Part shown: positions 1-64,000 of the stretch, piece after piece
How positions within the stretch are numbered: position 1 is the first letter of the stretch
Layout of the letters: the number at the start of each line of letters is the position of its first letter
Assembly: GCA_963969495.1 (NCBI GenBank)
Contig: OZ018317.1
Coordinates: 34,503,726 to 34,567,725 of the forward strand
Reading direction: 5' to 3'
DNA from: Ceratothoa steindachneri
Taxonomy: Eukaryota; Arthropoda; Malacostraca; Isopoda; Cymothoidae
Length of the DNA: 64,000 bases
Notes under the pieces: generated by a model
Databases searched by the model: none
Seen by the model: only the letters and a program-made list of their open reading frames with translations
What the model was told of the DNA's origin: nothing
Translations under genes and position numbers: made by a program

Positions 1-300
1 TAAAGGTTAGAAATTTACCACAAAGTGGTATTCATTTACAACATTTTCCACTAAGTAATCTTCAGAATCAACCTTGACCACAAAGGAGTGTGCTGAATTA
101 CGGTACTCGAGAATGAACTGAAGCACGCTTTATCGCAAAGGGATATGCAGAACTACCCTTTGCTACAGAAGAATGATCATTAAGATCATCTTTTACCACA
201 GTAGGATATAAAAGATCATTATTTACTACACATGGATAAGAAGGATCACCCTTTGCACCAAAAGCACGAGCAGGATTATCCTTCACATCAGTCTGAGGTT
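1..300. repeat. 30-bp minisatellite, degenerate
   Basis: Diverged 30-bp units are clearest from about 165 to 290, where blocks ending in AAGATC or AAGGATC follow one another at 30-base spacing. Because 30 is a multiple of three, the minus strand stays open over about 60 codons with a 10-residue rhythm. That is a by-product of the period and not evidence for a gene. The array probably continues left of the window. Confidence 0.7.
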
Positions 301-560
301 TGTTACGAAGTGACTAAATGGATCGTTTCCCAGAGACTGACAACACATTAGAGACGCCGCACAAAAACGGGGAAGGACTACAGGGTGGTTCTAGAGTCCC
401 CTCGGGCAATCCTAGCATTCAAAGTGGTCCGAAAGTCCTGTGCAAGTGGTCTTAAAGTGCGTGTAAACGCTGTAGATGGAATATATTTAACTAACCATTG
501 CGCCATAGATAACAGATAAATGATAGATATACAAATAGGCATATAATTCTTAATTAATGA

Positions 561-563
<3 letters not shown>

Positions 564-632
<69 letters not shown>
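564..632. repeat. (TA)n tract
   Basis: An uninterrupted TA dinucleotide run of about 69 bp that directly abuts the foldback to its right. Confidence 0.95.
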
Positions 633-634
<2 letters not shown>

Positions 635-774
635 AAAAATATACAAGACAAATTGGTGCGGTCAAGGTAATGGCATACTTAGACAACTGTTCTGCTTCAG
701 GTCCAGCTAGTGATCCTATCCTCCTCGAATATGCCATTACCTTAACCGCACCAACTTGTCTTGGATATTTTTCC
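633..774. repeat. Foldback (inverted repeat) element
   Basis: Two arms of about 48 bp (633-681 and 727-774) are near-perfect reverse complements, around a 45-bp centre. The arms begin with GGAAAAATAT at the TA tract. The central sequence and part of an arm recur in inverted orientation at 902-974, where the copy again ends at a TA tract. The pair therefore looks like two inverted ends of one element with TA tracts outside. No coding content is seen. Confidence 0.75.
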
Positions 775-901
775 ACCTTTCGAGCGTTTTTACTAAGTCA
801 ACGCTGTTAATATATTAATAAGCAAGGCGACATAAAGGGGTGACTTTGAAACCAGTTTTGGGGGGGCTGGTGGATTGGCTATCCTTAAGTGTAGTCTTCC
901 A

Positions 902-989
902 GTTCGAGGAGGATAGGATCACCCGCTGGACCTGAGGCAAAGCAGTTGTCTAATTATACCATTTCCTTCACCGCATATATATATATTTT

Positions 990-1060
<71 letters not shown>
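902..1060. repeat. Second, inverted copy of the foldback core plus (TA)n
   Basis: 902-974 matches, in reverse complement, the centre of the foldback at 633-774 (shared blocks include CAGGTCCAGC and GATCCTATCCTCCTCGAA). It runs into a TA tract at about 975-1060 broken by one T run. 775-901 between the copies holds nothing recognised. Confidence 0.65.
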
Positions 1061-1065
<5 letters not shown>

Positions 1066-1440
1066 TTGCCCATTAACTGTGACATAAGCCACCCTTGTGA
1101 GTCAGGGGAGGAAACCCCATAGATGTACTCATACGTTAGATTTGGAAATAAAATAATGTTTTGTAATTGGAGTTCTAAACATCCCATTTGTACGTAGAAT
1201 TTCCAGGAGCCTTAACCGTATTTCGAGGTCCTTGGATCTACGTTCGTAAATGCAGTTCGTTTCAGGGCTCGGACAAGGTTCCCCTCGAGAAGGAGACCCT
1301 TTAAGGAAAATGAAAAATGATCCCGAGCGCTTTAGTCTTTATTATCAAAGACCTGTATTTAGTGGTAATCATAATTATTTTTATATTTTTTTGTCTTATT
1401 GCCATTAATGTGCAAATATAGATGAAATAATAGAAATGTG
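1061..1440. other. No recognised feature
   Basis: AT-rich sequence with no repeat structure or homology that I can see. Confidence 0.5.
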
Positions 1441-2045
1441 TTTTCGCTCACCTTTTTGGGGAGGTCAAGTCAATTCACAGTGGACAAAGAGAATGTCAGC
1501 AATTCTGTTTTATCCGGTGCGTTTTTTAGCACCGTTTTGCTAGTTTTGTCTCAAATTTACCACATAATTATACTATTTTAGGATGTTTTACTATTGCTTT
1601 GTATTCGTTTGGGTATTTTTTTCGCTGCAGAGAATAAATCTCTGGTACACTCTTTACCACCGAGTATTTCTGTTTTGGATGAGTTTTACCACTGGATTAC
1701 GTTCAAATATTGAAAATTTATCTCCTGCCATCACTGTTTATGTACGATTGGTACGAAAGTTACCACCGTTTTTTCACACTCTTTGTTGGAATTTAACCAC
1801 CAAATTTGCTTATTTTTGACGCCTTCTCAGTGGTAATTTTTGGTTTAAATTGTGGTCTCGACCAGAGTACGAGAGAACGGATCCCTGGGGTCAGGCAAGG
1901 TTCAGTGAAGAAGACTCAGACCCCGGACCTTTTCTTGTTCTTTTTCACTCTGACATTTCTGGACATAGATAGTTGGTGTAAATTGGTTTAATTGGTGAAA
2001 ATTTGTGCATTGGCTGAAAATTAGTGTAAAATTACAACTTTGGTG
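1440..2045 (-). repeat. Degenerate GGTGGTAAA minisatellite family
   Basis: Read on the minus strand, units of roughly 30-36 bp carry a GGTGGTAAA box followed by an AGAGTG- or CAAAA-like block. Several TTTACCAC boxes are visible on the plus strand between 1550 and 1810. The same boxes build the array at 60300-61560 on the opposite strand, so the two loci belong to one repeat family. Short ORFs here are chance products. Confidence 0.55.
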
Positions 2046-2169
2046 AAATGGAAGGAAAGGAATACTCCACCGAGAGACAAACAAAGTACATCGTCTATTA
2101 CAGAAGAGAAGACAACATCCCTCACAGAGACAAGGTCACTCCCAAGACAAACTCCCAATATTTCCCTCG

Positions 2170-2745
2170 GCTGAGATTACTAGATCGATACAGAAGTAGA
2201 TAGTTAGCTACATATAGGGAGATAGGTAGATAGATAAAGAAGTAGATAGCTACATATAGGTAGATAGATAAAGGAGTAGATAGCTACATATAGGCAGATA
2301 GAGAAATAGGTAGATAGATAAACCAATAAATAATAGCTACATATAGGTAGAGAGAGAAATAGGTAGGGAGAAAAGTAGGTAGTCAGCTACATATAGGTAG
2401 ATGGATAAATAAGTAGATAAATAAAGCAATAGATAATTATATATATATAGGTGGATAGATAAATAAATAGATATATAAAGAAGTATATATTTAGCTACAT
2501 ATTGGTAGATAGAGAAATAGGTAGATTAATAAAGCAGTAGATACTTAGCTACATATAAGTAGATAGATAAAGAAGTAGATTAGTTAGATACATAGAGGTA
2601 TATAGATAATGAAGTAGATAGTTAGCTACATATAGGTAGATAAAAATAGTAGATACATACATAAGTAGATAGATAGCTACATAGAGGTAGATAGATAAAG
2701 AAGTAGATAGATAGCTACATATAGGTAGATAGATCAAGAGGAAGA
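2170..2745. repeat. GATA-rich tandem repeat
   Basis: Many copies of a GTAGATAGCTACATATAGGT-like unit spaced by AGATAGATAAAGAAGTA. The period is irregular, about 30-50 bp. A minus-strand open frame rich in Tyr, Leu and Ile follows from the repeat and is not a gene. Confidence 0.8.
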
Positions 2746-3350
2746 TAAATTAAAGACTACATAATTGGGTGCTTATATCTAAATATATAGAGAGGTAGAT
2801 CAATTTTGGTTTAAGAAGTCTTATGGGCGACCGTCAAAGCTACAGCAGAGACAGGCCAACCTGCTTCTATTAAGATATCGACAGATTTCATGCATTGAAG
2901 TCATCTGTCGAACTGGCACTCACGTGTTCAGATCATTCATTATGTCCATCAATCGCTTATTATAATTATGGTTTCCTGTTCAATACATGCACAAGGTAGG
3001 CTAAATTTGTATAATAATTATCCGTCGTTTTCTCCGAAATATGTCTAGATGGGCTACTTTCATGCAAAGGGTATTAGTGGGGTTCATCATAAAACGATAA
3101 ATCTGAAATAAAAATCAAGGACGTGACAAAGCATAATAGAAATATAACATTAGTGTTGCCATTTTGTGAAGACCAGCTGGGAAAAGTTTCATCAAAATTG
3201 ATGCAGAGAGAACCGAGAAAAGCTAACTTTCCCTACCAAGCTATTAGCGTGGTTCACACCTCGACGAACTGCTTCCAAAAAGGACTGGAAATATATTTTT
3301 AATGTGCCACCTAAGGGCACACATTCACAATTTGCTCAAAGGAAACAGAG
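2746..3350. other. No recognised feature
   Basis: Single-copy-looking AT-rich sequence without supported features. Confidence 0.5.
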
Positions 3351-3354
3351 ATAA

Positions 3355-4265
3355 GTGACCCAGAAGAGAGTACAAAATACCTGTAAGAACCCAAGGCCAA
3401 AATATAAATGCAAAGGTGAAATAAATAAAAGTCAGGTCGGAGCCCGACCCCATGAGCGAATTCCCTTAGTCCCGCTCCTCAAGCCATGGACAAAGGTGGA
3501 CAAGGAACAAGGACGAAGAAACAACTCCCCAAACCGGAAGTAATAACCATATATTTACGGACGGATAAAGGGATCAAACTGACCGGCAATGCTTAAATAC
3601 CGCAATCAAAATGGGTAATACAAAATTAAACATTCTACAATTAAATAAGAAAGGATGGGAAGAAAAGAAACATATATACGAAGAATAAATCCTGACAACG
3701 ATGAGGTGCAGATTTCGAATTCTGACGTCATAACCCTAAACCCTACGGGGCAACAACACGATAGAGCTGCTATCCCGATTTAGAAGGGCATCGATTACAG
3801 AACTCGTGAAGAACTAGACGAGAAATATATCACTAGAAATAAAAAAAATTGAATATATCTAACATAGTAATAGCTACAAGACATCAGCCCCCAAAGAGAA
3901 ACCATTTGCCTATTAATAACTTTATGAACATCTTTAAGGATAGAAACCCGGTAGTATTTATGGACGACTTAAATAGCCATTGGGCAGCGGACGGATATAG
4001 AAATAAAAACAGAGCAGGAACGCACCTGGAAACACTGTTGGCAAGAGGCATCTGCGATCTACTGATGACCTGATTACCCAACTTACGTAACAGGGACCCT
4101 TGCCTCAAAACCGGACATCTACCTAGCCAATAACAATTTCCCTTACAACTACGACAAGCACCCGGAAGATATACCGTGCACAGAGAACACAGTGACTCTC
4201 CTCACCATCAACCAGAAACCAATAGAGATCCCCCACGAAGGTAAGAAAAGTATACCGCAGAGTGG
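3355..4265 (+). pseudogene. LINE D, part 1: endonuclease region
   Basis: A decayed non-LTR retrotransposon in the plus orientation. About 3620-3700 reads as the start of an endonuclease/exonuclease/phosphatase (EEP) domain, with LNILQLNKKGWEEKKHIY. About 3880-4075 reads through the LPINNFMNIFKDRNPVVF block and the DDLNSH motif (normally GDLN or GDFN), then RAGTHLETLL. 4205-4262 gives the post-endonuclease KVYRRVDWE block before the reading breaks. Frames shift several times and there are in-frame stops, so it is dead. The linker that should follow is at 10719-11165, which implies a large insertion between. The exact LINE clade is uncertain. Confidence 0.65.
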
Positions 4266-5632
4266 ACTGGGAGAGTGTCGAGGTTTAGTGAGTGGGTAAT
4301 CCCAATCCCACTTCCTGGACATATATTTTATTACCGCACCAAGGTGAAGCGGAGGTGAAGTGTATCCAATACACCTACAGTAGCTACTTCCGGTGAATAA
4401 GAATAACCCCGGTGCTTCCCTTTTGATCAAAATTAAGATGATGATCCCCTGAGTGTGTCCCCACTCAGTAAAAGCCAATCATGGGTGGACCGGTGTAATA
4501 TTGAGATTTAAGCCGAGTGGATTGCTCATTAATTGCCAAAGAATCATCCAAAATAGTTAAACACACCGATACAAAAATAATCTTTAATGTACATGAACTA
4601 AAAATATGAAACAGCGTATATAGGTCTAAATAGAATTAATCTTTGCAATGAATAAGTAAGTCTACAAAATGTCGTGGGGATTATACTTGAAAATTACTCA
4701 CTAGGGTGCTTGCGTCTTAATGGCACCCGACAGAATGAATGGAATAATATTATTGAATTAAGCACTGAATTAATCACTTCTAATACTCGAGGTTATGGGC
4801 TCGGGATGGGAATTTTAGTTAATGGATAAACTAGTGAAGTTAAGGGAGGGGATAATTTACTTTAACGATACCTTTGAGTTCTTAAGTATTTTTGAGAATG
4901 ACGGTGAAGATCTTCTTCTGGTGACGATGATCGCACTTAGTCCAGCCGTTCGAAGTTACCAAAGCAGAAGGTAATCCTAGACCGGTGATATAATGGTCCT
5001 ATGCCGGATCACGAAGGCGAGCCAAACTGTGGCTCAAATCGGAATTCTTCTTCCTCGAATTGACTGTCCGATTATTCGGCTTCTGCAGTGTGTAGCCAAA
5101 ACCAATTACCTAGCTACGTCTAGGGTAATCCGCAGAAGGAGGTTCTGTGTAACCTCTGACTCTGTCGGGGGACGGGGTCTGCGAGAAGTTTGGCACCTAC
5201 AAGTACCGAGATGGCAACACACAAATTCTCCGAAGTTTCTTTCTTACAACGGGCGAATTGATTCTTTTGTGGAACGAGCTCCACACACTCGACGTAGGTG
5301 CAAGGTCTTCTGTTTGACTCCAGGGAGAAGTTTCCCTTTTATTTCCCTCACGAGGAGAAATCGAGAGAGAGCACCGAATTCTCATAAAATACTATCGCTG
5401 CGCGAAAGACCTTTTCATCTGATGCCAGACAGAGTAAATCTTTCACACCTTTGCTCCACATTACAGTTTACGACGGCGCGAAAACTCGGACCTTCGTCGG
5501 CTAGCAGGTGTCCTTCGAGGCAGACATTTTCCTGAACGGCCGTCTCGAATTTGGTTGTATCAAAGGCGCGAAAAGGGGCGGAGGGAATTCGAGGCGAAAG
5601 GCGAATTTGGAATACGGCAGGGACGCGCAGCT
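4266..5632. other. Inserted DNA of unknown identity
   Basis: This lies between the first half of LINE D and the 3' end of LINE A, so it probably belongs to the insertion that split LINE D. About 4990-5620 is richer in GC than its surroundings and has overlapping open frames up to about 180 codons. I see no protein motif in them. An old LTR is possible but I could not show its ends. Confidence 0.35.
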
Positions 5633-5738
5633 TGTAACAACAAGGAGTAACAACAAGGAAAGAAGGTACCCTAGGAGACCTTACGGTCCATTCAAAGAGG
5701 GTACCATTGGACTTGCAATTGAGCGGGCACAAGGCTGC

Positions 5739-8487
5739 TCAATTGTTTTGCGTCCCTAAACGGCCACTTTTCAAGACCTTGTCTAGTCTTGACTTGAACT
5801 GGTCAACAGATTCACTGTTGACAACTTCCACTGGAAGTGCGTTCCACTTACCGCAAATACTGTAGGTGAAAAAATTTCCACACAGATTGCAGTTGTAACG
5901 CTTCAGTTCAAGTTTGAAGCCGTGATTGCGCGTTCTGTTCTCACCCAGTGTGAAAATATCCCAGGAGTCAACATTGTCGAACCCTCGAAGTATTTTGAAA
6001 ACTTCGATGAGCTGACCACGCAGTCTACGGGTTTCCAGCAAGAACAGATCTAATTCCCTTAGTCTATCCTCATAACTTTTATGTTGGATAGAGGGAATCA
6101 GCTTGGTTGCCCTGGCTTGTACGCGTTCCAATCTCGCGATGTCCTTTCGCAATGAAGGACTCCAAACTTGTACGGCATACTCCAGGTGCGGTCGGACAAG
6201 TGAGTTGTACAGGCACAGTAATATCTCCTGGTTCCGATAACCAAACTGGCGCTTAATATAGCCTAGCATCCTTTGGGCCTTTTTCTCCGCCTAAATGCAC
6301 TGTTTCGAGAACTTGAGGTCACTAGTGATTGTTACACCAAAGTCCTTCTCAGTGTCACTCGATTCAAGAGCAGTGCCCTTAAGGATATACTGAGATTGGG
6401 GGTTTCTGTGGCCGATATGCATCACTTTGCATTTGCCCACGTTAAAAGGCATTTGCCACGTGTCCGACCACTCCCCAATCTTCCAAAGATCTTCCTGCAG
6501 GCGGGCAGTATTTCCATCCTTTGCAACGTTCATACCAAGCTTGGTATCGTCGGCAAATGCAGAAATCTTGGCAACCATGTAACCGTCCATGTCGTTGACG
6601 TAGATGATGAATAGTAGTGGTCCCAGGACAGAACCTTGAGGCACCCCGCTAGTAACGGGCACCCACTCAGAAGACTGTCCATTTACCACCACCCGTTGCC
6701 GTCTGCCACTTAGCCAGTTCTCGATCCAGCCGGCTACCTTTCCGTATATGCCAAGCGCTCGCACTTTTCGGAGAAGGCGGTGGTGTGGTACCTTATCCAA
6801 GGCTTTCTGAAAGTCTAGGTAGACCACATCCACCGCCTTGTCCCGATCGTGCTCACTGAAAACGAAGTGGAAGAATTACACAAGGTTCGTCAGGCATGAC
6901 CGTTGCCTTCGGAAGCCGTGCTGGGAACTCCGCAGTAGCAGGTTTGACTCTAAATACGACGTCACTTTGTCCACCATGATGCTTTCCATGAGTTTACCGA
7001 CTATCGAAGTCAGACTGATAGGTCGGTAGTTCGACGGTTGGTTACGGTCTCCTTTCTTGAAGATAGGAGTCACCTCCGCCTCACGCCAGTCTCTAGGAAC
7101 GCATTTAGTTCGGATTGACATGTTAAAGAAAGCGCACAGATTTCGTGATACTTCATCGCACACTGCTTTAAACACTTTAGGTAGAAACCCGTCCGGTCCA
7201 GGGGACTTATTGGTCTTTAGGTCAGCGATCTTTTTCTCTATTTCTCCTTCGGTGAAGTCCATTGCCTCCAGCTTTTCCCCCGAGTAGGAATCCGTCGGCT
7301 GGGGAATGGGACCACACTCTTTAGTAAACACTGAAGAGAAGTAGTCGTTGAGGAGGTTAGCATTTTCTGCATCTGAATGCTTTAATGTTCCCTCCTCGTT
7401 CCTCAAAGGGCCAATCGTTCGACGGATTGGTTTACGGCTGTTCACATATCCAAAAAACTCCTTGGGATTCTCTTTACAGAGTCCCGCCACTCGGAGTTCA
7501 TCAGACCGCTTAGCCGCCCATATGCTGGACTTCACTCTCCTGGCTAGCCTCCGGTATTCGTCAAAGTCACCCAAGATCTTCGATTGCCGGTACACATTTC
7601 TCTTTTCCCTAAGCAGTTGGCCGATTTCTCGATTAAACCACTTAGGTCGAACAGAAGCAGACGGGGGAATTTCAGAGAGATGAAATGCGATTGAAGACTC
7701 ATGAATGTGGTTTTGAAACTATTCCACGAGTCTTTTACGGCATCGCACACTTCTAGCCTCACGTCAGTCAGTCCAGCTCGAAGGCTTGCAAAGTCTGCTC
7801 TTCTCAAGTCAAGTTTCTTTGATTGACTGGCAACAGACCTTACCTTTGGGATTTTGACGCTAAATCTAACTAGCTGGTGATCACTGCCACCGAGCTCTTC
7901 GCCTACAGAGATATCCTCAACGATATCATCCTTAGAGGTGAAGACCAAGTCGAGGATATTGTCTCCTCTCGTCGGTTCTCTGACCCATTGAGTGAGGAAC
8001 TCGTTGTTGGCGAACTCCAGGAGTAGCGCGCTCTCGCCACAGGCTGCTCTGGTTTGCCAGTCAACTTGGCTTTTGAAATCGCCCATAACGATGCACACTC
8101 TGCCTTGAACCAGCTCACCCAGCAGCTAGGACAGTTCCCTGTCCTTCTCAACGGGTTGGAAAGGGGGTCTGTAAAGCAGCCGGGTCCTGTATCTAACAGG
8201 ACTGATCTCTAGGTCAACGCCTAGGAGCTCGTGGTCGGATATAACGTTGGAGTTCGTAGATTTGATTGTATCCTTGACATACAACATTACACCCCCACCC
8301 TCTCTGTCTGGCCTATCTTTGTGGAAGAGTTGGTAGCCAGGAACCGTGAATTCGCCTTCAAAGTCTCGGTTTGACGTTTTTATCCACGATTCTGTTATGG
8401 CTACCATTTCGGGTTCTTCCGTCGCTACGAGGCCGCACAGCTCAGGAAACTTGTTCCTGATTGACCTCGCATTGAACAGAACTTTCA
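5739..8487 (-). pseudogene. LINE A ORF2: EEP endonuclease and reverse transcriptase, broken
   Basis: Reading on the minus strand in pieces: 8407-8126 and 8098-7544 form the apurinic-type endonuclease (EEP) domain, with ITESWI, VMGDFK (normally GDFN) and GGSDH. 7595-6876 is the linker and the first RT motifs (TNKSPGPDGF, NYRPISL, SQHGFRRQRSCLTN). 6833-6291 has the palm with SGVPQGSVLGPLLF and the catalytic FADDTKLG. 6269-5739 is the C-terminal domain (RPHLEYAVQVWSP and WNALPVEVVNSESVDQFK). The protein would nick target DNA and copy the element RNA. At least four frame breaks and the GDFN-to-GDFK change make this copy inactive. Confidence 0.88.
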
Positions 8488-8512
8488 GGGAGTCCCCTAA
8501 TGTAGGACTCCC
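8488..8512 (-). promoter_or_regulatory. Stem-loop at the ORF1/ORF2 junction of LINE A
   Basis: Perfect 8-bp stem (GGGAGTCC/GGACTCCC) with a 9-nt loop. The G of the ORF1 TAG stop (8512-8514) is the first base of the stem. The same stem, loop length and stop position occur in copy B. No ATG lies close by for ORF2, so a role in reinitiation or recoding is conceivable. That role is inference. Confidence 0.7.
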
Positions 8513-9792
8513 TATACTCTTACGTTTCCCGTCTTCTTGTTTGTCGCGGTGGCACCATTTTTGACAACCTCTGAGAAGGTTGTTTGGGGAGTGACTCGGG
8601 CGTACTGGCGTACGTCCGCCTTCCCAATGGGCCGGACACTCCTTTGGGTGCGCTCCACGACATCCTGGATGAGGTTGGCTAGGAACGCCTTGCCCTTAAA
8701 GAAGAGGTGCACCCCGTCCCTTTGGTAGAGGTCTTTTCTACCATAGAATACGGCGTACGGGTCCATAAAAAAGACACCCTCAGCCGTACAGAGGTCTGCA
8801 AGGCGCCTGTTTAGCGACATGTTCCTCAAGTGGGCAGTCCGGCTTGGACTCCACCTCGGGAGAATCCCCACCACGACGCGTCTGCGGGTTTTTAATCCAC
8901 AGTCGTCGACAGCGCCCATAACTGTCCTCATAATCTCACTTGTAGGGCCTACCCTACCTCCTCTGAGGTAGAGGTCGTTGCCACTTACCATAAGTGCAAC
9001 GACTGAAGTCTCTGAAATCTGAGACTTCTCGGCCTCAGCTCTTTCCTGCTTATTCCCACAGCCTGGGATGCAGCTCACCTTAACGCTTGTGCGAAGGCGG
9101 GCCGCTAGCAGGGGCTTCAGACCCTGTGCTTGAGAATCACCAATAAGGGTGACTCTTGCACATTTTTCTGCGCACGACTTAGTCTTTCCTTTCGGAGGCG
9201 ACTTGCCGCTTTCCTCTTGTATCTCTAAATTTTTCTTCTTCTTCTTCTTATTCTTCCTCTTATTCTTCTTCTTGACTTCCTTTGTTATCTCTTCGTTTGT
9301 TTCCCGTTTCTCTTCTTTTGCTTCTACTTTCTCTTCTTCTGTTTCCAGTTTCTTTTCTTCTCTTTCTACTTTCTCTTGTCCTCCTTTTACTTTCTCTTCT
9401 TCTCTTTCTACTTTCTCTTCTTCTATTTCTACTTTCTCTTCTTTCTTCTTTCTTTTCTTCTTTTTGGCTCGTTGAGGAAGCCCTTCAGCAGAAGAAATCG
9501 GCTGTTGGGCGTCCGGAGCCTTCTCACCTGAGCATCTGCATCTCTCTGTTTTTAAGAGTTGAACTTCCCATTTAAGGAGGGAGTTCTCCTCTCTCAGTTG
9601 AGTGATGCTCTCGCCAAGGCGCTTCTCGAGTTCGCAGAAGTCACAGACACTGATGCCATCTGTGAGTTCCTTGCAACTCTTTCCCCCGAAGTCTTCACTC
9701 CATCTGTAGACTTTGCATATTTTGCAGGTTAGCTTTCGAAACGGAGGACCATTCTTCTTCGCCATGTTACAAAAATCTCGGACCATACGCAT
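8512..9792 (-). CDS. LINE A ORF1: Cys-cluster and SGNH-esterase protein
   Basis: An open 426-codon frame. The functional start is more likely Met10 (MAKKNGPP). Residues 23-53 hold a Cys cluster (C23, C26, C40, C50, C53) that resembles a small zinc-binding or PHD-like finger. A heptad-like Leu/Glu stretch (about 54-85) may be a coiled coil, and about 110-200 is a Lys/Glu-rich low-complexity segment. From about 214 there is an SGNH/GDSL-type esterase domain: LIGDSQ with the presumed nucleophile S220, SGND with N272, and DGVHL with D359 and H362. ORF1 proteins of CR1-like LINEs are known to carry an esterase and a PHD-like finger. They are thought to act in the retrotransposition particle, but the substrate is not known. 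All expected catalytic residues are kept here. The stop codon is the first part of the junction stem-loop. Confidence 0.85.
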   Translation of the reverse strand: MRMVRDFCNMAKKNGPPFRKLTCKICKVYRWSEDFGGKSCKELTDGISVCDFCELEKRLGESITQLREENSLLKWEVQLLKTERCRCSGEKAPDAQQPISSAEGLPQRAKKKKRKKKEEKVEIEEEKVEREEEKVKGGQEKVEREEKKLETEEEKVEAKEEKRETNEEITKEVKKKNKRKNKKKKKKNLEIQEESGKSPPKGKTKSCAEKCARVTLIGDSQAQGLKPLLAARLRTSVKVSCIPGCGNKQERAEAEKSQISETSVVALMVSGNDLYLRGGRVGPTSEIMRTVMGAVDDCGLKTRRRVVVGILPRWSPSRTAHLRNMSLNRRLADLCTAEGVFFMDPYAVFYGRKDLYQRDGVHLFFKGKAFLANLIQDVVERTQRSVRPIGKADVRQYARVTPQTTFSEVVKNGATATNKKTGNVRV

Positions 9793-10390
9793 TAAAAAAG
9801 GGGTTTTTGGTTGTGATTTTCTCTCGCACTAATCACATCCGCCTATTTCCAGGAGGTTTTCGGTCGTTCGGCGAACAGAAACCCTTTGATCAAGCACACC
9901 AACCCTAAGGTCTCCCCTGGGCCGGACGTCCCCAATCGTGCCGCAGCTCCCAACTGAGCAGCACGAGAGACCCAGTGAACTGGTTCTCTGATTTTTCGAC
10001 AGGGGTGCTTGAGGTGTAATTGTCTTCCTACTAAGCCCTACTAATCAACTAAAAACGGCCAGACTTGAGGCAAATAGTAAAGCTAAGTGCCCACGACTTC
10101 ATCCGAGATCTTTAGCTGATCTGGCAACCAGCAAGGCACAAAAGCTCTATCTCCAAAGATCAGTTGAGCCTTTGTTCACCAAGTAGCGGTCACAGGGAGC
10201 TGGTCAGGCAATTACACGTGAAGAGAAAGCTTCTAAGGGGTACCTAGCATTTCTCCATTAATCGTACCCCAAACGCCTAAGATCCCTTCAATCTCAGTCT
10301 CTTGTAACCTATGAGTGCTCCAAGGCGTTATTTAATGAGGTTCCAAAGCCTCTTTCTCACGCGGCATAAGGGAGCTGGTGAGGCCCTTAT

Positions 10391-10718
10391 AAAAAAAAAA
10401 ATTATGTGTAATAGAGATGAAGGGTTTTTTTGTTATTGGGTTTTTGTTTTGATTTTTTGACAGTTGAAGAGAGTTGGTGAAACTTAGTACTAACAGAATC
10501 GAAGAGGTTGGTAGGGGGATGCAAGGAGATGCATCAAAGAAGTAGTGGAGAAGTTTGACAACCATTAGTCTGGATCCTACTACAGCTACCGTACTGGTAT
10601 GGGTGACCCTACCGGACTAAAAGTCCCCCAGCTTAGCTAGCTTAACTCAGGCAGATCACGAAAGCTCTCTCACCGACGACAAGGTGGTTGTGTCGGGGTA
10701 TTTCCGCGTACACTAATG
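10391..10718. other. Unrecognised stretch between LINE A and LINE D part 2
   Basis: Probably part of the insertion that split LINE D. 10560-10715 is less AT-rich (blocks such as ACTGGTATGGGTGACCC) and looks like part of a repeat, but I cannot name it. Confidence 0.35.
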
Positions 10719-11165
10719 TACATGGTATTTAGACTTCTACAGAGAGATACAAAAGAAAATTATATACCAGAACCACTTGAAGGAGCAACGTTAGAAGATA
10801 AAGATACAGAATTAAAAAAAATAAAGAGTTCGATCCAAGCAGCAGACGAAATTGCAATTCCATAAAGCGGCTACAAGACAATTACGAACTTTACCTGGAC
10901 GCCCGAAATAGTCTAAAAGAAGAGATTAGGTAAAATTTCGGAAGAAATAAGAAAGAATGGCACAACGTAGGAGCTACACGCCGAAATGAGAAGGAATTTG
11001 GTAGAAAAATAATTAAATGAACGGTGAAACAGGGACAAGAGAAATGAAAATAAAAGAAATTTGAGGAAACAACATAAAAGACGAGGATAAGATTGAATAG
11101 ATATTCAGTAAACATTGGAAGAGGATTTTCGACTCCTCTCTGCCCCCGGACCTCCCCGCTGCTCC
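10719..11165 (+). pseudogene. LINE D, part 2: linker before the reverse transcriptase
   Basis: The plus strand reads YIPEPLEGATLED, then KIKSSIQAADEIAIP, a stop, GYKTITNFTWTPEIV, then (shifted) NKKEWHNVGATRRNEKEF and finally NIKDEDKIE with IFSKHWKRIF. This is the usual order of the segment between the EEP endonuclease and the RT of a non-LTR element. It fits as the continuation of the fragment that ends at about 4262. The RT itself is missing downstream. Stops and frameshifts show it is dead. Confidence 0.55.
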
Positions 11166-11818
11166 TTTCGAACCCAGTTTAGGGATCTGGAGGGAGCGGA
11201 GAGGAGGTTGGGGGAAGGGGGGGAGCCCTTGGCAAAATTTTCACTGTCTCTCACTTTCCACTTTTCCTCTCATTTCATTTAGTTTTTTAAAGTGAGCACG
11301 AGGCTTCGCGTGTCGTAAAGAAGTCATTGGCGTGCCAAAGATTGCCCAGACTTGCTCTAGGACATACCTTATACGCAAAAAACACGAAAAATATAACATT
11401 TATAATAATAACCACAACAAGGGATTCCTCTCTAGCGGTTGTTAATTGATTTAATGAATCGTTTTTATCGGAAGTTATCTTCTGAGAGATGAAAATTTAG
11501 GATGAAGTCAATTATTATTGCCTCAACTTATTGTTGTTTTAGCCAGTCAGTAGATAGCTCTAATAGTTGGAATAACAAGTAGTTAGGAGGAATTAATTAA
11601 TTCCATCCCAAATTTAATCTCTCGAAAGGGAACTGGTGTAACCAAGTAATTAGATGACAAATTACTTCCCAGATAGGAATTACTCGATCATTCCAGTTTT
11701 TTATCGAGTAGGCAACAACAAGAAGGGAAATTTGATCTCGAAGCATTCCTTAACAAATGTTCTGAATCTAGTAGCAGTTTTCTATTAGAAATCCAAATGC
11801 CTCTTTTTGTAGCTGGTT
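11166..11818. other. No recognised feature
   Basis: AT-rich apart from a short G-rich patch near 11195-11225. No supported feature. Confidence 0.5.
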
Positions 11819-11819
11819 A

Positions 11820-12293
11820 CGTAAAAAGAAGATGGGGACACAGAAGGAGAGGAACTGTTTTATATTTAACACTGGGGCACAAAAGGAGGGGAACTGATTT
11901 ACATTTAAGATGGTAACACAGTAGGACAACTGTTCTACATTAAAAATGGAAACACAGGAGGGGAACTGTTCTACATTTATGATGGGAACACAGGAGGGCA
12001 CTGATTTACATTTAAGATGGTAACACAGTAGGACAACTGCTCTACATTAAAAATGGAAACACATGCGGGGAACTGTTCTACATTTAAGATGGGAACACAG
12101 AAAGAGAACTGTTCTACATTTAAGATGGAAACACAGAAGGAAAACTGTTCTACATTTGAGATGGGCACACAGAAAGAGAACTGTTCTACATTTAAGATGG
12201 GAACACAGTAGAACTGTTTTACATTTGAAATGGGAACACAGAAGGAGAACTATTCTACACTTGAGATCGGAACACAGAAGGAGAACTGTTCTA
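11820..12293. repeat. 36-bp minisatellite, left part
   Basis: About 13 units of 36 bp with the core GATGGGAACACAG...GGAGAACTGTTCTACATTTAA. The 36-bp period keeps frames open on both strands with a 12-residue rhythm (for example RTVLHLRWEHRK). The array is cut at a TA by a mariner element and resumes at 13690. Confidence 0.9.
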
Positions 12294-13689
12294 TTGGGTT
12301 GAGGAATAGATTCTTTGCAGTTTTATCAAATTTATTTATTACCATTAACAATTTTATAAAAACTTCATTTTTAATTGATAACAATATGCAATTTAATCAA
12401 TAATGTATGCTCCGTTATTATTTACGACTTCTTTCCAACGTTCAACTAGTTTTTCGATGCCTCCCTCTGCAATAAAAATCTCTGGATTTTGACTCGAAGA
12501 ATTCGTCTAACCAGGTTCTTAATTCCACACCAGTATTAAACAAAACGCCGCGCAAATTGTTGGAGAGCGATCGGAACAGATGGAAATCCGATGGAGCCAA
12601 GTCTGGCGAATATGGAGGATGCGGCAAGATTTCCCAATCAAACGTTAGGATGGCGTCTTTTGTCATATTAACAATGTGAGGACGAGCATTTTCGTGTTGC
12701 AGAAGGACTCCATAACGTCGATGAGGTCGCTTTTCACGAATAGCTTCGGCGAGTCGATACATTTGTTGAACGTAGAGTTCTGCATTGACAATCTCGTCGT
12801 TCTCAATAAGCATATAAAGAATAATGCCTTCACAATCCCACTACACACACATCATCATCTTTCGTGGATGAAGCCCTTGCTTTAATCGCGGAAGTGTTTT
12901 TTTTATTGAGGCTAAGCCATTGTTTTCGATGGTTCATGTTGACATAAACACACCACTTTTCATCGCCAGTGATGATGCGGTGAAGAAATATGTCCTTATA
13001 TCCACGAGTAGCCTTGTGACGAGCAAGCAAACCTGCGGCAATCGTGGAGCGTTGAAGTTTGTTACTTTCGCTCAAAGCGTGCGGAACCCATGCACCGAGT
13101 TTTTTAACTTTTCCCATCGAATGAAGGTGATTCACTACAGTTTTCTGATCACACGCCAATTCTCTAGTGGATTGACGAGGATTTTCATGAAAAAGGTCGT
13201 TCAATCGATCTTTATCCAACTTAATGGGGCGACCAGAACGTTATTCATCATTAAGATTGAAATTACCGTTTTTGAAACGTGAAAACCACCATTGAACTGT
13301 CCTTTCTGATACAACATTTTCTCCGTACACAGTACAAATATCGCGACGAGCTTTGTCTGCGTTTGCATTGTTCCCGTCTCGATTGAAAATGAATAACAAC
13401 AATGTCGAAAATGCGCCTTTCTTTCAACTTGACATTCCATTTTGAGGGTACAGAACAAAAATTAAATTAACACAACTTTTAAATAAACCGCAATGACTTA
13501 TTACTCAACTTCAAGACGTAACCTAAGCAAAAGCCTAATAGTCTACGCTGTTAAGAGACGTAGCCTAACTTTTGCAAATTTTGCTCTCATTATTTATTAT
13601 TGTTTCTTAATATGTGCACAAATCACGTCAACAAAACTTAAATCAACACAACATTAAAAAAAAACGCAAGAACTTATTCCTCAACCTAA
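12294..13689 (-). mobile_element. Mariner element inserted in the 36-bp minisatellite
   Basis: The ends are inverted repeats: TTGGGTTGAGGAATA at 12294 and, reading inward on the minus strand from 13689, TTAGGTTGAGGAATAA. A TA dinucleotide duplication lies outside each end (12292-12293 and 13690-13691). Removing the 1396 bp and one TA restores the repeat phrase CTGTTCTACATTTAAG, so both ends are exact. Confidence 0.93.
12442..13440 (-). pseudogene. Mariner transposase (DD34D type), frameshifted
   Basis: N-terminal helix-turn-helix region at 13440-13220 (VERKAHFRHC, then TVQWWFSRFKNG in a shifted frame). 13219-12830 gives the linker and first catalytic Asp (ITGDEKW). 12813-12442 gives HENARPH, where the second catalytic Asp has become Glu, and PPYSPDLAPSDFH with the third Asp. 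The spacing between the second and third positions is 34 residues, as in mariner. Two frameshifts (near 13200 and 12830) and the D-to-E change imply no activity. Confidence 0.9.
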
Positions 13690-13745
13690 TACATTTAAGA
13701 TGGGAACACAGAAAGAGAACTGTTCTACATTTAAGCTGTACATAT
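13690..13745. repeat. 36-bp minisatellite, right part
   Basis: About one and a half further units of the same 36-bp repeat after the mariner, beginning with the duplicated TA. Confidence 0.85.
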
Positions 13746-14521
13746 AGAGGAAGAATGTTCATGACGTGTGATTGTGCGGTTTGAAACTTCAATGAATTAT
13801 CTAATAAAAACTATTGCTCTGAGAGTAGGATGTGGCCAGGATAAAGTGACAGAATGCATCTAGCATCTTTAGAACAATCTCTCTGGAATTATGGGTAGAA
13901 AAGAAAAATGAAACTTTTTTACGGATTTTCAGGGGTTATAGCGTTCCAGGCAAGATTGGGTTATGGATGTAGTTAACTTTTTTTTTGTATGGCATCTATT
14001 AATTTAATGGAAAGTGACTGTAACTAAATATGGAACATTATTCAATGTAAGGGATATTAAGCAGTTATAAAAAAAACAGCAATTGGGAAGAAGAGAACAA
14101 TGTTAAATCTAAAGAGGATGCCATTTTATAGGCAGCATTCTTGACTATGGATGATATATGATTCTTCCATCACAGATCTGAAGTGACTGTTGCATCTAAG
14201 ATATTAATTGCTAGCGTGGTAAGAGTGAATCAAGAAAGTGAAGATGATATTCAGATTTTGAATGTTTGACTGAAATGGAAGTCAACTGTTTTACTAACAT
14301 TAAAATTAACCAGATTGATGGATCTCCATTGTGCTATTGCCTCTAAATTGGACTCTAGTTGAGAGGATTGATAAAAGCCTGACGATTGAAAAGTAGAGAA
14401 GGTAGAAAAAATAGAAGAGCCTTGTAGAATAGCAGATTTGATGTAGAGAGCAGCTGAAGTAGTTCTATTTATATCATTTGAGAAGAATCTGTTTGAGAGG
14501 AAACTAGATATCAGGTCACAG
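13746..14521. other. No recognised feature
   Basis: AT-rich; nothing supported on either strand. Confidence 0.5.
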
Positions 14522-14860
14522 CAGTACCAGATCCAGGCTAAAAAAACATTAGGGGGGGAAGCTAACTTGAAATCCTCTTTCTGAGTAGTCTGACAAAAAG
14601 GTACTAGACGTCAGCTAAAGTATAATAATTAATTTAATAATTATTATTGAGATTTACCTGTATTTTAGACATGTATCATATAAGATACATTCGATCGCGA
14701 CGGTTTAAAAAGCTGTTTTTTTTATATATTCTTTATTATTACCCAACTCTTTCTTAATAGTAGAATACAAGTATGTCTTAAAAAAGAAATATAAACATAA
14801 ACGGGTCTGGAACTGGGGGAGGGGGGCTTCAGCCCCCTAGCCACCCTGGATCCGCGCCTG
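14522..14860. mobile_element. hAT-type MITE, copy 1
   Basis: 339 bp with terminal inverted repeats: CAGTACCAGATCCAGG at the left and, reading in from the right, CAGGCGCGGATCCAGG. The flanking 8-mers GGTCACAG and CGTCAAGG agree at 5 of 8 positions and may be a decayed target duplication. The interior (for example the TGTATCTTATATG/CATATAAGATACAT region and GGGTCTGGAACTG) matches the element at 41855-42233 in opposite orientation. No coding capacity. Confidence 0.75.
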
Positions 14861-15049
14861 CGTCAAGGAGAGAAGGAAAGACCCAGAAAAATGGTAGTTT
14901 ATATAGTAATGATTTGTCCCGAACCCTGTCGAAAGTTGTAGAAATGTCCACGAGAGGATGACCACTGAGCAATAATCATAAGAGAAGTTATCAGAAGCGA
15001 GAAAGAGCTAAAACAATGTCTACTGACCATAAAGTTTCAATAATTCTAG

Positions 15050-15262
15050 GACTAACCTTGGAAGGACCTTGGTAATTATATCATTCGAAAGAGAATGTAA
15101 AAGAACATTAGGGGTTCAAATTCCGTTACAATAGGTCGAGGAGTTATGATGTTATTGCCAAAACAAAATAATTCCCGGACCAACCTTGGGAGGACTTTGG
15201 CAATTATATCATTCGAAATATAATGTAAAATAAAATAAGGGTTTCAAATCTCGTTAGAATCG
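15050..15262. repeat. Pair of direct repeats of about 85 bp
   Basis: 15050-15135 and 15177-15262 share the order AACCTTGG, AGGAC, TTGG, AATTATATCATTCGAAA and TTCAAAT, with about 80-85% identity by eye and an offset of about 127 bp. No larger array is seen. Confidence 0.7.
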
Positions 15263-17607
<2,345 letters not shown>

Positions 17608-17639
17608 AATCCCAGAGCCACCAGAAACGGATGTAACAT

Positions 17640-18300
17640 CATTTAATAATTTTCCCTACCACTTTTCATTGAGAATGTGCAGAAAGATACAAAATAAGTT
17701 TCATACGAACATACATCAGACGCGAAAACAAATGCAGTTCTTCATGGGCATTATTCCATAAAGAAATTCAACGATTAAAGCAAGTATTAATTAACAATGG
17801 TTTCTCGAACACTATGGTAGACAAAGAAACAAAAAAATTTTTGCAAAATTTACATACGAATAAAAAAGAAGATAATAAGAAACTCCCAATAAATTTGTTC
17901 TATAAAAACAAAATGAGTGATTTATATAAAACGGACGAAAGAACAATCAAAAATATTATACACCTAAATACAAAATGCAAGAATCCGGAAGAAAAGTTAC
18001 AACTGATAATATACTACAAAACCAAGACAATTAAGAATGAAAGAAATGAAAGCCTCCGATGTAATTTACGAATTCAACTGCTCACATGAAGACTAGAAGC
18101 TTCATTCACGAATAAATTCATTGGCATGGCAACCAGATCCTTTTCTCGTCGACTCACCATCCACTTGAAAAACGACGTCATCAAAAAATCACTACTTAAT
18201 GCAATACGGAACTCATCTGTCAAGAGAAATTTTAGTGGAGAACACCGTAATCAAACAGACAACTAACTGACTGCACCTTCCTTCACCACATAATGTAAGT
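17640..18300 (+). pseudogene. Penelope-like element fragment 1: RT end and GIY-YIG
   Basis: The plus strand reads INNGFSNTMVDKETKKFLQN, then LPINLFYKNKMSDLYKTDER with TIKNIIHL, typical of the region after the RT palm in Penelope-like elements. After a frameshift come VIYEFNCSHED and FIGMATRSFSRRLTIHL, the GIY-YIG nuclease core. Such proteins nick DNA and prime reverse transcription. Stops and shifts show decay, and the RT catalytic core is absent. Confidence 0.75.
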
Positions 18301-18504
18301 TATCTTAATCCAAGAAAACTAAATGGTTAATAGTAATGAAATTCTCCTTCTCCAGGTGTCTCAGGTGTCCTAATAGAAACCTTACCCCATTTCCTTTTTG
18401 ATAACCACATTCTTTGACCTTTTAGTATTATCTTTAAACAGAGGATTAACGTTACTATATGTACAAATGTACGGTTTAGAGATGTCTAAACAGCGTAAAA
18501 TAAT

Positions 18505-18560
18505 TTCGCTCAGAAGATGATAAAACGTGACTAAAAGCCTAGCTGCAATAATTTATGAAT
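18505..18560 (+). ncRNA. Possible remnant of a hammerhead ribozyme
   Basis: Downstream of Penelope-like fragment 1 the order CAGAAGA, T, GATAAAACGTGAC, AAAAGCCTAGCTGCAA resembles the core order of the better folds at 31.3 and 32.6 kb (CUGANGA, stem II, GAAA, short stem III). The core here has clear mismatches. Position relative to the coding fragment is the main support. Confidence 0.25.
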
Positions 18561-18688
18561 ATTGACACTCTTATTCATAAGCTTTCGCAAGGTGAAGAAA
18601 GTATATTAATTAAATTAAATAAGCAAAGAACAAAGTTTATCAAAGCTCAGCTGGACCTGGTCTTTAATAAAACATGCTGAAAGAGAAA

Positions 18689-19049
<361 letters not shown>

Positions 19050-20300
19050 CCCTTGGCCAAAAGTATAAATCTTTCTATGGAATGATTTTTATAAGGTAAT
19101 TAGACATTTGTGGTAAATAAATTCAGTATATGTATTTATTTACTGTTAATTATTTTAATACTTACATATTTGAACCGCCCTTTCCTTTAATTAGTATAAC
19201 CATAATTCTTCGTGGTATAGATTTCACCATATGTTCACAAATTTCTAACGCTCTCTTTTTTCCAATTAACATGTATTTTTTTAAACTGTTATTGTTTTAT
19301 TTGTATTTGTGGTACTTCTTATTGCTCTTCCAAATACCTTACAAGTGTTCTATATGACTTAAAGCTGGGTTCTGTGGCGGCCACTCTATAGGAGTGATCT
19401 CTATTTCTCCGAACCAATTCTTCGTGTGGTTGGATGTATGGCATGGGGCATTGTCCTGTTGAAATATAAGTTCATTTATTGGTGTTGTTGGATACAATTT
19501 CTGGATAAATGGCTCTAAAACTTGTAAAAAATGGTGGTATAAGTTGTGTAGTTCTTTCTTCCCTCGCATCAAAAAATCTTCCCTGGTAATGATGAAGACA
19601 TGCAGCCTCCTACCATGATAGATCCACCTCCTTGCTCCACAGTTGGTATCACACAACTAGGGTGAAATGGCTCTCCAACTATTCTTCTCATAAAGGTAGC
19701 CCCCAAAGTGCTAAAAATCTCCAAAAAATTGTTACAAAAACATCAGATTTGTAAATAATTTTTGCCTAAGATATATTTAAATGGAATTACATAAATTATA
19801 TTTAAAGCAACAATACATTAGTCTTTTTTACATACCTGGTAATTACTCTTATCTGACCGCATGACTTTAAATCATTTTTTAATGTGTTCAATTTTTGTTA
19901 TCTTTGGCCTACTGATGACGCTTTTTTTGCTGACCTCAGATATCCATTGCTTCTTTCTCACCTTGCATCCTTTTACCCCTTGATATTTAAGTCTCCCTAT
20001 GACTGTACTGGCGATATCTGTAAACTTGAAGCTTCATGTAACTTCCTAGCAAGTTCAGAAGATGTTTTCTGCGATTCTGTTATGAAGCCCGCATGATAGA
20101 TGTTCTCTGTAGGTGTTGTAAGACGTTTTCTGCCACTTCTCATCCTTGATATCGTTTTATAGTGTTTTGGACAACATATCAACGATATTGAATGTACAAT
20201 AGTTAAAAGTTTTTGATGAAACCGGAAAAAATGGTTAAATTCTGATTTTAGAAAACACCATTTTATTATAATTACACCATTTAGTAAAATACTAAGTAAT
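19050..20300 (-). mobile_element. Tc1-like transposon relic
   Basis: The left end abuts a TA tract and begins CCTTGGCCAAAAGTATAAA, a plausible Tc1-type terminal repeat. The matching right end was not found, so the right limit is approximate. It carries the transposase remnant described at 19340-20182. Confidence 0.6.
19340..20182 (-). pseudogene. Tc1-like transposase (DD34E), decayed
   Basis: 20182-19997 reads as the second helix-turn-helix region (SGRKRLTTP, then ITESQKTSSELARKL). 19656-19339 reads FIQKLYPTTPINELIFQQDN, APCHTSNHTKNWFGE and WPPQNPALSHIEHL. The catalytic Asp (QQDNAP) and Glu (HIEHL) are 34 residues apart, as in Tc1. Stops separate the two parts and the first catalytic Asp region is not readable. 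Confidence 0.8.
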
Positions 20301-20660
20301 TAAAATATATTAGAGAACACACATCATTATCCTAATATTTTTAATAATATTATAAATTCTAAAAAGTTTGATTAAATATATAAATTATGAAGGGTGCTAT
20401 ATATATTAGCAAAGAAAAAATTTCCTCAAGATTCAAGATAGTATAAAGTTAGAATGTGGAGAGAATGATAGGATAGATAGAAAATATTGTGTAAAGAGTA
20501 TGTGTTGATGGGATGAGAATGAGTGTAGGATGAACGATGAAATGAGGATGATAATGATTGGTACCAGGTTGCATTGCTAAAGCTTTCCTTTTTGTTGTGA
20601 TTTTAAGTTTATTAGATATAAAAAATTTAGTATTCGAGCCTTTGTTTTCTTTTTTCTAAA
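20300..20660. other. No recognised feature
   Basis: Very AT-rich, no supported feature. Confidence 0.5.
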
Positions 20661-20677
20661 TCGAGCATCTTTATTTG

Positions 20678-21215
<538 letters not shown>

Positions 21216-21257
21216 TTAATCCCCTTTATAGACTTTATTTTAACACCTTGAACACCC

Positions 21258-21400
21258 TTTTCTTCTTCTTCTTCTTCTTCATCTTCATCTTAATTTTCAT
21301 CTTCTTCTTCATATTCATCTTCATCTTCTTCTTCATCTTCTTCTTCATCTTCTCCTTCTTCCTCATCTTCATCGTCTTCTTCCTCTTCATGTTCATCCCC
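21258..21400. repeat. TTC/ATC trinucleotide-rich tract
   Basis: CTTCTTCATCTTCATCTT-type low-complexity sequence lying directly before LINE C. Like tracts are at 20848-20930 and 23740-23885. Confidence 0.9.
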
Positions 21401-21420
21401 TGTGGGTTAGCCCACTAATA

Positions 21421-23285
21421 TTAAGCTTAATTAAGGACCGAAATAGAAAATTTCAAATACATAAGAACAATGAGTCATTTATAAGTCGGCAAAATTACAT
21501 AGATTCTCGAAGAGAAGTTAAACGGGCGGTTAGAGATGCGAAGCGGAAATATGAAATAAAACTCGCGAAGGATTCGAAGAAGGAACCGAAACGGTTTTAC
21601 GGCTATGTAAACAGTAGGAAACCCTTAAAAGGTTCAATAGGGCTGATTAAAGACAAAGATGGTCGTTTGACGGAATTTCCGGCGGAAATGTCTAAAATTT
21701 TAAATGAACATTTCACAAGTGTCTTTACTGTTGAAGATCTGTCCGAATTAGGATCGTTAGTTGAAGAAGTAGATAATAGTGATATATGCATATCCGATAT
21801 AACAGTTAATGAAGAGGAAATTCTTAAATATATTAACCTGATGAAAACGTCGAAATCACCCGGGCCCGATGGCGTTTACCCCACTCATTTAAAGGAACTT
21901 AAGAATGAGCTTGCGAAGCCGTTGCGTTCAATTTTCAATCGCTCATTAGAAGTTGGCGTAGACCCTTTAGACTTCAAGCGTGCAAACGTTACAGCAATAT
22001 TTAAGAATGGGAATAGATTCGAAGCAACGAATTTTCGTCCTATTAGTCTAACTCCGGTAGTTGGAAAGCTTTCGGAATCGGTAATTAGAGATAGAATAGT
22101 GAGCCAACATGGGTTTAGGCGGGCGAGATCGTGCTTGACAAATTTGCTGGAATTCTTCCATAAAAGGAATTGCGTTTACGACGAAAGCAAAGCTGTAGAT
22201 GTAATCTATCTAGACTTTAAAAAGGCGTTTGACACCGTTCCACACGAGAGATTATTAATGAAAGTTAAAGCAATCGGTGTGAAGGGTAAGATATTGAATT
22301 GGATTAGAAATTGGCTGAAGGATCGTTCTCAGCGAGTAGTTATAAATGGCGAATGTTCTGATTGGGTCAACGTCAGTAGTGGAGTGCCACAAGGCTCGGT
22401 TCTTGGCCCATTATTGCTTCTAATATATATAAACGATTTGGATAATGGCGTATTTAGTACGATTTCTAAATTTGCTGACGACACGAAGCTGGGCAACCGT
22501 GCCTATGTAAGATCGGATGTAGAAAAATTACAAAAGGACCTAAACTTGATTGTCAGATGGGCGGATAAGTGGCAAATGCAGTTTAATTTAAGTAAATGCA
22601 AGGTGATGCATTTGGGTTTCCATAATTTGAGGGTAGAGTATATCATAAAAGGCCAGGTCCTCGACGTGGTTAAATTGGAAAAAGACCTGGGAGTTTTAGT
22701 CTCGGATGACTTCAAATTCACGAAACAATGCGCGGATGCATGTAAAAAAGTAAATCGTGTGCTGGGTTATATCGCGCGTAATTTCACGTTTAAATCCAAA
22801 GATGTAATTTTACCGTTATATAACCACTTGTGCATCCACTGCTCGAAGACGCGGTTCAATTTTGGGCTCCATACTTAAACAAAGATATCGCGCAATTAGA
22901 AAGAGTGCAGCGTAGGGCTACAAAATTAATTCCCGAGCTGAGAAACAGGCCGTACGAGGAAAGACTCAGGGCATTAGATTTGCCATCTCTCGAAGGCAGA
23001 AGATTACGTGGCCAGCTAATAGAAGTATTTAAAATATTGAAAGGGTTTTCAAACGTTGATTATAGGAATTTGTTCGAGTTGGATCATAGGGGAAACACTC
23101 GCCAACACGGATTAAAATTAGTGAACAAGCAATTTAACACTAACTAGTATAGCCCCAAACTATTTTACGTTTAAAATTACTCAAATTTGGAATAGGCTGC
23201 CCACCCACGTAGTAGATAGTACGTCGGTAAATATGTTTAAAAACCGTCTCGACGCGCACTTAAATAGCATAAATATAACGTAGTC
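21421..23285 (+). pseudogene. LINE C reverse transcriptase
   Basis: An open frame runs from 21421 to 22878 with FYGYVNSRKPLKGSI, TSKSPGPDGVYPTHLK, NFRPISLTPVVGKL, SQHGFRRARSCLTNLLEF, DVIYLDFKKAFDTVPHERLL, SGVPQGSVLGPLL and the catalytic KFADDTKLG. The RT motifs are intact. A stretch of about a dozen residues is missing between the DRIV block and SQHGF compared with A and B. A single frameshift near 22825-22870 moves the C-terminal domain (22830-23147: DIAQLERVQRRATKLIPEL) to another frame. The enzyme would lack its C-terminal part. Confidence 0.88.
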
Positions 23286-23290
23286 TGAGC
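21421..23290 (+). mobile_element. 5'-truncated CR1-like LINE C
   Basis: A plus-strand non-LTR fragment that starts in the linker before the RT, right after the TTC tract. ORF1 and endonuclease are absent, as in 5'-truncated insertions. It is a different family from A and B, by eye about half identical in protein. Confidence 0.85.
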
Positions 23291-23981
23291 ACAGTAAATA
23301 AAAACGTCTTTTGCAAAAGGAGTTTGGAGCGGAGGAACAACGAGTAAAAATGATGACTAAAAATGATGCCAGTGATTTCTCTTGCATGTGTAGTTTAGAT
23401 ATCCATTTTCTTTTCCGCCTATCCTATAAATAGTCTTACTATCCTAAAATTAGATTTTCACCACTAGCAGTCGAGGGCTGTAGAAGTTGAGAAGAAAAAC
23501 TTTCTATCACCCCACCACCCCTAGGTTGAAGTAGTTAATATGCATGACAATGTACACATGTAGATAAGTGTGTACAGTAGATTATATATTTAAAAAAAAA
23601 TATTAATAAAAAAAAATAAATAAATATATAGCATGTTAGAGATACACTCGTAGATAAGTGTGTATCGTAGTTATGGATTTAGTGTAGCGGACTAGCCTCG
23701 AGCGGACCTTAGGGTCTTTGCTAGTCCTAGATTCTGTAGTTCTTCCTCGTTATATTCTTCTTCTTTTTCATCTTTATCTTCATCTTTTTCTTCATCTTCT
23801 TCTTCATCTTCTTCTTCATCTTCATCTTCATCTTCATCTTCTTCTTCATCTATATCTTTATCTTCTTCTTCTTCTTCTTGATCTTTTTAACTATTTCAAT
23901 CCTTTGAATTTCCAAAACACCCGAAGTCATTTGTCAACTAAGCAAAAAAAAACCTGTATAAATTTTCAAAAACTCCCCATC

Positions 23982-23984
<3 letters not shown>
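23291..23984. repeat. Repeated GTAGATAAGTGTGTA blocks and TTC/ATC tract
   Basis: GTAGATAAGTGTGTA occurs near 23560 and near 23651, about 90 bp apart, with similar flanks. 23740-23885 is TTC/ATC-rich. Nothing else is supported. Confidence 0.6.

Positions 23985-24042
<58 letters not shown>
23985..24042. repeat. (TA)n tract
   Basis: About 57 bp of pure TA. Confidence 0.95.
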
Positions 24043-24047
<5 letters not shown>

Positions 24048-24356
24048 TATTAAATTTTAAGTTGTAATCTTTTTGTTAACCTCGGTAATATTTTGACTCA
24101 TCTGGTTTCTCATAATCGGTTGTCTTATTCGGTTTCACATATAGTTTGCATGGTCAGTTTTGTCTTCTTCGGTAATCTTGTTTTTTACCTATATATCGGG
24201 TTGGCGTTGTTTAAGTTTCTTTTCACGTTCTTCCTTCCTTGATATCTTTTACAGGTCGGAGTCAGAGTACAGTTCACTTTTCTTTTAGCATAAAAGTGCA
24301 GTGCAATACTCGCTCCGAGCTGGTTTGCTGTGTGTTCAGGTTTGGGCCCATCTCTT

Positions 24357-24417
<61 letters not shown>

Positions 24418-24645
24418 TTAATAATAATAATAATAATAATAAATTTCTCATAATGCGCTCTTCAAGGCCAGAGGCCTTCAAAGAGCGCACGTTCGGCTGT
24501 GGGCTAAGATCAGGTGGGTGAGTAGGCAATCCTGAACAGATGCGTTTTCAGGAGTCGCTTGGAAGTGGTAAGTGAAGCAGCAGATCTAATTTCGGCTGGA
24601 AGAACATTCCAAAGCTTGGGTGAGAAGAGCCATCAGAATCTTCAG
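24357..24645 (-). mobile_element. 3' end of an L2-like LINE with (ATT)n tail
   Basis: On the minus strand 24645-24515 reads LFSPKLWNVLPAEIRSAASL, then TTSKRLLKTHLFRIAYSPT and a stop, the usual C-terminus of L2/CR1-type RT proteins. The 3' UTR contains a strong hairpin (about 24451-24489; GCGCTCTT with AAGAGCGC, and AAGGCC with GGCCTT) and ends in an (ATT)n tail (24357-24440). This is the arrangement seen at L2 3' ends. 5' truncated; the sequence upstream is a Penelope-like relic. Confidence 0.7.
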
Positions 24646-24713
24646 GCGGCGGAGATCCGAGTTTTTTTCTGGGGATGGTAGTGTTTTCAACAAGGATCTT
24701 TCTTATAATTTGT

Positions 24714-26060
24714 TCATGGTGCTTTTTTGAGTGCTCCTTCTTCCAAGTGCATTGTTAGGCGTCGGCTGAGGGTAGTGGTAGACATACCTATATATTGGTA
24801 GTTTGGATGAGGCTTGCAGGCCACATGGGGGCATTCAAATTTATATACCACATTTATAGCCTTTAAGATGGATTCTTTTTCACGGAGATTGTTTTTCATG
24901 AGTAGGTTGCTGACTTTTTTTTGTTTTTTATAATATATTCGTAAAGATAACTTATTGTCTTTTTCTTGGATAGTTTTACTTTATATGATGTTTTCTAGTA
25001 TTTGTTCGTCTGTTTTATAGGCATCCGTCATTTGGTTCTTGTAGTAAAGTGATATTATTTTTTCTTATTTTTCTTTTACCTCTTCTACTTCAAACTTTCA
25101 GTCGAGAATTTTATTCTGTAATTTGTTTATTAGGATTTGTTTAGATCGTCAAAAATTATACCATCAAGTACGTTCCACGTTTGGCAGTTCTTAATAGCTC
25201 TTCTTATGTATGAGCTCATTACCGATTTTGATATTTCTCGGTGCACTCACTTTTGGTGTTAGTGTAACGACCGCACTCTGTTCCGTTTCGATAGACGGAA
25301 GTGATACATTTTCCGTTGCTGTTCTGTTTTACATCTACATCCAGGAAGGGAATGCGGACATTATTTACACTCAACTCGCATGTGAATTTGAGAACGGCAT
25401 GGGATTCTAAGGTTCTTTTGAGTTGTAGTGGTTGTTGTTCGTCCTTAGGTGTAAGGTATATGTCATCAACAAAGCTGGTGTAACTTTTTGGGGGAGGCTC
25501 GTCATTTTTTGTTAAGAGCGTTTCCTCTAGGTTTGCTTATGTAGAAATTCGCAAAAGTAGGGCCCAGTGGGGACCTCATCGCTACTCCATCAATTTATGC
25601 TAAAGTTTGCTATCTTGGCTTCGGAATCGAGCTTTATTAGTACATATACTTAAAAGTTACCTTAATATTTTGGTTTCCAATCGTCGTGGAGGCAATTCGA
25701 TGTTTTCGTAGACGCACTTCAAAATTATTTCGATTGTTTCTTCTATTGACACATTAGTGAAAGACTCTCGACAACCAAGGAAGCTGGTATGCCTCCTGGT
25801 GGGTAACTGAACAATATCAACGAAATCATTGGTCGACTTTATGGAGAATTTTGACGGGATAAATAACGTAATAATTTAATTCAAACATTCGGCGATTTTA
25901 TATGTCGGCATTGGGACTTGAGAGGTTGCCTGGGCGAAGGGGGTTATTTTGCTTATGTGATTTGACATTTTTGTAGATGTATCCAGGTCTATATTCACCT
26001 TTAATTGGAAAGAGTTGGATTTGATTGGGGATACTGTTGTTTTCGGATAGTAGTTTGTTG
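24714..26060 (-). pseudogene. Penelope-like element fragment 2: RT and GIY-YIG
   Basis: On the minus strand: IQLFPIKGEYRPGYIYKNVK near 26010-25950, then the RT active site SYTSFVDDIYLTPKD near 25485-25445 (FVDD, codons at about 25462-25473), then at 24899-24714 the GIY-YIG core VVYKFECPHVAC followed by YIGMSTTTLSRRLTMHL. The order RT then GIY-YIG is diagnostic of the family. Multiple frameshifts and stops make it a pseudogene. No ribozyme-like fold was found at its downstream end, where an L2-like tail abuts. Confidence 0.85.
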
Positions 26061-26399
26061 GCTTTTATTTTTAGTTAGTCCCTTGGGTCTTTTGTAATTC
26101 TTTGGAATTTTGGGGTGTCACTTACTATGTAGTATGTTGTTTAGTTTTTGCATGTATTCCTCTTTATTAAGTAGTATGAAAATGTTGGACTTATCTGCTC
26201 TTCTAATGATGGTATCGTTGTTATCTCAAAATTTTTGAGAGACTCTTTCATATACATGTATATATGTGATTATATACCGAGTATTACAAAAGTCCTGTTA
26301 TACTCGTTACGATGCTCTTAACAAAGGACACAATGATAGTTTTGATGCAGTTAGGCACGTTTTTATTGTTTTAATATAGAAATATGTGTTTATATTTTA

Positions 26400-27335
26400 A
26401 TATTATTTGATTTGGCTGCCCTTGGCGGCAGGTGCCCACTCCAGGCGAGACCTGAAGGCCGCGCACACGTTGCAGACGAAGTTCTTCCTTATGCTGGCCC
26501 ACACACGGTTGGCGGAAGAATTCTGCTCGTCGACGTTAATGTAGCGGACCTTGTAGGCCTTGCCCTCGACAAATGCGCACACGCCTTAGTTGAGGTGATT
26601 GAGGTCGGTTGACTACGGTGGCCAAAGGCCTTTCGACCATAAATTCATGTTCAACCCCGACGATTCTTGTACGGTCCCGTTGAAAGATGTAGTCTGCCTT
26701 CTTTGTGATTTTCTCATCCATGGCAGGAATTTTGTGGCCAAGATGTCCCTGTAATCGTTGGCGATAAGCCTGTAATATGCCGGGAACCACACCAGCGGCA
26801 TCTTCTCGCCATTCGAACTACGATACTGAGCATAATCATGGAGTCCGGGTGCTTGGTTGTGGACACGTAACGGACCTCGGAGATGTCCTGGCCAAAGCTT
26901 TGTTGGTGACCAGATCGAGTTATAAGGTTTTTTCATCAGAAAATAATGAAATTCTTTGAAAAGGCGAAGACAGAGCTCCCGACGTTATTTTCGCATACAA
27001 TAGGTGAGCAGAGGCTTTTTCACGTATCTCAAACTCTTGCCGTCCTCCTCCTTGACGGCTCTGGTCACCGTGGCCACCGAGATCTTATTCATCTTAGCGA
27101 GTGCAGACATTTTGAGCTTCGGATCAATTTCGAAGGCCTTTTTCCCAGACAAACTGTTGACAACTTGAGGTATGCTTACACGAGATCAATCTTTGAGGTC
27201 TTCCACGTTCTTTATCCTCTCCGCAACTCTGTGGATGGTTTTACGGCTGACGTTGAGCCGCTTGGCGATGTCGGATTTGATGTGGCCCACGCGCAGGAGA
27301 GCAGAGATTTCGAGGTCTTTTCACTTCCATCTTAA
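26400..27335 (-). pseudogene. Tc1/mariner-type transposase relic
   Basis: On the minus strand 27320-27190 reads ISALLRVGHIKSDIAKRLNV followed by SRKTIHRVAERIKNV, a clear helix-turn-helix. 26936-26536 reads PLVWFPAYYRL, KADYIFQRD and RPQSPQLRR, corresponding to FQQDGAPAHTS and PPSSPDLNP blocks of the superfamily with catalytic positions lost. The end at about 26480-26405 reads NVCAAFRSRLEWAPAAKGSQ, the usual C-terminus. Coding sequence is richer in GC than its flanks. No terminal repeats found. Confidence 0.75.
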
Positions 27336-27609
27336 CACATCTACACACAATGGAAAAGTACAACTCTAAGTTTGTTTGACGGAACCTTTTCTATACCACA
27401 CGTAAACCTCTCGAAAGATAAAGAAACCGAGTGTCGAGGCGGTATTGATGTAGAGTTTTCATTCATGTTGCCTCCTTTAGCTGTGATGTAGTTAATTGTT
27501 GGTCGTGGCAGGAAAGAATGAAGTTCATTTTCTTTCTTTGGTCCATCTATAATTCCGTCTTTGTGTGGCCTACTATCCTTTTCCTTGCGTTTAGATCTCT
27601 GTGGTTAAG

Positions 27610-27870
27610 TAAACATGTTATGGATGGGTAAATAATGTTGGCGAGGTGGTTGGTAGCCGATGCCCATTTCTATGTTACCTAGCAAGCCCCTTGGTACTAG
27701 TAACAGGAAATATTTGTCCATAGGTTTCTCTGGCATGAACTACAGATCTTTATTGACTGCTATCATAGCACCGTCATATCTCTTTGCAGTAATGTTCCTT
27801 TGGAGAACGCTATACCCATATATCCTCTGTCTGTCTTCGTCTTTGCTTCCCTGCAGGATCTCCTACAATG
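27610..27870 (-). pseudogene. LINE endonuclease scrap
   Basis: The minus strand reads RYDGAMIAVNKDL, stop, FMPEKPMDKYFLLLVPRGLL, then GNIEMGIGYQPPRQHYLPIH. The spacing and the YQPPR block match the EEP endonuclease of LINE D (its LPINNFMNIF region). Probably a fragment of a related LINE. Short and uncertain. Confidence 0.4.
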
Positions 27871-28018
27871 GCGAAGCCTACACTGCCTACATGACGTCGG
27901 AGCCAAGTTTCTAAAAGGTACGGGCGACATTGTCTGTAGTGTTATGCCTCAAACGAATAAAACTGACGTTCAAGCAGAAGGTGCTGAAAATTTCTGAAAA
28001 TATGATAGGAAAACTAAT
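27871..28018. other. Short unassigned stretch
   Basis: No supported feature between the endonuclease scrap and the RNase H-like segment. Confidence 0.4.
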
Positions 28019-28291
28019 TCAAAATTTATCCAGGAGACCGACTGGAACTGTAACTTTAGATCTTCTTTTAGTTATAAATTGCTGGTAAATTATTACTGAG
28101 GATTCTACACATAAATAAGAGGCATATGGAGAGTAATAACAGAACAGATTCAAAAGGAAAATGTTCTTTGTAAAGAAAAAATTAGGGAGCGCCCAGGCGC
28201 ACCTTCTCCATTTCGAACCCAAGCCCGTAGGAGAAGCGTCGAAGAACGCTAATTTCAATTTTGTTACCGCCCAGCCTCTCCCAAGGGGCAT
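28019..28291 (-). pseudogene. RNase H-like segment of a retroelement
   Basis: Open 90-codon frame with KLKLAFFDASPTGLGSK, resembling the first strand and catalytic Asp of the RNase H domains that follow RT in LTR, DIRS or pararetrovirus-type elements. It lies downstream of the RT on the same strand, in the expected order. The rest of the domain is not recognisable. Confidence 0.4.
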
Positions 28292-28549
28292 GTCTGGAGT
28301 AAAGATTAGACACTAGAGGGATCACACCTTTACATTATACCCTTTAAAAAGAAGTTATTGTAGAACAATTGTAGCCAACAGAACGGGATTTTCACAGTTG
28401 GCATTATGGAATTTAGGGAAGCCTGCTAATCGTAACCAGAATATACTTTTCATTCTAGTAATTGACAAGGTTTTAGTGTCGTAAGGGCTGAAGATAATTA
28501 ATCCTTAAACAACCTGGTAAGCTTTACAAAAGCTGTAATTCAAAGGGGG

Positions 28550-29190
28550 TTATTTGAGACCTATCTAAATTAATTAGGAGCGAAGAATCTCTATGTAAAA
28601 TCCCATATAAGAAATTTAAAAGGTCGTCCATACGACCAATTATCAGGAAGTCATCTAAGTATACAAATGGTCTAAGATCGTGATTTTCCCACGTTATTCC
28701 ATATGTTGAATATGATATTACATATGGTGAACATGATACTTTGCAGGGTAAAGCCGTTGGGTAAATTTTTGACTGGTATTTGTCATCCTTTGTTTAAATA
28801 CCCCAAAATTGTTCTACTAGAAGTAAGTAGGTTTAAATGATAGAATCCATTTCTTAAATCAAGTTTAGTTGCATAGTCAAGTAGTTCTAGTTTGTTAAAG
28901 ACATTGTTAATGTTAAGGAGAGAGCATCTTGAATTTCTCTGTTACGTTACTCATCTCGTCGATAGCTCTGACCACTGGGAGCTTTTTACCCACGTAAAAG
29001 AGCTTATGGGGATACCTAATAGTGTTTCTCTGTTCTATGATATCTACTTTAGGGAGTTCCTAAATTATTTTTAGCAAATTTATTACTTGTTTCGCTGTAA
29101 ATGGTAGTAACCATTGGGGAAAATATTTGGGATTAACTAAAGATAGTCCTTCCTCACTTAGACAAAGAGAAGGGATAAACTTTACTTGGT
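28550..29190 (-). pseudogene. Reverse transcriptase of an LTR/DIRS-type or other retroelement
   Basis: On the minus strand, with frameshifts: NPKYFPQWLLPFTAKQVINL, then HKLFYVGKKLPVVRAIDEMS, then LLDYATKLDLRNGFYHL, a degenerate LPNGFTLQ block, and the catalytic HDLRPFVYLDDFLIIGR near 28690-28630. YLDD with a following RNase H-like piece points away from LINEs and Penelope. I could not place it in Ty3, BEL, DIRS or a viral-like group. Confidence 0.6.
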
Positions 29191-29768
29191 TAATTGGGAG
29201 AGATGACCTTTACTTGGTGTAAAATGAAAGGTATACAAGGTTTTGACATCGTCATTTTAAAGTAATCAGAATAAGCATAAACTAAGAGTTAAACGCATGC
29301 GAGGGTGTAATAGAGAAATGTTAAACTGTTACCTATAAGTATTTATGTGGCTTTGAAAGCATAAATACAAGGTTTTTCAAGGATTTTTGCGATACGATTG
29401 CAGGCCAATACGATTTAAAGTTATTAAAATTTAATTTATAAAGTTCTACAAAGTTTACAATTTTAAATCGTTTTAAAATAACAAATATGTTTCTACATAA
29501 GTTTTTTAACGGTTATTTTTTTATATTATCTTTGGGGGAAATTAGCTTTACTAGTGTAACGTTGGGAGGGATGATCTTTACTTGGTAAAATGGGAGGGAC
29601 TATCTTTACTTAATCCATTATTTCTACCCTCCTTCTTTAGCAACCCTTAATGAGATTGCTTCTTCCTCGAACATAGGTTACCCGAGTTTGTGTTTCCTAA
29701 TGTTAGTTTGTTGAAATAATCCGTAATTTTTGCCTGGCGAGTGACGAGTGGGTGGATTACGGGTGATA
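29191..29768. other. Spacer in the retroelement
   Basis: Very AT-rich. It contains short direct repeats with GGGA(G)GGA and ATCTTTACTTGGT (29199-29222, and 29565-29615), possibly a degraded array. No coding motif. Confidence 0.4.
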
Positions 29769-30600
29769 TCACGTTATCGCCATTGTTATTATTTCGTCAT
29801 TGTAATTAATTCTGTTATTTCTTAGGTTCAAGAAATCATGAGGCCTATTTATTAAGTCTGAGATTTCATAAGACCACACTATCCCGACCTTCACGGTCGC
29901 TATCACTATATTTAATTGAAGGATGTCACACTGGTTCCTATTCACATAGACTCCATTAGGGTTATCTTCCGGCCCATGTTGTGCTATGTTGAGAAGCACA
30001 AGTTCTCTAGCAGCATTCTTGAAAAAGGTTTGTAAAGTAAGCAGTAAAGGATCGTTAGTGATATTAAGATGATTTTGTTGAGGAATCACTTCGTTATTCA
30101 CTATTATGATAGCATGGCTTTCTAAATTAATGTCTATGACCTCGCTTATAAGGGCCTTAGGAGGAGCAATGTTAATATCAGGGAGTTTTAATCTAACACT
30201 TAATATATTGAACTGAACACATTGTGATTTATCCCTTAATGGAGAGATAGGAACATTTATGGGTATGGAAAAATCTCTAATGACACTTTGAAGGTTATCT
30301 TGTAATCCATTTTGGTGTAATATGTCTTTTGTTGAGTTGTTTACTTGCAATGTGAACGAGGCTGAGATAGTGGAGAAGTCCGTGCTTGGTATAGAAAAGA
30401 AGTCGCTGTGTCCTTCTGAGGAGGTGAAGTTGAATGTTTGATGCTATCCTGCAGCTCTCTGAAGAAGTGTCTTTAACTGCAGTTCCCAACTGGTCCCACT
30501 TAGCTGGGCCCTGATAACGTGGGCGAGTTCTAGGATTGCGCCTCTTGAACTCATTGCAGGACCATAGCTTGTGATTGTAGGTCACCTTGAAATGTGGCAA
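29769..30600 (-). pseudogene. Possible gag-like ORF upstream of the RT
   Basis: 30350-29769 is open for 193 codons and is continued upstream, in other frames, to about 30600 (GAILELAHVIRAQLSGTSWE, then FTSSEGHSDFFSIPSTDF). It is hydrophilic, rich in Asn and Ile, without Cys-His knuckles or other motifs I recognise. Its position, upstream of RT on the same strand, suggests a structural (gag-like) protein. That is inference from order alone. Confidence 0.35.
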
Positions 30601-31193
30601 GTCATGATTGCTCGCTCTCTCTTGTCACGGATTGTCAGTCCCCAAATGTAACTCAGCACGATGTACTTAGTGGGAAACTAATTAATTTGTGGAACCTCGC
30701 GGTGGCGGCTCCATCAAAGGGGGCCTTCAGTGGCCTTGGGACAGAAGATGAAGGTCCTGGCAGGACCTGAGGTATGATGGGAAATCTTTGTGGTGATCTA
30801 GGTGCCGAGGTGGTCGCTGCCTGGGTCCCGAGTTGCTGGACCGCCGGTGAATCTGTGATTTTCTCGTTTATATCTCCCTCCTCGATATCTGAAACTAATT
30901 GTAGTCCAGGGAAATTATAACGTGCACTGCTTTCTGTTGATTGTCCCTCTTATGTTTCTCGTGATGTATTGTTTGAATATTCAGTAGTAATACAGTTATC
31001 AGTCGTGACAAAGGTGTTTTCGTAGTACTGACATTTTTGTTCTGGCTATCCTCAAAGATTCCATGTGAGACTTTCCGTTTGAAAAGATTGTTCCTATTTT
31101 GATGAATGCTTTTAGTAGCCACCTCCTCGATGTTATTATCTGTATTCTTCGTTCCTTTCTATTCAGTGTGAAATCCTTGAACTTTTAGGGTGG

Positions 31194-31196
<3 letters not shown>
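30601..31196. other. No recognised feature
   Basis: Could include the 5' part of the minus-strand retroelement; no motif seen. Confidence 0.4.
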
Positions 31197-31256
<60 letters not shown>

Positions 31257-31319
31257 TATTAGTGAAGTAACTCAATGGTGAGTTATGCTATATGATAGTG
31301 AAACCACTATATAGGAGCC

Positions 31320-31385
31320 TAAAGTTTAATTTACGAGACTACTTTCGGTATGTAGTTTATCATACCCTCTTCAGTCGTATACTGA
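31320..31385 (-). ncRNA. Hammerhead ribozyme, left arm of Penelope-like element 3
   Basis: On the minus strand: CUGAAGA (31374-31368), stem II GGUAUG/CAUACC with an 8-nt loop, GAAA (31346-31343), a very short stem III, and the cleavage triplet GUC (31339-31337). Stem I pairs UACGA with UCGUA (31336-31332). One extra G precedes stem II, and the second stem III pair is lost (GAAAG instead of GAAAC). Short stem III type I hammerheads are known from Penelope-like elements. Confidence 0.75.
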
Positions 31386-31689
31386 GAATGCAATTGTTAC
31401 AAAAGTCTATCAAAGCGTACAAATCACTAAAAAACACAAAGAAATACAAAATGGAGGGAAAAGGTCATTAACCTTTTTATGGAACATTTCTAAGTATTTT
31501 GCTCCCTCCTGTGATTTCCCATCATAATTTTATATGGTATAGGTATGTATATGATGTTATATCAATTTGTCCTATAAATAGTTTAACTTACGAGTATTTA
31601 ACAATTTCCTTGAAAATCTTAACGACCTCCATACCACTATAAATTTTAAAGTAGAGTAGGAAAAAGATAATTGTATATTCTTTCTTGAT

Positions 31690-32465
31690 GTAAAACTTTT
31701 TAAGAGTCATTGACAAAATTAGTTTCACTGTGTACCGAAAACCAACCCATTCTAACTCATATATCCATTTCTTTTCTCATCATGATATTAACATTAAGCG
31801 AGCCGTTGCATTAGGTATGTTTTTCAGAGCATTTAAGATATGTAACCCTTGCTTTCCAGAAGACGAGATTACATATATAACCTGCAGTTTCATTCCCCTC
31901 CCCGTGATCAATGTAAGTTTATCTAAAGCAAAATCTACTCATTACTGTCCCAAGGATCACAACAAATTTAGTAATACGAAGTGTCTATTATTCCTCCCTT
32001 TTTATTCACTCCTCAAGGAGTGAACAAAGTTATTTCCCCTGGCCTAACCACATTTAAATACCCTTTTACTATCCTTAAATATTTCCCTTCCACCAAGCCC
32101 GTGTATTAGCCAAATGAAGCAGGTGTATATTTAATCCCGTGTGGCTCTACAAACTGTACCTCATTCTACATAGAAGAGACCGGAAGAACATTAACAAAAC
32201 GAATTTATGAACATAAAGGTGATGTCAGACGAGGCAGTACCACATGCAGTATTTTTAATCATATTAGTAACTTCAACCACCAAATTGACTATTCAAAGGC
32301 ACAAATCATACATAATTGTAAAGATTTCCGTAAAAGAAAAATAGTAGAATGTATATTAATAGGAGAAATTCCCAATTTTAATTTGTCAGATAGGCAATTG
32401 AAATGCAGCTTCCATTCCCATAACCTCATCGTAAGCAGCTTAGTCAACGGTCTTAGACTCACATC
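31690..32465 (+). pseudogene. Penelope-like element 3 coding remnant: RT end and GIY-YIG
   Basis: About 31728-31850 reads VYRKPTHSNSYIHFFSHHDI then NIKRAVALGMFFRAFKIC, the conserved block after the RT core. 32107-32250 reads GVYLIPCGSTNCTSFYIEE then TGRTLTKRIYEHKGDV, a GIY-YIG domain in which GIY is GVY and YIG is YIE. The RT catalytic motif is missing (5' truncated). Several stops occur between the parts. Confidence 0.85.
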
Positions 32466-32564
32466 CCCTTATTAATGACCTTTTTTCCCCGTTTTGTGTT
32501 TCTTTGTGTTTTGTGGGGTCTTTTGTTCTGATTTGTACACTATTTATAGACTTTTCTAACAATC

Positions 32565-32632
32565 GCATTCTCAGTATACGACTGAAGAGGGTATGATAAA
32601 CTACATACCGAAACTAGCCTCGTAAATTAAAC
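32565..32632 (+). ncRNA. Hammerhead ribozyme, right arm of Penelope-like element 3
   Basis: CUGAAGA (32582-32588), stem II GGUAUG/CAUACC, GAAAC (32610-32614), loop UA, then GCC (32617-32619) where the consensus has GUC. Stem I pairs UACGA (32577-32581) with UCGUA (32620-32624). The U-to-C change in the cleavage triplet breaks the pair next to the site, so this copy is probably inactive or weak. The GAAAC here and the GUC of the left arm together match the expected ancestral core. Confidence 0.7.
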
Positions 32633-32659
32633 TTTTGGCTCCTATACAGTGGTTCTACT

Positions 32660-32720
<61 letters not shown>

Positions 32721-32721
<1 letters not shown>

Positions 32722-33415
32722 TTTAAAAGGTTGTTTTTATTTGCTGGAAGTTCCCGTGGCTAAGGCATTATTAATATACCCGATACCCATTTAGACAATT
32801 TAGCTTGTGGTTTGTTCTCATTTTGAAAGTATTAAGTCCTTCTGGACTGATTAATTCTAAGCTAGGGATTATTAGATAAAGTGATAGGAGTATGTAGTTA
32901 GTGGTCAGCTTAGAGTTATGTGACTTTACGTGAACAGAGAATTTGGAGTTAGTGCTTAAGTGTGAGTAGGGGTGATCTTAAGTAGATATTCTTGATCCTC
33001 AAACTGGAATTAAAAAAATTGGTTTGTAATACTTCCAATCGATGGCGAGTAGTGCCTCGTCATTATCTTTCCGACAATTTTAGGGAGTTATTGGCTGCGC
33101 TAATCTCCATTTAAATCATTACTACCTAGTAGGATTTAGGATCCAAGGGGGATCTGTATGAACGTGGGAAACACGAAGGTGTATAGAACCCTAGGTCTAT
33201 CGAAGATTAATACGAATTTTCTAATTCTCGAACCGGGAACCAAGGTTGGGATCTGTGGAGGACGAGGTTCTTTACCCGCGGTTATTAACCTTTTTTGAGT
33301 CACGGACCCCTTTGATAATGTCTAGAAGCATGGGTCATCTCCCTACAAAACTTCACATAGACAGAACATTTTATTTGAAAATGGCTCAGGGGTCAAGGCT
33401 GAGATTTTTTAAACT
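32721..33415. other. No recognised feature
   Basis: AT-rich, nothing supported. Confidence 0.5.
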
Positions 33416-33528
33416 CTAGCCACCCTGTAGGGAACGATACTAAACACCTTGTAGGAGAAGAATCTAGGCACTCTGTAGGAGAATAATCTAGCTACCCTGT
33501 AGAGAAAGAGACTAAACACCCTGTATGG
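33416..33528. repeat. 24-bp minisatellite
   Basis: About 4.7 units of 24 bp (CTAGCCACCCTGTAGGGAAC and variants such as CTAGGCACTCTGTAGGAGAA). Confidence 0.85.
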
Positions 33529-34977
33529 CAATGTCAAGCCAGCCGGTCGGGCGAGAGAAAAAGGTGATGTAGAGTCGTCACATCATTCCCAACTGGATAT
33601 GGCACGACCACTATCCTGGTGTGGGACCACCCCCACCTGGCTGCAATTCCGGTGGGGGTTAAACTACAATTGAGTCCCAACTTCCTAAATATCGCATGGT
33701 CCACTACCACAGACGGGCGGGGGGCGGCTATAATATTCTCACAGCATACAACGGCCTCTCTCCACTCAAACCTGGTCCCCTTAGGACAGCTTTACAGAAG
33801 GTGAGACCAGATTTAATCGTGCTAACGTTGGTGAAGTGCTACAGCACCGCCTGTAGGATCGAAGGCTTTCCTGTATCTCCTAAGGGAGGGAGAAGGGGTC
33901 ATCTGCTCCTGGGGAGCTAAAAACAACAATAACAACGACAACAACATTTTCTTTGAAAAGAATTATGTTTCAAACTCTAAAACACGCAAAACTTAAAGGT
34001 CATTCCATGAACAAAATAAAACAAGTCCAATTTGCGCAAATTAAATAAAAGTAAACTGTAATTATGGCCCCAAAAGGTCTTTGTCTTTCGACGTGGTTCT
34101 CAACCTTCACGGAACTCAGGTTAAGAATTCCCAGTCGATACGATTATGACGTGGTCCTTTGATTCGGGACCACCCGGCTTACTAGAAAATTTCAAGTATT
34201 AATCGCACTTTGAATTATTTACTTAATCGCTTTCTCTTCGAATTAACTTTATCCAATTAATTTAAAATTAAATTTTCTATGATTTATGATTGAAAAACGA
34301 GCCATTAACGCATTTTCCCAAATTGGAATAACGTACAGTTTGGCTTCACTCGCCATAAATAAAGAGTATTTCCTCGAAATATGGCAAAAAAGTCGAGCGA
34401 AATGGCACCTTGATGGCATCAAAAATAACTACTGTTTCGTTAGTCATTAAACATTTTTTTTAATGAAAACCTTATTAATATTTTTCGCCTTCATTTTTTG
34501 TAAATTATGGCAACAAAAAGTTGACTAGTGATTTATATACCATCTTAAATTGAGTTTTCTATAGGTAATTACATTTGCATTTTAATAAAGGTAAATTAAA
34601 TGGTCTATGAATGAACAATAAAATATTAATTCAGGTAAATCAAATAGATGCTATAAATAATGGTAATAGGAGCATATGAATTTCAATTTGATGGTATATT
34701 TCATCTTACCAAGTTTATTAAGAAATATTGTGATAAATAGGCCCCAATTATATTTTTTGTCATCTATTAATTTTCATTTTCATGCTCCCATCAGAAGTCA
34801 CTTTTTTATTAAAGGCCACTCCCACCAAAGGCATAGTAACCGAAATTAAAAAACACCAACAGCCTATTTATAGGCTACATTAAAAGCAATCTAGCAAGCA
34901 CAGTTTCATTTGGGCAGTGGTCTTTGGAGATACGAACGGAACGTTTACTTGGGGAAAATGTGTTGCTATTGGTATTA
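33529..34977. other. No recognised feature
   Basis: 33540-33915 is less AT-rich than its flanks and may be an old repeat; the rest is AT-rich. No motif seen in the short open frames. Confidence 0.4.
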
Positions 34978-35466
34978 GTCCCGTTAGCTCAGTCGGTAGA
35001 GCAATGGTCTAGATCAGGGGTCTCCAAACTACGGCGGGCCGAGGGCCGGATCCGGCCCGCGAGCTAAGTTCATCCGTCCCGCCGCTGCAGTATGGATGGG
35101 CAAATATTGATGATATCTTAAAAGCTAAACGCCATTTTCACAAATCTCACTAATCTTTTTTGCTGCTTAGTTTGTGAGACTCGGATATGTGCGCCCTGGG
35201 TGTGATAATACTATCTTATTGCTAACGACGCCTTCTTTGGTAACTTTTTGGTAAATAAATATGTTTGTTGTCTTTATTTTTTGTGTATTGGTAAGTAAAT
35301 ATGTTGGTTGTCTTTATTTTTTGTGTATTCAATATATTGTATTGAACAAAATGGTTATGCGGTTCGCGCTCGTCATCCTCTCAGTTATCTGAGCCACTGT
35401 GAAAAATGTTTGGTGACCCATGGTCTAGATAAACAGAGGTCTGGGGTTCGATGCCTTGCCGGAGCG
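34978..35466 (+). tRNA. tRNA-like sequence (pseudo-tRNA or SINE head) split by a hAT MITE
   Basis: 34978-35014 has a 7-nt acceptor strand, then TAGCTCAGTCGGTAGAGCA (A box and D arm). 35431-35466 has the rest of the anticodon arm, GGTTCGATGCC (B box and T arm) and a 3' acceptor strand that pairs 5 of 7. Without the 408-bp insert and its 8-bp duplication the sequence is exactly 73 nt. The anticodon stem pairs poorly and the anticodon is not readable with certainty, so a tRNA-derived SINE or a pseudogene is more likely than a working tRNA. Confidence 0.6.
35015..35422. mobile_element. hAT-type MITE with perfect 8-bp target duplication
   Basis: 408 bp. Left end CAGGGGTCTCCAAACTA; right end, read inward, CATGGGTCACCAAAC. 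The 8-mer GTCTAGAT flanks both sides (35007-35014 and 35423-35430). The left interior CGGATCCGGCCCGC is a motif common to non-autonomous hAT elements. No transposase. Confidence 0.9.
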
Positions 35467-35639
35467 ACGCATTTTTTTTCTCGTGACTTTTTTCGTCTCA
35501 TCTCCTGTAAGATCTTTCTTTGCTTTCCTGTTTCTGTGTAACCTTTGCCTCGCATTTCCTTTATCAGGTGGAATAAGTCAGAATGTGGTAGATGCTTGCT
35601 AATTTGCACACCAACCTATTAGAAGTACTCGTATATTAT

Positions 35640-36762
35640 TGCAGGTTTAGCTATCTGCAGTCATGGTGCGTTTTTGTGTTTTTCAGATGCTTTGGTAAAC
35701 TGATCCTTTAATAGCAGGGTATCAAGCAATGGGCAGCAAGTGTACGAAGATGAGAAAATGTCGCTTCATGGGTTTTCGAGTGGCACAAGAGGTTCAAATA
35801 GGGACGCGGGGACGTGGAAGACAACCCTAGTAGTGGAATGCCTTCAACGAGCAGGACTCAGGCCAACGTTGTACGCGTGAGGCAGATGGTGCGTGACGAG
35901 ATTCGACTGACTCTTCAACTGATTGCAAGTGAGCTTGACATGAACCGCGACAGCATCTATAAGATTATCACTGATGATTTCAGCATCCAGAAGATTTGCC
36001 CTAAGTTGGTAAAGAAGGTGCTGAACAATGACCAGAAAGAGTGCCGCATACAGGTGTGTTGGGACATTCTAGAGCCTCTTAAAACCGACACATTCTTGCT
36101 GGGGAGAATCATAACCGGTGAGGAGTCATGGATAATCGACTACGACCCGGAGATCAAGCACCAGAACCTTCATTGGAAGAGTCCGCAGTCGCGGGTGGTG
36201 AAAAAAGACAGTAGAAGTCTAAAGCCAAACTAATGTTCATCGTATTTTTCGATGTGAAGGGCATCGTCCACATTGAGTTCTTGCCACAGGTCCAGATGAT
36301 CTACCAACATGGCTAGAAAGAGATCTTACAGCGTTTGCTTCATTAGGTGCGAGAAAAGAGGCAAGAGTTGTGGCAAAACAACTCATGGCTACTAGACCAC
36401 TAAAATGCGATGGCTCACAACGCCCTGAGCATCCAGCAGTTCCTGGCTGAGAAAAACATCACCGTTCTGGAGTAACCTCTCTACTCACTTGACCCAGCTC
36501 CAAGTGATTTTTCTCCTTTTCTTTAAGGTCAAAAGGGCCATCAAGGGGACACACATTTTCCGAACTTAGAAGCCACCCAGAGGGCGAGGAGACGATGGAG
36601 CTGCGGCCAAGCCTCCTTCCAGAAGTGCATACATAGAGCCGTGGCAGAGAAGGATAGGAAAGGGCATTATACTCAATGGAGATTATTTACATAGAAGGAG
36701 AAAACTTGTAGTTTAGATTTGTAATAATTTTTTGTGACAGTCCTGTTTCTTTTCTGAAACAC

Positions 36763-36775
<13 letters not shown>
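35640..36775 (+). mobile_element. Mariner-like element (second family), decayed
   Basis: Spans the transposase remnant at about 35670-36700. The right side ends at a short TA tract (36766-36800) after a CTGTTTCTTTTCTGAAACACC segment that could be the terminal region. A left terminal repeat was not identified, so the limits are approximate. Confidence 0.6.
35670..36700 (+). pseudogene. Mariner transposase (DD34D), decayed
   Basis: 35814-36233 is open and reads the helix-turn-helix region (RLTLQLIASELDMNRDSIYK) and RIITGEESWIIDYDPEIKHQ, where the first catalytic Asp of TGDE has become Glu. 36233-36330 reads MFIVFFDVKGIVHIEFLPQ. 36390-36520 reads NAMAHNALSIQQFLAEKNIT and LDPAPSDF; the HHDN block containing the second Asp is broken by a stop. 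The second and third catalytic positions are 34 residues apart. 36560-36690 contains the C-terminal NGDYLH. Confidence 0.85.
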
Positions 36776-36802
<27 letters not shown>

Positions 36803-37049
36803 ACTTGGGTTTCCGGAACTGGTTGCTGTCGACGGTTAATGGCTCTGGTTACCAATAAAATGATATTAACATCTATTTTGCTAATATGTTTGAATACTTT
36901 GTTAATATATTTGGATTATCACTTAATATTTTAGTAAAGGGTGTGTAATTTATAAAATGGGATGTTTTATAAGATCAGAATTGAATCAATATTTATTATA
37001 TTTGAGCTTAAATTTATAACTATTGTATATTCAATATCGTTCGAAAATA

Positions 37050-37732
37050 AATAATGACTAAAAGTAAAGAACTTGAAGAAGCATTGAGGGTACAAATCCG
37101 ACTTCTTCATAGCAAAGTTATCACAAGTAGAAATTGATGAAAAATAAACTATTCAAGATTTATGTTGTGCAAACAACTATAAAACGATATCAAGAGACCA
37201 AGAGCTTTATATCAAGGAAGAGAAGTGGCAAAAAAAGGTTTTACAACATCTATAGAAGACAGATCTATCATTCGAGCTTAACTACAGAATTGCTGAAAAA
37301 TATATTCTAAACTTGTAAAAGTTTAATGAAGCTTTAAGTTAAAAATATATCACCAGTACAATTAGAAGGAGACTTAAAGCTCAGGGCTAAAATGATGCAA
37401 GGCTAAAATGAAGCCATGAAAATCTGAGATGAATAAAATATGAGCCTTCTTCGGTACTCCAAAAATCACAAAATTTGTACAATTCAACAGTGGTCTAAAG
37501 TTATATCGTCAGATGAAAGTAATTATTAGGTATGTAAGAAAAACTGTTTTATTGTTATTTATGTAATTCCCGTTAAATATATTTTAGAAGTAGGCTATCT
37601 AAAAATTTAATGTTTTCGAAACAAAGGTGCAGAATTTTAGTACTTCTGTAGCTACCTTTATGTGAACCAGAGTTGAAGAGGAATTTCACCCTGCTTGTGC
37701 AGTACTAACTCTGAAGTATGGAGATTGTTCTA
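37050..37732 (+). pseudogene. Tc1-like transposase, 5' half
   Basis: Starts MTKSKELEEALRVQIRLLHS with the paired-like helix-turn-helix, continues in mixed frames through IKRPRALYQGREVAKKG, TIRRRLKAQG and ICTIQQWSKVISSDESN, the last holding the first catalytic Asp. The reading reaches LTLKYGDCS at 37729 and is cut there by a mariner. It resumes at 38957. Confidence 0.8.
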
Positions 37733-38954
37733 TCAGATTGGAACAAAAGTTGTGTCCGATTTTAGGGTATATATTAAAAAAACACAACTTATGATTACGG
37801 AAATATTTAATAATAAACATAAGCTCTATTTCTTCCTAGAACCTCATTCCATCCGTTAACAAGCATATAAATGCCACGCGTGTAAAATTCTTTAGGTTTT
37901 GATGCAAAATTTGAAGCTAACTCTTCAACTTCTCCTCTTGATGTCAACCTAAGACTATCCGAATCGTCGTGTAATCCCCATAAACAAGTGATAATCAGAA
38001 GGAGCAGGAGAATATTGAGGATGAAGCAATATTTCCCAATCAAGCTCCTCCAAGAGATCCTTTGTCATTAGAGCTATGCGAGGGCGGGCATTATCGTGAT
38101 GGGGAATGACCTCTTCTGGTGACTAAGGAGAGTTGCCTTTGGCCAAAAGCGGCTTTAAAGCGACGAAACTGATTGAAGTATAAATTAACACTAATTGTTA
38201 ATCGAATGGACAATTTTTTAAATATCCCACCATACACTTAATATCATCATTATGAATAAAATACTCCGCCCAGTTATTGAGAAATTCTGTTACCCAGACT
38301 GATCCACGAACGGGGGCGTTTAACGGTATGATAAAGGATCCACTTCTCATCACTAGTAACGAGCCTGCCCCAAAATGGGGTCTGAAGCTGTCGTGAAAGC
38401 AATGACTCATTGGCTCAGCGAGTAACACGCTGTTTCAGATTCGCCCTGAACAGTTTGCGGGGACACATTTTCCAATCATGTAATCTTTCCAACCCTTTTT
38501 AGTTGTCATAGAACAGTCGTATGGTTTATGTTCAATTGTTCTGAAAGTTCCCCAGAAGTTGTAGCTAGATTTGCTGTAACAACAGCTTCCAACTCTTCAT
38601 AATCAAGTTCTTTTGGCCGACCTTAATTTGGTCAGTCCTTTAAACTGAAATTCACACGAAGAAAACGAACCTCCCTCAACTTCTTCCATTTACTGTATCG
38701 CCCCATTAAGTGCTATGAAGGGATTTTGCCGCTGTACTTGCATTCACACCTTTATGAAACTCATGGAGTAAAACATGTCTAATGTGATCTTCCGATGGGA
38801 GGTCATAGGAGTGAATACCGGACAAGATTATGAACGATATTTATATAATCTGAAAGAAAATGGTATAAGTGATAACACGAGACGCTACTTTAATAAATAA
38901 TACCTAAAACTTTAATGAAGAAAATCTTCCCACATTACTTTCGTTCCCTCCTGA
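37733..38954 (-). mobile_element. Mariner nested in the Tc1 transposase gene
   Basis: 1222 bp with inverted ends: TCAGATTGGAACAAAAGTTG at the left and, read inward from the right, TCAGGAGGGAACGAAAGTAA. TA flanks both sides (37731-37732 and 38955-38956). Removing it with one TA restores the Tc1 reading LKYGDCS-ITIWGF in a single frame. Confidence 0.92.
37800..38770 (-). pseudogene. Nested mariner transposase, decayed
   Basis: The minus strand reads the D1 block LVTSDEKWILYHTVKRPRS near 38360-38290, a degraded YSPAPSDYH-like region near 38010-37960, and the C-terminus ELASNFASKPKEFYTRGIYM then LVNGWNEVLG at 37930-37820. The order fits mariner. Several frameshifts and stops. Confidence 0.75.
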
Positions 38955-38956
38955 TA

Positions 38957-39250
38957 TCACAATATGGGGCTTCCTGCCCTCGAAAGGGACAGGGAAAATG
39001 TTTTTATGCCACGGTATAATGAACTACATAACTTATACGAACAGGTTTCTACAAGGTTTGGAGCTATCTATCCATAAATCTTATCCTCCTACACCAAGTT
39101 TTGAAGTTATAAATCAGCAGGACAATTCCTCATGCCATACATCCAACCACACCAAGAAGTGGTTTGGAGAGAGCCCAGACTTAAATCCAATAGAACACGA
39201 GGTCAACAGACCTAAGTCACGTGCTCTCAATTATTCTGACTTAGGACCTT
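38957..39250 (+). pseudogene. Tc1-like transposase, 3' half
   Basis: Continues with ITIWGFLPSKGTGKM, then FLQGLELSIHKSYPPTPSFE and INQQDNSSCHTSNHTKKWFG, holding the second catalytic Asp (QQDN). It jumps directly from KKWFGE to SPDLNPIEH with the Glu. The 14 or so residues normally between (compare the copy at 19340) are deleted, so even the joined gene would be defective. Confidence 0.82.
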
Positions 39251-40054
<804 letters not shown>

Positions 40055-40056
<2 letters not shown>

Positions 40057-41854
40057 ACCGATAAAACCTTTCTACACCAGCCATTGATTCATTATATAAA
40101 TGTTACAATAAAATTTAAATGCACACCTATTTTATGGGATACATTTATTGATTATATAAATAATACAGGGGAATCTACATATAAAATTATAATTTATAAA
40201 TAATTATTTCCTAAATGTCAAAAGCAATAGGCAGAGGCGCTAGAATTAACCTTAATTCCATTACGCTCTGTATTCCGCCTTCGTCAGAGTCCGATTAAAG
40301 ATATAAAGCCAGGCAATAATTTCGCCTCCTTTTTTGTAAAAAAAAAAATATAAATAAAAATAAAAAAATAAAAAATGTAAACATTTAATATTAAATTTTT
40401 TTTTTTAAATAGTTAAACATTCATTATGAGGTAAGAAATAAACATAACTTTTACTTTATTTATCCCAAATATGTTTTACTATCGTTTAAAAAAAAAGCCA
40501 TTTTATCTTTAGCACTCGCCACACCAGATGTAAATGAAGCCATACAATTTGTTTTGTTCAGAGAGAAAGTTTAATTTGCCATTTATTTCCTCCCACTTTC
40601 TTCCCGTCATTTTTTTTGTCTTATCTTCATTACACTGGAATTCCATTAACCTTTTAATTAATTATAAACACTTGAGAGGCTTTAATTAAGCATGTGATGA
40701 ATTTCTTTCTCACCTGATCTTACCATTTTGTCATAATTCAAAAGAGAATGAAAATAAAATTAGGTTCTTGAGCCGCAGCATAAATTCTTATGGAGTTCAA
40801 TTAACGAGAAAATATAAATTGATAATCATGAGGAACTTGAAGCAAAGTTTCTCTTCAACAATTTATCATTTTAACCCATTTTCATTTTCTGTAGGGAGAT
40901 GCGCAAGTACGGGGTAGTTCAGAATGAGATAATTAATTTGCTTTCATACATTCACCTAGGATAGAGCTCCATACCTTAAATTTTGCTTTCACATGTTCGC
41001 TACTCCAAGTTGCTTCAATCCTTTAGATCTGTTGCACATTTTTTACTTCACTTTTATACAGTTTCATTATTAATATTTTGGGTGTAAATTAGCTTCATAG
41101 TTTTACCTTTAGTTTTATCAAATATATAAATCATCTCGAAAGCTTTATCATCAATGGGGAGTTGGGGGCCCCATCTTGTTAACTGTGATACCACTCCATT
41201 CCGATCCACCCTGCACTTCAAACATCCTAGGTTGGGTTCCGGTCAACTATGAGTTAAGCGAAGTTAAGCTACATCCAGTGTGGTTAGTCACGGGATTGGG
41301 TATAGAGAGGGTCGGTTTTTCTTTGACCATTAGCCTTGATTCGAATCCTATCTTAAACAATAGGTTTTGCCTCATTGACCGTTGTTGAAGAATATTAAAC
41401 TTAAATAAAATATAACAAGTAGTTTTGCCTTTAAAAAACCAACGAGGTCATTTTGGACACTTGGATAATGATATTAAATTTTTATGCAAGCACATTTATA
41501 TAACTTTAATTACTAAAATCATTTTCATGGTATTATTTCAAGAACATCTTTTTATTTACATACCGTTGCCTTTATGTCTGTTTCTTTTTTTATCAATTAA
41601 AATTGAGTAAAAATCCCATTTCTTTGCGTTAGTTTTTTTTCTTAAAAAAAAAATCAATCAATGAAATTAAAATTATGTTCAAGAGAAAATATGTCTTATT
41701 TGACTCACCCTGTACATTTTATGTGGATCTCTTCAGTATACACACGAGTGCTTTCTATTTCTACAGATGATAGATAATTCAGAAACACGAGACCGCTTTT
41801 ATTTATATATATGTAGGTCGCTATTCTTGTAGATGATAATATTTCATGTATCTG
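40055..41854. other. No recognised gene
   Basis: Very AT-rich with homopolymer runs. Short frames show no motif. From about 41740 a loose repeat with GATGATAATA(C/T)TTCATG blocks begins; it also appears at 42290-42340 and 42780-42900, and is interrupted by the MITE at 41855. Confidence 0.45.
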
Positions 41855-42233
41855 CAGGCAAGGATCAAGGGAGAAGGCTGAGTGGGCTGAAGCCCCACCC
41901 AAAATTTTAGACCCGTTTAAGTTTATATACTTTTAAGCAATAGTTGTATTTTGTTATTAAGAAAGAGTTATGTAATAATATAGAATATATCTAAAAGCCT
42001 TTTTTTAAATCGTTGCGGTCGAATGTATCTTATATGCTACACGTCTAAAATACAGGTAAATACTTAAAAATAATTATTAAATTCAGTATTAACTCACGTC
42101 CAAAAACTATAATGAACAGCATTCCTAATTTCCTGATGTGTGGAAAAAATTCTAATGTGAGAGAGTTATTGTTTTTTATTATAAACGTTGTTAAACCCCC
42201 CAAACCATTTTTTTTACCCTGGATCCGCCACTG
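41855..42233. mobile_element. hAT-type MITE, copy 2
   Basis: 379 bp. Left end CAGGCAAGGATCAAGGGAG, right end read inward CAGTGGCGGATCCAGGGT. The 8-mer TGTATCTG flanks both sides exactly (41847-41854 and 42234-42241). The interior matches copy 1 at 14522-14860 in opposite orientation. Non-coding. Confidence 0.92.
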
Positions 42234-42241
42234 TGTATCTG

Positions 42242-44150
42242 CATCCGCTTTTATGTATATGAGCTAATGTATACTACTAGTTTTTTTATACGTATGATAA
42301 TACTTCATGACAAACGTGTTCGCTTGTATGTTTACAGGATGTCCCCTTAAAGAATGTATACTCTTTATAGCCTAGTATATTTCATAATTAAGAAAAAGCT
42401 AAAAGAATATTTCGTTATAAGCTTGCCAATAAATGGTTGGCCTTGTTTTTCCAAAAGCATGATAGAAGCGAATCTTATAGCAGAAAGAATATTTAGACGC
42501 TGTTTGGGAATCACTTCAAATATGAGTTGTTCTTCGTTTATATAGTTTCTAGCACCTTTAAAAATAAAAAAACTTCGTTAATGCTATCGGAGAACGTTTT
42601 AATCACTCGCAGTTAATTAAGAAAAAAAAAATAAAATAAAATTGTGTTATAGCTTTTTCCAATGAATGCATGGCCTTGTTGCATAAAAAAACACGATAGC
42701 AGTGTAGCCTATGGCCGAAATAATACCTAGTTTCATTTGCTCTGACATATCTTAATATTCTATGCAAAACTTTCCCGCTTGTGATGATACTTATGTGTAC
42801 ATACTATTCCTGCGGGTGATAATACTTCATTTAAAACGCGTGTGTACGTTAAACGTGTTCTTTCAATTCATGTGGGTAATAATACTTCATATAAAATGTA
42901 AATATTCCCCTTCACAACTTTCAACGATGAAAAAAGAGTATCTATTAGTCTTATTCTCAGAACTCTTGTCTAAAACTGGTTTTGTCGTTTGCAAAAAAAT
43001 AAATCTCCCTTTCGTAATACGGTTGCCGCGGGGGACCGAGTGATTTGGACGTGTTTATACATCTCTTTTTAACCCATACCTTTCTTTTCCTCCTCTCTCT
43101 CCCTGCGTCTCTACTCCCTTTAAGAACTTTCATGGAGGAGAGGAAAATAGAAGAGTTTCAGATGCAGTCTTTTTCTGGTCGCTGCGCAGAAGAGGTTGAC
43201 AAGAAAAAGGAGTGAAAGTGAAATTTTAACTGAACTTCCAAAATATTCCACTCTATCAAATGATTTAACCTTCAGAATCATCACCAAGACATCATACCCT
43301 GATTTAGCAATACCAGAAACACGCCAGGACATTCATAACCATCGATAAATCGTAACCAAAGTGAAGCAGTCACAACTACCACGAAACGGTTAAAACCATC
43401 AAATAAACATATCGGCACTACCACAACTGTATCTGAATCATTATAAAACCATCAGAATTATCAGAATAATTATTATTGAGCCTTCTTGTAGGACTATAGT
43501 TCTACCATAGCAAACGACGAAGAAAGAGAATAAAATAAATGAGGAACGACACAAGACAAAACACGGAAACAAAACCGGTGAGTTTAATCCTGTTTACAGC
43601 CCCTTAGGATATTTGATGATCTTATCTATTTTTTGTATCCTTAAGAAATCCAACTCGTATCTTCTCTCTTTGAGCGAACGAGGATGAGCTTTAGGTTCGT
43701 AATTTAAGGTCATAGGACTCGTTTATACACTCTAATTCTAGAAATCCTTAAAAATCCATTTAGTCTCTCAGTTTAGATAAGAAACATTTATTACTTATCG
43801 TGGTTTTTCCTTATATTTTCCTTTATTTGGACCTTTATACTCACTTTATCGTGTCACCACATCTCTTGTTAATACTTTAATTTACTTTTTCCCTTGTTTT
43901 TTAACTTTATATCCATTAATTATTCCTTTGGCGTAAAGTTCATTTCTTTTCAGTCTTCTTGTTCACCCTTTCCTTTCATTCGTTTCCGATAGATTGAACC
44001 ACATATAGTGGATGAAAGGATGGGGGGTAAGGACCCACTATTTAAACCAGGAAGGGGAAGAATCTGAGATCTAACCCTGGTACAGAAGGTTACTAGTTAT
44101 ACTAGGGCAGGTTGTTAGTGAAAGGTTTTGGGATTAAAATCATTGTTCAG
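42242..44150. other. No recognised gene
   Basis: AT-rich. Loose GATAATACTTCAT repeats near 42295 and 42780-42900. Nothing else supported. Confidence 0.45.
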
Positions 44151-44154
44151 GGGT

Positions 44155-44412
44155 TCGAATCAGTGATTTCGAGTACTTGTGATCCTTATTCGAATTTGTG
44201 CTTGAGAGTTATTGTGATCTTTGCTAGAATTTGTGATTTCGAGGACTTGTGATCTTTGCTCGAATTGGTGATTTTGAGTACTTGTCATCTTTGTTCCAAT
44301 TTGTGATTTCGAGTATTTGTGATCTTTGTTCACATTTGTGATTTCGAGTAATTGTGATCTTCGTCCTAATTTGTGATTTCGATTACTTGTGATCTCTGTT
44401 CGAATTTGTTCT
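44155..44412. repeat. 35-bp minisatellite
   Basis: About seven units of 35-37 bp with GTGATCTTTGTTCGAATTTG, TGATTTCGAGTA and CTTGT, clearest from 44216 to 44410. Confidence 0.85.
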
Positions 44413-44819
44413 TGTTCACTTATATAACGAACTCCTCCTTTCTAGATTTGTTCGTTGCGGGTGGTTTTCCCCATATTTTCATTCCTCTGCTCTATTTGCC
44501 CTTTATGCTTTATTCGTTGTATCCGTTTCCTATTTTCCTCCGTCTGCATAGTACAATTCCTTTTGGGTTAATGGTGCCGGGAGAGAGGGAGGCTCCTCCA
44601 GGTTTCAGTTGTAGTAGAGGTCCCCTCTCCCCATACTATCCACGTCATTTTGGAGTTACTGTTCATCAGCGACTTCAAAACCATTTAATACCTCGACTCT
44701 AGAAACATATCCTTAGCATTTGGATTCATAGATTTATCATTACTCGCCTTCGAATCATCCGCGTCACATTCTGAATCATGTGACTCTCTTCACTGATTTG
44801 AGAATTATCAACTGAAAGC

Positions 44820-44965
44820 TGGTTTTCTATAAGGGCAGATCTGAATCTTGTATTAGTCCAGATGTGGCAGATCTGGATTTCGTATTCGTTCACATATGGC
44901 AGATCAGAATCTCGTATTCGTCCATATAGGTCAGATCTGGATCTCGTATTAGTCCTGATATAATT
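44820..44965. repeat. Minisatellite of about 32 bp
   Basis: About four units with CAGATCTG(G/A)AT, CTCGTATT and AGTCC or CGTCC. Unrelated in sequence to the array at 44155. Confidence 0.8.
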
Positions 44966-45269
44966 GTTTTCCTTATTTTTTAACATATTGACATAATCTA
45001 TTTGAAGCCTACAATATTTTAGCTACACGTTGGTGGCAGTCGTATGGTTCTACCACTCTCCTTTACTGTACCGCAACTCAGTAAAGATTGCCCCCTCACT
45101 CCCCCGCCCAATACATATTTTCGTCTCACAAAACCGGATCAAATTGTGTATGCTGGTAGAGCGTCATAAGTTTTTCATCTCTGCGTATTTTAAATTTGAC
45201 TCATTATATTTTTTTAGGATAATGGTAAAAGCGTTAGAAAGTACCCTATCTGCAATGTTAAAGAAAGTG

Positions 45270-45455
45270 AATAAGTGAAAAAAATCCGAATCGGGATTTG
45301 GATCCCGCCTAAAATCTAGCAACTCTATCATGGCCCAAGGTACACCCATCCACAAAGTTCCATCCAAATCCGTTAATAATCTTTTTGAGATATCTTGTAC
45401 ACAAACATACATAAAACATGCATATGAAATCACATACCTTCCGCCCAACTCCGTT
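45270..45455 (+). mobile_element. RTE-type LINE 3' tail
   Basis: The phrases ATTTGGATCCCGCC, CCATCCACAAAGTTCCATCC, AAATCCGTTAATAATC and TTTTTGAGATATCTTG are typical of the conserved 3' UTR of RTE-type LINEs in many invertebrates. It would be a 5'-truncated copy. Identification rests on memory of such tails. Confidence 0.5.
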
Positions 45456-47052
45456 AACTGAGGTAATACACAAATTCTGTTTATCTGAAGGACAGAAATA
45501 TGCTGTGAACATGAATGTAAGGAAATAGAAGTAAAAGATAAATATCCCCTTAATTTGCTCCTTAAATTTCTTCCCTCACTCTATTCTAAAAATCTAACCC
45601 AACGTGTAGTAACGTGAAAATCCAAAGAGGGGGCGAAAGTAAGATAAAATTGGAATATCCGCCAGCTGCCTCGCAGGTGCAGTTAATTAAGTTTAACGCG
45701 CTAAAAGCTTTAATCCTAGGGTGACAACGCTAATCTATGTATTTTGGATGCTGCTCGCCGAGTCTCCCGCCCACATCGTTGGAGGCCATTAAGACCTGGG
45801 TCGGGTGACAAACGCTATTCCCTCTAGGCACCAGAAGTCTTCTGTCAGACGTCTGTGCCTTCCAGCGATTAAGCATCAAAAAAAGCCATCATATAAATAC
45901 CCAGAATTTTCGAGTTGCTGGTTAGATTGAGAACCCGTCGCCTTCGGTTCAGATCGTTGTGTCTGTTCCCTCAAGTTCCCAGGTATTCGGTTGTACTTCG
46001 AGATCGGATCTAGCCAAGCAGATCCATCTCTTTTGAGAAGCCTTACTCTGTTCAGAGCAAGCATCAAATCTTTTTTGTCCCCGAAGGATTGGCCGGATTT
46101 CTCTCGTCTCATCTGGAACCTCCCTTGTCCGTCAAGGATCTCCAGTTTCCAGTGCGAGACTTCGTGCCGAGCCGCCTCAGAGTCTCGATTTGGAGGTTGT
46201 ACTTCTCTGGAGCAGAGGTGCCATCGTCCATCTTCAAGAAGGATAGTGAACTCGTCTTCTGGTCACTCCCTCCAATTCATCCTCGTTACCGTCACGATAT
46301 TCGACCTGGAGCCACGTCCATTGGCCTTCTCCATTCCTCGTGCCGACCCGCTGAATGATATTCACTCGAGGGCCGCGTCCGCTGGCCTCCTTCCTTCCTC
46401 GAGCTGACTCTATTAAAGGTGAAACGGCCATTTGCTTTAATCTCACGATAATCGACCCACTTTCTGACATTTAAATATTCCCTCTGTATAACCGATTTGT
46501 AATATTCCATTTAAAAGCTGATTAACGAGTAATTAACCTTTCCCGATTGCCTATTAATCTATATTCTGTCAGAGTTAACCTTTATTTACATTACTTAAAT
46601 TTCTCGTATGTATATATATGTTAACTAGTGACTAATTAAAAATTATATTTGGGGTTTTCATTCATTAAATATACATTTGAACTGCAACTTGGTAAACTCA
46701 GTTAAACGCTATTGGCTCTTGTAGTAAATCGCACTCTCTCTCTCTCTCTCTCTCTAAGAAAGTAGAGAGAGAGGTGACGCCCCGTTGTCGCGGGAAGAGA
46801 GCTTGTGCGTACCCTTGACTTTTCGAGCTATGTCGACGGGGGTACCTATCTTCTGGTACCCCTGGCAGGGTTTCCCTTGTCGATTTGGTCGGAAATTAGG
46901 TTCCAGACTAAGTGCGTCTTTCTTTATCCTACTCTATCCTTCCTCTTTTTTTTACATTAATCCTATTTCTTCTACTTATACAAAAATAAAAAAGCAACAA
47001 AAAAAACCATTCCTATCATGTAACTCTTACCCTTTTTTCATCTATCTACATA
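45456..47052. other. No recognised gene
   Basis: 45720-46420 is richer in GC and open in several frames on both strands (up to 138 codons) but shows no family motif. It includes imperfect direct repeats with TTCCTCG(T/A)GC near 46335 and 46395. A CT run lies at 46733-46754. It may be an old repeat. Confidence 0.4.
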
Positions 47053-47639
47053 TAAGGACCTGGTAGCTACCTCATACGTCAGAAGAGAGGCTTTGGAACC
47101 TCTATAAACAACGCCAATCGAAGCTCACTGGTTGCGAGAGACTAAGACTTGAGGGGTCTTAGGCGCTGGGGCACGATGAATGGGATGAGGGTAGTGCCCA
47201 GTTAACCCATTCCCTGGCGCGTAATTATTGACCGTTCCCAGTGCATGTTGACGGGTGCTTATGGTAGCATTGGTCCGAGGTGACGGCCCTTTGTTCCCAT
47301 GTTGGTTGCCAGGCCAATAAAAAGCCTTGGGTCGAGTCCCTTAGTGTGGCGGGATATCCATTGAACGCTACTCCAAAATCTTGGCCGTTGTGAAAGGAAC
47401 TAGTAGAGTTTAGTAAGGCGTGTGCTCCGTTGTTGTTCACCTGGTGACAAATCGAGGGCCCCTTCGGGGACCATCAGTGCTGCTTGGTTGGGAGCCACGG
47501 CACGCCGAGGTTTGACGACTCGGTCAGACGAACAGCAGCACATGGAGCGTGCCTTCTGAAAGATCCGAAACCTCTCCGATCGATAGGTGGGAGCGACTCA
47601 CGCGGGGAGAACTCACCAACCCCCCCTTTTTTATCATTG

Positions 47640-48859
47640 ATTGGTCACGAGTTTTCAGAGAGAGAAAGCGCTCAAAATGACAGGAAAAAAGGTCCCGTTC
47701 GTCTCAAACACAACTGTGCAACATGCCAGTTAGAAAAGTGGTGCGTTGACTTTCCGGAGGGCTGCTACTCAAAATGCAGCCCTGAAAGTATCTGCACTAC
47801 TTGCATATTGACGCGAGAGGTGGATAAATTAAAAGACCTCTCTAGAGCCTCAGAGGAGAGAGCTAAGGTCCTTGAGGGAAAGTTGGAGAAACTTGAAGCC
47901 CTTAACGCAGCTCAGGTTCGATTCCTAGAAGAAGCTCCGCCCACTGATGTGTCGGAATCCCCTGGTAACCAAGCGGACATTCCGGCATCATCTGAGGCTA
48001 ATATAGCTGAGGCGAGAGAAAAAGAGAAAAAGAAGAAAGGAGAAACGAAGAAAAAAAGAAAAAGAATAAAGTTGAAACAAAAGAAGAAGAACCAAAAATA
48101 TAAGAAAAACAGATAAAGAAGAAGAAAAAGAAAGATAAGAATGTGGAGAGTAAAGAGGAAAAGGGGAGGCCTCTTCCACAAGGGAATACCCCGACTTCAG
48201 AGCCCAAGTGTCCGAAGGTCACCCTCATTGGTGACTCGCAAACACGGGATCTGCAGCCGCTGCTAGCGGCCCGCCTTCGCACTAGCATGAAGGTAAGCTG
48301 CCTGTCAGGACGGGGTAACCACAACATCAGAGTAGAGGCAGAGAAAGCTCAGATTTCTGAGAATTCAGTTGTTGCTCTGATGGTGAGCGGCAACGACCTC
48401 TACCTCAGAGGGGGTAAGGTTGGCCTTAGTGGTAAGACCATCCAAACGGTGATGGGAGCCGTGGATGATTTAGGGCTTAAAACCCGCAAACGTGTGGTGG
48501 TTGGGATGCTTTCGAGAAGAGGTCCCTCCCGAACCGCTCCCGAAAGAAACGTCACAGTAAACAGAAGGTTGGCGGATCTCTGCACGGCAGAAGGAGTCTT
48601 CTTCGAGGACCCCTATCGTACCTTTATCGGTAGAGACGACCTCTACCAAAGTTACGGGGTACATCTCTCCTTTAAAAGGAAGACCTTTCTCGCCAACCTA
48701 ATTCAAGATGTCGTGGAACGAACCCAAAGGAGCGTTCGAAACAAAGCGAAAGCGGACGTGCGCCAGCATGCCCGTGTCACTCCTGGAACGACCTTCTCGG
48801 AGGTCGTCAAAATGGGTGTGACCACGAAAACAAAGAAGCCGGGAAACGGAAGAGCGTAG
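47640..48859 (+). pseudogene. LINE B ORF1: Cys-cluster and SGNH-esterase protein, frameshifted
   Basis: The first frame (to 48116) holds the Cys cluster (KHNCATCQLEKWCVDF, then CSPESICTTCIL), a coiled-coil-like stretch and the Lys-rich segment, and stops there. The esterase follows in another frame (48143-48859) with VTLIGDSQ, MVSGNDLYLRGG and SYGVHL. In copy A the last motif is DGVHL, so the catalytic Asp is lost here (Tyr). The break is in the Lys-rich low-complexity run, a likely place for length change. Not functional. Confidence 0.85.
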
Positions 48860-48883
48860 GGAGTCCTACACTAGGGGACTCCC
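48859..48883 (+). promoter_or_regulatory. Stem-loop at the ORF1/ORF2 junction of LINE B
   Basis: Same perfect 8-bp stem GGGAGTCC/GGACTCCC and 9-nt loop as in copy A. The single base difference is in the loop (TACACTAGG against TACATTAGG). The ORF1 TAG is 48857-48859, so its G starts the stem, as in copy A. Confidence 0.72.
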
Positions 48884-51635
48884 ACAAATTTCTTCTGTTC
48901 AATGCGAGGTCAATCAGGAATAAGTTTCTTAAGCTCCGTGGCCTCATAGTAACAGAGGAACCTGAGATGGTGGCCATAACGGAGTCGTGGATAAAAACCT
49001 CAAGCCGAGATTTTAAACGGGAATTCACGATTCCCGGTTACCAGCTCTTCCTGAAAGATAGGCCAGACAGAGAGGGTGGCGGTGTGATGTTGTATGTCAA
49101 GGATACTCTCAACTCGACGCATTGCAACATCGTATCCGACCATGAACTACTAGGTGTTGACCTAGAGATAGGTCCTGCCAAATACAGGACCCTGGTGCTT
49201 TATAAACCCCCTGCCCAACTCGTTGAAAAGGACAGAGATCTGTACCAGCTACTAGGAGAACTTGTGGAAGACAGAGTGTGTATCGTCATGGGTGATTTCA
49301 ACACACAAGTTGACTGGGAAACCAGAGAACCCTGTGGCGAGAACGCACTACTCCTGGAGTTCGCGAACAACGAGTTCCTCACTCAATGGGTGAGAGAGCC
49401 AACGAGAGAAAACAATATCCTCGACTTGGTTTTCACCTCTAAACCTGACATCGTTGAGGACATCTCTGTTGGCGAAAAGCTCGGTGGCAGTAAACATCGA
49501 CTAATTAGATTTGTAGTCAAAGTTCCGAATGCAGGGCCTCCAACTTGTAAATCGAAGAAACTCGATTTGAAAAGAGCAGACTTTGCAAGTCTTCGTGCTG
49601 GACTAACTGACGCGAGACTAGAAGTGTGTGATGTTGTTGAAGACTCGTGGAACAGTTTCAAAACCACATTCAGGAGTCTTCAATCGCGTTTCGTCCCTCT
49701 GAAATGTCCCCGTCGGTCTTCTGTTTAACCAAAGTGGTTTAATCGAGAAATCGGCCAACTTCTTAGGAAGAAGAGAACTGTGTACCGACAATTGAAGATC
49801 TTGGGTGGCTTTGACGAGTACCGGAGGCTAGCCAGGAGAGTGAAGTCCAGCATAAGGGCGGCTAAGCGTTCTGAGGAACTCCGAGTGGCGAGACTCTGTA
49901 AAGAGAATCCCAAGGAGTTTTTTGGATATGTGAACAGCCGTAAACCAATCCGTCGAACGATTGGCCTTTTAAGAAATGAGGAGGGGACATTAAAGCACTT
50001 AGATGCAGAAAATGCTAACCTCCTCAACGACTACTTCTCTTCAGTGTTTACTGAAGAGTGTGGTCCCATCCCCCAGCCAATGGATTCCTACTCGGGGGAA
50101 AAGCTGGAAGATATGGACTTTCCTGAAGGGAAAATAAAAAAGAAGATCACTGACCTAATGACGAACAAGTCACCTGGCCCGGATGGTTTTTTTACCTAAA
50201 GTGTTGAAAGAAGTGCGCGATCAAGTGTCACGACACCTGAGCGCAATCTTTAACCTGTCAATCTGGACCGAATGCGTCCTAGAGACTGGCGTAAAGCGGA
50301 AGTGACTCCTATCTTCAAGAAAGGTGACCGAAACCAACCGTCAAACTACCGACCTATCAGTCTGACTTCGATAGTCGGTAAACTCATAGAAAGCATCATT
50401 GTGGACAAAATGACGTCGTATTTAGAGTCAAACCTGCTACTGAGGAGTTCACAGCACGGCTTCCGAAGGCAACGGTCATGCCTGACGAACCTTGTGGAAT
50501 TCTTCCACTTCGTGTTCAGTGAGCACGATCGGGGAAAGGCGGTGGATGTGGTGTACTTAGACTTTCAGAAAGCCTTTGATAAGGTACCACACTGCCGCCT
50601 TCTCCGAAAGTGAAAGCGCTTGGCATAGACGGAAAAGTAGCCGGCTGGATCGAGAACTGGCTAAGTGGCAGACGGCAATGGGTGGTGGTAAATGGACAGG
50701 CTTCTGAGTGGGTGCCCGTTACTAGCGGGGTGCCTCAAGGCTCTGTCCTGGGACCACTACTATTCATCATCTACGTCAACGACATGGACAGTGACATGGT
50801 TGCCAAGATTTCTAAATTTGCCGACGATACCAAGCTTGGTATGAACGTTGCTAAAGATGGAAATACTGCCCACCTGCAGGAAGATATTGAGAAGATTGGG
50901 GAGTTGTCGGACACGTGGCAAATGCTTTTTAACGTGGAGAAATGCAAAGTAATGCATATAGGCCACAAAAACCCCCAATCTAAGTATATCCTTAAGGGCA
51001 CTGCTCTTGAATCGAGTGACACTGAGAAGGACTTGGGTGTAACTAGCACTAGCGACCTCAAGTTCTCGAAACAGTGCATCAAGGCAGAGAAGAAAGCCCA
51101 AAGAATGTTAGGATACATAAAGCGCCAGTTTGGATAGCGTAACAAGGAGATATTACTTTGTTTGTACAACTCCCTCGTTCGGCCGCACCTGGAGTATGCC
51201 GTACAAGTTTGGAGTCCTTCGTTTCGAAAGGACATCGCAAGGTTGGAACGCGTACAAGCTAGGGCAACCAAACTGATTCCTTCTATCCGACATAAAAGTT
51301 ATGAGGATAGACTAAGGGAATTAAATATGTTCTCGCTGGAAACCCGTAGACTGCGTGGTCAGCTCATCGAAGTTTTCAAAATACTTCGAGGGTTCGACAA
51401 TGTTGACTACCGGGATATTTTCACACTGAGTGAGAACAGAACGCGCAATCACGGCTTCAAACTTGAACTGAAGCGTTACAACCGCAATCTGTGTGGAATT
51501 TTTTTCACGTACAGTATCTGCTGTAAGTGGAACGCACTTCCAGTGGAAGTTGTCAACAGTGAATCTGTTGACCAGTTCAAGTCAAGACTAGACAAAGTCT
51601 TGAAAAGTGGCCGTTTAGGGATGCAAAACAATTGA
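48884..51635 (+). pseudogene. LINE B ORF2: EEP endonuclease and reverse transcriptase, broken
   Basis: 48884-49728 gives the endonuclease with LFNARSIRNKF, VAITESWIK, VMGDFNTQVDW (intact) and GGSKH, where the catalytic SDH is altered. The frame is open without an ATG from the junction stem-loop onward. 49780-50199, 50272-50613 and 50610-51137 carry the linker and RT (TNKSPGPDGF, NYRPISL, SGVPQGSVLGPLLF, KFADDTKLG). 51162-51635 is the C-terminal domain. Four frame breaks, including an in-frame stop after RQFG at 51135. Confidence 0.88.
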
Positions 51636-51885
51636 GCAGCCATGTGCCTGCTCGATTGCTAGTCCAAAGGTACCCTCTTTGAATGGACCGTAAGGTCTCC
51701 TAGGGTACTTACTTTCCTTGTTACTCCTTGTTACTCCTTGTTACACTCTTTTCCCTTGTAACTAACGGATTACTTTTACGAAGTGAACGTACTTGTACGT
51801 AGCAAGGACGTGTACGTACATTAGAGGATATATGTTTGTATAACTGTATATATACATATTTCCTTAGTTTTATCTCTTTTCTCCA

Positions 51886-51888
<3 letters not shown>

Positions 51889-51932
<44 letters not shown>
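51889..51932. repeat. (TA)n tract
   Basis: About 44 bp of TA, 145 bp past the 3' end of LINE B. Confidence 0.9.
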
Positions 51933-54050
51933 CTAGTTAGGTGACCTATTCCTTGACAATGAAATACATCCAGGAACAAGCAGATAAGTGTGAGTTACAA
52001 AGGATATGTGAATTTAGAGCCCTTCTATTTGTATATTAACCAGCATGTTCTGTTTAATTTGCTATTTATTAATACCAGGTTTGTTTTAGTGGTTAGATGG
52101 GAAGAATATAAGAAACTCATCTTTCTTCTAGACTTAAATTTAGAAACGAGCTTGAAAATGAGATCTCGTTATAAGTTGAGGGTGTTCCTTTCAAGTTACA
52201 CTCGAGAGATCTTAAAAAGTTATTTCCTAGACCAGTTAGGAAATAAATTTCCCCTATTGATTATTTATATCTTCCTATAAGGTTTTTATATGTGTCAAAG
52301 AGTACTTTTTTCAACCAAACGTATCATTACTGCCCTTTCTTGGACATTATCTTAACTAAAAGAGGGTTCTTAGGTTATAGAAGAACTTAGGGTTCATTTG
52401 AGAGTTTAAAAAGTTTTGGATGATAGTGAGTCTTTGTTTATTAGAAGAACACAAAGGGTTTGCTTTATCTTCAAGAATATCTTTGATAGAGAGTCTGCTG
52501 AAGGATTGCTCAGGAATAATTTTACAAAAATATTTTTCAGAAAAGTACGTCTTATGTGAGAGGGAACTAACAAATTCCCTTCAAGAACCCTTGTACGAGG
52601 AGGAAATATTCTTGGTTAACTTGAAGAATACGTAGAGGAAGAGTGTTAACCTTGCAAGAAATTTTGATACGACGAGGCTATTGAACAAGAGTTGGACAGA
52701 GGGAAGGACTTGCTATTCCTCAAGAAGCCTTGTATATACTCAGAATCTATACTTGTCTTTCCTGAAGAGCATTCTTGGAATCAATTCGGCAGAGACGTCG
52801 ATGCCACTTGGAAATCATGTTCTTCCCTCGTCGCTTCCAAAATTTCCCTCTTCCAATGAAGAAAAGCGACCGGGAAGAAGGGTTTCTCTCCCATTTTAAC
52901 GATTTTGCGGATCCCGAAGCGTTATTCTTCCTGGTTCATATCATCTTTATGTTATACCACATCGTTGCCCGGAAGAAGAGAACCGCAACGTCCCTGCTTA
53001 CCCCCACCAGCCCCACCACTCCATTTATCGATGATGTTGCTGCAAAGGTAGGTCATTAAATGATGAAAGACATATACTGTGCTATAGTCCTCCCTTTTAT
53101 AAGATAAAAGAAAGTAACAAACGGAGGCATTTTTACTTTCTAATGAAAGTATGAAGAGGATATAAAAATTAAAGAAAGGGGTATTTAGGAAAAAATAAAT
53201 AGTGTAAAATTAGGGATACGGAGACACAAGAAAACTGGTCCCCTTAAATTCAGATTTCGATTCGTTCCAAGGGGTTCAGGTGAGTACGGATATGAATCCT
53301 CAACTGCACTCGTGATCAGATGACTGAAACAGAGTGGTAAAAAACAAACAAGGGATCAAATAAATAATAATCATTTATTTGAAACAAGGAGGCAAATACC
53401 AACGAGAATATCTACTCCAGAAAGGTTGTGAATCAAAATAGCTAAAAGGGGGAAGTTAGGAGAAGTGAAAATGTTAATAAGTTAGTGTATAGGTGGATAA
53501 TGATGTATCAGTGGCAAAATACATAAAAAGTGGCAACGTAATGGTGGGTAAAAATACCTATAAGGTATGGAATTACGTGGATTTCTTGGGCACTCAGAAC
53601 TGGGAGGGCGCGCAACTCTCCGCAGAAAGCGTATCCCTTACTAATGCCCCTCCCCCTTCACTATGGCGATAACCAAAGAAGGCAAGGTGCGAGCTGAACT
53701 ACTGTACATATGTAGTATGAGTCCATTGACGGGGTTCGAATCAGCACATTCAAGCAAATATTCTCTTTGTACGAGCTTGTCCATAGGAACGTTGAAAACT
53801 CCCTCCCGGCCCCAACATGCATATATCACAAGTTTTTTCTTGGATATACTTTTCATTCTCGATCTGGAGCTCGATTGATTACTTTACCCAGATGTTTTTT
53901 GTTTGTTCGTTCCCTCTGTCTCTTCCAAGCACCGAGAGATCCAACCAGGATCAAATAGAGTGTTTAATACCTTTAAAAAACATGATGTCTAACAGTATTA
54001 AACCATGAACCTCACTATGAGATAAAATGTGATTAGAATTTGTAGCAAAC
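51933..54050. other. No recognised gene
   Basis: Short frames of up to 96 codons with no motif. From about 52430 to 52760 there are loose repeats of TTCAAGAA(T/C)-like blocks. Confidence 0.45.
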
Positions 54051-54059
54051 ATTTGCTAG

Positions 54060-55450
54060 ATCTTTTATTCCACAGTTCTAACCTCCTAAAGCTCTTCAAC
54101 TTTTATCCTCCTTGCTTCTTCAATTTCATAACATCATCCAAGTGCTTCAAGCTCCTTCAACAAACTTCGTGAAGCTACTAGCCTTCTCACTCTACTAGCT
54201 ACATGAAACTCCCTCAAGTTTCTAACCTCGTCATGGTCTTTTAAGTTTCTTAAACAAATTTAGTAAACGTACTAGCATTCTTACTTTAGTAGCTTCCTCA
54301 ATCTTTTTCATGTTTCTAGCCCCTTCAAAGTCCTTTAAGCTTTTTAAACAGATATTTTAAAACAATTAGCCTTCTCATTCTACTAGTTTCCTCAAGCTCC
54401 TTCAAGTTTCTAGCCTACCTTAAGGTTCTTTAAGTTCCTTAAACAAAATTCATGAAGCAACTAGCATTCTGACTCTACTAGCATCCTCAAGTTCCTTAAA
54501 ATTCCTAGCCTTCTCAAAGTCTTTCAACAAAGTTCTTCAAGCTCCCCGCCTCATCCGGATTCATAAGGCTCATATTCTTTTCAAGCTCCTCGATTCATCA
54601 CTTTCCTAGCCTCCTCAAGCTCGTAGAGTACTCATCCACCATCAAGATCTTAATATCTTGAGTTTCTGAGATAAATTTATTGAAGCTCGCAACCTCCTCA
54701 ATCTTCTTTGATCTGTTATTCTTCTCAAGATCGTTCAAAGTTTTAGCCCCCATTAAACTCCTCCAACAAATTTGATCCAGGCCTTAGCCTCTGCAAGCTC
54801 CTTTAAGCTTTTAGCTTCCTCAAACTAATTCCAGTTTATAGCCTCCTTAACAAAGGTATTTAGGCTTATAGTGTTCTCTTACTTTCCTAGCTTCCTTAAG
54901 CTCCTTCAAGTTTATAGCATTCTCTAGCATCTAAACTGCTCAACCTCCTTAACATACTTATTTAATATCATATCCTCTTCAGGCTCCATTAAGCTCTTAG
55001 TATTCTCAAGCCACTATACACTCAAGCTCCTTTGATTTCTTAGGTCCTTAGGATCTCTTAAGCATTTTGCCTTCTCAAGCTCATTTAAGCTCTTAGGCTT
55101 CTCAAGATTACTCAAACTTTTCGCATTCTCAAACTTCTTTAAGTTTCTAGTACCATGAAGTTCCTGCAAGCTCGAAAACCTCAAAGATCCTTCAATCTAT
55201 TAGGTTAATTAAGCCCCTTCAAGTTTTTCATCTTTGAACTTCTTCAAGTTATTAATCTCCCCAAACACCCTCCATCATTTCGCCTTATTAAGCTTATTCA
55301 AGCTCTTACCTACCTTGAATCTATACAAACTTTTAGCTTCATCAAGCTGGTTCAAGCTCTTAGACTCCATAAACGCCTTGAAACTCCCAGCCTCTTCAAG
55401 TTCTTTCAGCAGTCTTCTCCAAGCTTCGAAACTTCTGAATCTCCTTCGAT
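54060..55450 (-). repeat. Degenerate repeat field, CTTCAAGCTCCT-type
   Basis: Over 1.3 kb, blocks such as CTCAAGCTCCTTCAAG, TTTCTAGCCTCCTCAAG and TTCTAGCC recur at about 30-36 bp with many changes. On the minus strand the units give Leu-, Lys- and Glu-rich peptide scraps (for example LKELEEAGSFK). I read it as an old minisatellite; the coding look may be chance. Confidence 0.65.
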
Positions 55451-55779
55451 CAATCGGACCAGCTCGGTGTGTTGGGTGGTTTCTTAAGCAACATGTCTCA
55501 ATAGGTTAATTTTCCAGTGGATGAACGTCACTTCTTTTGTTCCGATGGGTTCATACGTTTAAGTCATTTAGCTCTCTGGGCTAATTTATTCGTGAAGCTG
55601 AATTATTCTTTCGCCCTACCGTAGCGTTTAGGACTGATAATCTTTGTTTCGAAAACCTTATTATTATCCCATCCTGCCGCAGAATTTAATAATTTGAGCC
55701 ACTTGTCCCCCACTGTTGAAAGAACCTCTTTCTCATCTTCCTGAATTTTTGCCGCTCTTGCACAATCTGTTTTTGTCGT

Positions 55780-57480
55780 CTTTTCGGTCGTCTTTTTTCA
55801 AGTGGAGTCCAACGGGCAATTTTGCTGATCCATGTATGGTCTTAAAATCATGCCACATGCCCTGCCTAGCTCCATTTCTGGTTTCTTATTGCTTCCACTA
55901 TATCATGAAGTTTGGTTTGTTCAGGTATCAAATTGGCTGATTTTTTATCACGCAGAGTCGCTTTTAATGTCAGTTTGATCACTTTTATTGTGTAGAAGAA
56001 TTATTATGGCATTGTGCCACTCCTCCGAAATCTTGCCTTGTTTTATATATTTAGTGAAGATACGAGCTTGTTTGTCCACAATGACAGTTTCAGTATCTTT
56101 CAGGAAGTCCAAATGATGTTGTTCTGACTTGGCGCTTTGTGGCTATGCATTTGTTTAATTTCAATTTCAATCCCTGATTTGAGAACGGCTGGGACTTTAA
56201 TGGGTGTGGTTGGTTGTTTTGTTGTGATTCTGGATGATTTGTTGCTTGAGTACAACCTTTGATAGTACTTCTTAATTCATTTAACTATTATTTTTTGATC
56301 CTTGATAAATGTTCGATCATTATTTTTTGTACCTACTATGTGAGATTTTCCTTTTGTAAGTCTCTTTTTAACCTTTTTATATCCCTTTCCTTCTTTGATG
56401 GTGTCTCAACAATAGTTTTGTTGTGTTGTTTATGTCAGCTCTCTGTTTCTTTTTATAAGCTTGTTTAATTCTGGTAATTTAATTTTTGGATGGTATTTAT
56501 TGCTTTAAGGTCTTTGCGATTGTTCATGAAGTTTAGGGTCTCTTATGAGAGTTTGTTATTGTTTAAATTTTGTGTTTTCTTGTATTTTTTCAGCAGTTTC
56601 TGTCATGTTTTTCCTCAACTTATTGTTTATCGATTGTATATTGCTTGTTTTTCTGGAATTCATGTGGATTTTCATGGTATGCTCTATGAAGCTGGCGCTG
56701 GAATTCTGAAACTAGATTTTCTGGGTCTTAACGTTCTTATTTTTAAAATAGTTTTCTTCTTTCTTTCTGAAAAGTAATTTTTATCCTACATGTAATAATC
56801 CTATGGTCACTGATTTTGATTTTATCGATGAATGGAAGTTAGTGACACTGATTTTTTTGTCGACCAGAATATAATAAATTTCATTTTACATCTCATAGTT
56901 TGGGCTTCTTTAAGCCATCTTTGATATTACTTCTTCTTCAACATAGTGTTGCCAATTTTGAGGCCTTGGGCCAGTGTGAAGTCAACCATATCTTGTCCCC
57001 TTTCATTTCATTCCCCTCCTTGAAAACTTTCCCATGCATGGCTCATTACCTTACCCAAGCTTTGCATTAAAGTTTCCCGTGATGATGTTGAAATGGGCTT
57101 TGTTTTGGCTTAGGCTTGTCCTAATATAATCTAATTCTTCCTTCCTACTAGCAGATGTCGGTCCCTACACTTGGAAAATTTTGAGGTTGTACTAGTTATA
57201 AGCTTTTAGGTTTACGTAAGCTACTCTTTCAGATATGTCGTGAAACTCTACTACCATTTCTTTGAGCTCTCTTTGTATCAGGAATCCAAACTTCATACCA
57301 CCTTTGGTCTTCTTGTCATTTATGGTAGAGTAGGTGATGATCACTTGTTTCAGTGATAGCTTTCCCTTATCGTCGAGTTTCACACAGACCAATTATATCC
57401 TATTTACTATAATTGACTGATAATTTTCTTTCTTCCCGAAGCTGTTGAATTCTTCTTCCCGAAAGTCGCCCTTAACACTG
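55780..57480 (-). pseudogene. RTE-like LINE relic
   Basis: The minus strand reads ITYSTINDKKTKGGMKFGFL, then EFHDISERVAYVNLKAY, GPTSASRKEELDYI and FNIITGNFNAKLG (GDFN has become GNFN), then MGKFSRRG and NEIYYILVDKK, the usual order of an RTE endonuclease. Near 55900-55860 it reads TKLHDIVEAIRNQKWS then AGHVAWF and WISKIARWTP, matching the C-terminal block of RTE-type proteins. RT core motifs between are not readable. Heavily decayed. Confidence 0.7.
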
Positions 57481-57985
57481 ATAACCTTTGAGGTTGAAAC
57501 CGTGTTTATTCTTAATCATTTTCTCCATTAATTTTAATAAAAAATTAATTACAGTTATACAAATGAGTGATATATTTCTTCAACTACAACAACTATCACT
57601 TTTACAAAAGTGGGGGTCGGCGTACTTCAACGCTGCTACTCCCCTCCCTTCCCTACGTCTTTGGCCACGCCGAATGCGGTTCATTGAAACGGGAAGGGAT
57701 GGGGGACTTTGATTATTGGTACTCCTTAAGTTATTATTGTGCAGAAGATCCACTAGCGCACCATGCACACCTACCATACACCATATCCACTTCCTCCTCG
57801 ATCACGCATTTGTTTCTCAGACACACAATCAATCCAACTATTGCGTGGTCTTCCACTGTTTCCCACTCGTTTTTCTTTATTCTCTTTCCATCCAAATAAA
57901 TGATCATAAATTATCATAAAACTACGTTTTTATTACTATTAAACCTTTTACCTTATAATATTTTTAATAGTAATAAATAGCGCTA
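57481..57985. other. No recognised feature
   Basis: 57600-57710 is richer in GC. Short frames only, no motif. Confidence 0.45.
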
Positions 57986-57989
57986 ATTC

Positions 57990-59655
57990 CAACCGGCTCA
58001 GCCAGATAAAGTTATAAATAGAAAACAATTTTAACTAGATAAAAATTTAAATAGGAAACAATTTTAAACCCGATAAAGATTTAAATAGGAAACAATTTTA
58101 AACCAAATAAAGATTTAAATAGGAAACAATTTTAAACACGATAAAGCTTTAAGTGCGAAACAACTTTAAACCCGATAAAGATTTAAATAGGAAGCAATTT
58201 TGAACTAGATCAAAATTTAAATAGGAAACAATTTTAAACCAGATAAAGATTTAAATAGGAAACAATTTTAAACCCGATAAAGATTTAAATAGGAAGCAAT
58301 TTTGACCTAGATCAAAATTTAAATAGGAAACAATTTTAAACCAGATAAAGATTTAAATAGGAAACAATTTTAAACCCGATAAAGATTTAAATAGGAAGCA
58401 ATTTTCAACTAGATCAAAATTTAAATTTGAAACAATTTTAAACCAGATAAAGATTTAAATAGGAAGCAATTTTAAACCCGATACAGATTTAAATAGGAAG
58501 CAATTTTCAACTAGATCAAAATTTAAATAGGAAACAATTTTAAAACAGATAAAGATTTAAATAGGAAACAATTTTAAACCCAATGAAGATTTAAATAGGA
58601 AGCAATTTTGAACTAGATCAAAATTTAAATAGGAAACAATTTTAAACCAGATAAAGATTTAAATAGGAAACAATTTTTAACCAGATAAAGATTTAGATAG
58701 GAATTTTTTTTTCACCAGATAAAGATTTAAATAGGAAACAATTTTACACCAGATAAAGATTTAAATAGGAAACAATTTTAAACACGATAAAGCTTTAAGT
58801 ACGAAACAACTTTAAAACCGATAAAGCTTTAAATAGGAAGCAATTTTGAACTAGATCAAAATTTAAATAGGAAACAATTTTAAACCAGATAAATATTTAA
58901 ATAAGAAGCAATTTTGAACACGATAAAGCTTCAAGTACGAAACAACTTTAAACCTGATAAAGATTTAAATAGGAAGCAATTTTGAACTAGATTAAAATTT
59001 AAATAGGAAACAATTTTAAATCAGATAAAGATTTAAATAGGAAGCAATTTGAAACTAGATCAAAATTTAAATAGGAAACAATTTTAAACCAGATAAAGAT
59101 TTAAATAGGAAACAATTTTAAACCAGATAAAGATTTAAATAGGAAGCAATTTTGAACTAGATCAAAATTTAAATAGGAAACAATTTTAAACCAGATAAAG
59201 ATTCAAATAGGAAACAATTTTAAACCCGATAAAGATTTAAATAGGAAGCAATTTTGAACTAGATCAAAATTTAAATAGGAAACAATTTTAAACCCGATAA
59301 AGATTTAAATAGGAAGCAATTTTGAACTAGATCAAAATTTAAATAGGAAACAATTTTTAACCAGATAAAGATTTAAATAGGAAACAATTTTTAACCAGAT
59401 AAAGATTTAAATAGGAAACAATTTTTAACCAGATAAAGATTTAAATAGGAAACAATTTTTAACCAGATAAAGATTTAAATAGGAAACAATTTTTAACCAG
59501 ATAAAGATTTAAATAGGAAACAATTTTTAACCAGATAAAGATTTAAATAGGAAACAATTTTTAACCAGATAAAGATTTAAATAGGAAACAATTTTTAACC
59601 AGATAAAGATTTAAATAGGAAACAATTTTTAACCAGATAAAGATGTAAATATGAT
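57990..59655. repeat. 34-bp satellite-like array with trimer higher-order repeats
   Basis: About 49 units of 34 bp (core CAGATAAAGATTTAAATAGG followed by AAACAATTTT). From about 58200 three unit types alternate (CTAGATCAAAATTT..., CCAGATAAAGATTT... and CCCGATAAAGATTT...AAGCAATTTT), giving a 102-bp period. From about 59345 to 59650 nine units in a row are virtually identical. The period is not a multiple of three and the array is not coding. Confidence 0.95.
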
Positions 59656-60085
59656 TTGTTTGTAACGAGGCGTCCATGAATTGACGATACGAAGGATCTT
59701 AATCCTTCGGGTTATTTTTGAATGAAAGCGCAAACTAACGAGGGCATCCCCACTAGAAAGTGTCAGGGAGAGTATGTAAAGGCTTGTTAGGTTGGGTGGT
59801 CCTTGTCATATTTAACCTATGTCAATCTTCCCGTTCCTTTTCTTTTACCCATCTCCCTTTATTATTATGAGATGAAAATGCTTTCGTTGGTTAGAGAAGT
59901 TAAATTTTTCTCCTAACGTCTATTAATTGGTCCCTCCCAATAAGGACTAAAGAGTACTCCCCTCCCCCCCTTCCCCTTCGTGTCAGAGTCTACATTGTCT
60001 ATCTTTCAGATCGCCCCAATCGTTGAGAGGTCGGATTGCCTTGATCTTTTAGCGTGTTTATCTTTGTCTTTTATCGAAGAGAAAA
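59656..60085. other. No recognised feature
   Basis: Includes a C-rich run at 59958-59985. Nothing else is seen. Confidence 0.45.
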
Positions 60086-60089
60086 AACA

Positions 60090-60265
60090 AAAGAGCCAAA
60101 GTGCAATATTAAAGAGGAAAAAGAAACAAGACGCCATTGCGAAGAGACAAAGTAGCCCTAATGCCATTTTAAAAAAGGAAAAGAGACCCTGCACCATTTT
60201 GAAAAGGCAAAAGGGACCCGACGCCATTTTGAAGAGGCAAAGGAGACCAGGTGACATTTTAATGA
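60090..60265. repeat. 30-bp minisatellite
   Basis: About six units with GACGCCATTTTGAAGAGGCA and AAGGAGACC. The plus strand is open through it with a 10-residue rhythm (DAILKRQKRP), which follows from the 30-bp period. Confidence 0.85.
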
Positions 60266-60289
60266 CTCAAGGGTAAGTTACAAACCCCA

Positions 60290-61560
60290 TGATAATTATT
60301 GCCTTCAGGATAGAACTAGAGTAAAAATTGATGGTAATGTTTGTACCAATTGAGTGCAATTGGTTTGTAATGTGTACGAAAACTCCCTTAAAGAAGGATT
60401 ACAAATTGAATCAACAAAGTGCAGATCGGTGGTAAAAATATCAAAAGAGTGCTAATTGGTGGTAAGGTTCATAAAAATGGTAAAATTGTATTTCAAAATA
60501 GTATATATTGGGGGTAAAATATATATAAAAAGAGAGTAGATCGGTGGTAAAACATTATCACAGGAGTGAAAACCAATGGTGAAAAATATGAAAATAGTGC
60601 AGATTGTTTGTTAAAAAATTATCGAATGACCGCAAGTCAGTGGTAAAAATTGTATCAAAAGAGTGGAATTCGGTGAGAAAATTGTATGAAAAGGATGGAG
60701 AGAGGTAGAAATTTTTTATAAAAAAACTTACAAATAGGTGAAAATGGGTGGTTAAAGATTATCAAGAGAGTGAAGATCGGTAGTATTTCTTTTTTAGCAA
60801 AAGAGCCCAAAGCATTAGTATAAATTTTATAAAAAGTGTGATTCTGTGTAAAACTGTAAGAAAATGTAGCCAGTTAGCGGTAATAAGTGGTAAAACTCCT
60901 TAAACTGGACCAAAATACGGCAACTCAGTGGTAAAGCTGTATCAAAAGATCTAAAAATCTGATAAAGACAAAAAGAGTCAAAATCAATACAGAATGTGCA
61001 AACAGTAGTAAACCTGTATAAATGGAGTTCAAATTAGTGGTAAAAGATGTACTAGAAGTTAAAATGGGCAGTAAAAAACTGTGACAAAAGATCAGTAATA
61101 AAAAATTTACTAAAGAGTTAAAATTTGTTGGTTAATCTGTAGTAAAAATGGGCAAATAGCTAGTAGAAACTTAAACAAAGATGAAAATCGCTGTTACAAC
61201 CTTTACCGAAGAGTTAAAATCTGTGTTAAACTACTCTAAAAGAGTATGAAGCAATGGTAAAAACTGTAGCAAACGCAAATTGGTTGTAAACACTGTACCT
61301 AAAGAGTGAAAATCACTGTTATAACTCTAACAAAAGAGGCAAAGTATGTGTTAAAACTGCACTACAAAAGTGAAACGTTTTAACAATTTACATACTTTAT
61401 TGGCAAAAGTTTTCTAAAAGGAAATAAATAAATGGTAAACGGTGTGCAAAAGAGTGAAATTCGGTGGTAATAAGTGTACCAATATAGTGAAAAATGTGTT
61501 AAAAACATAAATTGGGGCGGGAGTCCTTGAAGAGTACAAAATAGTGGTTAATCTGGTACC
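60290..61560 (+). repeat. GGTGGTAAA minisatellite family, degenerate array
   Basis: Roughly 35 diverged units of 33-37 bp with GGTGGTAAAA, TGTA(C/T)CAAAAGAGTG and AAAATC blocks. The same boxes appear on the opposite strand at 1440-2045. Confidence 0.75.
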
Positions 61561-63387
61561 CTCACCCCCCAAAAAACCACATAACATGTGTACCCCATTT
61601 TATCCTACATTATGCAAAAATCTTCAGAAGTCTGATTAGAATCGGTCTTTAAGTTTGTTCATGTGGCCCTTTTCCAGCCCTCCCCTCAAACCTCTGCCCA
61701 CAAGTTTTAAACCCACGGGCAGTCAATACCATAATTTAAGGGTAACACTAACAAGCTTATTTTTGTGTGGTATGTGTTCATGCTATGGTACCGTGGTTAT
61801 CTTCACAAACCGACAAAAAACACCATCTCATAAGACTGAGGTTGGTAAGGATAGCGGCTGTAAGACGTCTTAGACCAAACTTGAACTATACTTGATCTAA
61901 TATAATTGATAATATACATCTCTCATATAACATCTAATATACATTAATATAGATCTCCATACTTGAATCCATACTTGAACTAATTTTCTAAATTTCTTTC
62001 TGAAAATCTTTTCGAATAAGAGTTAAAAATTCTTTCCAGATGGATGAACTCTTGGTTCCACGGGAACACTCCTCAAGGTCCTCTTGTCAGTGGGGATAAT
62101 TTGGCCCCTCACATCTCATCTTTACTTCAGCAAATCTTATCGAGAAACCCTACCTTACTATCAAGCTCCATCCTTCAGCAAAACCTAAAAAATTGCGCGA
62201 TTTTATGTCAAAAAGAATACCACAGGTGCCTTCCAGATATCAAAGATCTCCTACAAGAGATCAGCTCTATAATTCGACTATATTCTGACACTAATTCAAA
62301 TCGAGATTGATAAAACTAAAAATGCATAATCGAAACTAATTAATCAAGGTATAAGCCATTACTTAGATAGTTAGAGGTAGGAAATCAAGATATTCAAAAT
62401 ATTCAATTTTCCATCGAGCTTAAAATGAGAAATTCAGCTTAAACGTTGTTTGTATCCGCTCGAGAGACGATTCAAAGCGTTGTCAACATGTCAAACTATT
62501 TCATAAATAAATGTATTTTGGGAATTATTGATATATTATATATTTATATCCTAATAAAGCTAAATTAAGCTTGATACTAATCCGACTATGATTACTATTA
62601 TGTAATAATGACATAGAATTCTCACAAGTACTGATCGTAGATATTCATTGAGATTGGAGTAAAGGGGAATTTCAAGCTTATAACTTTCTGTGTCATACGA
62701 TGCAGCTAATGTAGGACAGGAGATTCAATTTGAAGACTCCCTTCCTATTAATATCTGCTGGTATTCTATTCCGTCTATGGTAATGTAGAGCACAATATTT
62801 TTAGTTATCATCTTGAGAGATATATGGTAAAGTTCTAAAACTCCTCGCATAAATTTGAGTGGTATTCTATGTACGAGTAGGTCAGAATAATGAGTGGAGT
62901 ATTCCTGAGAGTGAAAGAAAGACCATTTAAAAATAATTAAATTACTATCTCATTACCTATTGTAAATATTGTGTTTATTAATCCATAGTAATTTATAATC
63001 CTTAAAAATGTATTTTATCTCTTGATATATTTTCTCCTGCTAAAACTATTGTTTTTTACCTTTTTGTAAAATAAAATTTATGAAAATATAACTGGTTGCT
63101 TTTTGGATTTTGGGTAGTTACTCAACTTATCATTCATGTAGTAGTATAATGAGACGGTAGCTTTTTTAATCTCAAAGACAAAGGACGTAATCTACATTCA
63201 ATGTTAATTAATATCACTTTGTTAAACCCTAAATGACGGGTTCCAAATAAGAATAAAAGACATAGAAGTGAAAAATAATTGAGAAAACATAGACTTCTAA
63301 CTATAAGAATATAAGAAACAAATGAATTTAAAAAGATATTAAATGATTCTATCATCATTTAATATTTACTCAAGGAAAGTTTTATAA
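61561..63387. other. No recognised gene
   Basis: One 88-codon frame at 62044-62310 (MNSWFHGNTPQGPLVSGDN...) has no motif I know and is followed by AT-rich sequence. Everything else is AT-rich and featureless. Confidence 0.4.
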
Positions 63388-63477
63388 TTATATATATATA
63401 TATATGAGTATATCCAAAAAGCACAGTAGCGTACATGTAACTATAGGGATAAAACCACAGTAATAGGGTTAATTTTA

Positions 63478-63530
63478 TATGGGAAACCAGGTTTCGACGG
63501 AAACATCCGTCATCGTCAGTCGCTGGTGGA
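63478..63530 (-). ncRNA. Hammerhead-like fold in Penelope-like element 4
   Basis: On the minus strand: CUGACGA (63519-63513), a single U, stem II GACGG/CCGUC with loop AUGUUU, GAAAC (63495-63491), loop CUG, then GUU as cleavage triplet. Stem I pairs only the first two bases, so activity is doubtful. The one-base insertion before stem II is shared with element 3. Confidence 0.55.
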
Positions 63531-63659
63531 CAAGTGAAATACAAAAGTTGCTTAACGTACAAACACACAAATCAGTTGGGCTAAGGTGGATGATGCGGGA
63601 CTGTAGCGGCATTTTTGAAAAGCGGAAGTATGAATTTCTTGCTTATTAAGGTATTAGTA

Positions 63660-64000
63660 TTAAATTGGCCGTCGGAAATATTAAAGTTGGGATAAGATTC
63701 ACCCAACTATTATATTTAAAGTAAAATGGGAACTGAACAACTCATTGCCGTTTCTGGATGTAAAAATATCTTAAATAAATGACAAAGTATATTGTTCCGT
63801 CTACCGGAAGCCAACTAATTGTAATGCCTATATTCATTATTTCTCGTGTCACGATGTATCCGTTAAAAGGTCTGTAGTTTTTTCCATGTTTCTGAGAGCA
63901 TATCGCATTTGTGATCCTTGTTTCTTGCGAGATGAAATTAATACAATCACCTAAACATTCATTGAACTGCAATATCCTATTTGGTTCATAGAAAAGTGTC
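63660..64000 (+). pseudogene. Penelope-like element 4 coding remnant
   Basis: Reads NNSLPFLDVK (partly shifted), then VYCSVYRKPTNCNAYIHYFS, CHDVSVKRSVVFSMFLRAYR and ICDPCFLRDEINTIT, the block after the RT core in Penelope-like elements. In-frame stops occur. The RT core is absent upstream (5' truncated), and any GIY-YIG domain would lie outside the window. Confidence 0.8.

Follow-up and report, generated by a model that had tools for sequence, protein, structure and literature searches.

A decayed Penelope-like element with a hammerhead-like motif in each of its inverted arms in the isopod Ceratothoa steindachneri

The window, a 64,000-nt stretch of the Ceratothoa steindachneri genome (assembly GCA_963969495.1, contig OZ018317.1, forward-strand positions 34,503,726 to 34,567,725), contains a 5'-truncated, decayed Penelope-like element flanked on both sides by (AT)n runs (Table 1). 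Its coding remnant lies between two copies of the element's 3' region (pseudo-LTR, pLTR), the left antisense and the right sense, in agreement with the opposite orientation that an earlier note on this DNA had claimed for the arms. Positions 31289-31413 and 32543-32667 are 93% complementary over 125 nt, and BLAST lengthened the match to the full arms of Table 1 at 84.7%, indels included. A block of 49 nt (31343-31391) is identical between the arms and spans the hammerhead motif as far as GAAA; past it, the arms differ at two bases within five (31342/32614 and 31338/32618). The left arm runs on into a 'tail' with a TAACTC/GAGTTA hairpin (31268-31285), and the right arm has no tail and ends at the short site. 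At the inner junction, the stop-codon region of the left arm is joined directly to the coding part, which begins inside the reverse transcriptase (RT) domain, and neither arm alignment nor BLAST revealed a palindrome or inverted repeat there. No target-site duplication is readable within (AT)n, and no direct pLTR, the mark of tandem or partial tandem units in Penelope-like elements, was found at this element (same-strand pairs number one among the first 100 listed of the 1210 family 23-mers described below).

Table 1 Features of the Penelope-like insert and its target, in window coordinates
Feature	Position	Strand	Basis
Left (AT)n run, target site	31194..31259	.	Sequence and arm comparison
'Tail', ~30-nt extension past the short end site	31260..31289	-	Arm comparison
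Left arm, pseudo-LTR (3' region of the element) in antisense	31289..31471	-	Arm alignment, BLAST
Hammerhead motif, left copy	31332..31379	-	Arm comparison, motif scan
Head-to-head junction of the two copies, possible overlap of a few nt at most	31468..31475	.	Arm alignment, BLAST
Penelope-like coding remnant, from the end of the RT domain through a linker to a GIY-YIG-like end	31470..32475	+	Frames, protein match
121-aa open stretch, aligned with P0001 in its GIY-YIG region	32110..32475	+	Pfam alone sub-threshold, E 0.18
Right arm, 3' region in sense, short-site end	32472..32667	+	Arm alignment, BLAST
Hammerhead motif, right copy	32577..32624	+	Arm comparison, motif scan
Right (AT)n run, target site	32663..32719	.	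Sequence and arm comparison

The coding remnant is frameshifted and carries stops, the last of them at 32473-32475. Single ORF pieces retrieved no relatives as queries (viral_contigs; protein search), whereas a joined read-through query of 311 aa, with stops as X, matched protein P0001 at 41% identity over 91% cover, one of three matches among 345 candidates. Pfam gave no match to the joined query, and the last piece alone reached GIY-YIG only below threshold. P0001 carries RVT_1 followed by GIY-YIG, so that the Penelope-like arrangement of RT and C-terminal GIY-YIG in one ORF is seen through this relative, the window copy itself being truncated and decayed; a pseudo-LTR with a hammerhead motif, which in this group may bear an optional tail of 30-40 bp, is present as well. 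The assignment to Penelope-like elements made in the earlier note is thus supported, and the locus is a dead, ordinary member of this known group.

Both arms share TACGA, CUGAAGA, a 6-bp stem II (GGUAUG and CAUACC around auaaacua), GAAA and UCGUA, the left continuing as GAAAG..GUC and the right as GAAAC..GCC. The earlier note had described CUGAAGA, stem II, GAAA and stem I correctly in both arms, but overlooked an additional G that separates CUGAAGA from stem II in both. It was also right that each arm lacks a different core pair: in standard hammerhead numbering, the left motif has lost stem III pair 15.2-16.2 (G.G) and retains A15.1-U16.1 with GUC, and the right motif has lost A15.1-U16.1 (A.C, giving a GCC triplet) and retains 15.2-16.2 with GAAAC. 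What it called a 'tiny stem III with UA loop' makes better sense as one half of the palindrome ACUAGU, through which two tandem motifs pair. Since one stem III pair is missing per copy and both have the extra nucleotide before stem II, the window copies fall outside the definition of a type I hammerhead (CUGANGA, GAAA, stems I-III with A15.1-U16.1, and an NUH site).

A relaxed pattern, composed after the motif was known and tolerating one stem III mismatch, matched twice in 7.68 Mb of first-order random sequence, corresponding to ~0.03 expected matches in the window (128 kb, both strands) with the two arms scored as one event. Rfam at gathering score returned no match of any kind in the whole window, and at E<=10 no hammerhead family was among the matches to 31200-32760 or to the right motif alone; two other loci, L006 and L002, likewise gave no hammerhead. 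By this score, which the earlier note had proposed as its check, the identification formally fails wherever it was tried. A search of the genome itself with RF00163 returned 0/1, but its controls also returned 0/14, so this search cannot decide. Minimum-energy folds of four stretches contained stem II in every case and stem I in one (the right motif, 55 nt), with the full hammerhead absent from all four.

A 23-nt piece of the arm, starting at the cleavage site, has 1210 exact matches in the same 3.93-Gb genome, and its reversed control has none. A search with the right arm (2367 first-look candidates, 40 scored) listed 44 places including the window's own; 39 loci read for the other 43, together with L006 from neighbouring sequence, yielded 45 arm instances including the window's two, after the partial arms of L049 and L006 were dropped. 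This sample consists of best matches and is not a random draw, and some instances are the two arms of one insert. Within it, GAAACUAGUC is retained in 34/45 instances, CUGANGA is intact in 40 and AACTAGT in 37, and 16 match the 48-nt motif throughout once three positions are allowed to vary (two to any base, one to C or T). The motifs therefore belong to the element, as the earlier note had proposed, and the intact ancestral core that it had pieced together from the two arms is real, kept in other family members. The extra nucleotide before stem II is present in 44 of the 45 and missing in L060. It may be usual in such elements, judging by the anole element discussed below, whose start codon lies at the beginning of stem II.

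Each of the 13 stem pairs is paired in 38 to 45 of the 45 instances, as counted by a within-family script; a cross-family MAFFT alignment had misaligned stem II and its loop and was put aside. The covariation looked for among genomic copies did not appear, as no two-sided compensatory change was found in the 45. The last base of stem II is split 23:22 between C and T, with pairing kept as G-C or G.U, and we did not count this as covariation because the position lies in a CpG. As for the 'complementary decay' of the two arms, the left half of the claim stands better than the right. GAAAG occurs in the left arm of the window and in no other instance, so the lost left pair looks like decay of this copy, whereas GCC occurs in three of the 45 (the right arm, L030 and L048) and may therefore have been inherited rather than have arisen by decay.

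A second Penelope-like element, of another family, begins at 63432, runs to the end of the window at 64000 and continues in L001 to ~1928. It repeats the plan of the first: inverted arms of 261 nt, 92% complementary, each with a hammerhead-like motif, and an (AT) run adjoining each outer end, the left arm extending, by eye, ~40 nt further than the right. A third motif lineage lies at L002:5163, with CUGAUGA, stem II GGGTT/AACCC and GAAACGUA. An (AT)n run follows after ~100 nt, no coding sequence was recognised nearby, and the tie of this lineage to Penelope is only putative. In L001-L003, a pattern that made no demand on pairing gave six matches, of which three pair (both L001 arms and one in L002) and three do not; the L014 motif was left uncounted, having been found solely by a scan demanding pairing. 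Elsewhere in the window, two long open frames (5739-9828 on the minus strand and 47448-51635 on the plus strand) look like two copies of one element, presumably a LINE-type retrotransposon with endonuclease and RT-like parts.

The outer ends of the 45 arm instances concentrate at two sites. Eighteen end after ACTATCAT, the short site, and 23 end ~30 nt further on, near TTTTACTT, the tail of the family holding an AACTC/GAGTT hairpin; in two of the latter, L054 and L060, the sequence breaks off or is deleted short of the full tail. The remaining four were classed as 'other' (L039, L063 and two in L043, where the minus-strand arm at 381 enters the tail and then joins another arm). Upstream stretches of ~2 kb were also read for 16 copies, taken in the order listed (L067-L070 and L072-L083), along with one interior stretch (L071). 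An antisense family arm was present in 8/16, marginal (5 nt) in L073, and absent within these 2 kb in 7/16 (L068, L070, L072, L075, L076, L078 and L082), a reading that arms more than 2 kb away would escape; in L075, Penelope-like coding sequence lies in antisense, its family uncertain. Inverted arms are thus common in the family, and not universal. In L072 and L076, two different loci, the sense coding match to the window begins at nearly the same position (~1237 in both), which hints either at a truncated template common to both or at a splice-like joint.

Arm ends may tend to differ within an insert. Among 11 resolved inverted pairs with both ends known, a set that takes in the window, the C15 pair and L049 (L043 and L006 were unclassable), nine are mixed, with one arm tailed and the other tailless; L074 has both tailed and L083 both tailless. 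One of the mixed pairs, L077/L039, ends ~4 nt short of the site. Against an expectation of one half, the excess has a one-sided P = 0.033; adding L059, whose flanks are themselves palindromic, gives 9/12 and P = 0.073, and the excess is suggestive only. A collision idea, by which the tailed arm should be the shorter one, fitted six of the nine mixed pairs and not the other three, and is unsupported.

These observations are, in our judgement, probably explained by reverse transcription primed from each strand of an AT-rich target after cutting, with two neighbouring starts on the element RNA, and by later divergence of the arms. The element's endonuclease would cleave an (AT)n stretch on both strands, and each 3' end laid bare would serve as primer for reverse transcription close to the 3' end of the element RNA. 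At the window locus, the cDNA of the right, sense arm would have begun at the proximal start and run for ~1.2 kb, and that of the left, antisense arm at the tail start, ~30 nt further 3', for ~0.2 kb, before the two were joined head to head. As both cDNAs would cover the pseudo-LTR, each arm would receive a minimal hammerhead, on opposite strands, and the arms would diverge after insertion. The hammerhead of the source elements is a minimal type I motif whose stem III forms the palindrome ACUAGU, which would suit cleavage by two motifs in tandem, as a double hammerhead. The two discrete end sites, which resemble the pair of RT starts published for the anole element, support this mechanism, as does the recurrence of the plan in the second family at the window's end. 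So do the inverted pseudo-LTRs with a tail on one of them in rotifer Penelope (PMC3846280) and the prevalence of divergent over convergent neighbours among the first 100 listed 23-mer places. A narrower version, which we hold only tentatively, is that the two cDNAs of an insertion start on a single RNA molecule, with one RT at the proximal start and its partner at the tail start. An inverted insertion should then have one tailed and one tailless arm, because two enzymes cannot share one start; nine of the 11 resolved pairs fit and two do not.

Self-priming or template switching, in which a cDNA end folds back or switches RNA and copies the arm in reverse, is a rather unlikely source of the inverted arms. 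Fold-back or switching has been suggested for rotifer Penelope elements with palindromic junctions (PMC3846280), and near-palindromic copies with short spacers exist in the present family as well (23-mer starts 44 and 110 nt apart; L006; L059). The window join of stop-codon region to mid-RT, however, has no visible inverted repeat, and a fold-back from one start predicts no difference between the ends of the two arms, such as is seen in most resolved pairs. Four places in the genome (G000), namely C2:26315643, C2:117183648, C2:131819752 and C1:88156568, hold tiny head-to-head arm pairs with starts 44 to 110 nt apart, which we read as miniature inverted inserts made from two pLTR ends. L059 has head-to-head arms sharing a one-base deletion, and outer flanks that mirror each other too, making a larger palindrome that is either real or an assembly artefact.

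There is little probability that the hammerhead cuts the template RNA and that copies start at the cleavage site, on a ribozyme-processed or circular template. The short antisense arm of L069 does end 2 nt from the site, but other short arms end elsewhere, and extending the 23-mer by 10 nt upstream, across the site, keeps 738/1210 matches, exactly as many as extending it by 10 nt downstream (738/1210); summed over all 45 arm instances, departures are similar in number in the two added stretches (11 and 8 letters). For the anole element, moreover, unprocessed RNA is described as the dominant template in vitro (PMC11167929). With no pile-up of copies at the site, we rejected such a start as the main route.

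It is slightly less probable still that the arms were brought together by two separate insertions, or by a single insertion and a local inversion. The (AT)n ends of both arms, a shared target, speak for it, and one same-strand pair occurs in the listed sample; yet among the first 100 listed of the 1210 23-mer places (90 on C1 and 10 on C2), neighbours no more than 5 kb apart number eight divergent (-+), none convergent and one on the same strand, and the plan recurs in several copies and in the second family. Chance likeness to a hammerhead in what are simply the inverted repeats of a retrotransposon is the least credible reading of all, as the lack of Rfam hammerhead matches and of two-sided compensatory change in the family is set against the low chance expectation for the window and against the three of six pairing-free matches in L001-L003 whose stem II differs in sequence from the window's, pairs, and comes with the same one-nucleotide insert.

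Double hammerheads are described as requiring a palindromic stem III and a tandem arrangement (PMC6466107). ACUAGU is palindromic in the way such a double hammerhead is reported to need; at this locus the two motifs are read from opposite strands and cannot share one RNA. For that reason, and with a stem III pair missing from each motif, we would expect no cleavage there. Cervera and De la Pena in 2014, and Lunse et al. in 2017, are said to have found minimal type I Penelope hammerheads active as dimers. Reviews describe Penelope hammerheads as minimal and possibly working as dimers, and one from 2020 still calls their role a mystery. In vitro, the anole ribozyme needed the protein of its element in order to cleave, and RNA-seq gave no reads starting or ending at the ribozyme site (PMC11167929).

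Inverted pLTRs, tails and hammerheads in Penelope-like elements are all already published. Our element resembles PAc, of the Penelope/Poseidon type in Anolis carolinensis, in its RT and GIY-YIG remnants, its AT-rich target, its pseudo-LTR with a minimal hammerhead, and two end sites giving an optional 'tail'. In PAc, two adjacent RT start sites define the tail, the protein cuts and extends both strands, and the start site does not differ between strands (PMC11167929). The PAc ORF starts at stem II (PMC11167929), whereas both window arms have the triplet AGG at A9 and so no ATG there. Inverted pLTRs, a 31-bp tail on one of them and 5' truncation are described for Penelope copies of Adineta vaga in PMC3846280 and are matched in the window, with its tail on the left only; many inverted junctions in that species have palindromes, in contrast to the window junction. 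With minimal type I Penelope hammerheads, our motifs share the very short stem III, the palindrome of the double hammerhead and the location in the pLTR, and differ in that each lacks one stem III pair and that they stand on opposite strands, with no tandem. In LINE-1 twin priming, two primers on the element RNA give an inverted segment, the second annealing internally. The inverted segment is alike here, whereas both arms start at 3'-end sites.

The mixed-end and cleavage-site counts were not met in the open-access literature searched, which does not in itself establish novelty. With its 1210 exact 23-nt copies, the family is a natural record of Penelope-like insertion. Its paired arms with different ends can test whether both strands are primed on one shared RNA, and the matches counted on either side of the cleavage site speak against a ribozyme that fixes where the 5' ends of copies fall.
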